Positions 1 through 64,000 of a stretch of 64,000 nucleotides of DNA are shown here, piece after piece. Position 1 is the first letter of the stretch. Each line of letters starts with the position of its first letter. The DNA lies in assembly GCA_947172415.1 (NCBI GenBank), contig OX359190.1:8804001-8868000 (forward strand). The letters run 5' to 3'. A program made the translations under genes and the position numbers. Below the pieces are notes generated by a model, which saw nothing but the letters and a program-made list of their open reading frames with translations, was not told the DNA's origin and searched no databases. This DNA comes from Chondrosia reniformis (taxonomy: Eukaryota; Porifera; Demospongiae; Chondrillida; Chondrillidae).

Positions 1-278
1 CATCAGTGATCCTGGGAGTCTTTGTTGTACATATGTATGCATGCACCTTTAGGATCCATTTCAGGTACATATGTAAAAGGAGTCACTAAGTTTTGTATAA
101 TGTATGTAAAAACGTCCATTTTTACAAAGCACACACAAACACCCCCCACTCAAGATGCAGCAGTACTACGTATGATGATCTTACTCTATGTGACTTGTAA
201 ACCAAACCTGGTTGGGCCATCTTTTTTTCTGATTTCAGTTCTTTGTATGGCATGTCACAATAATAATAATTATTATTA

Positions 279-317
<39 letters not shown>

Positions 318-465
318 AGTACAATAAATCAGTAAAACGGGGATATATACTAACATCAGAAATCAAAATACAACCTTAACATAAAATTTAAATTTACAAT
401 GGATAAATAATAATAATAATATTATTATTATATAATATAAATTTAATTAGTTCATTGTTGACATG

Positions 466-509
<44 letters not shown>

Positions 510-535
510 GTCTATGTATATATGTGTAGGTTGTG
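1..535. repeat. Left-edge repeats
   Basis: Positions 1-24 are the end of a dispersed-family copy cut by the window. 86-260 match 45256-45433 (shared AAGATGCAGCAGTA and AAACCAAACCTGGTTGGGCC). ATT/TAA microsatellites lie at 267-316 and 463-510. The proposed TFAM start follows directly. Confidence 0.65.
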
Positions 536-3500
536 ATGCTAATGATCAGGGTATTCCCCAAAGTTACTGCATATACTCACTGGCTGTCAAGGGCAACCTT
601 CCCACAGATTTCAAGGACCATTTGTGTGTCACTTGTTCTGGAAAAACTAAAGCGACCACTATGGGATGGACCACCCTTCCCTGAAAAACCTCTCAGTGCA
701 TACAACCTGTTTGTGAAAGAGAAATTTGCTTCAATTGAACCTGATGCAGATATTACAGGTTTGTGTTATTCTGATGCAATAGGGTCCTTGCATTATGCAA
801 TCACTGCTCCAAATGTATGTCAACATTGACAAGGAGTTATTGAGTCACCATTTGAAGGACTAAAGCTTCAACTAAATTCAAAAATAAAATCCAAGTTGCG
901 TGCCAATCCAATCTGTTCTTGTAGATGGAACAGAATTACCTTGTTCAGATGTGTGATGAAATAATGTGATAGGGATTCTTCTAACTGTGCCAAACTTATC
1001 TTTGAGATGGTTCATCTTTAGTCTTTTGAACATCACCATCAGTTGCCGAAGAAGACCCCAGTGTTGATATGTCCACTTCTCAAGAACCAAATTGCGTCTC
1101 TAGATGCTCCAAACACTAGAGATGAACCATTTCAAAGATGAGAAAGTGGAATGTGGCAAGCCTACTCTATGGTACTAAAGTGTGATTACCGTGTGAATAT
1201 TCAGTTGCTTGCTTCTTAATAGTCTCTATTTGCAATCATTGGAAAGGTTATTAATAGTTATTCCCTAGTTTGCATGCACTTACATGTTGACCTTTCACCT
1301 TTATTTGCTGTTATGTATAATAATGCATCTTCCCCTTACATTTGCTCTATTATTTTGGAGGTGGAAATAAACAAATAAAAGTCCTGATTTTTTTTCCCAA
1401 AGCTGGTTTGTTTAGGTTGAAAAGGTCCCTATTGTAGCCAGCATACCTACATACGTATATCAACATACTTGACCTTTCCATATTTGGCATGCTAAGGTAA
1501 ACAACTGACAGGTGGGGTGATGCAGCTTCACACCTCCATTGCATAAGATCACCCTACACTCACAGTCACAGACATGCAGACACTCCGGAGGTCAACTGGG
1601 CAGCCTTGGAAAAGTAGAACAAACTCATTCTTTGAACTTTCTATTGTGGTCCCTTAATTCTATTGTGCTCCCTTAATTCTATTGTGGTCCCTTAATTCTA
1701 TTGTGGTCCCTTAATCCTATGTGCTCCCTTAATTCTATGAGGTTTGTTATTGGAGGTTTGTTGGAGTTAAAAAACAATATCTATTTTCCAGATAAAGATG
1801 TTAATCTTACAAGTATAGGATTTTCAGTTTCAATTTATAACTTCAAATTCAAATCTGGTAGAATCAATGTATAGGTAATATACTATTCAGACCTTTACAA
1901 ATTACTCTCCCAGCCAAACAATCCTTTTCACTTTGATTCTCAATATTAAGTCATGTAGCGTTGTTAAGATGTTCCAGTGTCAAAGTAAAAAGTTATGTAA
2001 ATATTTATTGATTACAATCTTAGCATTCTTGCATGTAAATGTTTTTTGTTTCAAATTGTATCCTGCATAACATTTTGGATGGTTCATTATTTGACTCTTT
2101 GAGCATCTAAAGATGTAATTTAGTAAATCCTTCATCAGACATTTTCCCCCAAAGGTTTTCTTCAGCAACTGGTTTACTACTACTCAATAATCTAATTCTC
2201 AATAATCTAATTCCCAATAATCTCTCAGCCTGTTTATTTCCTCATTTTAAGCTTTGGAATTTTGATAATTGTCACAATTTCCCCATTTTTTATCACAAAA
2301 CTAATCTATATAGCTACACACACTGCACCTCCCCAGGAATGCGGTACCTTACAAGTGACACAAGTTAACTCCACTACTGGTTAGTCCCCAGCAGATATCG
2401 GGATATTTTTACTGTGTTTTTGTGTTCCCATGGGCAGGTCCAATGAAAGCTAATTATTACAGTTAGGTAAACGTTAGGTAAACATTACACATTATCATGT
2501 ACTTATCAGGACTTGTACATCCAATATTCTGGCCAGCTCTAGACATTCCTAATCTTTGCATTTTAATGCATACATACTGATATAGTGACTCCTACATGAA
2601 GGGTGCTACTCCCAGAAACAGCTATCTGGTCCAGTGGAGCAGAAGAATAAAGAGAAGACTGTCGTATCCTCATCCACAGCTCTCATTAAGTTTTGATAGC
2701 TTTTTGCTACAGAATATCAGTAGTGTATATGGGACAAGTGATATTCAAGTATTGTGTCAAAGCTATGGCTTCAATTTGGGAGACATCTCACCAAATTGGT
2801 GATTTGGGGAGATCCCTGTTATTAGAATTAGCACTATGTCAGACATGCATGGACTCATACCTTAGGCATGATTTTGGATTTTGTTTTTTTTGGAGGAAGG
2901 ATGTTTGAAAGGAAATTATTATCCACTTCCTTTGTCAAGTTACTAATTCAAAGGTGTTCATTGAGGCTAAACAGACAGGAATAGTTTTCTTCTTTTATTT
3001 GAGCTTCCTGAAACTGAATTTGAGTTGATTTATTTTCTTGTTGAAGTGTTAAATAACCCAAATGTTCAAGTGTTTAATAACCCAAATGTTCGGCTGCCAA
3101 TCAGTTCCAATTGCGCTTATTAATGCAACCATTTTACAGTTTTCCTTCAGTTTGTGGTTGATGTGGTGGTGTTGTAAATTGTATTTTGTGACAACTAATC
3201 TTAGTTCTTATTCGTAAACCAAACCACAAATATGAGTGTGTGATGGTTCTAAAATACAAAGAGTCTAAATATATCTTTAAAATTCCCAAATCCACTCATC
3301 TGTATAGTTCCAGTTCTATATACATTGAAATATAGTCTAACTGTTATTTCTCAAAAGTGTTCTATGAACTGGGAGGTCTTTGTCATCAATATATGACCTC
3401 TGGGTTGAAATGACTAAAAGTAGTAAATCCATGTTGCTGATGCTCAATTATCATAATGATCAAAACTTTATCATATACGTACATGTAGCTGTACTCCATT

Positions 3501-6500
3501 TCCTGTTTTATATTGTGTCATATATACAGTGCAAGTTACAATATACTAAGGTAATCTAATATAAATAATATAGTCATATATAGCTGTACTGCATTTCCTG
3601 TTTTATATTGTGTCATATATACAGTGCAAGTTACAATATACTAAGGTAATCTAATATAAATAATATAGTCATATATAGCTGTACTGCATTTCCTGTTTTA
3701 TATTGTGTCATATATACAGTGCAAGTTACAATATACTAAGGTAATCTAATATAAATAATATAGTCATATATAGCTGTGCTGCATTTCCTGTTTCTATATT
3801 GTGTCATATAGCCATGCTGCTTTGCTATGATGAAATAAGTTGTGTAACCAGTTGGATTACTTTTGTCAACAACCTGTGTACAATTTCCTTTTTGAATGTC
3901 TATAAAATTGCAATACTATGTTGTAAACATTTGACTTTAAATATGAATTGACACGTGTCCATATGTACTATAAAGTTTAGTACATATATATTAATGTAGA
4001 TTTGATTCATTTGAAAGATGTCTATAAATATGAAATATGTGAAATATAATTTACTTAGATTTCAAACTATTGTGCAATGCACTACTGAGACGATATGGTA
4101 GCTTGGGATGGTATACAAATAGCAATCATTTAATCCTTAAGTACAAGCATAGTGTATGTAGTTTATATTATTTAGTACCAGGTGTACTGATAGGTCAATT
4201 GAGAAAATGTTCTTATAAACAGATTAGAAGAGCTTTCTATACATGAAAAATCTAATATAACATTTTCCTACATGTTATGCCTATTCTGTAAAAAAGCCTA
4301 TAGGGAACTAAACCTGAAGAGAGCTTTGGATGAAGATGTACTATTGGTATTTCTGTTGTGTTGTGTTAGTAGATATATCAGAACATATAATTATATAAAA
4401 TCAAGGATTTTTTTAATTTTCAGATAACAGGCTGATTACTGCAGATAGAATGAAGAAAGCTGCTACTTTGTGGAAACACACATCAGATGACGATAAAGAG
4501 CCCTTTAAGACTGCATTTGAGAAGAGTAACTTAAATTCACACATGTAACATGCACACCCATTGCATTCCGTTGTTCTCCTTATCCTCATGAGGATGTACG
4601 CACGTAGGGGCAGGGTTATCCTCATGAGGATGTACGCACGTAGGGGCAGGGTTATCCTCATGAGGATGTACGCACGTAGGGGCAAGGTCACTAGCACCAT
4701 CCCATGCATACAAACGTACATACATATTCACATATTCACGCATACGTAATCTAACAAATCATGGTATTCACTTGCTATACTGTTTAGTGACTAAGTCAAA
4801 GGCCCTTTATATTATGGATAATTGAAGTGATAATCTTATCATTTTCAAACGTGCTAAGATTCACATTATTAAATTTTCAGTTACAAAATGTTCACTGACT
4901 GGAACAGTAAAGTCAACTCTAAGTTGCTTATATGCAGGTAGACTCTACTGTGTTGTATCAATGAAGCACTGTACACCAGTGAATAAGATGCCCTTTGAAG
5001 CTACTTTGTGATTGATTGTGTCCTTATAGGCAGTACAGAATACAAAAAAGCAATAAAAACATTTTTGGACAATTTGACAGATAAAGATAAGAAAACATAC
5101 GAGAAATACAAAGAAAGATTGAAGAAGTACCAGCAAGCAAAGAGAGACATCAAGACCGGACATTATGTAGAGGTTTGCTTCCATTAGGGACATGAACATG
5201 TGTTTGTAAACTAAGTGATAATCAAACCACAAGCCTTTATTCTTCAAAATATATAATCAGGATGAAGCTAAGACCCAGAAACTGATTGCTTTATCTCCTG
5301 CTACTACTGGATCACCACCTCTTAGAATGTCACTGTCTAGACTCAATATTTATGAATAATCTATACACCTTATTTTTTACATACTACATGCTACTTTAGA
5401 GTAAAGGTCTATAGGGAACTAAACCTAGAGAGAGCTTTGGATGAGGATACAATAGTTTCTCCTTCTACTTCTCTTCTTCTCCACTGGACCAGACATTTGT
5501 TTCTGGGAATTTCACCATTTATCAGTGACCTGGGAATTGAACATCTTTGTATGTTTACCCTACATACGTATATGTACATATATTTGAGAACCTTTAAAAT
5601 GTATTTGTCTTCAGGATATGTGAGTCATTGAATGTTGCATATCCTTTGTGATTATATTCATTCTCAGAAACACCTTTGATCATGAAATTGTTTTTTTTCT
5701 TTTTAAAGTTTTTTAAAGTTACAAATTTATTATTTTTCACTTTAAAGTTGTTTTTTACCCTATTGTTGTAACCTATGATATTCACAAATGATTTCATTAG
5801 ACCTGTTATAGACTACAGATCAATATGACTACCATATAGGTAGGTGCCTTTGTGTACCCATGACTCAATGTTAAGTGTAGTTGAACCTCTTAGATTGGTA
5901 TAGTGACACAGTAAGAAAGTTTAACTTTAAAAATATCTTTTTGTTAAATGATTATTTCATGCACCCAAAGTTTGTGCATAGATGCTTCACTGTATTACAG
6001 AATATAATTTATGTGTAAGACTTAAATGAATATACTAATAGTGATCAAGGTATCGTTATGTAGTTGTACCATACAGTGAGAAGGTATAGTTTTAGAACAT
6101 CTTAAGTAAAGACACTGTTTGTGTACTTTAGTATGGAACTTGGACATTTGAGATCACAATTACAACCACTCATCCCCTCAATATAGTTTGTTAAGAACAT
6201 AAATAGAGGGTTTCTAATACAGAAAGTGCTGCTGTTTGTAGAGGGCAAATGCTTAATGATTGATGAAGTATTATATTTATTTGTTTTCAGCCGCCAAAAC
6301 GAATCACAGGATATTCAAAGTTTGTTGGAGAATTTATGAAGAGTCGCCCGAAAGATGAACCAGTTACAGAATATATGAAGAAAGCAGCTACCGCTTGGCA
6401 TGCACTGCCAGAGAAAAGGAGAAAAGTTAGAAACTACTCATGTATAGTTGATCTGTGTGAATATTGATTGGCTACCACCTATCTTACAGACATTGACAGT

Positions 6501-7045
6501 TCTTCTAAAGTAGTATGCTAGTTTGGCCTGGTCTGTATTAACCATTAACTCACTCATTATACACAGACTAATATATGTAAGAGCTTAGTGTGTAGAATAT
6601 ATAAAAAGGGGTGTCATTGTTCTAAAATGTAATTGGTTCCAGGTAAGGGATTATGCTGTCATAGATAGAATTTGACTTGGTAAAAGATCTAAAGTGACTA
6701 CTCAGCAGCTAAGGATACTCAAAGTGAACTAAGCCCCTGGTCATATTTTAAAATTCCTCAGGGTGCAATAGACTTCTAAACAAGACCCAATCTCTTAATG
6801 GACAAATGGTGTATGAAAATGGCTACCCTACTAAGGTGTTGTATGTGATCTTCCACCAGGAATGGAGTTATGCGACTTGTGTAATGATGCTACCAATTGA
6901 TTCTTGTTCTAAAATACAGGAAATCTTGGCAGAAGGCAAGAAGGCATACAAGAAAGCCAAGGAACAATATGAAGAGGAAGTCAAGAAAATGCAGCTGAAG
7001 AAGGCTCAAGATCAAGCAACTATGATCACTGGTGCCAAAGAATGA
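536..7045 (+). CDS. TFAM: TFAM-like two-HMG-box protein, 5 exons, 242 aa
   Basis: Exons 536-758, 4424-4525, 5030-5172, 6291-6425 and 6920-7045 join in frame and end at TGA. HMG box 1 spans about residues 49-108 (PEKPLSAYNLFVKEKF, then RMKKAATLWKHTSDDDKEPF). A basic linker of about 48 residues follows, then HMG box 2 from about 157 (PPKRITGYSKFVGEFM, KKAATAWHALPEKRRK) and a Lys-rich helical tail. Two boxes, a linker, a basic tail and this length match mitochondrial transcription factor A, which packages mtDNA and activates its promoters. The first 30 or so residues contain Arg and Lys but no acidic residue, as in a mitochondrial presequence. The start is ATG 536, because an in-frame TAG lies at 527-529. 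An HMGB-like nuclear protein is the alternative, but it would lack the presequence and normally has an acidic tail, which is absent here. Confidence 0.85.
955..1143. mobile_element. MITE-like element with about 24-bp inverted repeats
   Basis: TCTTTGAGATGGTTCATCTT (from about 1000) is inverted at about 1117-1140 as AGATGAACCATTTCAAAGA. Related fragments with TTCTAACTGTACCAAACTTA lie at 24352-24428 and 29283-29362. Confidence 0.55.
2594..2690 (-). repeat. Dispersed family 1 copy
   Basis: It shares CAGAAACAGCTATCTGGTCC and the pair GTATCCTCATCC, AGCTCTC with the other copies. Confidence 0.6.
3490..3800 (+). repeat. Tandem repeat, about 95-bp unit, three copies plus part
   Basis: CATTTCCTGTTTTATATTGT starts a unit at about 3497, 3592, 3687 and (partly) 3782, with almost no divergence. 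It lies in intron 1 of the TFAM-like gene. Confidence 0.9.
4261..4346 (+). repeat. Dispersed family 1 copy (one end)
   Basis: It carries TTCCTACATGTTATGCCTAT, then GGGAACTAAACCTGAAGAGA and GCTTTGGATGAAGAT. Confidence 0.7.
4580..4690 (+). repeat. 36-bp tandem repeat, three copies
   Basis: The unit contains the palindrome TCCTCATGAGGA followed by TGTACGCACGTAGGGGCAGG. Because 36 is divisible by three it opens a spurious 12-codon repeat frame on both strands. It lies in intron 2 of the TFAM-like gene, 55 nt after the donor. Confidence 0.9.
5385..5545 (+). repeat. Dispersed family 1 copy
   Basis: It carries GGGAACTAAACCTAGAGAGA, TCCACTGGACCAGACA and TTTATCAGTGACCTGGGAA, in intron 3 of the TFAM-like gene. 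Confidence 0.7.
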
Positions 7046-7239
7046 CAGTGATGATCTTTTTTTGACTTTTCGTAGGTTAACGTTTTAAATATAAACGCCG
7101 TATTTTTTAACTTTACGTATTGAATAAGTAGCAAAGAGTTGCTGAAGAATTTAAATAGACTTCCACCAGAGACATACATCCACCATGGCCAGAGATATCT
7201 ATCCCATCATAGATAATGATCCCACCATATATAGAGACG

Positions 7240-7432
7240 TATATCTATAGATCCCACGTGTTAGCGCCCCCATCTTGCAATTAATTAGGGGAAAACCTAT
7301 ATATTAGGCCGGAAATGTGTTGCCATATATATAAGAGAGGGAGAACGACTGTCATTTAGTTTAAGTTACTTATAATAAACATTCTGTTTTCGTGTGAGGA
7401 GATCTAAAGTGAACATTTTAGGAAAGTATATC
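7240..7432 (+). promoter_or_regulatory. Candidate promoter of the coiled-coil gene
   Basis: The gap between the TFAM-like stop and this gene is only 387 nt, so the promoter must be compact. A palindromic CACGTG E-box lies at 7256-7261 and the sequence becomes GC-richer toward the start codon. No TATA box is convincing among the many AT runs. This is inference from position. Confidence 0.3.
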
Positions 7433-10400
7433 ATGAGTAGCGGCGATAATTACAAAACCCTGAAACTACCCACCGACAACAGGCTATTGGCTGAAGACAC
7501 CAAGTCGGATTCTGACGCTAGTCGCGGCAGCCATTCACCGCTGGCCATACAGGGAAGTAACTCGCCATCTCCTGAAGCTCATGTTTCGAGTACAATGACG
7601 GGTTTCTATTCGCCTTGTCTGAATGATGTAGGCGCAAGTAGGTTGGCGGGCGAATTGGAGACAGGGGAAGAGCGAGAATACGTAGATCCCAGCAATGGAC
7701 AGCGACACGAATCGGACTTGGTACTAGAGCAGCGAGCGGAAATAAATCGTCTCAAGGGCGAAGTCGAAACATACCAGCTTCGAGTCGCCGGAGTCTCTAC
7801 GCTTGGAAAACTACTGACTGAAAAGAAACACGAAGCTGGCATGTTTCGCGACAAGAGCGAACGTCTAGAAGTGGCATTAAGGAAGCAAGAGTACAAATGT
7901 ATGAGACTGGAGAAGGAGTTAAGAGAGAAGGGAGGCAGTTTGAGTGAAGACTCGGGAAGACGCGTTCCTCCAGTTTTGCCTACTAGCAAGAAGATATTGA
8001 ATACGCTGATGCAAGAGAATGCCCGTTTGAAACTGGCCTTAAACTCATTTCATCAGAAAGGAAATAAGGGTTACCTTGAAGCCCTGGTGAGTTGAAATAC
8101 ATTGTACAGGCATCGTATTTTTGATTATATTTTACGTATAAGGTTTTATCATTATCATTCTCACCGATTTAGGAGATATCCGACTTAAGAAAAGTCGTTC
8201 AGGAACAGGCTTCTATAATTCAGAATATGGCGCAACGTTTGCAGCGGATTCAGAATGATGTACAACTGCATGCATCTGCTACCGCTTCAATTAGTAAAGG
8301 TAGTCAACCAGAATCTGGTCTGGGATCTTCCATTGAATCTGAATCACTGTCCAGTGGAGACTACATGGAAATTATCAGATGTAGAGAAGAGGTACTATCC
8401 TAATTAGACAATCAACATTTTACACAATTGTTTACTTTCTATCAAAGATGTAGAATTTGGTAGTTCTGGTATTTAAATTTACATGGCTTATGAATGTGTT
8501 TTCATTTATTTACTTGAAGGTGACTTTCTTGTTGTAGATCTCAAAGTTAAAGGAGAGATTGGATAAGCGTGAATCCTTTATAGAAATTCTGTCTGAAAAG
8601 TTGGCTGAATATCAAAAAGGAGAAGTTCCTCCCCCAGACCCCGCCCCCTCTGACTCAGACACTGCTATAGATGTAAGTTTGGAGTTAAAGAGAATGCTAG
8701 TTGTATAATACATGTATGTAGACTGTCTGACTGATGATTTGAGAGTTCTCAGTGTGTTTGAAATTTCCCCAATGTGTACGTGGGTGGTGCTAACCCTATA
8801 TGCTTGTAAATATGTACAAAATTCCCCCCAGGAGGCCTGCTAAGTGTAGTGATAGGGAAAACCTTCACTAGAGAATGGATAACTGAAAATTTCCCTAAGA
8901 ATCACTAATGACATTCATTGAAATTCCGCCCACTGATTGTTTGTGGCTTCTTTTGGAAAGTGATTTAATTAAAGGGAATCACCCCCTAACCACTAATGGG
9001 GGAATCTTTAGACATGATTTCATGTGTTGATCAAAGATAGCTGAAGGGGAACAACAGTGATTAAATCATCTTGGCTGATCCTTACTTGCCCTTTGCCCTC
9101 TATTTGTGTGATGTCACGTTCCTGATGTCAAATGTAGTTGGTGATTCCTTTGTAGTGGCTGGGCTTAAAATTTCCCTTACATCATTTGCTGTTGCCTGAA
9201 AATAGATAATCTTTCATTGTTAAGAAAAGAAAAATATGCACATATTATACTTAAAGGTTTCACTGTATTATAATAATAGCAATTTTGGGTGCAAATGATG
9301 AATTGTTGACCTTCTAATTCCTTTCAGAGCAATGTATGGATTCCTTGGGGAGTTACCAAGTAGTTTCTGAAAGTGAATATGTAGAAAATTCCCTTTAGTA
9401 TATATGTATATACTGAATAGAATACTACTTTCAATTTGCCACTACAATTAAACATAGTTCTACCTATTTAAGTACACCTTGAAACTGTATTTTATTCTCT
9501 TTAAATAAGTCTCATAGTGTCTGATTGCTGAGCTTGTTTACTGTAAATATACTATGCTGAAATTCTATGTTCATATACATATTACATTACTGTCCTACTC
9601 GTTATGACTCAATTTAGAAACTTAAAGAGACTATAACAGATTTGGAAGCTAGGTTTAGTAAAGCAACAAGTACTGCTGAGGCTGAAAAGAATAAAAGAAT
9701 TGATGCTGAACGTGAAGTGCTCAACTTAAGGGATGGTTATGACAAGCTTTGTTCAACTAATGAAAATGTAAAATCAGAGCTTTGTAACTACAAGGAATTT
9801 GCAAACAGACTGAACCTCGAAATCAACTCTTGGAAAGAAAAATATACAGAGCTTAAAAAGAAAAAACAGCAATCACCAGTGAGTCAACCATAATGCAATC
9901 AGCCAATCAAATTGCAAGATTTATTGTAGCTAAGAAGTAACCAACCAATCAGATTGCTCGATTTGTTGTATTTATTGTCATCTGTTGTGTTTGCTTTACA
10001 GACTGAAGATCAGGTCATGCGGCTGATGATGACAGTAAGTGAGCTGGAAGCAGAGAATGAGAAGTTGAAGAAAGACCTGGAAGATATTCAAACAAAGTAT
10101 GCATTGAACCACAGCAAAATTCAAGATCTTGAGGAGGTTAGTTATTACAATTGCATGTAGAAATGACAATTACAATGTTTGTATATAAACTTAGATTAAA
10201 CAAAACCTTCATCATAAAGACAGTCTCTATCGATCAGTGGCAAGTGAAAATAGCTCACTAAGGAGTAGACTAAATGATGCACAAGCTACCTTGAATCAAG
10301 CAAGGAAAGAACTAATTTATTACAAGACACAGGTACGTATATGATACTCATTCTATCACAAATTAACATACTATGGATACTGTGTGTAATGTTTTTCATT

Positions 10401-11116
10401 TTAGTATGAACATTTTTGTAAAGTGTTACAGATCGGCACTGGATTTCATCTTCCAAGAGAAGGTGGTCTAGTTATGCCTCCGCCGGGTCAACAGCCAATT
10501 GTGTGTGTGGCAGATAGTAATGTAAGTTCATGAACAATCTAGTACACCATATTTCAAAAATTATGGTTATCATGTCTATGAAGCTAAAGAAACATGTTTT
10601 ATAAAAGTGACCGATGGTTAACTTTACAATTTCTCTTATATCCAGAAAAGTTCTCCTAAATCATGTGGTGAACTGGGAGGCCCAGGAATACCAATTAACA
10701 GATTTGAACAAAATTTGGTGAATGTTCGAGGGGAAGACCGTCTTCAGAACCCAAGTTCTTCTCAACCCCAGGGTAGTGGTGTATCACGAGCCCAGGGTGG
10801 CATCCCGAGCCATTCTCAGAGTGCTGGCAAGAGCTATGAAGTTAGAGGGCAAATCAATTCTCCTCAGCCGCAAGCTTCTCACTCCAGTCAAATGCTGGTT
10901 ACTCACTCTGGAGGACCAATCCCCACTGGAATCAACCGACTTACTACCCAGCCTCATAGAGATCCCAGAATACCCCCCACAACATGCAGCAACACCACTG
11001 GATCCAGACCTGTCTTTTTAACTACAACAGGTGCACCATCTGGGGGAACTTACAAAACTGAAAGTACTAGACCAACCTCACCAGCAGCAGTTGTAAAGAA
11101 AAGTCTCCCAAAATAG
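7433..11116 (+). CDS. Coiled-coil protein of unknown function, 8 exons, 709 aa
   Basis: Exons 7433-8086, 8173-8391, 8538-8672, 9618-9878, 10002-10136, 10195-10332, 10405-10521 and 10646-11116 are all phase 0. The start is ATG 7433 (MSSGDNYKTLK). The N-terminal 100 residues are Ser/Pro-rich and probably disordered. Coiled coil begins near residue 105 (LEQRAEINRLKGEVETYQ) and recurs through exons 2-6, including LRKVVQEQASIIQNMAQRLQ, ISKLKERLDKRESFIEILSE and VMRLMMTVSELEAENEKLKK. A short segment in exon 7 (GTGFHLPREGGLVMPPPG) is not coiled coil. The last 157 codons are Ser, Gln and Pro-rich low-complexity sequence with a basic end. AATAAA at 11197-11202 lies 81 nt after the stop. I do not recognise the family. 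It could be a cytoskeletal, centrosomal or signalling scaffold. Confidence 0.85.
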
Positions 11117-11257
11117 TTAGGTGGCTAGGAAAATATAAACTTTTTAACAGCTTATCCTCTAAAGTCTATATAACTGTTATTTTTGTGTATAATTATAATA
11201 AAGCAAAAATTTGTCGCGCAATTTCCCTTTGGAATATGGACAGCGGCGGTATGTTTT

Positions 11258-11271
11258 GTTGCTATGGCAAC
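11258..11271. promoter_or_regulatory. RFX-type X-box (GTTGCTATGGCAAC)
   Basis: The 14-mer is an almost perfect inverted repeat of two half-sites (GTTGCT, AT, GGCAAC) matching the known RFX consensus GTYNCC-AT-RGYRAC with one substitution. It lies 142 nt after the stop of the coiled-coil gene and 207 nt before the ATG of the membrane protein at 11478. RFX factors are known to drive ciliary and some other genes; which gene it serves here is inference. Confidence 0.5.
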
Positions 11272-11477
11272 TATGGATATGGGTGGCCATCTATATATAT
11301 GCGGAAACGCCCATCTAGCCATAGATTAACTAGAGAAGAGGTTTGTTAATCTATGATCTAGAAGGTCAAGCTTTTAGAAGGACTGTAGTGATATATGGTG
11401 TATCTATTTGTTCATTGATCGATCTTTCCTTCAAAGAGCTCTAGTTTGAAGACGACCTTTGCAGAGGGCGGCTGTTA

Positions 11478-13897
11478 ATGGCTAGTCTAATGAGGATACT
11501 ATTTCTACTAGCACTACTGATAGAACAGGTGCATGGGCAAATTACGTTTCTGCCGATCGGAGAAGAATGCAATCAGACGGCCGTCATTGAAATGATGACA
11601 AGTGTCAAATTTGTAGAGGATTCGCCTTCATTATATCCATTCGTGGATGCTTCGTTATGTGTGGTACCTGACCAACCGCTAGCTAATGTGACTGTAACAT
11701 TATCTCCCTTTGATGATAAAATCGAAATGATATCCTTCGATCAGAACCTACTCATAGAGTTGCAGGGAAATGCGAATGATACGAAAGTGTGGTCCGTCCT
11801 ATCTGACGACCCGACCAATATTACAAGGGTTAGTTGTAGTGTATGTAAATTCACTTCTGTAACTGGCTATATGAGTTTTTGTAGCAAGGTTTGCCAGCTA
11901 ATTGTCAAATACGGATGTTAACATGCAGTCATAATTGTACACACAGTTTAAGCTAAGAATACATTTCTATCAAATTAATGTATTTGGTCCCTGCAGGCAC
12001 TACTGTCACTTTCTTACGAGAACTTCATCTCAAATGATAGCATTGGCGATATTTCCAATCGCTCAATTCTTATCAACTGGATACTTGGGAACGACACTCT
12101 AATTAGTGCTCTCGCCATTCAATTCATTGCAAAAAATGACCCACCCACATTAAATTTTGGGAGTGGCATTGACAGAGGGATGGTGCTTAAACTGACTGAG
12201 GGAGAAATGTTCATTACTCGTGGACAACCAATTATAACAGAACCACATTTATTAGAATTTAATGATGAAGAGATGAATGATTTGAGAAGTATTGAAATAG
12301 TACTTGTCTCAAGTTTCATTGATGCAAATGAAAGTATATTCCTCATGTCCAGGGATTTACAGGTAATATTTGTCTGTGTTTAATTATATAATGTCAATAA
12401 ATATTGTTTAGCAGAAAAATTGCAATTGACCAAATGCAATTTGCAAAAAATTGAGTTTCTTAGCTCAGTATTATCACACTGATAGACATTATACACTAGT
12501 ATTATTATGGTACTATTGTTAATACATATGTTAGTGCATTATGCAATAAGTATCAGAAAGATTGCTCTTTAAATGAACCAGTTGCTAATTGTTAGCACAC
12601 TAACTGATTAGACATTACAATCTTACATCCATAATCCCTAACATTAGTTTTATACAGATCAGTAGCTGCTCTAAGTAATTATTATGTAGTTGTGATGAAA
12701 TGCTTTGTGGTGCATACTATAATTTCTTCTGCTGTATAGGCCACTTCGTCAAATAAAACTCTTATTTTCTATGAAGAAATGTCACTGTTTGAAAACAGAT
12801 ATGACTCCTACAGTGAGCTCCTGAAGAGTATTTACTATATAAATTTCAATGAGGAACCCACTGTACTGGACAATGATGGAGAACAACTTGACAGAAAGGT
12901 ACAGTTCTTTTTCATTTTTCTCTTTCAAACTACTTTCTGTGTACAGTAAATTTTGAATCTTATTCATTTTTTATTTTAAATGCAGTGGTTTTAGTATTTT
13001 TCACATACATAAATACGCAGATTATCACATTAATGCAATTAATGTTTTCACTTTCTTTTACAGATTCTCATAACTGTAACAGATACTGGATCTGCCTCCT
13101 CAACCAACACTATTACAATTAACATTACAACAGTAAATGACAATCGACCAGTTCTCTTTGTTGTGAATGAGACAAAAGCTTGTGTCAACTCTATCTCCTC
13201 AAGGAAGAGCTCAGCAGAGGCTGCTCCTTTGGAATCCCAAAACTCACGTGACAGATTTATCTCACAGCCTAGTGAGGTAGCAGATACCAACCAAAACCAG
13301 CTTGGAGTCCTCCTCATACCTTCCATTTTAGTCCCAACAATTGTTGTTACTGTACTAACCATTGCTCTGTTGGTTTACTGCATAGTGAGGTGCTGCAGGT
13401 CTCGTAAAAATAGTAGCACCCAGGCTCTTAAATATGAAGTCCCTAATTCCAGTGTGGCTAGCAAAAGATATTTAGTCGAGCCACAGAATCAGTTTAACTC
13501 GCACTCAGAGAATGTAGAATCATTATATGTTAGCAAAACAGGTGAACCAGAGAGGAATCGCAAGTCCCAGAATGGAATAAAGTCTAAAGGAAAGCAGAAA
13601 AATCCGGTTACTTTATCAAGTCTTGCTTCAAGTCCTCAATCTAATCTATTTTTGCCTCCTACCACCCAACTTCCAAATGACAACAAAATGCACTCACAGG
13701 AGGCCACAGAAAATGGTTTCTCCAGACAGTCCCCTTCAGTTGTGGTTGGTCAGGCTAGTCCAAGCACCAGATCAGATTCACTAGCACCCTCAAGAGTAAT
13801 CTCTGCCCAATCAGATCAGCTCACAGTTGTGGACCACTTTCAACCAAAGAACAACACTGGTAGTAACAAGTATTCAAAGCATTCCCAAATAAGGTAA
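11478..13897 (+). CDS. Type I membrane protein with cadherin-like ectodomain, 4 exons, 569 aa
   Basis: Exons 11478-11828, 11997-12362, 12740-12898 and 13064-13897 join in phase 0. Residues 1-21 form a signal peptide (MASLMRILFLLALLIEQVHG). The ectodomain of about 355 residues has many N-x-S/T sites and repeats of the pattern V-x-F-x-E-D-S ... followed by beta-rich stretches. The best preserved is ILITVTDTG ... INITTVNDNRPVLFV, which resembles the end of a cadherin repeat (DxNDNxP). One transmembrane helix follows (LVPTIVVTVLTIALLVYCIV), then CCRSRK and a Ser-rich cytoplasmic tail of about 165 residues with no recognised domain. An adhesion or surface-receptor role is inferred. The 3' end may instead splice from AG|gtaatt at 13893 to an acceptor at 14446, giving an alternative tail of about ten residues. 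Confidence 0.8.
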
Positions 13898-14699
13898 TTA
13901 TTTCCCTAATATATTAACCAGTGGCATGGCTGATTTAAGGGTATAGTATTGCATAATGAGGATATTTGGTTAATCTACCAAACTCAATATTCCGCCAAAA
14001 AAGTGCTTGAACAAATTGTGGCGGATTATCCGGGTTACACTGTATATTAACCAGTGCATGGCATGGCAGATTTAAGGGTAGCTCTGGAAGCTGGAGAACC
14101 CACTGAGTTTGATCTTGTATTAGTTATGTTATTTCTCATCTCAAGCTCCCTTTATGGATTTGTGGGTCTTCCCTATTCTCATGAAAGAGTATAATGTTTG
14201 GACTAGGCAATGTCTCTCTGTATTCTCAGACCTGATGATAGGAATACTTTAAAGTTTACCTTCCAATATTTAGCTAATTTATCTACTACCACCAAACTTT
14301 ACCCTTTAAGCTTTGGTAGCTTTAGATGCTCTATATTAAAAGATTAAATGTAACTTGTATCTTATACAATCTATTCCTATTGGTTTAGCAGATACTTCTT
14401 ACTTGACACACATATAACTTGTTTCACTTTCCATTACCTCTTGTAGGCATTGCAAAGCCAAACCCAAGTTTTGAGTCATTCCTGATTGTATAGTGAAACA
14501 GTTGAATGGATGTATTTTTTATGTTAGAAACGATTTGCACAAAACTTTATAAATATGTATCAGCATACATTTATTTGTGAGTTTGAAATGAAGATTTCAT
14601 TTAATAATGCTAACAAAGCAGTTAATGCAAACATGCATCATAATTATAAACTTCCGACGCATTGCATAATTTATTATCTAGAATCACGTGATAAAGAAA
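13898..14699. other. Intergenic spacer with duplicated segment and pogo-like terminus
   Basis: No exon is supported here except a possible alternative last exon of the upstream gene near 14447-14475. A segment of about 30 bp around GATTTAAGGGTA occurs twice (near 13914 and 14045). Between the copies, 13976-14042 read on the minus strand begins CAGTGTAACCCGGATAATCC, which resembles the terminus of a pogo/Tc1-type DNA transposon. Confidence 0.45.
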
Positions 14700-15694
14700 A
14701 TGTCTGAAGTATCGGGGGATCCAAATGCAACTTCCCCCGAGGTAGCGCCCAAACCTATTTATAGCAGTAGATTTGGATGGGGGGTAAGAATAGGGACTTA
14801 TATAGTGTATAATTGTAATGTTCCTTTGTGTATAATCATGAAAATAGCTTGTTATCCATAAATAATCGCTTTTTTTGCAGAAAATTGTTGCAGTCATTGT
14901 GAATGTAATCGTAGTAATAATGATTCTTGTAAGTCGCAGCTCCTTACCTTTGTGATGCGTAATTAGTGTCTTGTGATTTTAGATATCGCTTGGACTGTGC
15001 ATTGGATTTGGAGTGAAGTACAAATCTCCTCAATATTTCTTTCTTCTAGCCAACATATTGAGTAAGGACACAGCATTAGTTAAAATTGTGTCTCAAGTGG
15101 ACATTTTAATGTAATAAAGATAATATTTTACACTTACTGCTGAGCTGTGTAGTTTCCACTTGACTGTGAATGTGTTTATTATAACACCGCCAATTGTTAC
15201 AATCAGTTATGTAATCTGGGTGGTGAAATGTCTAGGAATGTCTTTCTTATTGTTAGGAAAAATGTATCATTATAATCTATATTTTAATGTAGTGCATTTT
15301 ATATGAGTGGGCAGAGTGATATCTTTCATACAGCTATGTATGAGCATGCAATTCTATACCATATTCACATTCTTTGGCATAATTTTTCTCTTGTCTAGTG
15401 AGTTCTGTAGTGACGTTTGTTCTGTTATTTTGGTACTACAAGGGGACCATGGCACAAGGCTTGATATGGTACATTGTGTTGCAGTGCGTCTTCCTCTTCT
15501 TTCAGTGCGTCACAACGGATGTGTTTGCAACTATTGCCCCAACAGTTATACAGACTGTCGCACCTCCTCAAACTTCCCACATCACTGTCAGCCCCACGTC
15601 TGTGACTAGTAGTAACAGTACTACCCATACAATGGAACGGACTGCTGACTTTAGCTCGAGTTACTATGTACCAGTACCCACTCCAACTCCATAA
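14700..15694 (+). CDS. Small three-helix membrane protein, TMEM243-like, 4 exons, 168 aa
   Basis: Exons 14700-14783, 14881-14928, 14983-15061 and 15399-15694 join in frame from ATG to TAA. A 28-residue hydrophilic N-terminus precedes three helices: KIVAVIVNVIVVIMILISLG, about YFFLLANILMSSVVTFVLLF, and GLIWYIVLQCVFLFFQCV. The order and the link WYYKGTM after helix 2 resemble TMEM243, a small vertebrate membrane protein of poorly known function. The Thr/Ser/Pro tail of about 70 residues with N-x-S/T is longer than I remember for that family. The family call rests on recalled sequence similarity only. AATAAA sits at 16066-16071. Confidence 0.65.
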
Positions 15695-16346
15695 TTTTTA
15701 ATTGAGTTTCAAACTGTTGATGCTTGCATGTTTATATAATTACTAATGAACCTATACAAGGAGGAATTCAAAATTTATATATGTGCTGATCTAGATTGGA
15801 TTATATGTAACTTGTATTTTATAAGTGTACATGCAAAAATGAAATGTATTATTTATATACATATATTTGATTTATTAAGCCATCTGCTGCAAAATTCAAG
15901 GATTTGGTGCATATGTTAATACCAGACTGTGACATCATCAAGAAAATATGGAGGCAAAACAGCACGCAAGACAAACATGTAGTCTGTTATCACATACATT
16001 ATGCACTCAAAATCACTAAGACTGTGACAACTCTAAATATTTATTAGTTGTAATATATTATATAAAATAAACAAGAATTATAAGTGTATATCAGAAATGT
16101 AGTTGATAATAAGATTTAAGTAGTCAAACATAAATGTAAGTTGCAATAACACACATATAGCATAGTGTAGAACAAAACAGAAATAAGAAAGTTCAGATAA
16201 AATCCTGGGAATCCTATATATGCGAGCAGCTGAAGGTCTCTATAGCCAGACCAAACAAGAATACTATTGCAACTTGATCCTTCTGTCCTTTTTAGCATGA
16301 AATACACTGTAATCCAAATCAACGTGTGCATACAGATGTACACTAT
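15695..16346. other. Convergent intergenic region with polyadenylation signals
   Basis: This gap separates the ends of two convergent genes. AATAAA on the plus strand at 16066-16071 can serve the left gene. TTTATT at 16040-16045, which reads AATAAA on the minus strand, can serve the right one, so the two transcripts may overlap slightly at their 3' ends. Nothing else is recognised. Confidence 0.4.
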
Positions 16347-19300
16347 CTACTTCTCGGGATCAAATGCATCACAAGAAGCTGCATGCTCTAAAAGATCAAA
16401 AATATTGTAAAATTTAGCCTCTCCACAGATCTGACAACATAAAACTGAATTTTTCACTCTGGGTGTTTGGACATTTGCAGAATCAGGCACTTCCCCAGCT
16501 GCTTCTGAAGAAGGATGTCGTCGTCTGCTTGGACCTGTAGCCTCAACTTTCAGGTAGTCTCTCTTTTCGTAACCACTCCCAAGATGTGCCATCCTCACTG
16601 TCTCACTGTCAGCTGAATGTCTCTTTTCAAGGGCTATCTTGTCAGGCTCAAAGTTGGGTAACCTTCTACTACTATAGCTCCCAATCACCTGTTCCTCTTT
16701 CTTCTCCAGGTGGATTTTTCCTGGAGTAGTGCGTCGTTTTGGAACAGCCAAGTCACCTCTAGCTGTCACTTCCAATTTCTATGGAAACACGAATAATCTA
16801 ACTCATCATTTTTCTTACATGCTATACCTACTTTAGAATAATGACCTATAGGGAACTAAACTAAGAGAGAGCTTTGGATGAGGATACAAGAGAGTTTTCT
16901 CCTTCTACTTCTTTTCTTGTCACCATCCCTTATCAGTGAACTGGGAATCTGTCTTTTTCTTGATCTTTTATGACTCCTTCATATCTTTCATATATGTATA
17001 AAACATTACAATGAGGTGAGTGAGTGTGTGATTGGGTGAAAATGATTTGATTCTTTAGAAATTTCGTATACTAATCGATACACATCTCACATTCAATCTC
17101 CAATATACGGTACCTAGTATGTACTATGTACATACGTACATACGTATATGTTGGTCCTTACCACATCATGAGGAGGTTTATTAGGCGCTCGGCTGCTAGT
17201 ATGATAGAGAGGGCTGTGATGGACATTGTGCACCTGAATTGCTGGGTCACTCGAGGGACGACCAAAGTTTTCCAATTTCTTCTGATTTCTTGGAGGATGG
17301 GTAAGCTCGTAGCGATATGGGGCTAGCTGCTGGAAGATTGCATTCAATGTCTGCTGATAGCTATTGATCTGCAGAAAAACAAAACAACAAATGATTTTAT
17401 TATACCAACCAAAATTACTGCAATATTACAGAACACTTGCAGTAATCTTTATTATTATTGGCACATTTGTATGGTTTAGAAAATAAAAGCCATATACATA
17501 CAAATAATATGAACAATCACCTCTCTAGTACAATAATCACAAGTACTCATAATTAAGCAACAACAGTAAGAGGGTAAACAAAAAAGGAATTGCTTAACCC
17601 AGGACAGCTGGTTTAAACTACCAGTATTCTGCCACTGAGCTGCGTACGATCATCACAGCAATACTAAACATGTGCGCGTCTCCTTCATATTGTCTGAGCT
17701 ATGGGTGTCTAGCAGGCAGATGGTCACTCGAGTTTGGATATTAACTAAATTTAGTAACACAATCAATATATGGTGAATCTGGTGGACCTCGTACACTTAA
17801 GTTGATTGTTTTGTGTACTTACACTAATCTCAAGGTTCTACCATTGCAACTATTAGCAATGGACCTTTGTAATATTACAAACACTTTGGTCTTTCTTCTC
17901 CCCAAGTAAAAAGGTGTTATTCAGAACAAGATGATGAAGAAGAAGCATTACAGCTCGATTAACACAACAAGCAGGAGTGAAATTGAAATTAAAGGTAAAT
18001 ACGGAAGAAGCTAAATAGAGATTGAAATGTGAATAGAGAACAGAAGCTATCAAAACAACTTTTGGTTTAAATGGACATTAAGAAGAAAAAGTTTGAAAGA
18101 CTGCTAGGGATTGGCTAAGAAACAAACCCTTTGGCCATGACCTCACTAACCTATCATAAAACTTAAGGGGTCAAAGGTCACGCACGTATACGTACCTACT
18201 AATCATATATGGGCTATATACTGTACGTATCCGTACCTACTAATCATATATGGGCTATACCTACAAATTTATAAATAATGTTTAGCATCTCAAATATTGA
18301 AAACATTACACACTTCAAACTATTATGGTATTCAGGGTAAAGGTGTTTTTTTCCATGTTATCAGATAAGTGTATATGAATGCCCTTCAACTATCCCTATG
18401 AGATAGAGCTAAGGGAAAATTGGGGAAATCACACAAAAATTCATTAGTGACCTGCCCACACACACTTAGGGTAATCCCCTAATGAATAAAGTTGATATAG
18501 GTTAAAGGTTCTATAAATCAGTTGTACACTTTTGACCATAAAGTTTACTGTCTACCTAATGAATACTGACTCTAAGCTAAGCAATTAATGAATAGTATAC
18601 CGTTAATATGTATCTGTGTATATACAGTATATGTACGCATATACATATATACATACTCCATGCTTAAGCTACATATTTGATGATCAATGGAGTGTAGAAA
18701 GGACATGAATGCATGTACATAGATTACTGTTAAAATTCCAAGTACTATAACACCTAGCATTATAGGAACAATCAAATGATAAGAAAGCTAACCACAAGTA
18801 ATTACAAACATTACTAAGAGTAAAACATGAAATAAGCAATTGCTGGGAATTGAACCCAGGACAGCTGGCTACATGTATATTATGTATTAAAGTTTCTAGA
18901 GTACAGATCCTGTAGTATACGTATATGTATGTATGTATGTATGTATATGTGCATATACAAGGATTCACAGAAGATCAAGATAAAGAAAAAGACAAAGACT
19001 CCCAGGATCACTGATGAAGGGTGGAATTCCCAGAAACAGCCTTCTGACTCAGATGAAAGAAAGGAAAAGAAGATAGAAAAGACTCCTGTATCTTCATCCA
19101 AAGCTCTCTTCAGGTTTAGTTCCCCTATAGGCTCTTTTACAGAATAGGCATAGCATGTAGGAAAATATTCATATGTACGTATATGTGCATATTACATGTG
19201 TATTAGTGTTTGTTTATAGAGAAAGATTGGCCTGCGTACAATATAAACACGAAGCAGTATGGACATGAGTACCTGTTAGGTGTCATATACGTAGTTAAGT

Positions 19301-22300
19301 TCCCATGAGTGTACTCTTTGAGAATACAATACATATTGGCAATATATTGAAGAATATACAGAACAGTGGGGATCTTTCCATTTTCCATTTTTCCATTCAA
19401 TAATTTCTACAACAAGTTTCACTTTCACTTTTATATGAATCCATAATTACAAAAAATTCCCTGGTTTGGAGTAGGTAACTTTTAAACTCTTCAAATTAAA
19501 TGATAAATGTTGCAATTAATAAATTAAATAGGTAGTTGACAGCCACATCATTAAGTCAGTTGAAAAGGTCCAATTTTGCAACTACAATTTAAACTAAAGG
19601 CACCAATTGGCAACTGTCAATTCCAGCTGCTCCAGAATGTCTACAACTATTTCAATTTAAGTGACACACACATTCAATGCAGTATATCAATTTGTTGCTA
19701 ATGATAACACATATGAAGTTATCCATCAGGTATTCACTGGGGAATTTTAAAGACAAAGACTACCTGGTTAATCATTACCCATTATCACATCATATTTGTA
19801 CACAGGAATGTCTTACAATCCTATACATCAGAAGGAGATATTATTTATTTATTTACAAAACGGGAGTTATCCTATGAGGGGAAATACAGGCTAAACAAAC
19901 TGGCATCACGCCATGCCAGCCAGGATGCGTATAAAATTCCCCAAATGAATAGGTGTTGACAAGCACTGTTTAGTAAACTACGGAATGTATCCATATGCGA
20001 CTGTTTTAATGGAGCATATTAGTGACAGTCAACTTGTACATATATAGGTACAGTACATAGTAAATTGGATATCTTGCTGGATAACAAATAAGACATGTAT
20101 TAAAGCTCTAACACAAAATCTACATCACAGAGGGCTTTCTTAAATCTTACTGTGTCATTTCTTTTGTTGATTCTCCTTTGAGCTTTTCTTCCTTCATCTT
20201 CCAACTTCTGTTTCTACAACAGCAAAATAATTACAAAATTGATGTGCAAACCATAATCTTTAAAATAGCAATTAAAATGCCTTCACATAACAAACAGTAT
20301 ATGCAAAGTGATGCAATAGCAATATTTATATAAGTATCTGCAGGTTAGTATAATATGGTTGAATCACATACTCAATGAAACTCATTTACACTGAATATAC
20401 ATACATACATACATACATACATACATACATACATACATACATACATACGTACGTACGTACATACACACATACGTATATATAATATACCTCAATGAGGTAT
20501 TGTTCATATACACAAGAGCTTATATATACTAGCAATGTATACATGTATTTATATATGTATCTATACATAACCATGAGGTATTAATATGTTGGCACAGTAC
20601 ATACAGTACATACAATACACACGTATGTACCTCTATAAGAAGCTGTGAGGCTCTGTCTGAAGTTTCTTGTAATTCTGTTTTGTTTTTCTCATTTTCACTC
20701 CTCAATTCACTCACTTCAGTAGTCAATCTAGTAGCCTTTGCAGTTAACTCTTGATTTCTCTTCTCTAGTACTTCCTTTTCCTGTGACAGCAACACATCAC
20801 ACAATTTGAATATTTATACACTCAATACGACATACATATATACTTATATATTCACAAACTAGCACGCTGTCACCATTATTATAAATACGACATACATATA
20901 TATTTATATATTCACAAACTAGCACACTGTCACCATTATTATAAATACGACATACATATATATTTATATATTCACAAACTAGCACGCTGTCACCATTATT
21001 ATAATATTTATATATTTTTGCAATGACATGTGATTCATAATTTTACTCTATGGATTATTTATCATTTGTGTGTCTAAGAAAGAGAAGAAAAGACTCCAGG
21101 ACCTGTATCTTCATCCAAAGCTCTCTCCAGGTTTAGTTCCCTATAGGCTTTTTAAAGAGTAGGCATGCATGTAGGAAAATGGTGTATTAGATTTTTCTTG
21201 TATCTACTGTGTTTAGGTCCTCAATTTCTTGTGCTTAATATAAGTATAATGGTTATCTGCCATCCTTACCACTCCCAGACAAGATGGTAATAGCATTACC
21301 TCAAGCTAATATTACCTAATCGAGGGTGAATAAACATGGCTGGGAAAGTATTCAGGGTATATTTTTTACTAGGAAGAACATCTAAAAAGTGTTTTGGATT
21401 TTCACAGCAGCTGCTGACAACAAGAATACATATCATGCCTGACTCCCATAACTAATGGTAACCATGGTGATGTGACATCACTGGAAGCCATACTTTGGTT
21501 GGGTACAGTTAAACAAGATGGAAACCATGGCAATAGTGGGAATACACCATTCCAGTCCTTATATATGCACACAGTGTATATATATATGTAGGTAAATGGA
21601 GAAGTAAGAAAAACTAGACATAAATATAGAACAGACCTATTTGACAGGAGAAGAATTTGACTGATAGAGGCATGTTTATAAGCTTGATCCATGTGGGATT
21701 ATAACTTCCATAATTTGCTACATTGAGCAATGCCCTGATCAGGTAGTTCAAAAGAATTCTGTTCATTCTTTAGGAAGAAGTGGGTTAAAGTTACAAATTC
21801 CTACCATAGAATAATCAACACCAGTCACTCCCAGGATATTCCCAGGATACTCCCAGGATATTCCCACTCCCATGATCCCACATCTGAGTATGTGGAATTG
21901 TACGTACATAGTAGCCAAGATCCTCTATACGTGTAGGATGCTGACTGCATGAATACTTGTTCTCCATAACAGGAAATTCCTTTCATATCTCGGAAAACTT
22001 GACCAATAACTTTCACAGCATACCACACCTAGCAACCTTTATCCCACGACCCAATTAATCTGATACCAATATAATACTGCAATGACCTTCTTCCCCTAAT
22101 ATGTAACAGCTCAAAAAACTCGTACATATTATATGCAATAAACCATATACACATACAGTGGGCCCTGGTTTAACCGACAGCGTTTGTTTCAATCAAAAAT
22201 GTCGGATAAATAAGGTGTCAGATAAAAAAGGGGTTGCAAAATAATGAATAAGATAGAGCAATCTTAAGCACAAATAGTCAAAAACGCTTATTACATACCT

Positions 22301-25300
22301 TTGTCTGATAACTGAAACAGATTCCCCACAATAATAAACACCAAAATATTTACATTCTGTGACCTTTTAAAGGCCTTACGTATGTACATGCAAACTTATA
22401 GTGTACTATTGCGACCTCTGAAACCTGTATTAGTGAGTTTTCTACATTCAAATCACATTTCTGACATCATACGAGTAACATATATTGTTGTAGATGAATC
22501 AGTGTGTGGTATGTATGTCCAGAGTTTTCAAAAAGGAATGAAACTAGTCAACAAGTTGAGGGTCCTTTCTGAACTAAAACGTTTAAAATGGAACTTTAAA
22601 AGGTTAGAAAAGGTGGTTTTTATTCTTGTGCAATAAAAGTGGTCTTCCTCTAGTAAGGGAGGCTGCAGTAACACTTACGTACATGCGAGTGTTAAATACC
22701 TGGAAGTCTGACGGTGCATACAGATCCTTCAAAAAAGGAATTTCTGTAATTTCAAGTTCACCGAGTTCATAGGAACTACGTAGTTTAATGGAGCACACAT
22801 CCGGTCTAAAGGATATACTACTGAAAGTGTCAAGCTACAGAACCGAGGCTCCAAGAAGACTGTATACTAACTATCTCATTCAAAGTTCCATTTTGTTATG
22901 GTTTGAAGTTATTCTTCAATTATGCATCCGTTCACTTGTGAACAAACTTACCTTTAAAAAGGAAAATAAACATGGATATATACCTTATAAATTAAATACA
23001 CTGTAGAGGAAATTTGATTTCAATCAGTGCTATTACACAATAGAATGCCAATGTACAGTTTGTACAGCAGAGGACACATTTATATAGATAATACAGTATA
23101 TATTCCATATTAATGATATACTGAGGTATGAAGACACATTTATATAGATAATACAGTATATATTCCATATTAATGATATAGTGAGGTATGAAGACACATT
23201 TATATATATTATATTAATAAGCTTAAAATATCAAGGTATTACATTTGTAGGACATCAAGCCAAACAGATGACGTATCCATGGAAACACACAATCAGGCTA
23301 AACGATATCTATTCTCTTAATTTATGTATGAGTTCATAATGTTGAAAATTCCTTTCCAAACTAATTATATCTGGGGTATTCCCACTTTAAGGTCAAAGTT
23401 CAATTATAGGGCATCTCCAATTGACCAACAATGTCATGGTCATGTATACAAGGAAAGGTAATGTATAAGTTAATTAACAGTTCTGTAATCTAAGTATGAC
23501 ATAAACTAGGATATGAGGTACATGTGTGGTATTAATAATTGGAAACATATAATACTTCTTGTGTACTCCTGTCAACCATTTTATCTCCAAGAAAATGAAA
23601 TGGTTATTTTAGACTACAAGTGGCATGTATAAGAATAGTGGTTCTGTATACTACACTGATATTTGGTTAAGGGTGCAGTATATCATACCAGAGAACTTAC
23701 CCATACCCATAGCTTACATAACACTGTGTAGGTGCTAGATGGTAAGTGCCATATCTTCCAAATACAAGTTGAACATGTGTCCAATTCTGACAACATACTA
23801 TACAGTAAATACCTTAAATTTCTGTCACACTGTCCACATGTGACAATAATACTGATTATTGCCACATGTACATTAGTACAAAAGGATTATTACATTAGTA
23901 ATAATACAATTATTACAGTGACATGGCATACCTAAAATAGTGTATTTATAATAAGATTACTTAAGAATAAATCTAAAGCTGTTAGCCTTTCATACATTCC
24001 TAATGTGTAATCACTCCTTTTGTACTTTCATAATGCTTGAAAATATTACCTGTAATTTGATTATCACTTGATTATTCATACGTAATAGACAATGAATAAA
24101 CTAATAGATCTCTTGCACAAAGCAACACTCACAGGTTGTGTCTCTCTCAATCCCACAGCAGATCCATGTTGTTTGTGTTTTCGAAGGTTCAACTCAAGTT
24201 GGCAGCTCTCCAGCGTCTTTTGTAACTGGCAACACTTTTCTCTTTCAACAAAGAGGTGCATAAACAGAATGCTTGATATCTGCTCCTGTGTCAGCTAAAC
24301 AGAAGAGAAAATACTAAATTTTGGACATGCACCATGCTTCAAAAATACATGTACATCTCTAGATACTCAAAAGATTAAAGATGAACCATCTCAAAGATAG
24401 TTTGGTGCAGTTAGAAGAAACCCCAATATTTCTTCATTATCTCAACAACCTTCCTCTAGCTTGGTAGAGAAAGAGACGATCCAAAAGGATTTTCATGCAG
24501 AGAACTACATAAATACTCCCAAGGTCACTAATGATGGGTAAATTCCTCATCTGCAACTACTGGCTCAACGGAGAAGGATACTTATAATTCTATTATCACC
24601 CAAAGAATTATTATGCTATCCTATATGTACATACATGTAGTATACTAAGTTATAACTACATATATATGGAAATGTATTACATAGAATGCAATAGCTTCTC
24701 AAATTCATTAGGCAATCGACTTCTTTTAACTGTAGTGTCATCTTTCATGAAACCACTCTACACGATGTGATAACTCTAGGGACATACCCTTCTCTATCCC
24801 ATAATCAATTAACTATGCTACCATAAAGACCAGCACTTAATTAATGTGGAAGTGTAATCTTGAATATTGCTGTATCATCAAAAATCTCAGAGTACCTCCT
24901 GACAGAAAGTTACATCACACATATATTTGGATGACATGACACTTGATTAGCTGCTATAATGATAAAGCATACAAATGTAGCAGTGTCATGTGATCAAATA
25001 AATGTGTGATGTAACTTTCTGTCAGGAGGTACTCAGATATTTTTGATGATACAGCAATATTCAAGATTACTCATGATATATATATACATATGCTTATATG
25101 GCAGCTAATCAAGTAATCATGTGACCTTAGCTCTTGAAAAGGTCACACACTTAAAAACATGACAAATGGTGTGTCAAATTATTTTTCATGTCTAAAAACA
25201 GGAAGAGAGAACTTAAAAGATATTAAGGTCTATAACCTTTCAAGTAGGCGCACGATTACCTGTGGTGATGTGCATCTCTATAAATAATCCTATATTTCCT

Positions 25301-25610
25301 GTTCAATCAATTGACCTTTCCCATCCCATAGATTTCCGGGTAAAATGTGGTGTATCTGCGATTACGCCGCCCCAAGAGTTGGCTCAAATTAAAGTTTTAA
25401 ACTGACCTGTTGTTCTTCCATGATACTATGGAGTTGATTGGACACTTCCGTCTTTAGTGATAGTGACTCTCTAACCAGCTGAATGAGGTTTTCGTCAATT
25501 GAATCAAAAGCTAAACGTGATCCTTCGCGAATTGCGCTTTTAACTGATTCAACTGAGGGTAATAGCCTTTCCTTCTCCTCTTGTACGCCATTCGTCACAC
25601 GTACTTCCAT
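16347..25610 (-). CDS. Coiled-coil protein with C-terminal C2HC zinc finger, 6 exons, 405 aa
   Basis: In transcript order the exons are 25610-25407, 24294-24133, 20780-20631, 20213-20151, 17368-17162 and 16778-16347, all phase 0. The N-terminal 190 residues are helical with coiled-coil stretches (EKEVLEKRNQELTAKATRLT, VSELRSENEKNKTELQE, then a basic KQKLEDEGRKAQRRINKRND). A His/Pro-rich linker follows, then a Lys/Arg-rich disordered region. The end holds a compact finger C-Q-I-C-x13-H-x3-C (CCQICGEAKFYNIFDLLEHA) 8 residues before the stop. Length and layout recall adaptors such as NEMO, whose final finger is C-x2-C-x12-H-x3-C, but no UBAN motif is visible, so I do not assign the family. The TTG-free start ATG 25610 is clear. 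Introns of 2.8 and 3.3 kb hold most of the repeats in this part. Confidence 0.78.
16818..16965 (+). repeat. Dispersed family 1 copy
   Basis: It carries GGGAACTAAACTAAGAGAGA and TTATCAGTGAACTGGGAA, in an intron of the zinc-finger coiled-coil gene. Confidence 0.65.
17584..17662 (-). mobile_element. tRNA-derived SINE fragment, minus orientation
   Basis: The minus strand reads GCAGCTCAGTGGCAGAAT ... CCAGCTGTCCTGGGTTAAGC, a decayed head of the same SINE. Confidence 0.55.
18776..18875 (-). mobile_element. tRNA-derived SINE, truncated, minus orientation
   Basis: On the minus strand it carries CAGCTGTCCTGGGTTCAATT and the family tail, but lacks the A-box half. Confidence 0.65.
18985..19172 (-). repeat. 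Dispersed family 1, most complete copy
   Basis: It runs from GACAAAGACTCCCAGGATCA through GGAATTCCCAGAAACAGCC, CATCCAAAGCTCTCTTCAGG and TTCCCCTATAGGC to GCATAGCATGTAGGAAAATA. It has tRNA-like boxes in neither orientation and no coding capacity. Confidence 0.75.
20395..20470. repeat. ATAC tetranucleotide microsatellite
   Basis: About 13 ATAC units lead into GTAC/ACGT repeats. A minus-strand MYVC run is a translation artefact. Confidence 0.9.
20817..21005. repeat. 60-bp tandem repeat, three copies
   Basis: The unit contains AATACGACATACATATATA and CACAAACTAGCACGCTGTCA. The period is exactly 60 bp with few substitutions. Confidence 0.9.
21082..21182 (-). repeat. Dispersed family 1 copy
   Basis: It carries CTCCAGGACCTGTATCTTCA, CCAAAGCTCTCTCCAGG and GCATGCATGTAGGAAAAT. 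Confidence 0.7.
22155..22290 (+). mobile_element. Pogo-like MITE terminus
   Basis: It starts CAGTGGGCCCTGGTTTAACC and contains ATGTCGGATAAATAAGGTGT and CAGATAAAAAAGGGG, the usual terminal pattern of pogo-type elements. A matching second end was not found. Confidence 0.4.
23060..23210. repeat. 60-bp tandem repeat, two and a half copies
   Basis: The unit contains GACACATTTATATAGATAAT and CCATATTAATGATATA. Confidence 0.85.
24352..24428 (-). mobile_element. Fragment of the MITE-like family seen at 955
   Basis: It shares TTAAAGATGAACCATCTCAA and the inverse of TTCTAACTGCACCAAACTAT with 955-1143. Confidence 0.5.
24855..25073. mobile_element. MITE with about 66-bp terminal inverted repeats
   Basis: GTAATCTTGAATATTGCTGT ... 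GACAGAAAGTTACATCACAC at the left is inverted at the right, ending GCAATATTCAAGATTAC. The interior of about 85 bp is AT-rich. The arms differ at only a few positions. No transposase is present. Confidence 0.8.
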
Positions 25611-25732
25611 TTTGTTCAGCCTGGAGTGGTGGAGAATTTCTATAAAGCTGTTTATGAACGATCTTTCTTTATATTCATTTAAGCGGTGCTTTCCGGTACT
25701 TTCCCATTGTATTCAAAAAATTACCCCCATCA

Positions 25733-25746
25733 ATCGCCATAGTAAC
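25733..25746 (-). promoter_or_regulatory. X-box-like element upstream of the zinc-finger coiled-coil gene
   Basis: On the minus strand it reads GTTACTATGGCGAT, a near match to the RFX X-box, 123 nt upstream of the ATG at 25610. Next to it, outside the motif, lies a GC-rich patch with ACTTCCGG (25757-25764), an ETS-type core. Position and match suggest a promoter element; this is inference. Confidence 0.35.
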
Positions 25747-27180
25747 GTCCCGCCCGACTTCCGGTTGTATACGACGTATATACGTGTTGTAAGTTATTCT
25801 ATAGTTTTCAATTTTGAAATACATTCTGTAGCTAATGAATTATTGACTTGACAGTGATTGATATCTTATATGATATGTCAAGTCACATTTTGCTGCATGT
25901 AGCACTGGAAGTACATGTCATGTATGCTATACACATGTAGCACTGGAAGTACATGTTATGTATGCTATACACATGTAGCACTGGAAGTACATGTTATGTA
26001 TGCTATACACATGTAGCACTGGCAGTTACATAGTCCTATGCATATTCGAAATGATAATATATACATGATGAAATGATAATATATATGCATGATGAAATGA
26101 TAATATATACATGATGAAATGATAATATATACATGATGAAATGAAGATCAATAGATGCATGGCTCCTCACATGATCACATGATCACATGATCACATAATC
26201 ACTTGAGGAGTTGCTACATATGTACAATGATCACATGCATATATATTTATATGATCACTTAATTTTACAGAGAGGAAGTTAAATACAGTAAGGTATGTTC
26301 TAAGAGGAAAATATTATTCATGGGCAGTTATATATTACCAAAAATAGAAATATCTTTTAATAAGATATATTCTCTAATGTGTTTAATTTAATGGTAGTAA
26401 GCATATATATATACACACTTATAGCTATATACAGTACAAGTGTTGTAGGTACATATATATACATTCAATACAGGAGCCACTGGTTTAGAATGATTGTTTA
26501 ATGGTTAATTCTATATCTGTCAATAAAACTTGTGGTTTCAGAGATATAACCAAAGTGCTACCACTAAATAAGCCCCATGTATATATATAATTCAAAAGAT
26601 CAAACACACACACATATACAAAGGTATATACAGTTCTTAATAACCTAAATAAATTTTACTATATGCATGACACTATATCTATTGTGCACGGTGCTCCTAA
26701 TCATATACTTATATTAGGAGCGCATATCATTCAAATGACCAGGAGACAAAGATCCTCTGGGTCATGGACTACTGATCATGAAGGTTCAAATTCCCAAAAC
26801 CAATATAGCCCAGATGCCCAGTTGATAGGAAAAACTGTTCATATATCCTCAATTCTGCACTAATAGGCTTTCACTAATATATACACATGCTGTGAATGTA
26901 TGTATATATATACTATCTACATACGTATGTAGGAAAAAATTAGTCTATATATACGTATATATGTAGGTGTCAACTCAAAAGGTTTACTTACTGTACAAGT
27001 GCAACATATGAGAATCCAAATAAATTTCATCTTTCATCAAAGAAATAAAACATGTCAATCATGATTAACATAAAATGTGAGTATTGTTGAATAAAATTGT
27101 ACACATAAAAGGCCTGGTGTTATAAGAAAGTAACTAAAAGTCAATGTTCTGATAGGCCCTGTATATATACTTGTAATGTG
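25747..27180. repeat. Repeat-filled intergenic region
   Basis: This spacer lies between the 5' end of one minus-strand gene and the 3' end of the next. It holds a 38-bp tandem repeat with core GTAGCACTGG (about 25895-26025, three full units), a 21-24 bp repeat with core GAAATGATAATATATA (about 26046-26140), GATCACAT repeats (26170-26200) and a degenerate copy of the dispersed family near 26740-26870. No gene is seen. Confidence 0.6.
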
Positions 27181-30100
27181 TTAAATAGTAGTACTACCTA
27201 TATTGGGAAATTCAACATAGAAGTTCCTCTCGTCATTGATTTGTTTATCTGATAAATTTGTACTTATTGTCTCCATTGGAATATCCTCTCGTTTTGGTTC
27301 AATGGCCTTAAAATCTGGGACAACAGAATTTCCCTCTCTGATAGATTCCTCACTTCTACCAATCGGATCCTGCCGAATGGACACATCTTGTAGATCAAAT
27401 GCTGAACCTCCACAATAGGTTGATCTATTAGCAGCTAATGAGGTTGAATGGAGACTGGCTGATGGAAAATTTGACAAAGAATATTTTAATTATATATTAA
27501 TAATGTGACACATTCACACTTACTGTAAATTAACATATCATTATATCTCAAGTAGGCATCTAAACAGCGCTTACCAAAAGAATTTGAAGCTCTGCTACTT
27601 CTACTGATTGGCTTGGATGTTTCTGTGTCTTCTTTAATGTATTCAAACTGGTGAATGCCAAGAAGATTATTACGAACCTAACACAGAGAATAACATCAAA
27701 AGTTAGTTCCCGTACCAAAAATACTTTCAAACTAAATGCTGTAAGGCAGCAGTATAGCTCATTCTTGGTGTAATTATATATGTACCTATGTACACATTCA
27801 ATGTACACAAATAATATTGTAAAGCTTGAAATTTTGGGAATTGAGCAAAATGATCCTTTAAAATATGTGATTATCCTAGAGATGTGACTCTTCATACACA
27901 GGTTCTAACAAATTGTGGAAATGTCCTTCTATAAGATATATATTAGTTTACACTACACTCCTACACCACCTACAGTTAACAGATGTACCTATGTAGTGAG
28001 ATATCAGTCTGACAGATAAAAATAAACAGCCTCTCCCCTCTCTTATCAGGCCTGACTTATGTACAACTGACAGGCGAGATATCAAAAATTATCTCCAGAT
28101 TAGTTACACATATCACTTATGCAATATAAATCAATTAACTATATGTAGGTCATAAAGTTGAACATGCACTACCAATATACCTTTATAAAGGATTTCCTTT
28201 AGATATTATTACAAATATATTATTACAAATATAATTACAGGGACAAACTAAAATAAGGTCTCAACCAAGTCCAATGTTTGTTTGCTACGTATGAATATTT
28301 GGCAATTTAACTTTCTCTTAAGGGAAATTAAGACAAAGCAAATACCCCCTACCCTCATCTAAACCAACCCTGATATTAGTGGTACATTTACACAGGTGCT
28401 TTGAATATGTTTCAATATATATAGATAATGAATATAGGTGTTTCCAACTGCATATTTTTGGTTATTATAAATCATATTTTACGGACGTAGCTTGTACATA
28501 CCTGTTCATTGAGTATTCCATAGAAAAGAAATAGTAAAACTCCCTACAAATAAACAAAATATTGTTGTGATAGTCATTGAAAGTACAACAACCTCTAATT
28601 ACTTATTGTTACATGTATTCCTTCATCCCAAAGCTGTAAGAAGCCTTATACCTGCTATATACATCAATGGTTACTTTTAGTTCTAAAAGGATCAAGAACT
28701 TTCAAAAACTATCTTTTTTTCCTTTCAAAATCTTTATCTGTGTAGTATGTACGTAGAGTGAGGCAAAGTACAAACTGTCCTAGTGTATTGTACACTTGAA
28801 GTACTCAAATAACAATTAATATATGTACCAATATAATATGTATGATACCTTTAAAAATTATTCTTAATTACAAACCCATTTTCCACTTAAAATACGTGAA
28901 ACTTGTCTATTCCCATAATAAACCTCCTCCAACTCCATTCTTACATCAGCATGTTCATTAGCCCATATATAGGCAAACAGATTTTTATCCCATTTGAAAC
29001 ATAATAGTATCTCTATTAAGTTTAAAGGTACACATGGCGGTTTAAGGGAATTGTATATGATTAGTTACATTGTACCTGTATATGAATATAAATAATATAT
29101 ATAGTTACACCTTAAACTAATGTTGACATAGATTTTATTTTAGAATGATACGGTTCATCTCGAAAGAGTAGCTAAATATTCATAGAGCTATAGCATATCA
29201 TTATGTACAGTGAACATGGGGCAAAAGAGTCCTATATATATGCATAGAATACCAAACAGTTAAATATCAATATTATAAGATGCTATAGGGATTTCTTCTA
29301 ACTGTACCAAACTTATCTGTGTCTCTAGACGCACAAAACACTAAAGAAGAACTATCTCAAAGGTCAATATTATTATTAATAAATTATCCATGGTATTAGC
29401 TAAAGGAAATTACAAGATGCTGCAGTTTTGGTCAAAGGCACTGGACCATACAACCTCAGCACATTTAGGACATTGCCATATATATATATGTAGTTCTCTG
29501 GTATGTACAGTATACATACACACACCATGACTGTCGCCGAGCTTACAATAACAACTGCCAGCATTGCGTATAGACAGGCAACTCCCACTGATGTATCATC
29601 ATTTAATACCACAATCATGAATATGATTATAAAATCAACCAGGACAACCAGAGATCCTAGTAGTACCAACATTTGTCTGCAGAAAGAACAAAGAAATGAC
29701 AAAATGAGAAACCAGTCTTTGGCAATATCTGTTAATCAAAATCAGCTTACAATATTGTATAGTAAATCTGTAAATCTAAGCAATCATTATAACAGTATGA
29801 TATTTGATTGCACAATGCCTGTATACAGGGAATGATATGCAGAATAGGGAAATTGGAAATAATTCTTTTTTAATAGAATATTGGACTTGGGTTACTTGGT
29901 TGGATATGGTGCAATATTTACAGGGACTTCCATAATATTGCATCATAACCTTAGCACAGAGATTGCACAATCATATTCCATACCCTAATTAGAATATCCT
30001 ACAAGTATATCTGTATATACGTAGTATATACTTACTTCTGGTATATATCGTCATACATACTTGTCTGATGAAGTGAATCACCACTAATTAAGAATGTACA

Positions 30101-33100
30101 CTGATTATTTGTTGTAGTTAGTTTAAGAGGGAGAACATGGGAGGGGCATTGCTGTGGCAGTTGTAGCTCAGTGGCAGAGCAACTGGTGGTCATAACCAGC
30201 TGTCCTGGGTTTGATTCCCAGCAATTGCTTCTTTCGTGTTTTTCCCTCTTTATGATGTTTCATTGATTATTACTTGTGGTTTGATTATCACATCGATTAT
30301 TCATACGTATGTACATAGATAGGCAGATGGCATTCTAAAGATTACATCTTTCGCAGCAGGAGAACATATACAAGTTGGTACATAAAGGTATACTGGTATG
30401 TATATATACAGTATACACTTTGCTGACCAAGCATAAATCTTCCTGTGATTATCCATATTATAATATGTGTGTATGTACACATACACACATATGTATGTAA
30501 ATACATACATATGTACATACACTTAAACAGTATATACGTAGATTTACATATATGTACGTAGATACGTATATGTAGAAGATACACAGAACAGGTACATACT
30601 ATATATACATCTATGTGTCCTAACTAGATAGGAGAGAAACAGTAGTCCCCACTTTAGCACATACATACAAATGTATACAGTGAGGGAATTAATTACAGTT
30701 AGACTGTGAAAAGACTATGATGAAATAGTACTGGCCATGGTTGGCATATTTATCTTTCAGTAACTGTTCACTTCTTCATACATACGTATAAGTATGAACT
30801 GTAACAAAATGTTTTGAAAATCATACATATGCATATGTAATAGGACAATATTTAATTTACGTGGTCAATTACATAATTACATAAAGATTTCAGTAATTCA
30901 TATATTTCTTGTCCTTACATGATGCTTCGATTTCTTTTCCTAAATTTTCTACATTTTGCCTTTAGAGTTCTTTCTGAAACTGACTTGTTGATGATGTAAA
31001 TCAGGTAAACAGTGGGAGCTATCAGGAATGTTGTACTAATTGTGATGATGATTACGGGGACACACAAGCTCCAATACATACCACGGAGGTGTGACAATAG
31101 ATGGCTGAAAAGGAATACATGTACAATATTGTAATATTTACATTAATGGTTCTCTATATGTATGCACGTACAAACATATGAAAAAAGATAGCGAGTACTT
31201 GTTGCAATCAATGTGGTTGATAATTATTTTGAACAAAACTAATTATACACAGGGCTTTAAAAGACCAGGAAGATTCCCTGGGTCACCAATGAAGGTTGAA
31301 ATTCTAAGAAACAGCTGTCTGGTCCAGTGGAGAAGAAGAAGGAGGAGAAGACTCTTATATCCTCATCCAAAGCTTTTACTAGTTCCATATAGGCCTTTTA
31401 CTGTAGAATAGCTGTAGCATGTTGAAAATGGTGTATTTATACTTTCTAAGCATAATACAAGTTTGTTCAAATAAGCAAGTTTCAGATAACTGAGGCTTAA
31501 TTATATAGCATTATGCATAGAAGCCTCTAAATAATGTTGCTATAGAAGTATCCCTTGTTATGGGACATTACATATGTATGATATGTACAGTGAAAGCAAT
31601 TTTGCTCACAATATATAAACGTTTTGTGAACATTCACACTTACTTGTCAGAGGTATCCTGAACATATTCTCCGCCAAATATACTTCCTGTCACCACGGTA
31701 ACAAAAGCTGGAATACCTGTATAAATAAGCCAATGGAACATAATAGATTTTCACTAAATGTACATTATCATATGAAACACATTACATGAATAGAAATATT
31801 ATTCATTATTGAGAGCATTCACTCACAACTAAAACAGGCTCTACACATTTTTAAACCTCTAAAATAAGTTTCAAATAACAAGCAGTCACTTTCGTTAGAT
31901 CCCAGATAATCAGAGCTATATAGACTTTATATCATTAGGTCATACCAAAGCTAACAAGCAGTCCAACAAGTATCAGATATCTCTGTGGTAACTTGGTGAA
32001 GTTTGTGTTTTTTGCCACAACCCAAAACAACACTGCTACCATGCCAACTAGCAGAAAGCAGGCAGAAAGGAGCAGAAAATGGATGAATGCACTCATCGTT
32101 ATCCTTGTAGCCTAAAAGGAAATGATAATGTAAGATGAATCATATCTTTGTTCATTTTACAAAATGCTTCATAAGTGCTCAAGTACTTCACACATAACTA
32201 TTGTATTGCTCTATTGTATCATTGCTTTCACTCAAAAAGAACATATAAATACTTGTGTATATATTTATGTGGATACAGACAAATGTAAATATTCTACTCC
32301 ATTAAAAATTTACACTTTAAGTAAAACTCAAGTGTCTAAGGTAATGCAAAGCATGCTATGTAAATTAAAGTCTTAGGACTATGTAGCTAGAGATCAAAGG
32401 ATGCTTGAGTAGAGGTACACTGATATAGGATGCGATTTCAAGAAACAGTTTCTGCCCCCTATGTAGGGAGAGGAAAGACTGAACTCCACTCCTCCACTAC
32501 ACAGTTGTATTTACAGTGTACTGGAATATTTACCTAAAGTCATAGTTTATCAGAGAAGGGCCTTAGACAATTCATAGACTACTAACATACATGCTACTTT
32601 TGACGCCACTTTTAGATTATTCACTTACTGCACTTCTACTTGGTGTCATAATGGCCGTAAATAAGAATACAAAGAAAATACACACCATAAAACAGAAACG
32701 AAACAGGAGGAGAACTTCTCTTAGAAGACTTTGGCTACAAGATGGAAGAGAGCACATAATATGTATGTCATCTCTATATATAGTAACAGAGATCAATCTG
32801 GGGGTCATACACTGACACTCACCACAAGCACAGATTCATTAATATAGTCAGTAGGATGAGGAGGCAGGCTATTGTGCAACCAAGGCACACCAGTACATTG
32901 ACGGCTATAACTACCTCAGAACCAATACTTTCCTATTAATAAAACAGATAATAACTGAATCAGTAACATATTTCCTCTAAATGTATCATGAAGTCTTACT
33001 TCAGTCTGATCTGATGTTGGAGTAGGAAGGACAGTTGAAACTACGCTAGGTGTGCTATTAACAGTAACAGCAGTTGATGTTTCTTCTAAGCTAGTTGTTA

Positions 33101-36100
33101 AACTTTGCCTTGGGGTACTACCTTCTAGTTTACTGGTACTTGTGGTTAAAACTGATTGGTGGATCTCAAGTGTGTCTGTCATGGAGAGGCTAACTTGACT
33201 GGGTGAAAGGATGGAATTTATATATGTAGTACTCTCCTTGCTTATGTGTGAGTGGGCCATAGAAGATGCCAGGGATGAGAATGAAGAAATAAAGTAGGCT
33301 TGTGAACTAGGTTTTGCAGAAGAGCTCATCACGCTATAGCTAGGTGTCTGATATACAGAGCTGCTTTGAAATTGTATTGATGATGGCTTAATAGAAAGAA
33401 CTTTACTCATTGAAACTTGAAAACCGTTAGAAGATTTAACTTCAGAACTGTTTTGAAGGTGCCTTGATGATGGTTTAATAGAAATAGTCTCACTCAATGG
33501 TACAGGGAAACTGTAAAAACTTTGCACTTTAGAGCTAGCGCTGCTTTGAAGTTGCATTAAAGATGGTTCACTAGGTATAGCATTACTAGATGATATGACA
33601 AAGTTGTTAGAAATTTGAAAATTAGAGCTGCTATGAAGTTGTAAGGTTTCTTTAATTGACGAGACTTGGTTGCTACTAGAAGCATCTGTTTTAATAAATG
33701 ACTCTTCTTGGGTGTGGCTGGTTACTATAGTTCCTTGTTGACTGCTTTGCTTGGTAGAAGAAATAATGGTCACAAAGATGGAAAGGGATGATATTACATC
33801 AGAATCCAGTTTTGGTGTTGACAGTAATGATGAAATGCTATCTTGTTCATGATGGCTAGATGTTGAAAATGATGTAGTTGGTGAAACTTCCCATGAAGAG
33901 GAGATGAGATTTACAGTAGCCAGGGAACTGGAGGATATCGTATCCTTTGTACTAGTTTCTGAATTCAACTCATTTGATGAAAATGATGTAGTTGGTGAAG
34001 CTTCCAATGGTTGCCATGGAGAGGAGGTTAGATGTACAGTGGCCAGGGAACTAGAAGATATCACTTCCTGTGTTCTAGTTTCAGAATTCAACTTAATTTC
34101 AAGAGAGTGCATTTTTGAGGATATTGCATCTCTGGAAGTACCAGTTATATATACAGTTTCAGAGGAGGTGGTACTATTATGCAGTGGTGTCTGTTGTAGG
34201 TTGCTAGTAGTTCTGTTGGCTATATATGGCGGACTTGCTTCCTGGCTGAAGGACACTGCAAAAGAAAAATCAAAGCAGTACCTAATACCACCCATATATT
34301 TATAACAAAGATCCTCCAGTAATAACCTCTGTCTCTCCCAGGCCTCGCGCTCCTCTCATGCAGGTCAGTAAGTGCAAATAAACCCCACAAAACAGTTGCA
34401 ACAGAAAAGAAAAATACAGTAAAATTATAATACAATCAATCATCGCTGAAGGACACTGCAAAAGAAAATCAAAGCAGTACCTAATGCCACCCAATAAAGA
34501 TCCTCCAGTAATAACCTCTGTCTCTCCCATGCCTCAGCAGGTCAGTAAGTGCAAATAATCCCCAGAAAACAGTTGCAACAGAAAAGATATAATTAATATA
34601 CAATATACGTACGTACGTATATATACAATCAATCATCGACTGTGCATATGTGCATATTATACATTGTAAATCACAGAGTGCAAGGGTAAGTGAAATACAT
34701 CTTGATATTAATCAAACTAGAAACTGCTGTTTCACACATGCAGTATTATTCAAATTAGAGTTAACTCTTAGAGCATAAAACTGCTCTGGGTAAGCACTTC
34801 ATTACAAATTAAAAAAAGTGTTCTTGTAAAGGTATATGTCAGATTCTATTGCCATTTCTATTACAGCTACTTTTGACATTAAGCAAATACAATTGATTTC
34901 ATTAGTATATGCTTCAGTTTATATCAATCACTATTGGACATGAGTATAATGCTAATTCAATTAATGGACATTTGATATGTGTACGTAAGTATATCACAAT
35001 TGAATCTTTCCTTGGTCTTTGGTAGATTGTAAACCTCATAAGGTATTTTGGGATACATACGTACCATAAGACACGTTAATATAGTAATGGTTCATTCCCC
35101 ATGAGTTAAACTTTATAGACCAAATTAATGGCTTAATTCTATATAATGTTATCATGTTTTGTCAGCCAATTACACGCATATCAGCATAATATATCTAAAT
35201 CAAACATTGAATATGAGTATATATTATGGTACATATGGATGGATGGATGGATGGTTGTATTTATGGCTAAGAAATATATATGAGCATGTAGACTTTCCAC
35301 TCATGTAATGGTGAGGTTTAGACTAACAATACTGATTTTATCTTTTCTATTTAGTCTATGCCTGTGAACTATTGGCCTGACACTCTATACCTTTTCGATG
35401 AGAATTATTATAGTAAACCTTTTCCTAGTTTATAGTCTATATTCATCTATGGGTAATTACATTGTACTGGGACTATTTAGGAAACACTGTTCAGTAACAC
35501 AGAAACTGAAGGCAGGGGTCATATATTACAAACACGAGTTGTAGTACGGTTAGCACAATATTCCTCCATGTTATCCTTAATTTGACATTCATGTGAGTGG
35601 TATTACAATACTAAAATTTTTAAAGAATATCTTTGAAACATCAGTGAATCAGACAGGGTCACTATTATTGTTGAGAAACACACCAGCGGAGGTGTAAAAG
35701 AACAAAGACAAATGTAAAATGATTATAGTGCGGATCTCTCTAATTAGATAGCCCATATATATTTATATTTAATATACTTGAAGTTTCCTATATATTGTAC
35801 TTTATATAGGCATATACGTACTATAGTAGAAATACAGTGTTTTTATTTTCGTTAACTAATTATATAAAGTACATTGACTATATTTAAAGTTTCCTAAATT
35901 CGAGGTAATATAGACTTTATTGATTATAATCTACTAGCAAAATTAAAGTATAATTCAGTGTGTTGTTTCACGGAGAGAGGTTAATATCGGAAGGCTGTAC
36001 TCGACGCACTACGTTAAGATTATAATCACTTGACACTAACCTTCTGCGATACTAATTGGGCTAAGAAAATGAAGTATACTCAGAAAAAGTACTTTCTGCA

Positions 36101-36122
36101 GAGACCTCAAACATCCAGTCAT
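27181..36122 (-). CDS. Seven-helix receptor with mucin-like stalk, adhesion-GPCR-like, 11 exons, 843 aa
   Basis: In transcript order the exons are 36122-36041, 34255-33000, 32932-32823, 32734-32629, 32111-31946, 31716-31644, 31104-30919, 29676-29547, 28543-28502, 27677-27575 and 27458-27181. All phases close. Exon 1 is a signal peptide (KVLFLSILHFLSPISIAE). Exon 2 is a Ser/Thr-rich stalk of about 418 residues with internal repeats such as SSSLATV and IKPSS. Seven helices follow. TM3 is SAFIHFLLLSACFLLVGMVA, TM4 is YLILVGLLVSFGIPAFVTVV, and TM7 ends VLLFLFYGILNEQVRNNLLG, the family-B2 pattern. No HormR, GAIN or GPS is encoded, and the usual Cys at the start of TM3 is absent. The tail of about 125 residues is Ser-rich. 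The ligand is unknown. Confidence 0.82.
29283..29362 (+). mobile_element. Fragment of the MITE-like family seen at 955
   Basis: It shares AGGGATTTCTTCTAACTGTA, CCAAACTTATCTG and GAACTATCTCAAAG with 955-1143. Confidence 0.5.
30065..30303 (+). mobile_element. tRNA-derived SINE
   Basis: It shares full length with 51172-51414. Internal promoter boxes are TAGCTCAGTGGCAGAGC and GGTTTGATTCC. It sits antisense in an intron of the mucin-stalked receptor. Confidence 0.8.
31268..31425 (-). repeat. Dispersed family 1 copy
   Basis: It carries AAGATTCCCTGGGTCACC, CAGCTGTCTGGTCCAGTGGA and CATCCTCATCC-like sequence, in an intron of the mucin-stalked receptor. Confidence 0.65.
34245..34640. repeat. Tandem duplication (about 199 bp) spanning the exon 2 acceptor
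   Basis: The block starting GCTGAAGGACACTGC at 34245 recurs at 34444 with the same downstream order (AGCAGTACCTAAT, ATCCTCCAGTAATAACCTC, CAGTTGCAACAGAAAAG). The second copy carries the first bases of exon 2 and its acceptor, but read on the minus strand it hits a stop after six codons. Confidence 0.7.
34641..36040. other. Intron 1 of the mucin-stalked receptor
   Basis: This is AT-rich intron with a GGAT microsatellite at 35228-35254. I see no exon, RNA gene or clear transposon in it. Confidence 0.4.
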
Positions 36123-38189
36123 TTTTGAAAGAGTAAAAAGACTCAAATCAGTGGTCTTATAGCTTTACTACTTCTCTGGCTATTAAGTTCGGGTTTCTCT
36201 AGCTGCTCTGCACTGAAATGGCTTCGATCGCATTTGTGGTTAGCGAATTGCGCCATATTTAATCGATGTATATAGGATATATAAGTAATATGGTATATAC
36301 ACTTTATTAATTCATTCTAGCCATCTAACCTGACTGTTGCTTATCACACTATATCTAAGACCATATGCTCAAAAGATTATGTAAGCTAGCAAAGGACATG
36401 TACAATAATGTAGTTAGTGGAGAGACTATGTTTGTTGCCAAAATTATGTATATAATCCATTAAGATAAATATTTTGCAGATGATACACAATTTTAATTTT
36501 TATAAGTCTTTGCATGAGTTAAACCATTTCCTATACCATACCTGACTTAAGAGAGGTTTGGGTGGGTACGTAGGTACTAGTCTTTACTTTGTTATTTTGC
36601 TCCATTGGACCAGAAAACTGTATGATCCTTCATCGTGATCCTGTAAAGCTTTATTCTAATCTTGATAATTTATATATAAATGTAGCATGGTTGCATGTAT
36701 GAGATCAATAGCAAGCGATTACATATAACAAGAGGCTGAGATGGAGGCTGACCAAGCTTAGGGGAGGTACAGCTGAGCTGAAGGAGGAGACAGGAAGATG
36801 GAGTGGTCTACCCAGAGAAGAAAGAACATGCCCTGTATGTTTGGTTCCAGGGATTGAAGATGTAGAACACTTAATTCTAAAGTGTCAGCTGTGTAAAGAG
36901 GAACGAAAGGATCTCTTCTTGTTGTTACAGAGATTAGGGGTGGAGGTGGAGCAGCAGGAAGACATTCAGAAGACTGCATCCATACTGCAAGTGGCAGCGA
37001 AAGAGGAAGGAGTAGCAAGAATGATAGAGAAGATGTGGATCAAGAGGTTCCAGTGTCAGACATAAGTACTGTCATTTTGTACTGAATTGATTTATTAATG
37101 TGTTTGTCTGTTTTGCAACACAGTGTTCATTTTTTAACTTTTTGCTTTCTTGTATAGTGCTGCATGGGGCATACTCTCGCCCTAGTGTGCAATGCACATG
37201 GTGCACTTAAAAAATTATATATTGAATTGAATATATTGTGTATTATTATTAGCATTGGTCATATGCATCATAATGTATATATGACATAATGTTCCATTCA
37301 CTGTGTAAAGAGAGACAATGCTATTTATATAATAACATTTAGGCCAAATCAGCTGATATATGGACTCCTAGTGATTGCTATTTTTATTTACCTCTAATGT
37401 AAAATATCATTTATCTGTTTTGGGAAACTTGCAATTGGCTATCACTTCAAATATATTTATGGATAAATCTAAAATCTAAAAGTTGCACTACACTATATTA
37501 CTGAATTTACCAGAGCATGAGGTGTCATGTTATCTAGATGGGGAGTACTGAATTACATAAAAGTGTAACATAGAGAGGTATGATATGGTTCGGCTAGTAT
37601 TTTACCAAAAGATAGAAATATGGTAGACTCAAACTCAGAGGGAGGCACTTCAACACCCAAGCATCCTCCTTGCAAAATTAACATGTGAAGACTCTACATA
37701 CTCTGACTGACAAAGAGTGTGAAAATGTAGTTTGCTAAAGATGTCTACTTGCATGCATATATGCCATCATCAGTCCTATGTATGCAACCTGCATTAGAGG
37801 ATCTATAGGAAGTTAAATTGCAGTTATAAGGATTTGCCAATCAGACCACAACGATACATCATAATGATTCTGTTATTGATGTGGGATAAATATGGTTCCT
37901 TCCAATTAATCCATTAAACCAGTATTGTTCGACTATATATAGTGTTAAGATTGATACATTGTATGGGCTTCAAATTCAGGCGAAATCCTTCAAGTGAGTT
38001 GGGGGAAACTTAACCATAACGCCTTGCTATTTTATACGGACTTCTTGCGTATACTTTACTGTACAAATTCTCCGTACAGATCTAGAGATAGAGAAGCGCG
38101 TCTTCTAGTCAGTGACTGTAGGAAGTTGAGAAAGGAGGGAATCAATCTTGATATTTCAGCTGGAGAATTGGAAAGGAGTACTTGTGGCG
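36123..38189. other. Shared upstream region of two divergent receptor genes
   Basis: The start codons at 36122 (minus) and 38190 (plus) face away from each other across this gap. It contains a degenerate dispersed-family fragment near 36540-36660 and a retrotransposon 3' end at 36715-37230. Whether it is a bidirectional promoter cannot be told from sequence alone. Confidence 0.5.
36715..37230 (+). mobile_element. 3' end of a non-LTR retrotransposon
   Basis: The frame through 37065 encodes the tail of a retrotransposon ORF2: a region rich in Arg and Gly (RLTKLRGGTAELKEETGRW), then GLPREERTCPVC, a 13-residue spacer and H-L-I-L-K-C, the CCHC-type zinc-binding tail found after the reverse transcriptase in several non-LTR clades. 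After the stop comes an AT-rich 3' UTR ending in TTGAATTGAATA-like short repeats. No reverse transcriptase domain remains upstream, so this is a 5'-truncated dead copy. Confidence 0.7.
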
Positions 38190-41100
38190 ATGGCCATGGT
38201 TTTATCTCTTCTATTCTTTGTCGTTGGACTTTCGACTTCCTCAAGAATCAATCGCTCAAGTGATTTGAATTATACCTTAAGTGAAATCTTTTCTATCTTT
38301 AGTCGAAAATGATGGTGTATGTAGTCGATCCTCGTACGCTTTCGATTGAGCGAATGTTTGTTTGTACTGTTCGATACAGTGTTATTATAAGAAAACCACA
38401 AGAAGAAATATTACATTATACAAATTTTATATTATATAATAACCTATCTCTATGTAATATAGTTTGACCACTGTCTTTATTACATTTACTTGTATTCTAT
38501 GTATGTAGTGTAGTACTGATTGTATTATATAGAATATTGTAGATAGATAGAAGTTATAATAGTGATATTATATATAAAGAAACGGCTGTCTGACCCAGTG
38601 GAGAAGAAGATGAAAGAAGGAAGAAAAGACTCCAGGACCTGTATCCATCATCCAAAGCTCTCTTCAGGTTTAGTTCCCCTTTAGTTCCCCTATAGGCTCT
38701 TTTACAGAATAGGCATATAGCATGTAGGAAAATGGTATCTTAGATTTTTCATGCATGGATCCGGTGTATAATATGAATGGTACGTTTTTATGTACATATA
38801 GGTGATAGTAGTGCTGGCACTTCAAGTTCTGCATTCATCACAGAAATGGAAAGTCGGGTTTTGACTGCCTTATTTGAAACTACAGCATCCACTTCACTTT
38901 CACAAGCTACTTCTTCATTGTATGCTGCAGAAACCCCTCCTATAACATCTTCAAGTTTAATCACAGGGTTATCCTCTTCCTACCGCCCACCACATTCCAC
39001 TCAAGCCTCAGTTGAGTTTATTTCAAGCTCAAATGAATCCTACAGAATGATATCTTCACTGCATCCAACTTCTACTGAGGGCTCAACACAGGTTGAACTA
39101 CTGGGCACTCCTTCAGTGTTTGGCTCTGTCACGAGTGCAGTGTCAAGAGGACATACTCCTTCATATTCTGTCTACCCTCCCTCTCCCTCTCCCTCTCCCT
39201 CTCCCTCTCCCTCTCCCTACACTGAACCACCTAAAGGTTAGTACAGATAAACAGTATGTCACTTTCTATGCAATTATATGCATGCATTATATTAGGTATA
39301 TTTAAAGTGATAGCCAATCCAATAGATATTGAATGCATGAAGCATTTTCACGTTTATATGCTAATTTCATTATCTATATATATAAACTATTGATAATAGT
39401 TACACTACGAATACATGTATATGTATGCACGTAGGCATAATTCATTTGATGATTCTGTACGTATGTGCATATGGATGCTATAACAGTTACACAGTATTTC
39501 TCTATATCCTTTTTGCCTTTTATATTCACACATACTGTATGTTTCTCTACGTATATGTTAGCGCTTTAACAATTATTGTGACTACAATGGCCAATACAAT
39601 GTATTAAGTTATTGTGTGTATATATGTACTGTATGATATGTGTGTACGCACCAATGTATATATGCTATGTGGATATGCCGTGAAATCTAATAATTTAGAG
39701 GTACATAATCTGATTAGGGTGACGTCAGTCTGTATGTACTGTCAAATTTACATGACCATATAAAGACAGAAATGTAGTTTTGACACATTTGGCAATCATT
39801 CGCTGTTTAACAGGAACCTCAAGTGTTTTTAAATGAATTCCAGCATTAATAATACTATTTAGTGACCAAATCCAGTTGCCATTTTTTGGTAACTTAAAAT
39901 AGATCTATTATATGAAGATTCATAATTGTACCTTATACTTCTAAAATGTACTAAAATGTTACAATTATGATATTATATATATAAAAACCATATATGTACA
40001 TATATTATTAACTGTTGCATTGCTTTGTATATTCCATTATGTAGTGTTCTGCCAGGGGGAGGAGTCTGATGGGTTGTCATGGAAGCCTACAGACATAGGT
40101 GAGATAGCAGTGGTTAACTGCAGTGAGGGAGAAGCAGAGAGAATGTGTCTTGAAGAAGGAAAATGGAGTACACCAGACACTTTTAATTGTCTCTTTGCAG
40201 TGAGTTTACAGCACCACCCCCTACCCCTGGGGCAGGAACAGCCAGTTTGACACACACATATAGGGTATTTAGTGGAGCCTTAACTATATACATACGTATA
40301 TAGGGTCTGACCATATTGTATAATCTCTCTCTATATATGTGTGAAATATATTGTATACGTATACATCTGAAGTGCCTGATCACACATACGCATGCAAATA
40401 AGTAAAGTTTACATTATAAAGTTTTATTGATGAATATATAAAAATATATATAGGTGTAACATTCCGGTACTAATATGCTAATTAAATTATATACACATAT
40501 ACGTATGTGGCTCCATCTGTCAATCTTATATATTGGTACTTGTATATATGTTCTGAACATCTGTGTATATGACTTGTGTTTTGTAGGTACATGTATACAA
40601 TAACAACGTCAATCTAGCTAAATTTTTGTTGCAGATATATAGCTCCAATAAACTTTTCTATCATACAATAACTGCGTACTCAGTGTAGATAAATATATGT
40701 AAATATAGAAATATCTCAATTTGTATTTCTATTGGATAGTGAGCTCACTCTTGTTGACTATACAAACTCTAGGCTCCAAAAAGTGTACAGGATTAATTTT
40801 TCAATCTTACTGCAATCACTGTGAAATTTAAACGTTGAGAATGTATTGCTCCTGTAATTGCTTAATGGTATCATATTTACAAGTTTAACTGTGATCAGAT
40901 TAAGAGTAATATGAACCATGACTTAAGTATTTAGTGGTGTTACCTCAAAAATGTTTACCTCCATATTTGGAGTGATCAACCACATTTGCTGTTTCTGATC
41001 TCGGCTGTTTTGATTTTAAATGTTTAATAGAATTTTTCAGAAGTCCAAAGTCTGGCTAGCCGTCTGGGAGGGGACAAGAACGTCTCTACAGCTAGACAGC

Positions 41101-44100
41101 TTTCAGATTTGCTGTTGGGAAACTCAAAAAATCCAGCCATTTTGACTGGCGCTGGAATTACAGTGTTTGTGAAGGCATTGGATGCTATATCAAAGTGAGT
41201 CGGATGCATATAGTAGGATTGGTCCATCATAATATATTGTACGTACATGTAATGAATATATACGTATGTGCTGTGGCCATAATGAAGTGAAGATTAGTAA
41301 GAATCATGCAGCAACAGTGAATTCTTTAAAATAAACCTTCGATTCTACATGTACGTACGTATATAAGTATATAAAGTTACAAATATTCTACATGTGCGTA
41401 CGTATAGAACTCTTGTATATATATAATAAGTATGGTAATCAATTTACAGTGTAACACTTAAGAGAGAGACATGAAAACTAGGGATACGTGTGGTATTTTG
41501 TCACTATGTATAAATATGTGTCACTTTCTGTGTTTTCTGTTTACCACTGTATTGATAAGCACTGCTAGTACTACATATAATGTGTCTATATATATTACAT
41601 TGACCATAATATAATTATTATGATAGAATGGTATAATATACATATGCATTACTACTATAAAAAGCTTTGTAAATGTAATACAGGATTTTATTTATATGTA
41701 TATATATAGCCTTCTATTATGTATATACATGCATATTTAGATGGAGTAGTAAAGGAACAATAAATGAACGTGAAGAAGTTGCTACTATTCTAAATGTGAG
41801 CATTTAAACCTTAAAAGGTCCATTCATCCATTTACACATGTGATGTGTCATTATGTAATATATATTATCATATGATTTCTCACAAGTTTGTTTCTTCTTA
41901 AAATAAAATTTAATAACTACATTTGGTTTCACATTATAATTGACTGTATTTCAGTTTACATATTATAATTGCTACATAGAATTCCCTTATATCCATTGAT
42001 GGAGTGTTGAATTTGACCAGAAAGGATGTTTTTACAAGACTACTTTCTCTGCTTCCTGGCGACAGCATGCTCAATGCCAACACTTTCAGCATGATGATGC
42101 AACACTTGGAAAGTATTGCACTTCAGCTTTCCAAAATACAAAATGGAAGTGGGAATATGGCTTTTACACAGCTAAGTAAGTGTGACTGCTATTAATGTAA
42201 ACTACGTATATAATATTTATCTAATTTTTATATTAGAGTTTAGACTCAATCATTTGAGATGATGAACTGAGACTAACAACAAATTAAAAATGTCTCAGTA
42301 TACGTCTAATGATTCTATGTTCTATGACAAGTTGTAAAAATTATGTTACAGTTTTTGGATACATACTACACCCAAATAAGCAATTAATGCAAGTGACTAT
42401 AGGATTGGTAAATACACATAATATTCGTATACATAACAGGTGCAAATGCCATTATATGTGTTATATATGTGTTATATATATTGGAGCAATTATAATGTAT
42501 TTAATATATGGACTGAGTATATTGTTATATATGTATGATAACTTATATTAATTAGTGCTTGCTTCTCAAGTCAAAGTACATACGTATGTATATAACTAGT
42601 ATGTATGTACATTTTTTGCTTTCTATAATTCTTTTTTTCCTTTTCTGAATTAGGAATTAGTTTTGGCAGGTTTGACTTGGCGCAAAATGAACCTGTCAGG
42701 ATTCCGTCAAGGCCATCTTTTGGTGATAACATTGCAGACATTCCATTAGTTGAGCTCCCGCCTGAATTTCTACATGTGCGTAACATCAGTCGCAGGGAAA
42801 TCCCTTATGTCTACATAGTACTCAGGAGCAATGTTTTAAAGTACTTGATCCGTGGCCATGACGGTAATGGACCTCCTCTGGTGATGTTCAAACTTGACAT
42901 TGATACAGACTGTCCTTATAATGGTCCAACAGTTGATATAGAGTTCTGTTTGAGTGGTGTGAGTTATATGATGCATATGTATATTATGATAATGTAGGCA
43001 ATTCCAGATTAGCTATATATTCATAGAATATAGATTCATTGCTACGTTGAATTCATGACATCATTTTACATCACATTTTTTAACCTCACCAATCAGTTTG
43101 TACGTTTAAGATGTAACCAATTAGTATCAGCTGAAGAAGGTCTATTGACCGAAACGTTCTGAAATATTTGATTGTTTCGCTCTGCTACGGAAAGTTCGCT
43201 ATTCCATCTTGTCATTCATACTGTATAACATCATTAAACTCTGGATATTAATATGTATAATATCCAGAATTTAATGATGATGATATATCAATGTTTTAAG
43301 ATTGGCTTCTTATCTTAAAGTTCCCCTATTTTTTCTCTATGTATTCATATAGAGTTATTACTGTTTTAGGTGTTAGACATTGCTTAAATTCATTCCCCAT
43401 TTCATATATATATTATATTACATTGTATATAGTATAGTATAGTATATATAGTATATTTATACTCTCAAAACCAACAATTCATGTATCAACATGGCAGATA
43501 TAGGAGATTACTATGGCCCAGTGGAGAAGAAGAGAATTAGGAGGAGAAAACTCTGTATCCTCATCCAACTCTCTCTCTAGGTTTAGTTCCCTATAGCCCT
43601 TTTATTCCAAAGTAGATGTAGTATATTAAAAAATGATGTGTTAGATTGTTCATATCCTCGCAGGCGTCTGTTGGGTTACTGGATGAAGTGAGATGTGTCT
43701 TCCTGGATTACAACACTTCTAACTGGTCCTCCTACGGAGTGAGGACGGTGCATACTAGAGGCAGCAAGACAGTAGAATGTAAGGCTCATCACTTGAGTCT
43801 GTTTGCAGTGGAAATCCAGCAAACGGAATATCAGGTATAAAGTGCTATAAGTACCTCAATCTATATTAGAAACTCTCTACCACTACACCTCTCTACCACT
43901 ACACCTCTCTACCGCTACACCTCTCTACCGCTACACCTCTCTACCGCTACACCTCTCTACCGCTACACCTCTCTACCGCTACACCTCTCTACCGCTACAC
44001 CTCTCTACCGCTACACCTCTCTACCGCTACACCTCTCTACCGCTACACCTCTCTACCGCTAAACCTCTCAATGATAATCATCATCATTATTCAACTCTGG

Positions 44101-47100
44101 ATTAAATCCAGAGTCAAATGATGATGTTCAAAGGTTTAAGATCAGCTTTTGAGCTTATATTCCCCTATTTTTCAAACTTTTTAGAAGTTGAACACCTTCA
44201 CCATGTTTATATATGTGGGATGTGGAGTACTTGTGTTTGTGGCAATAATGGCAGCCATCTTGCTCTTCTGCTCCAGGTATGCTAATTATAATAGGAGCTT
44301 GCTATGGTAACAGTCCCGTTGCTATAGTATTAATATAAATGCTTGATCCACAGCTCCTGTCAATTCCTCTCATATCCTTGATCTTAAAACATGAATGCAA
44401 CACTGTTCTATCGGTCCTGTCTTAGTAATTGAAACTATTCTTGCTCATTTCAGGTGTGCCCTTTGTAAGAGTAGTTACAATCCACTTCACCTGGCCCTCA
44501 CTCTCTCCATGCTCGGAGCTGGCCTTGCTACCATATTTGGTGTGCATCCTATCAGCCCCCTTCTTGAGGTCTACCTGCGGAATGATATGTCACTCACTAC
44601 TGTATGCAAGATATCAAATACCATCCTTCAGTACTTTATCATTGCAACATTTGGGTGGTTGTTCTGTGAAGGTCTCCTTCTTGTTGCAATGATAACAAAG
44701 GTTAAGTCAAAGTGTCTAGGATGTGGCTGTTTCCTCTTCTTTGCAGGGTGGTGTGAGTTTGCTAATTAAGAGATTGAACTGCTTATGTGATTTCATAACC
44801 TGTGCCGACAAGGAAGAATATGCTATTTAAACACTTCCTTGTGATACAATAGAAAATTTTAATATGTATTCAGTAATATCAACCCAATTCCTATATAGTT
44901 GTTTGTACAGCTGTACTCATAATGATATAGTAATTTGAAATAATCCTTCTTAATTACTTATTATAATGCTTAACTGTATTATTATAATCTAGCCATGGAC
45001 TATATAGCTATACTATACACATTAGATTGTATATAATAGTTACTATGTTATACAATACTATTCCTATGTGTTGTATTGTACTATTCCTATGCTAATGTCT
45101 ATACTATATAGTGTTACCAGCTGCTCCAGTAGTGTGTGGATACTTTTTTACTGATCCCTATGTTACTTTAGACACAGATAACAACTTGTAAGTCCCGTGT
45201 GTGCTATCAATATACTATGGTACATACATACGTGTATATATGTATCAAACTACGTAAGTTTTGTATAATGTATGTAAGAACATCCATTTTTATAAAGCAC
45301 GCACAAACACCCCCACTCACCCCACTCAAGATGCAGCAGTATATGACGATCTTACTCTATGTGACTTGTAAACCAAACCTGGTTGGGCCATCTTTTTTCT
45401 GATTTCAGTTCTTTGTATATGGCATGCCACAATATTGAACAATTATTATTAATATGTATCTATATATTCTATGTATGACAGTGCAAGTTACAATAATATC
45501 ATAGGGATCTAACAATTTACGTACATATGTATTAACCATGCATGCATAAAATGTTCTATATGCAAATGTTTTAAATAGGCATTGAAGTAAAAGAAATACG
45601 TATACATACTGTATAATTTTGTTTGTATTTATGATATGTAAAAATTATTATACACTTGCTTGTACCTATATACGTATGTATAGTGCAGTGAAAGGATTTT
45701 ACTGAATTAATGTCGTCTTTGTGTTAATTATTGACTATATTATTTTAGAGTATGTTACTTAAGTTTGGACTGGAAGTCAGAATTGATTCAGTGGATTCCC
45801 ATTGGTGTATTTTCAGTGGTTAGTTAAAAGTTTGCTTATACAAGATATTAACGTACTTTATACCTACTACAAATTAGTCTTATAATTCTTCTCTCCTCCT
45901 CTCCTCTTTCACTCCTCTTTCACTACATCTTCTCTTCTCTCCTCTCCTCTTTCACTACTTCTCCTTTTGTTCTACTTCTTCTCCTTGCCCTGTTCTGTTT
46001 TGCTATCAGATGAGTCTGCTTCTAGCCCTTGCCTCCTGCTCTGGGCTCTGCATGCAGCAGAGGAGGTACACTTCAGAAGGAGATGACACACTCAAGAAGA
46101 AATATCACAACTTTAGGTACGTATGTAGGTAATAATCTGTATATGAGATACTGAGATTATTGAGCAACAGCATATTATTGTTGATGAAGACCTTTGTGTT
46201 GAAACTTTCTATCTAAGAATTCATGTTGCTGTTGCTCAATATTATCAGAATCTCATTATAATTGCAACAAATACTCCCTATCATTTCATATCTACGTAAA
46301 TATATAGTATAGTATAGTGTCCTCCATGTATGTATGTATATATGGGTATATGCATATGACTGGCATCTGATTACATACATTGTGACTGGTCATGTTGATT
46401 GTAAAACAACAGAGAATTCCCTGTTAGTGTTGGCATACCTCTGTTGGTGATGTATGGTGTATTCTTATGTCACCGTTGTCATGCCAACCTACTCTGTCCT
46501 TATCTGCTCCTACAGAGTTGTGGTAGGAGGGCTGTTTGTGCTGGCTCCAAGCATGATTGTTACCTGGATACTGCTGGAGCTGATGATCAGGGTCAACCAT
46601 ATAATCTTGTCTGCTCTCTTTTTAGTAATTACTCCAATACAGGTCAGTCTCTAAGAGTCATTAGATAACTAATTATGTGGTACCACTAGCTGAAAGTTTA
46701 TATGTATTTAATAACATCAGGTTTTAATGTAATCAGTTGTGGTCAATTGGTATGTGAATAGTAAAAGAATGTTTAAGTCTACAGTTCCACTTATTTAATT
46801 ATATGTAATTGTCTATTCTTCTCTTTTACAGGCTTTTGTGTTGATTGTAATGTTTGTCTGTCGAAATGAGGTGAGACAGAGATTAGTTAGACATTTAATT
46901 ACCATGGAAACTTCTAGTGATATACTGTTATACCTTGAATTATAATTTTGAATTTGGATTTTATTCCACCCACTCATGTCTCCTGAGGAGCACCATGAGT
47001 TAATGGGTGGAACCAAAGTCCAACCAGAGTCTCCCCTTAGCCACTCAAAGGATTATTGAGCCATAAACGGCTATTTCATTCTTTCAGTATGGCAGACGGG

Positions 47101-48704
47101 TAAAATCAGATGTCAAATGATGGTAGTCAAAGCTTTAAGATCAGATTTACACCTTAGAATCTTCTATTTTTCAAAATATGTTATAAAGAATCTCAACAAA
47201 CCTCTCCTTATACTGTCTATTTCTCCTCGCTTGTTCCAGTTCTGTGGCAGATCTCTCTGTGTGGAGACAGCTAAGGAGCCAAAGAGACGTCAGAGCACTA
47301 CTCAGAACACGCTGTGGGAGACAACAGAGACCTCTGAAGTTATTATGAGAAAGGATAGCACAGCCAAGGCAGAGGCTGCAGCTAATGGTGAGATCTACGT
47401 ACGTACATATATAATAAACACCAGGCCCTAGCTGCTTGTGTATACATATACATAATTACACCCTAGAAGAGAGCCCATCCTTTGATTCCTTGAGCATCTA
47501 AAATGCAGTTTGGTTATATACGTATGTATCTTTGGTCAAACTTTTTGACCCCAAGGGTATTCATTAACAACCCAACCAAAGATTTAAACCCAATTTCTGT
47601 TTTTAATGTTGAAGGAGTCGGAAGATGTTTCATCTAAAAGATAAGTTTGACACGGTTAGAATGAATCCTCATTTTATTATAATTATTTAAACACATTTGG
47701 ATTTTTCAATGCTTTTTCTTCTTTGTACTACTTACACAGGCTCATCAGAAGAGGATAAGAGACGTGTATCGGTTGGCAGTGCTAGTGTGACCTCCACAAA
47801 GAGACCAATCTACATTACATCATCACGAGATAACATTCTAGCAGAGTCCAGTATTCAGGAGATAGCTGACTCGGGCGGAGATGTATGTTGAGTTGTTAAT
47901 TGCAAAGCTACTCTTAACATTTTAGGACTGTAGGCCCCAGGGAGGAATGGTGTGATCTTGTAGGCTCCAGGGAGGAATGGTGTGATCCTGTAGGCCCCAG
48001 GGAGGAATGGTGTGATCCTGTAGGCCCCAGGGAGGAATGGTGTGATCTTGTAGGCTCCAGGGAGGAATGGTGTGATCCTGTAGGCCCCAGGGAGGAATGG
48101 TGTGATCCTATAGGCCTCAGGGAGGAATGGTGTGATCCTGTAGGCCCCAGGGAGGAATGGTGTGATCCAATAGGCCCCAGGGAGGAATGGTATGATCCAA
48201 TAGGCCCCAGGGAGGAATGGTGTGGTCCTATAGGCCCCAGGGAGGAATGGTGTGATCCAATAGGCCCCAGGGAGGAATGGTATGATCCAATAGGCCCCAG
48301 GGAGGAATGGTGTGGTCCTATAGGCCCCAGGGAGGAATGGTGTGATCCTGTAGGCCCCAGGGAGGAATGGTATGATCCTGTAGGCCCCAGGGAGGAATGG
48401 TATGATCCTGTAGGCCCCAGGGAGGAATGGTGTGATCTCTTCTTACCATTTGACCTATATTCTCCTGTAGAACATTGAGTTACAAGCAGTGTCCGTTTCT
48501 GGTAACAATTCTCTCAAAAGACCAAACACATCCAAAACTGGATCCCTCCCAAGACTTACTAACCTGGATTGGGCATTTGGTGAAAACTTTACAAACTTTC
48601 GTACCCAAGGCAGTGATGAAATGAATCCAGCAGACGATGAGGCTAGTATTACCTCAAACAAGGACGACGATGCAAAGTCTACTGGCACTGAAACCAGTGT
48701 TTAA
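38190..48704 (+). CDS. Adhesion GPCR: Ser/Thr stalk, HormR, GAIN/GPS, 7TM; 18 exons, 965 aa
   Basis: Exons: 38190-38280, 38802-39236, 40045-40199, 41031-41194, 41741-41795, 41980-42175, 42654-42958, 43664-43834, 44185-44276, 44454-44752, 45121-45187, 45749-45818, 46010-46116, 46516-46642, 46832-46870, 47240-47387, 47740-47882, 48471-48704. Phase closes throughout. Exon 1 is a signal peptide (MAMVLSLLFFVVGLSTSS). Exon 2 is a mucin-like stalk ending in a Ser-Pro run. Exon 3 is a hormone-receptor domain (GLSWKPTDIGEIAVVNC ... MCLEEGKWSTP ... C). Exons 4-8 form the GAIN domain ending in the GPS (CKAHHLSLFAVEI); known GPS sites cleave before the third residue of H-L-S/T. TM3 reads CKISNTILQYFIIATFGWLF, typical of family B2, and TM4 GWSAPVV is rebuilt across an intron. 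The tail of about 160 residues is Ser/Thr-rich. Ligand and G protein are unknown. Confidence 0.9.
38578..38752 (-). repeat. Dispersed family 1 copy
   Basis: It carries CTGTCTGACCCAGTGGAGAA, CCAAAGCTCTCTTCAGG and TAGCATGTAGGAAAAT, with a short internal duplication of TTTAGTTCCCC. It ends about 50 nt before exon 2 of the adhesion GPCR. Confidence 0.75.
39180..39222 (+). repeat. CTCTCC hexanucleotide repeat inside a coding exon
   Basis: About seven CTCTCC units encode alternating Ser-Pro at the end of the stalk exon of the adhesion GPCR. A six-base unit cannot shift the frame, so length variation would only alter stalk length. Confidence 0.8.
39237..41030. other. Introns 2 and 3 of the adhesion GPCR
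   Basis: These two introns flank the HormR exon (40045-40199). They are AT-rich with many TACGTA and ACGTAC palindromes. No further exon or recognisable transposon is seen. Confidence 0.4.
43131..43165 (+). mobile_element. Penelope/hammerhead-like repeat core in intron 7
   Basis: The string CTGAAGA, a GGTC-TATT-GACC hairpin, then GAAAC, flanked by TCAG and CTGA, follows the order of a hammerhead ribozyme core as found in Penelope-like elements. One extra A before the hairpin departs from the consensus. The surrounding 43080-43220 is probably a degenerate repeat. Confidence 0.35.
43228..43335. repeat. Foldback element, copy 1
   Basis: Arms CATCATTAAACTCTGGATA and TATCCAGAATTTAATGATG form a hairpin of about 19 bp, followed by a shared tail (TTTAAGATTGGCTTCTTA ... 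TTCCCCTATTTTT). Related copies lie at 44068-44185 and 47100-47175. Confidence 0.6.
43500..43650 (-). repeat. Dispersed family 1 copy
   Basis: It carries GGCCCAGTGGAGAAGAAGAG, CATCCAACTCTCTCTCTAGG and TTCCCTATAGCCC. It ends just before the GPS exon at 43664. Confidence 0.7.
43872..44065 (+). repeat. 16-bp minisatellite, about 12 units
   Basis: The unit CTCTCTACCGCTACAC repeats with few changes inside the intron before the TM1 exon of the adhesion GPCR. It is strongly pyrimidine-rich on the sense strand and ends about 120 nt before the acceptor at 44184. Confidence 0.9.
44068..44185. repeat. Foldback element, copy 2, abutting the TM1 exon
   Basis: Arms CATCATTATTCAACTCTGGAT and ATCCAGAGTCAAATGATGATG form a hairpin, with the same tail as copy 1 (TTTAAGATCAGCTTTTGAGC, TTCCCCTATTTTTC). 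The tail runs directly into the acceptor of exon 9. Confidence 0.6.
45256..45433 (+). repeat. Second copy of the 86-260 repeat
   Basis: About 175 bp match 86-260 with small indels, inside an intron of the adhesion GPCR. It carries no protein frame of note, so it is a non-autonomous dispersed repeat. Confidence 0.75.
46140..46262. repeat. Foldback element with inverted arms
   Basis: Arms around TTGAGCAACAGCAT and ATGTTGCTGTTGCTCAA flank a core TGATGAAGACC ... TTGAAAC. A decayed relative of the core and right arm lies near 3370-3455. Confidence 0.55.
47100..47175. repeat. Foldback-family fragment, copy 3
   Basis: It shares TCAAATGATG, TTTAAGATCAGATT and CTATTTTTCAAA with the copies at 43228 and 44068, and lies in the intron just before the exon at 47240. 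Confidence 0.5.
47929..48437 (+). repeat. 30-bp minisatellite, 17 units
   Basis: The unit (core CCCCAGGGAGGAATGGTGTG) repeats with an exact 30-bp period and only scattered substitutions. It fills nearly all of the last intron of the adhesion GPCR and stops about 34 nt before the final exon. Confidence 0.95.
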
Positions 48705-48985
48705 TTATAGAACACGTAGAATGATATTATACACTTTTTGTTCCTAAGGAGCCCTTTTCATTACATACCCATTTAATTGAAATTTTGCCAATTATTTCCA
48801 CTTTTAAATCATTTGACACAGAAAATTATGTGATCATACTTTTTGGTTATTTATTTCGCATATATATTCATTAGATAATAATAGAAAAAAATGCAGAATT
48901 TGTGTTACACGTATCTAGAAAGGAAAAAAAGGAGAAATTAGAATAATTATAAACACTTGTGGTTCTTATATCTGATGTCAGTAAA
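48705..48985. other. Short spacer between adhesion GPCR and TMA16
   Basis: Fewer than 300 nt separate the receptor stop from the proposed TMA16 start, so the 3' UTR and the next promoter are packed together. No AATAAA is seen; AATAAT occurs near 48877. Confidence 0.3.
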
Positions 48986-51900
48986 ATGGTGATTTGCATT
49001 TGTACATATATACTACTGATATTCTCTACTAATCGAATGAAGCCCTTCCACTCCCCATTATAGCCTAAAGTTAAAAAGGCGAAGCAGAAACACGTTGTCA
49101 AAGTGGTCCACCCGCAATCGAGAAGAGCGGCTCAGATGACAAGGAAGGTGCAAAGAAAGGAACGAATTGACATGTAAGAGCTTGTAACGTGCGTTATTAT
49201 AGTCGATACTTCTCCCTATAGAAGCCAGTTCTTAATACATTGAATATGTGTATATATATAGTACTAGCAGTGTCCAGTTTAATTAAAAATTATCTTTATT
49301 TGCTAATTCTTTTGAAGATCATAATTATATTCATTACCACTTACTGCATCATAATTCCTTTTAGACAAAAAACTGAACACAAGAAACTAGTTTCGCAGAA
49401 AGGTGCAGTGAGTGTTGTATAGTCATTAGTGCACATTTGAGTGCAGTGAGTGTTGTATAGTCATTAGTGCACATTTGAGTGCGGTGAGTGTTGTACAGTC
49501 ATTAGTGCACATTTGAGTGCAGTGAGTGTTGTAGTCATTAGTGCACATTTGAGTGCAGTGAGTGTTGTAGTCATTAGTGCACATTTGAGTGCAGTGAGTG
49601 TTGTAGTCATTAATGCACATTTGAGTGCAGTGAGTGTTGTATAGTCATTAGTGCACATTTGAGTGCAGTGAGTGTTGTATAGTCATTAGTGCACATTTGA
49701 GTGCGGTGAGTGTTGTATAGTCATTAGTGCACATTTGAGTGCGGTGAGTGTTGTATAGTCATTAGTGCACATTTGAGTGCAGTGAGTGTTGTACAATCAT
49801 TAGTGCACATTTGAGTGCAGTGAGTGTTGTATAGTCATTAGTGCACATTTGAGTGCAGTGAGTGTTGTATAGTCATTAGTGCACATTTGAGTGCAGTGAG
49901 TGTTGTACAATCATTAGTGCACATTTGAGTGCAGTGAGTGTTGTATAGTCAATAGAGCACATTTGAGTGCGGTGAGTGTTGTATAGTCATTAGTGCACAT
50001 TTGAGTGCAGTGAGTGTTGTATAGTCATTAGTGCACATTTGAGTGTGGTAGGATGTACAGGAGATTATAGAGCTCAGAAGCCTACCCCAGTGGCTAATGG
50101 GATAGTCTTGTGAGCCAGACCACTATCCTGCCTCCATACTTAAGTGAATATGGAGGCAGGATAGCGGTCTGGCTCACGAGACTACTAATGTGTGGCATCA
50201 CTCCACCTTTTTGTAGCAGTGTAATTAATAGTCATCATTATATAAGTCATCAATTGTAATGGAGGCATGAGTAACTATATCAAGACAGATATATAACATT
50301 ATATTGGACTTTAAAATAATGAGTAAATTCTAGCTTATATACTCTCCAGATCTGATAGTGTCCTGTATCCCGGATTCACTGCAAACATATACATTTTACA
50401 TACATGCTATAAGAGGAGATGTGAATGGAGCATTGCTGTTGAGATTGTAGCTCAGTGGTAGAGAGCACTGGTGGTCAAAGCCATCTGTCCTGGGTTTGAT
50501 TCCCAATAACTGCTTCTTTGCTTCATCTACCTTGACTGTGATTCCTTGCTGTTTGTTATTACTGTGATTACATAGAGAATTATACTGTAAACATACATCT
50601 GCCATTCATGTAATTGTTGGGTAATTTATACTGTAAGCATGCCTATAGTCTATATAAAATAGTGAATGTCCAAGTTTGACTCTTTATTCTTTACAGTTGC
50701 TAAGTTACTGTGGTTTAGAGAGAGGTTAGATGAAAGTAAAACATGTCTTACTTTATCAGAAGTGACAGAACTAATTGAAGAGTAAGACCCTGTGAGATAA
50801 ATATACTAGATATACATATTGACATTCATACACCATTATGAATATACTACACCCTTATGAATATAATTACTTCACCATTATGAATATAATTACTACACCC
50901 TTATGAATATTATGCACACTTACAGTATACAGTACATATACTTGCAGAAAGGTCTCAGTAACTGATTCATTTCATAAACAGAAGAGATATCTGGTTATTA
51001 CATACTTAAACCTGTTAATTGCACAATTTCCCTCAGGTCTGTAGTTATGCATTTAAAAGGAGTCCACTGTATATAGTTCATTTCAATAGTATTAACAACA
51101 CTTCTCATATTTTGCATCCTAACTTACTAGTACATGTACACTGGAAATGGGCTGGGTCTTGATTATCAGCTTGTACTGATGAAGAGAATCACCACTAATT
51201 AAGAATGTACACTGATTATTTGTTGTAGTTAGTTTAAGAGGGAGAACATGGGAGAGGCATTGCTGTGGCAGTTGTAGCTCAGTGGCAGAGCAACTGGTGG
51301 TCATAACCAGCTGTCCTGGGTTCGATTCCCAGCAATTGCTTCTTTCGTGTTTTTCCCTCTTTATGATGTTTCATTGATTATTACTTGTGGTTTGATTATC
51401 ACATCGATTATTCATGCACCCTTCAAACTCTAATAGGTGGCTACCTATGAATATTGATTATTTCCTTTACTGGCCCCTATTTCTTCACTTCTCCATTTTG
51501 TTCAGACATCTTCATAGATTTGATGATGAGCTGAAGACCATTGATATTGTAAACAACCTACCCCATCGCCATGGTAACCAGCAAAGTAGCAGAAAGGATG
51601 TCATTATAGCAGCCATTGAGAAGGAGAGAGAAATGTTTGAAACCTCTGGATTTGGTAACTTCATTTGTATAGTGTTAACTGATATAGAACCGTTGTACCT
51701 AGTTAGCATTGGTTATAAGTGATTAATTGATAGCTGATACAAATGATGATAAAATACTTTCACATAAACAGCTGAATTGTACTCTTTATCTTCAAACCTG
51801 TAGAAGGTAGTTAACTATGTATTTTTACATGCACATACTTTTAGAAGCTCCAGATCTGTTGGAACCAAAGAAGTATGAGACTTTCAAGTTAGTATTCAAG

Positions 51901-52036
51901 TGCTGATATGCATTGCAACCTTTGAAGGTATTCCATTCTCTGTTGGTGTGCATGTATTAGAAATTGGAATGGAGAAGAACACTTGATGCAGAATATTCCT
52001 TTGAGAAGATATAAGCCACTTGTTCAGCGTTCCTGA
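48986..52036 (+). CDS. TMA16: TMA16, translation machinery-associated protein 16, 7 exons, 167 aa
   Basis: Exons 49064-49173, 49365-49402, 50697-50781, 51506-51654, 51845-51887 and 51961-52036 join in frame. Matches to the family are dense: VVHPQSRRAAQMTRKVQRKE (human VIHPYSRKAAQITR), KLLWFRERLDE, ELIEEHLHRFDDELKTIDIV, a basic stretch then IAAIEKEREMFETSGFEAPDLL, and a final F-K-x-W-N ... NIPLRRYKP. TMA16 is a ribosome-biogenesis factor that associates with pre-60S particles. It is shorter than human TMA16 (about 203 aa), mostly at the C-terminus. The first exon is a guess: ATG 48986-48988 directly followed by a GT donor would supply just the initiator Met, because the next exon has an in-frame TAG at its acceptor. 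Confidence 0.85.
49403..50047 (+). repeat. 38-bp minisatellite starting at the TMA16 exon 3 donor, about 17 units
   Basis: The unit (core CAGTGAGTGTTGTATAGTC, then ATTAGTGCACATTTGA) repeats with 36-38 bp spacing. The first unit begins at the splice donor of the exon ending 49402, so each unit repeats a GTGAGT donor-like hexamer. Confidence 0.9.
50096..50190. repeat. Long near-perfect hairpin in TMA16 intron
   Basis: Two arms of about 38 nt (GTCTTGTGAGCCAGACC ... CTGCCTCCATA and its inverse) are separated by about ten bases. Only a few positions mismatch. It is a foldback element or a decayed MITE. Confidence 0.8.
50430..50530 (+). mobile_element. tRNA-derived SINE, divergent copy
   Basis: It has an A box (TAGCTCAGTGGTAGAGAG) and a B box (GGTTTGATTCC) in tRNA spacing, followed by the tail seen in the copies at 30065 and 51172. 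It is not a working tRNA, because the acceptor stem does not pair. Confidence 0.7.
51172..51414 (+). mobile_element. tRNA-derived SINE, near-identical to copy at 30065
   Basis: About 240 bp match the element at 30065-30303 with very few differences. The tRNA-like part has TAGCTCAGTGGCAGAGC, the box B GGTTCGATTCC, and a tail with TATGATGTTTCATTG and TTTGATTATCACATCG. It lies in a TMA16 intron just before exon 5. Confidence 0.8.
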
Positions 52037-52533
52037 TAGAACACAGTCTTTACACTTTCATTTGTTGTAATGTTTTCCTTTCTCTGATTTGGTAATGTAT
52101 ACGATTATGGTAATTGTTGTTATAGCTAAATATAGTAGCCTGAAAGGGACAAATGAAGGGACATCCCCTGATTACCACACAGATCTTCAAGAAGACTTCT
52201 ACTTTGTTATTCTAGGTCTACTTTTAGTAGGACTGATTTAGAGATTCAAAGACAGCTTTTGCGACAGTAGATAGTGAATGTCAATGTTGAGTCGATTATT
52301 TTCCAATCAGACTATAAGGGGACAGGTAACTAGCATAGTTTATATAGAAATAAATGCAAATTGGCTATAGTTTCACTTCCATCATTATATTTGACCTAAG
52401 TATTCTACTGTAATGTTAATTATATAGACATACCAATAGACTATAAAATAAAATCCTCTTTTTTGAAGGGGACTTGGTCATATTATAATAATCTCACTGT
52501 ATATTTTAATTTGATACATTTTTGTAGGAAGTG

Positions 52534-55500
52534 ATGCAGTCCAGTACTTCAGAAACAGCTGTACAAGTTGGAGGACAATCTAAAGACAGTGAAGCTCTAA
52601 ATTTATTGCATCAGTTTACTAGTGAAATGGAGGGTAAACTGACAAGACAGGATAATGTGATTAGGTAGGTAGTTACTCAGTTTGATAAATAAGGGAGATA
52701 ATGGATTTACAAGATTTTAAGTTTTGTGTACTGTTACTATTATATAACTCCATCTACATATCATTTTAGTTTTATATATTAGGAGCTTTCAAATGACTAC
52801 CATGGATATATCAATCAATCAATCAATTAATCATGCAGTTTTGTAGATCCGCTCTTCTCCTCATGCAGTAGGAGGTCGATGTTATGTACAATAATAAAAA
52901 TACTTAAATTATATCAGTTACTATAGGAATATAGACTGTTCTGTATAATAATATATAGGCAAAAATCATTAAGTATTCTTTTCCTTGGCCGTCCTCTTGG
53001 TCTTCCTCAATCACTCTTCTCACCAACCTCTCCTGTAGCATTTCCTCAATCTTCTTCCTCCAGTCATTCTTCTTCCTATCTGCCACTTCCAGTACTGCTT
53101 CAACCCCCAGCCTTCTTCTATAATGTCTTCATGGATACAGTATATCATGAAATAATCTAATCTAAATTAGCTCTGTATTTACAGACATTTGAAGTTATGG
53201 TTTAAGAAATCTATGCACCTATGTACATACGTATATATTACATGTACACCTTCAAACTCGTATATACATAGTCATTAGATTTTTAGTTTAATACATCAAT
53301 GGATATGTCTTGTATACATGTGCTCCTTTTGCTAGTGAAATGAAGGCTGGGGAAGTGGAGCAGAAAAAGAAGATAGAAGAGCTTTCAGCAGAAAATGCCG
53401 AACTGAAGAATGATAGGAAGATACAGAATAATGTTAATAGGTAAGGAATGATTGGATACATTTCAGAATGACTAGTGTGCCATTTATAATCATATTCACA
53501 TTATGAAGTTCCTTATGATGATAACATGTATATACATTGTGTATGCATATTTCAGTAACCTTAAACTTTCAGTAGTTTAACTCATATACAAGAGACTTTA
53601 ATGTAGATACCTATATAAGTATTATAATATGCCCTACACTCAATACACATACAATATAACTAGTACACTGATTGGTATTGTTTTTGTAATGCTTTGTATT
53701 TAATGGTTCATATGGGTACATACATGTACTATATATTTCTTTTCATATATACGTACCTTCCTATTTACAGTAATTATTAATCAATGGATGCAAACCTTCA
53801 CATACTCCTAATATTGATAATATACGTATGTTGTGTATACTTAGTTGTACAACATACTGAGCTAAGTTAATGCATAAGTAGATAACCAGTGTATGTGTTA
53901 TCATATTCATTTCTTCTTTTTTATCATGCTGTTAGGAGGTTGAATTGTCTATTAGAGTGAGTTTATTATAAAGAGATGAAGCATGCAGTATTATGTACAG
54001 TATGTAGTGGAGTCTTCCAATGAAGTGCTGGACACCTTCATTCCGGCTCACACTTTATTTTCCATCACCATGATATCTATTCTATTGATCCCTATGAAGT
54101 ACGTATATACAGTAATATGTTAACCGTACTTGAGTGAACATTGGCATGTTCTTGCTCTGTGTGAATGAATACTATAGTGTATTACATGTAGACAGAAGGT
54201 TTATATTGTATTCCTCCTTTTCCTCTTATTCTTACTTGTGTAGGGATGTAGAGAATAGAAACAGGTAAGTTATTAAGTTATGTTTTGATATCCATTTGGT
54301 TTTTCATGAAATTACCTGTTATAGTTTAACTCTACTATTATAGTAAATGCATAGTGTTTTAGTCGTACTTGAAGTTACACTTGATAAAATAGTGAAGCAT
54401 GCAGTATTATGTACAGTAGGTAGTGGAGTCGTCCAATGAAGTGCTGGACACCTTCATTCCGGCTCACACTTTATTTTCCATCACCATGATATCTATTCTA
54501 TTGATCCCTATGAAGTACGTATATACAGTAATATGTTAACCGTACTTGAGTGAACATTGGCATGTTCTTGCTCTGTGTGAATGAATACTATAGTGTATTA
54601 CATGTAGACAGAAGGTTTATATTGTATTTCTCCTTTTCCTCTTATTCTTACTTGTGTAGGGATGTAGAGAGGAGAAACCTGTAAGTTTGGCATTAAATTA
54701 TCCATTTGGTTTGTCATGTCACTTGTTAACTATTACAGTAAATACGTAGTATTTACGTAAGTCGTACTTGAAGTTACACTTGATGAACTGGTGTAACATG
54801 CAGTAAGATAGTATATAGTAGTTACGTATTACGTACTAGTATATTAGTATTCACATATATATATATATATATATAATGTCATATTCCATACTTACGTATA
54901 GAGATGAGGTCTACAATAGTATGTATATGTACATACTTAGCCATAAGTCCATTGGAGTACTGTAATTCTAGTCCACACTCCATTATATTAATCATGTTGA
55001 TATTCTGTTGAACCTTATGATTGGATACCTTTCAGAATTTTTAATTCCATGAGAATAATTGTTAGTTTAACTCTAATAGTTCTATTAAAGTCATTTTCTA
55101 TAAATATATGTACATATTCATTTATATACGTAGGTCTTATACTTGAGGTTGTAATATATACCAAAATGACTCCTCCTTCTCACAGTCATTCCATGAATCC
55201 TACAAGCAAGGGTGTTGTATGATTCAATGCATATATAGCTAATGCTTCACTGTGTAACATCCCTTTCTTGTTTCTGTGCTTTTTGTGCCATCCCTACATC
55301 TTCACTATTTTTGTAGAAATTTTTTATTGTTCTCTAGTATAATATGCCCTACACTCAATACACATACAATATAGCTAGTACACTGATTGGTATTGTTTTT
55401 GTAATGCTTTGTATTTAATGGTTCATATAGGTACATACATGTACTATATATTCCTTTTCATATATACGTATCTTCCTATTTACAGTGATTATTAATCAAT

Positions 55501-58500
55501 GGATGCAAACCTTCATGTACTCCTAATACTAATAATATACATACGTTGTGTATACTTAGTTGTACAACATACTGAGCTAAGTTAATGCATAAGTAGATAT
55601 CCAGTGTATGTGTTATCATATTTATTTCTTCTTTTTTATCATGCTGTTAGGAGCTTGATTTGTCAATTAGAGTGAGTTTATTATAAAGAGATGAAACATA
55701 CAGTATTATGTACAGTAGGTAGTAGAGTCTTCCAATGAAGTGCTGGACACCTTCATTCCAGCTCACACTTTATTTTCCATCACCATGATATCTATTCTAT
55801 TGATCCCTATGAAGTACGTATATACAGTAATATGTTAACCGTACTTCTGTGAACATTGGCATGTTCTTGCTCTGTGTGAATGAATACTAAAGAGTATTAC
55901 ATGTAGACGGAAGGTTTATATTGTATTTCTCCTTTTCCTCATATTCTTACTTGTGTAGGGATGCAGAGAATAGAAACAGGTAAGTTATTAAAGTATGTTT
56001 TGATATCCATTTTCATGAGATTACCTGTTATGTTTTGATATCCATTTGGTTTTTCATGAAATTACCTGTTATAGTTTAACTCTACTATTATAGTAAATGC
56101 ATAGTGTTTTAGTCGTACTTGAAGTTACACTTGATAAAATAGTGAAGCATGCAGTATTATGTACAGTAGGTAGTGGAGTCGTCCAATGAAGTGCTGGACA
56201 CCTTCATTCCGGCTCACACTTTATTTTCCATCACCATGATATCTATTCTATTGATCCCTATGAAGTACGTATATACAGTAATATGTTAACCGTACTTGAG
56301 TGAACATTGGCATGTTCTTGCTCTGTGTGAATGAATACTAAAGAGTATTACATGTAGACGGAAGGTTTATATTGTATTTCTCCTTTTCCTCTTATTCTTA
56401 CTTGTGTAGTGAGACAGAGAAGAGAAACAGGTAAGTTATTAAAGTATGTTTTGATATCCATTTTCATGAGATTACCTGTTATAGTTTAACTCTACTATTA
56501 TAGTAAATGCATAGTGTTTAAGTTGTACTTGAAATTACACTTGATAAAGTGGTGTAACATGCAGTATTATGTAGTATAGTAGTTACTACATAGTATATTA
56601 GTATTCACATATATATATATAATGTCATATTCCATACGTACGTATAGAGATGAGGTCTACAATAGGTATATACTGTATATATACATACTTAGCCATAAGT
56701 CCATTGGAGTACTGTAATTCTAGTCCACACTCCATTATATTAATCATGTCGATATTCTGTTGAACCTTATGATTGGATACCTTTTATACATTTATATTCA
56801 TTAGTTTTACATTCTAGTAATTCAATGGATATAAAGGTATGTGTAATATCTTTGGAGATAGTTACTGTAGTACCCAATCACAGTGTACCACCTCAATAAC
56901 CAAGATACACGTGGTTATACAATAGACACTACGTACGGACCTATGGATCTATTAAGAGTAACTATATAAGTACTACTTTTCTTTAGAGGGGTCACAGTAC
57001 AGTATATAGTATAGAATTTAATAAAGAGGTGAAGCATCCAATAATATGTAGAATGTATAGCCAATAAAGTAGTTGTACGTAAGGGGGTAACTCTAGTCCA
57101 TACTTCATTTTTTATAGTGATCACATTGATATTCTATTTAACTTTATAATTGGATACCTTTCAGAATGAACCTCTTGTTTTAATTCCATGAGAATAATTG
57201 TTAGTTTAACTCTAATAGTTCTATTAAAGTCATTTTCTATAAATATACATATTCATTTATATACGTAGGTCTTATACTTGAGGTTGTAATATATACCAAA
57301 ATGACTCCTCCTTCTCACAGTCATTCCATGAATCCTACAAGCAAGGGTGTTGTATGATTCAATGCATATAAAGCTAATGCTTCACTGTGTAACATCCCTT
57401 TCTTGTTTCTGTGCTTTTTGTGCCATCCCTACATCTTCACTATTTTTGTAGAAATTTTTTATTGTTCTCTAGTATAATATGCCCTACACTCAATACACAT
57501 ACAATGTAGCTAGTACACTGATTGGTATTGTTTTTGTAATGCTTTGTATTTAATGGTTCATATAGGTACATACATGTACTATATATTCCTTTTCATATAT
57601 ACATACCTTCATATTTACAGTGATTATTAATCAATGGATGCAAACCTTCATGTACTCCTAATATTGATAATATACATATGTTGTGTATACTTATATAGTT
57701 GTACAACATACTGAGCGCTAAGTTAATACATAAGTAGATATTCAGTGTATATGTTATCATATTCATTTCTTCTTTTTTTACCATGCTGTTAGGAGCTTGG
57801 AGCATCAAATAGTGTGAGTTTATTATAAAGAGATGAAGCATGTAGTATTATGTATGTACGTAGGTAGTGGAGTCTTCCAATGAAGTGCTGGACACCTTCA
57901 TTCCGGCTCACACTATATTTTTCTATCACCATGATATCTATTCTATTGATTCCTATGAAGTATACATATATACAGTAATATGTTAACTGTACTTGAGTGA
58001 ACATTGGCATGTTTCTGCTCTGTGTGAATGAATATACTATAGTGTATTACATGTAGCAATGCACAGAGGAGAAACCAGTTAGTTTGGCATTAAATTATGT
58101 TTTGATATCCATTTTGGTTTTTCATGAGATTACCTGTTAGTTTAACTATTACAGTAAATACATAGTGTTTAAGTTGTACTTGAAGTTACACTTGATAAAA
58201 TGATGAAGCATGCAGCATTATGTACAGTAGGTAGTGGAGTCGTCCAATGAAGTACTGGACAACTTCATTCCGGTTCACACTTTATTTTCCATCACCATGA
58301 TATCTATTCTATTGATCCCTATGAAGTATATACAGTAATATGTTAACTATACTTGAGTGAACATTGGCATGTTCTTGCATGCTCTGTGTGAATGAATACT
58401 GAAGAGTATTACTTGTAGACACAAGGTTTATATTGTATTTCTCCTTTTCCTCTTATTCTTACTTGTGTAGGGATGTAGAGATTAGAAACCAGTAAGTTAG

Positions 58501-61500
58501 CCATTAACTTAGTTTTGATATACATCTGGGTTTTCATGAGATTGCCAGTTAGTTTAACTCTACAATTACAGTAAATACATAGTGTTTAAGTCGTACTTGA
58601 AGTTTCACTTGATAAAATGGTGAAGCATGCAGTATTACATATGTAGGTAGTGGAGTCGTCCAATGAAGTGCTGGACACCTCAATCCCAACTCACACGTTA
58701 TTTTTCTATCACCATGATATCTATTCTATTGATGCACCTATGTACAGTACGTATATATTACATACATACGTAGAAGAGACTTTAATGTAGATACCTATAT
58801 AAGTATTATAATATGCCCTACACTCAATACACATACAATGTAGCTAGTACACTGATTGGTATTGTTTTTGTAATGCTTTGTATTTAATGGTTCATATGTA
58901 CTATATGTATATTCCTTTTCATATATACATACGTACCTTCCTATTTACAGTAATTATTAATCAATGGATGCAAGCCTTCATGTACTCCTAATATTGATAA
59001 TATACATATGTTGTGTATACTTAGTTGTACAACATACTGAGCTACAGTATAAGTTAATGCATAAGTAGATATCCAATATATGTGTTATCATATTCATTTC
59101 TTCTTTTTTATCATGCTGTTAGTTGCTTGAAGCGTCAGTTAGAGTGAGTTTATTATAAAGAGATGAAGCATACAGTATTATGTACAGTAGGTAGTAGAGT
59201 CGTCCAATGAAGTACTGGACACCTTCATTCCGGCTCACACTTTATTTTCCATCACCATGATATCTATTCTATTGATCCCTATGAAGTATATACAGTAATA
59301 TGTTAACTGTACTTGAGTGAACATTGGCATGTTCTTGCATGCTCTGTGTGAATGAATACTGAAGAGTATTACTTGTAGACACAAGGTTTATATTGTATTT
59401 CTCCTTTTCCTCTTATTCTTACTTGTGTAGGGTTGCAGACCAGTAAGTTAGCCATTAACTTAGTTTTGATATACATCTGGGTTTTCATGAGATTGCCAGT
59501 TAGTTTAACTCTACAATTACAGTAAATACATAGTGTTTAAGTCGTACTTGAAGTTTCACTTGATAAAATGGTGAAGCATGCAGTATTACATATGTAGGTA
59601 GTGGAGTCGTCCAATGAAGTGCTGGACACCTCAATCCCAACTCACACGTTATTTTTCTATCACCATGATATCTATTCTATTGATGCACCTATGTACGTAT
59701 ATATTACATACATACGTAGAAGAGACTTTAATGTAGATACCTATATAAGTATTATAATATGCCCTACACTCAATACACATACAATGTAGCTAGTACACTG
59801 ATTGGTATTGTTTTTGTAATGCTTTGTATTTAATGGTTCATATGTACTATATGTATATTCCTTTTCATATATACATACGTACCTTCCTATTTACAGTAAT
59901 TATTAATCAATGGATGCAAGCCTTCATGTATTCCTAATATTGATAATATACATATGTTGTGTATACTTAGTTGTACAACATACTGAGCTACAGTATAAGT
60001 TAATGCATAAGTAGATATCCAATATATGTGTTATCATATTCATTTCTTCTTTTTTATCATGCTGTTAGTCGCTTGAAGCGTCAGTTAGAGTGAGTTTATT
60101 ATAAAGAGATGAAGCATACAGTATTATGTACAGTAGGTAGTAGAGTCGTCCAATGAAGTACTGGACAACTTCATTCCGGCTCACACTTTATTTTCCATCA
60201 CCATGATATCTATTCTATTAATCCCTATGAAGTATATACAGTAATATGTTAACTATACTTGAGTGAACATTGGCATGTTCTTGCATGCTCTGTGTGAATG
60301 AATACTGAAGAGTATTACTTGTAGACACAAGGTTTATATTGTATTTCTCCTTTTCCTCTTATTCTTACTTGTGTAGGGATGTAAAGATTAGAAACCAGTG
60401 AGTTAGCCATTAACTTAATTTTGATATACATCTGGGTTTTCATGAGATTGCCAGTTAGTTTAACTCTACAATTACAGTAAATACATAGTGTTTAAGTTGT
60501 ACTTGAAGTTTCACTTGATAAAATGGTGAAGCATGCAGTATTACATATGTAGGTAGTGGAGTCGTCCAATGAAGTGCTGGACACCTCAATCCCAACTCAC
60601 ACGTTATTTTTCTATCACCATGATATCTATTCTATTGATGCACCTATGTACGTATATATTACATACATACGTAGAAGAGACTTTAATGTAGATACCTATA
60701 TAAGTATTATAATATGCCCTACACTCAATACACATACAATGTAGCTAGTACACTGATTGGTATTGTTTTTGTAATGCTTTGTATTTAATGGTTCATATGT
60801 ACTATATGTATATTCCTTTTCATATATACATACGTACCTTCCTATTTACAGTAATTATTAATCAATGGATGCAAACCTTCATGTACTCCTAATATTGATA
60901 ATATACATATGTTGTGTATACTTAGTTGTACAACATACTGAGCTAAGTTAATGAATATCCAGTGTATGTGTTATCATATTCATTTCTTCTTTTTCACCTT
61001 GCTGTTAGTCACTTGAAGTGTCAATTAGAGTTCGTTTATTATAAAGAGATTAAGCATACAGTATTACGTATGTAGAGAGTGGAGTCGTCCAATGAAGTAC
61101 TGGACAACTTCATTCTGGTTCACACTTTATTTTCTATCACCACACTACTATTCTATTGATCCCTATGAAGTACTGTATATATAGTAACATGTTAACTGTG
61201 CTTCTGTGAACATTGGCATGTTCCTGCTCTGTGTGAATGAATATATACTGAAGAGTATTACATGTAGACAGAAGGTTTATATTGTATTTCTCCTTTTCCT
61301 CTTATTCTACTTGTGTAGGGATGTAAAGAGGAGAAACAGGTAAATTAGGCATTAATTTATGTTTTGATATCCATCTGGTGTTTCATGAGAATACCTGTTA
61401 TAGTTTAACTCTACAATTACAGTAAATAAATAGTGTTTTAGTCGTACTTGAAGTTACACTTGATAAAGTGGTGTAACATGCAGTACACACTTCAATCATG

Positions 61501-63112
61501 TTGATATTCTGTTGAACCTTATGATTAGATACCTTTTATACCTTTATATTAATTAGTTTTACATTCTAATAATTCAATGGATATATATAGGTAGGTATGT
61601 GTAATATCTTTATATATAGTTACTGTAGTGCCAAATCACAGTGTACCACCTCAATAACCAAGATACACGCAGTTTTACAAAGGAACAAAGCTTCTAATAA
61701 TAATCATTAATAAATACTACGTACGGACCTATGGGTCTATTAAGAGTAACTATATAAGTACTACTTTTCTTTAGAGGGGTCACAGTACAGTATATAGTAT
61801 GTGAATATACATACGTACATATGTACATAATTTATGTAATAAAGAGGTGAAGCATCCAATAGTACATATAATGCATAGCCAATATAGTAGTCGTACATAC
61901 ATAAGTTCACTGGGGGGATAACTCTAGTCCATATGTGGTATCATTTCAATTTTCTTACCATGCTGTAAGGATCAAGCTTGATAAATTAAAATAATCATAT
62001 TATATTTTATGTTTACAGAGATATGCAAGAACAATCATTTATGCTTAAGGAGGAGATTTTATCACTCAAGAAGGTACCAGAAATATAATGAATACAAAAT
62101 ATCATAATACGTATATAATGTCAGCTGTTTCTGTTATTGTTATGGAGGATGTGAAAGAACAAAGTGACTTGATAAAGGAAAATCAAGAAAAGCTGGCTTT
62201 TGAACATGAACAACGAGAAGTACGATATGACCTGTAATATATAAGGTTGATGTAGCTATGTTATAGTAGCAAAAAGAAGTCAACAATGATATCTGATTCA
62301 ACGCTTTTTAGAATATTAAGTGATATGATGTCATTGCCTTCTGTTCTACGTGCATGATTTCCTATAAATAGGAGTTTGAAAATAGGTGCAAGAATTTGCA
62401 AGCTCAGCTGGACCAACTTCAGAAGGAGAACTCAAATTTTAAAGATTTAACCAGTAGATATGGCAAAGCTTTATTGCAAGCAAGTGAACAACCTGGAGCT
62501 GATGACAAGGAGCAAGTTGTAGAGGGAGATGGGGAACACTGTGCATATGTGAGAGATGGCCCCCTGTTATTAGATGGTCTGGATGTTTCATGTAAGAGTT
62601 TTTTTAAAGTACATTTTTTGAGCAGTCATGCAAAACAACTCAATAATTAAATATCTACGTACTTCTAAACCATACATTCGTATGTCATTGTATATTAATC
62701 AACCCACAAGTAAACAAGTATCTTGTGAAATCCTGCATGTGCATACATAGAAGCATATATATTACTTCAACATGCACTCTGCTTATATATATGTTTTCTA
62801 CCATAATGGTGTACACATATTATGCCCATAGTGCCAAAGAATCTTGCTGACGTCACAGTAGAGAACCTGGTGGAACATATTCCTGCCATGACTTCAGAGT
62901 ATGAGAGGATTGGTTATAAGTTTGGTGTTGGGGACTGCATCAAATCTTTAAGAGGATATCAAGCTGTACCTCAGCAGAAGTGTCTGATGATGATTGAGAA
63001 GTGGATTGACAAGGGAGAAGATGTCACTTGGGAGAAATTGCTCACTGTGCTGCAGTCACTGGAAATGAGAGATGTGTTTCTAAAGATAAAGAAACAATTG
63101 ATCAACTATTAA
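52534..63112 (+). CDS. Coiled-coil protein with C-terminal death domain; 21 coding exons incl. 15 microexons, 389 aa
   Basis: Exons: 52534-52664, 53336-53440 (105 nt, five heptads), fifteen microexons between 53936 and 61339, then 62019-62073, 62148-62219, 62372-62591 and 62832-63112. All phases close, with TAA at 63110. The start ATG 52534 lies in an exon whose acceptor ends at 52527 next to an in-frame TAG, so a 5' UTR exon upstream is expected. Residues from about 45 to 245 are coiled coil (KIEELSAENAELKNDRK, then the microexon heptads, MLKEEILSLKK, LQAQLDQLQKENSNF). The last 94 residues form a death-domain-like six-helix fold: NLADVTVENLVEHIP, QQKCLMMIEKWIDKGEDVTW, EKLLTVLQSLEMRDVF. Death domains bind each other in apoptosis and innate-immune complexes, and the coiled coil would set oligomeric state or reach. 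AATAAA at 63187. The orthologue was not recognised. Confidence 0.85.
52840..53110 (-). mobile_element. Possible retroelement remnant in intron
   Basis: The minus strand has a purine-rich reading frame (ADRKKNDWRKKIEEMLQERL) unlike the intron around it, resembling the C-terminal tail of some retrotransposon ORFs. The assignment is weak; it could be a chance open frame in low-complexity sequence. Confidence 0.25.
53936..61339 (+). other. Array of 15 in-phase heptad microexons in tandem-duplicated introns
   Basis: Exons: A 53936-53956, B 54244-54264, B 54660-54680, A 55651-55671, B 55959-55979, B 56410-56430, A 57793-57813, B 58057-58077, B 58471-58491, A 59123-59143, b 59431-59442, A 60069-60089, B 60377-60397, A 61009-61029, B 61319-61339. 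Each begins and ends in phase 2. All are 21 nt except b (12 nt). Type A acceptors end TGCTGTTAG and donors are mostly GTGAGT. Type B acceptors mostly end CTTGTGTAG and donors are mostly GTAAG. Type A heptads read SLICQLE, CLKRQLE, RLKRQLE and HLKCQLE; type B read DVENRNR, DVERRNL, DVEIRNH and DVKRRNR. Leu/Leu (A) and Val or Ala/Asn (B) fall on core positions d and a with 4-3 spacing across exon borders. Flanking introns are copies of one another. Confidence 0.85.
58618..61020 (+). repeat. Three near-identical tandem blocks of about 955 bp
   Basis: The blocks beginning around 58618, 59571 and 60527 (TGGTGAAGCATGCAGTATTA, then ACATATGTAGGTAGTGG) match almost base for base. The second and third even preserve an identical spurious 62-codon reading frame (59601 and 60556). 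They are the youngest duplications in the array. Confidence 0.85.
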
Positions 63113-63522
63113 CTATTAACTATAATATGTACGTAATTGCATGGGTATATATATACATAACAGTTAGCAATGTATAATGCCATTACAATAAAACTCAGTC
63201 TCTATTGTTTTATAAGTTTCCCATTTGATTGTGAGTGTTCAAGGCGTATATATGTATATTAATTGAGATGCATGCAGGAATATATATGATAGCAATACTT
63301 ATGCTATACAAAAAGGAAGACACTTCTGGATATAAAATTTGATGAGGCAGTGCAAATTTTGATTTCACATGTATTTTCTGAATTGGAACCACAGTCTTTT
63401 TATATATGATGATGCAATGAATACAATCACTTATACGTATATTCCTATTTACATAATTTCCTGTCTATGTATATATTTGGAGGTTATGAGTTACCTCCTC
63501 CGTATTAGAATACACACACAAT
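63113..63522. other. Spacer between death-domain gene and kinase
   Basis: It contains the AATAAA at 63187-63192 for the left gene and, by position, the promoter of the kinase. Nothing else is recognised. Confidence 0.4.
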
Positions 63523-63712
63523 ATGGCGAAGAAACTTAGTGGTCAAATCCTTCTGAAGAATCCCGTTGTAGTTAACGTTAAGCAGAGACTCAAAGACTTG
63601 CATATACAAGACTTGATCAGAACTGGGTCATATGGAGCTGTGTATAATGCAACGTTGGATGGCAACCCCGGACCGGTAGTTGTGAAGAAGTTACATCCAG
63701 TTTTATGCGAAG
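63523..63712 (+). CDS. Protein kinase, first exon only (cut by window edge)
   Basis: ATG 63523 opens 63 codons ending at a GTGATT donor after 63712. Residues 28-54 contain a kinase N-lobe start: LIRTGSYGAVY is the glycine-rich loop (the first Gly replaced by Arg), and VVVKKLH carries the beta-3 lysine. The rest lies downstream of an intron that probably extends past the window. The pattern fits tyrosine-kinase-like or RIPK-type kinases but is too short to classify. Position beside a death-domain gene is suggestive only. Confidence 0.65.
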
Positions 63713-64000
63713 GTGATTGTTAACTACATGCGTTAATGTTGCGTTGTATATTAAAAGGTAATTGTATTCAGCATCACATTGTCAAACTAAGTGTTTCAAA
63801 ATGATACGGCCTTTGATTGAAACGATATCATAGCCGGAAATCAAGTAACGTGGACCGATCTACTATACGAGGTGCTACGAGCAAATTACCAACGAATCCG
63901 TACGTATCATCTTACCTCCCATCTTACAGGAAGTAGTCGCTATAGGTTATCTTATAATGTATTAAATGATGGGCTAGCCGGCCTTGCATTCTGTGATCAC
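63713..64000. other. Intron 1 of the kinase, unresolved
   Basis: No continuation of the kinase domain was found. A stretch from 63830 is less AT-rich, and an acceptor-like CATCTTACAG ends near 63930, so an exon could begin there, but no frame is convincing. Confidence 0.25.

Follow-up and report, generated by a model that had tools for sequence, protein, structure and literature searches.

How a gene can come to encode a coiled coil one heptad at a time, and how the number of its heptads can change, is the question raised by a site on chromosome 2 of the sponge Chondrosia reniformis (genome of 117,379,552 bases in 15 contigs). The stretch of DNA that we analysed as a whole, hereafter the window, covers 64 kb (C2:8804001-8868000). 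A sequence-only reading had described there a row of fourteen 21-nt exons and one 12-nt exon, all in phase 2, within a single gene.

The predicted gene and its fifteen microexons

The gene is predicted to encode a coiled coil and a death domain, and the gene upstream of it is Tma16-like (93.6 bits). When exons 1 and 2, the 15 microexons and four downstream exons are joined, the predicted model is stop-free and encodes 389 aa. The exons outside the array are the following:

52534..52664, + strand: predicted exon 1, from the ATG to a phase 2 donor (sequence reading)
53336..53440, + strand: exon 2, 105 nt (5 x 21), phase 2-2
62019..62073, + strand: predicted exon after the array, phase 2 in
62148..62219, + strand: predicted exon of 72 nt (gene model)
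62372..62591, + strand: predicted exon of 220 nt (gene model)
62832..63111, + strand: predicted last exon, with the death domain (Pfam PF00531, 27.1 bits)

The death domain scored above the Pfam cut-off of 22.6 bits when the last exon was searched alone; Death was absent from the Pfam matches of the full-length 389-aa protein at E ≤ 1. When the death domain was used as query against PDB sequences, one match was returned (E 0.75), and the comparison of the 389-aa model with a 5.8-billion protein set, which says little about animals, gave 0/3952 candidates at E ≤ 1e-3. Elsewhere in the window we observed two minisatellites, at 47928-48437 (30-bp period, 17.0 copies, 94% matches) and at 49403-50045 (38-bp period, 17.1 copies, 95% matches), as well as two tRNA-SeC-like calls with a TCA anticodon (30156-30231 and 51267-51342) that are possibly tRNA-derived repeats and not genes.

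Between positions 53936 and 61339, all the microexons of the earlier description could be located, with AG/GT borders and phase 2 on both sides. They fall into two sequence types, A and B, and are listed below with their translations:

53936..53956, + strand: A1, 21 nt, RLNCLLE
54244..54264, + strand: B1, 21 nt, DVENRNR
54660..54680, + strand: B2, 21 nt, DVERRNL
55651..55671, + strand: A2, 21 nt, SLICQLE
55959..55979, + strand: B3, 21 nt, DAENRNS
56410..56430, + strand: B4, 21 nt, ETEKRNR
57793..57813, + strand: A3, 21 nt, SLEHQIV
58057..58077, + strand: B5, 21 nt, NAQRRNQ, donor gttagt, upstream flank without the stretch common to the other B copies
58471..58491, + strand: B6, 21 nt, DVEIRNH
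59123..59143, + strand: A4, 21 nt, CLKRQLE
59431..59442, + strand: B7, 12 nt, VADH, lacking 9 nt relative to the sister copies, heptad register shifted
60069..60089, + strand: A5, 21 nt, RLKRQLE
60377..60397, + strand: B8, 21 nt, DVKIRNH
61009..61029, + strand: A6, 21 nt, HLKCQLE, donor gttcgt
61319..61339, + strand: B9, 21 nt, DVKRRNR, donor gtaaat

When both strands of the 64 kb were scanned for a good acceptor, 21 nt and a good donor, 13 sites were found, of which 12 were array exons on the + strand (B5 and A6 being below the thresholds) and the thirteenth lay outside the array on the - strand. Among lengths from 9 to 60 nt within the array, 21 was the only one with more than two good acceptor-donor sites. 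The pattern CAG-21 nt-GTAAGT was counted 1162 times (612 + 550) against 1040 (571 + 469) in the reversed control, a small excess. A reverse-strand reading of 55140-55420 was dropped, having stops in all three frames.

Stops were found in 0/15 microexons in the used frame versus 5/15 and 11/15 in the other two frames; the open frame alone is weak evidence, as 5.7% of random-mutation simulations also stayed stop-free. Stops created by the joining of the exons, named by the sequence-only reading as a possible refutation, occurred at none of the 136 junctions that exon 2, the 15 microexons and exon 3 can form in their genomic order. Judged from the sequence, the array is a real feature beyond what chance would give, and we infer that its exons are included in the mRNA. 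An RNA-seq run, ERR10177766, is named in PMC12181767. An array-less product would also be possible because exon 2 joins the exon after the array (62019) in frame.

That cells vary the number of included 21-nt exons by alternative splicing, and so use the array as a ruler that sets the length of the coil in steps of about 1 nm, seems unlikely to us. The 136 junctions are indeed all open and phase-compatible and the donors vary (for instance those of A6, B5 and B9), but the acceptor regions are nearly identical among the copies, except for B5, and offer no obvious handle for the choice of exons.

The claim that the 21-nt exons preserve both the reading frame and the heptad register held for the 14 exons of this length. 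With the sixth full codon set as position a, position d was Leu in 6/6 A exons and Val, Ala or Thr in the B exons, whereas position a was Leu or Ile in the A exons and Asn in 8/8 of the 21-nt B exons. The 4-3 pattern, said to continue across each junction, did so in the 14 exons of 21 nt but was broken once, at the 12-nt exon B7, which adds 4 residues and around which the core spacing reads 3-4-4-3. The Asn at position a of the B exons could set the pairing register of the coil, as coiled-coil knowledge would suggest. If normally joined, the 15 microexons would add about 102 residues of coiled coil. A coiled coil rises by about 0.15 nm per residue, which corresponds to about 15 nm for the array. 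Each 21-nt phase 2-2 exon would supply a single heptad, always interrupted within the b codon, so that copies could be gained or lost without any change of frame or register.

Duplication of the array and divergence of its exons and introns

The exon order (A1 B1 B2 A2 B3 B4 A3 B5 B6 A4 B7 A5 B8 A6 B9) corresponds to nested tandem repeats with blocks ABB, ABB, ABB, AB, AB and AB. The tandem units at the end of this order and a further, probable copy are:

58471..61318, + strand: three units in tandem (960, 946 and 942 nt), each carrying a B and an A exon (alignment)
61932..61980, + strand: probable decayed sixteenth copy, of A type, with the upstream flank and a few bases from the start of the exon (nhmmer E 0.0023)

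The units are 99% and 92% similar: units 1 and 2 differed at only 4/913 intron columns, and unit 3 differed from these two at 47 and 49 of 895. The A1-B1 intron resembled the last 267 nt of the B1-B2 and B3-B4 introns (98.9 and 97.8%), as well as 280 nt of the B5-B6 intron (91.4%). Such A-type ends of B-to-B introns are expected if recombination between shared intron segments had removed an A exon. In the probable decayed copy, there is no GT 21 nt on. The suggestion that exon number changes by duplication at the gene level is well supported by these sequence comparisons, that is, by the nested repeats, the similarity of the units, the A-type segments in the B-to-B introns and the probable decayed copy. 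A search of the own genome with the 960-nt unit (best candidates scored) gave 15 matches at E ≤ 0.001, all at the array locus and none outside it. With the array protein as query, the same genome returned only exon 2 of the same gene, 7-residue exons being beyond the reach of such a search; further arrays may thus exist elsewhere in the genome.

Between the copies, the exons diverged more than the introns (Fisher tests, whose p-values are descriptive because the copies are related to one another). Variable columns amounted to 13/21 in the A exons versus 87/513 in their flanks (p 9e-6) and, for 7 of the 9 B copies, to 9/21 versus 60/315 (p 0.014), a weaker excess than in A. Mean differences were 0.270 between A exons, against 0.066 upstream and 0.080 downstream, and 0.209 between B exons, against 0.050 upstream and 0.127 downstream, so that the B exons were not far above their downstream flanks. 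Among 21-column intron windows, which overlap, 8/473 matched the diversity of the A exons (0/479 in a second run without A6) and 9/275 that of the B exons; B5 and B7 were left out of the B window and distance tests.

The excess was not uniform along the tandem units. Units 1 and 2 differed at 3/33 exon columns plus the loss of 9 nt, compared with the 4/913 of their introns (p 0.0012), in a hand alignment that we judged better for the 12-nt exon than the MAFFT alignment, which gave 5/33 exon differences (p 4e-6). Units 2 and 3, aligned by MAFFT, differed at 7/33 exon versus 49/895 intron columns (p 0.0025), and units 1 and 3 at 5/42 versus 47/895 (p 0.077).

The differences between exons were mostly amino-acid changes at surface positions. 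Core positions (a and d) were variable in 3/12 columns versus 21/30 for the other positions (p 0.01). The proportion of nonsynonymous differences (pN) was 0.27 in both types, to be compared with mean flank differences of 0.05-0.13, and the synonymous one (pS) reached 0.22 in A versus 0.11 in B (B7 left out). Two readings fit the higher divergence of the exons, either diversifying selection on the heptad surfaces or recombination that homogenises the introns while the exons withstand it. In A, the raised pS, above the intron rate, points to homogenisation of the introns as well as selection. Either reading presupposes that the exons matter.

These data also bear on the idea of an array without function, a mere tandem repeat whose exon-like sites are relics skipped by the spliceosome, which we consider quite improbable. 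One copy has probably decayed, another is shortened and the frame is kept when the whole array is skipped, as this idea would allow; yet passive repeats should vary evenly, whereas variation is higher in the 21-nt blocks than in their flanks and lower in the core codons, and AG and GT are present at 15/15 sites.

Insertion of near-identical, introner-like introns between heptads once contained in a single longer exon, or in a few of them, appears highly improbable. It would agree with introns more alike than exons and with B exon distances that correlate poorly with those of the flanks (r -0.10 for the upstream and 0.32 for the downstream flank). Against it, whole units of exon and intron were duplicated, the unit has no match elsewhere in the genome among the best candidates scored, the probable decayed copy retains its flank, and the distances between A exons correlate with those between their upstream flanks (r 0.62, p 0.04), the values for the downstream flanks being r 0.26 and p 0.21.

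We thus favour as the probable explanation, from the sequence evidence, that the fifteen sites are real exons, normally joined, whose number is altered when look-alike introns recombine. Unequal exchanges between such introns would add or remove exons, while selection would hold the core (Leu, or Val, Ala or Thr, at d; Leu or Ile at a in A and Asn in B) and let the surface diversify, as the pattern of variation suggests.

Paralogous death-domain genes

A search of the same genome with the death domain of the array gene gave at least 45 matches, the array gene included. The closest paralogue among the matches listed was L022/L036 on C13, whose death domain is 39% identical over residues 7-83 of 93. 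Like the array gene, it combines a death domain with phase 2-2 coiled-coil exons whose lengths are multiples of 21: the predicted upstream coiled-coil exons of L036 (C13:4561000-4568000) measure 147 and 84 nt, to be compared with the 105 nt of exon 2 of the array gene. It differs in that these exons carry several heptads each, and a microexon array was absent by a rough filter. Single predicted exons of L036 thus hold 7 and 4 heptads, an arrangement that speaks for the introner-like gain of introns discussed above.

The stretches upstream of 8 paralogous death domains (L036, L037, L038 and L040-L044), out of at least 44 other matches, were examined. The exon filter detected no microexon array in them, although it is a rough filter that missed A1, A2, A3, B5, B7 and A6 in the array gene itself. 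The phase 2-2 candidates that it retained outside the array were of 105, 147, 84 and 24 nt (the last in L044), three of the four being multiples of 21. A search with the coil peptides of L036 recovered L036 itself only (2 matches). The microexon array may therefore be the extreme of a family habit, as these few exons would suggest, and could stem from a gene family whose coiled-coil exons, judging from three of them, were already in phase 2-2 and multiples of 21.

In the same set of matches, we observed an SH2 domain match (32 bits; L038:5366-5596) upstream of a death-domain match on C1, and two death-domain matches on C13 (L023 and L025) with one and two internal TGA, respectively, that may be pseudogenes.

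Comparison with chicken BG genes and schistosome micro-exon genes

Although the sequence-only reading knew of no described system with such an array of single-heptad exons, chicken BG genes are such a system, the only one with this architecture that we found in the open-licence literature. The size polymorphism of B-G was reportedly ascribed, in the title of an article by Kaufman et al. from 1990, to variation in the length of the heptad region. The cytoplasmic tail of BG, which belongs to the butyrophilin family, is encoded by rows of 21-nt exons, with a few of 18 or 24 nt, each corresponding to a heptad; the actual heptad is spread over two exons via a split codon, and exon number differs among genes (PMC5938342, PMC4046983). 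The sequences compared there have 27-37 heptad exons, mostly of 21 nt. Variation in the tail lies mostly at five positions off the hydrophobic stripe, and the comparison of replacement with silent changes supports selection (PMC5938342).

The sponge gene resembles BG in its run of 21-nt single-heptad exons (14 of the 15), in the split codon and in the location of most variation outside the core. In contrast, BG proteins sit in the membrane and carry an Ig-V domain, whereas the sponge gene is a death-domain gene; the 5 Pfam matches that its predicted protein gave at E ≤ 1 included no Ig family, and hence no Ig-V domain of the BG/butyrophilin kind. The upstream exon supplies one base of the split codon in BG and two in the sponge gene, which thus departs from the BG family in this respect too, and the hydrophobic codons, counted from the split codon, are 4 and 7 in BG versus 3 and 7 in the sponge gene. 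From the domains and the phase, we infer that the sponge gene is not a member of the BG family but works like one, with an apparently independent origin.

The comparison also bears on the alternative splicing ruler. Most differences between transcripts of one BG gene are due to alternative splicing in the heptad exons, a point in favour of the ruler (PMC5938342); on the other side, the splicing events that we found described for BG are retained introns, mostly with stop codons, and not a counted choice of exons.

The micro-exon genes (MEGs) of Schistosoma offer a looser parallel. In the descriptions consulted, most of their coding sequence lies in very small symmetrical exons that permit alternative splicing, some of these genes showing dN/dS > 1 for the mature portion (PMC4350168), and they encode secreted proteins from exons of 3-81 bp (PMC10526429). 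They share very small symmetrical exons with the sponge gene; the same descriptions mention no exons with a fixed length of 21 nt and a heptad each.

Returning to the recombination of look-alike introns, we can only tentatively propose a system of heptad cassettes, in which such recombination adds, deletes and reorders single-heptad exons and selection diversifies their surfaces. The length and the face of the coil of a death-domain adaptor would then vary between individuals (and perhaps by splicing as well), as a recognition or pairing specificity in a sponge.

To our knowledge, such an array is new for a sponge and for a death-domain gene, the kind itself being already known from chicken BG. 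The apparently independent origin of a BG-like architecture, here in a death-domain gene of a sponge, suggests that symmetric exons of 21 nt are a reachable route to evolving the length of a coiled coil. As the exons exceed the introns in divergence, existing sequence data would allow tests of selection on single heptads.
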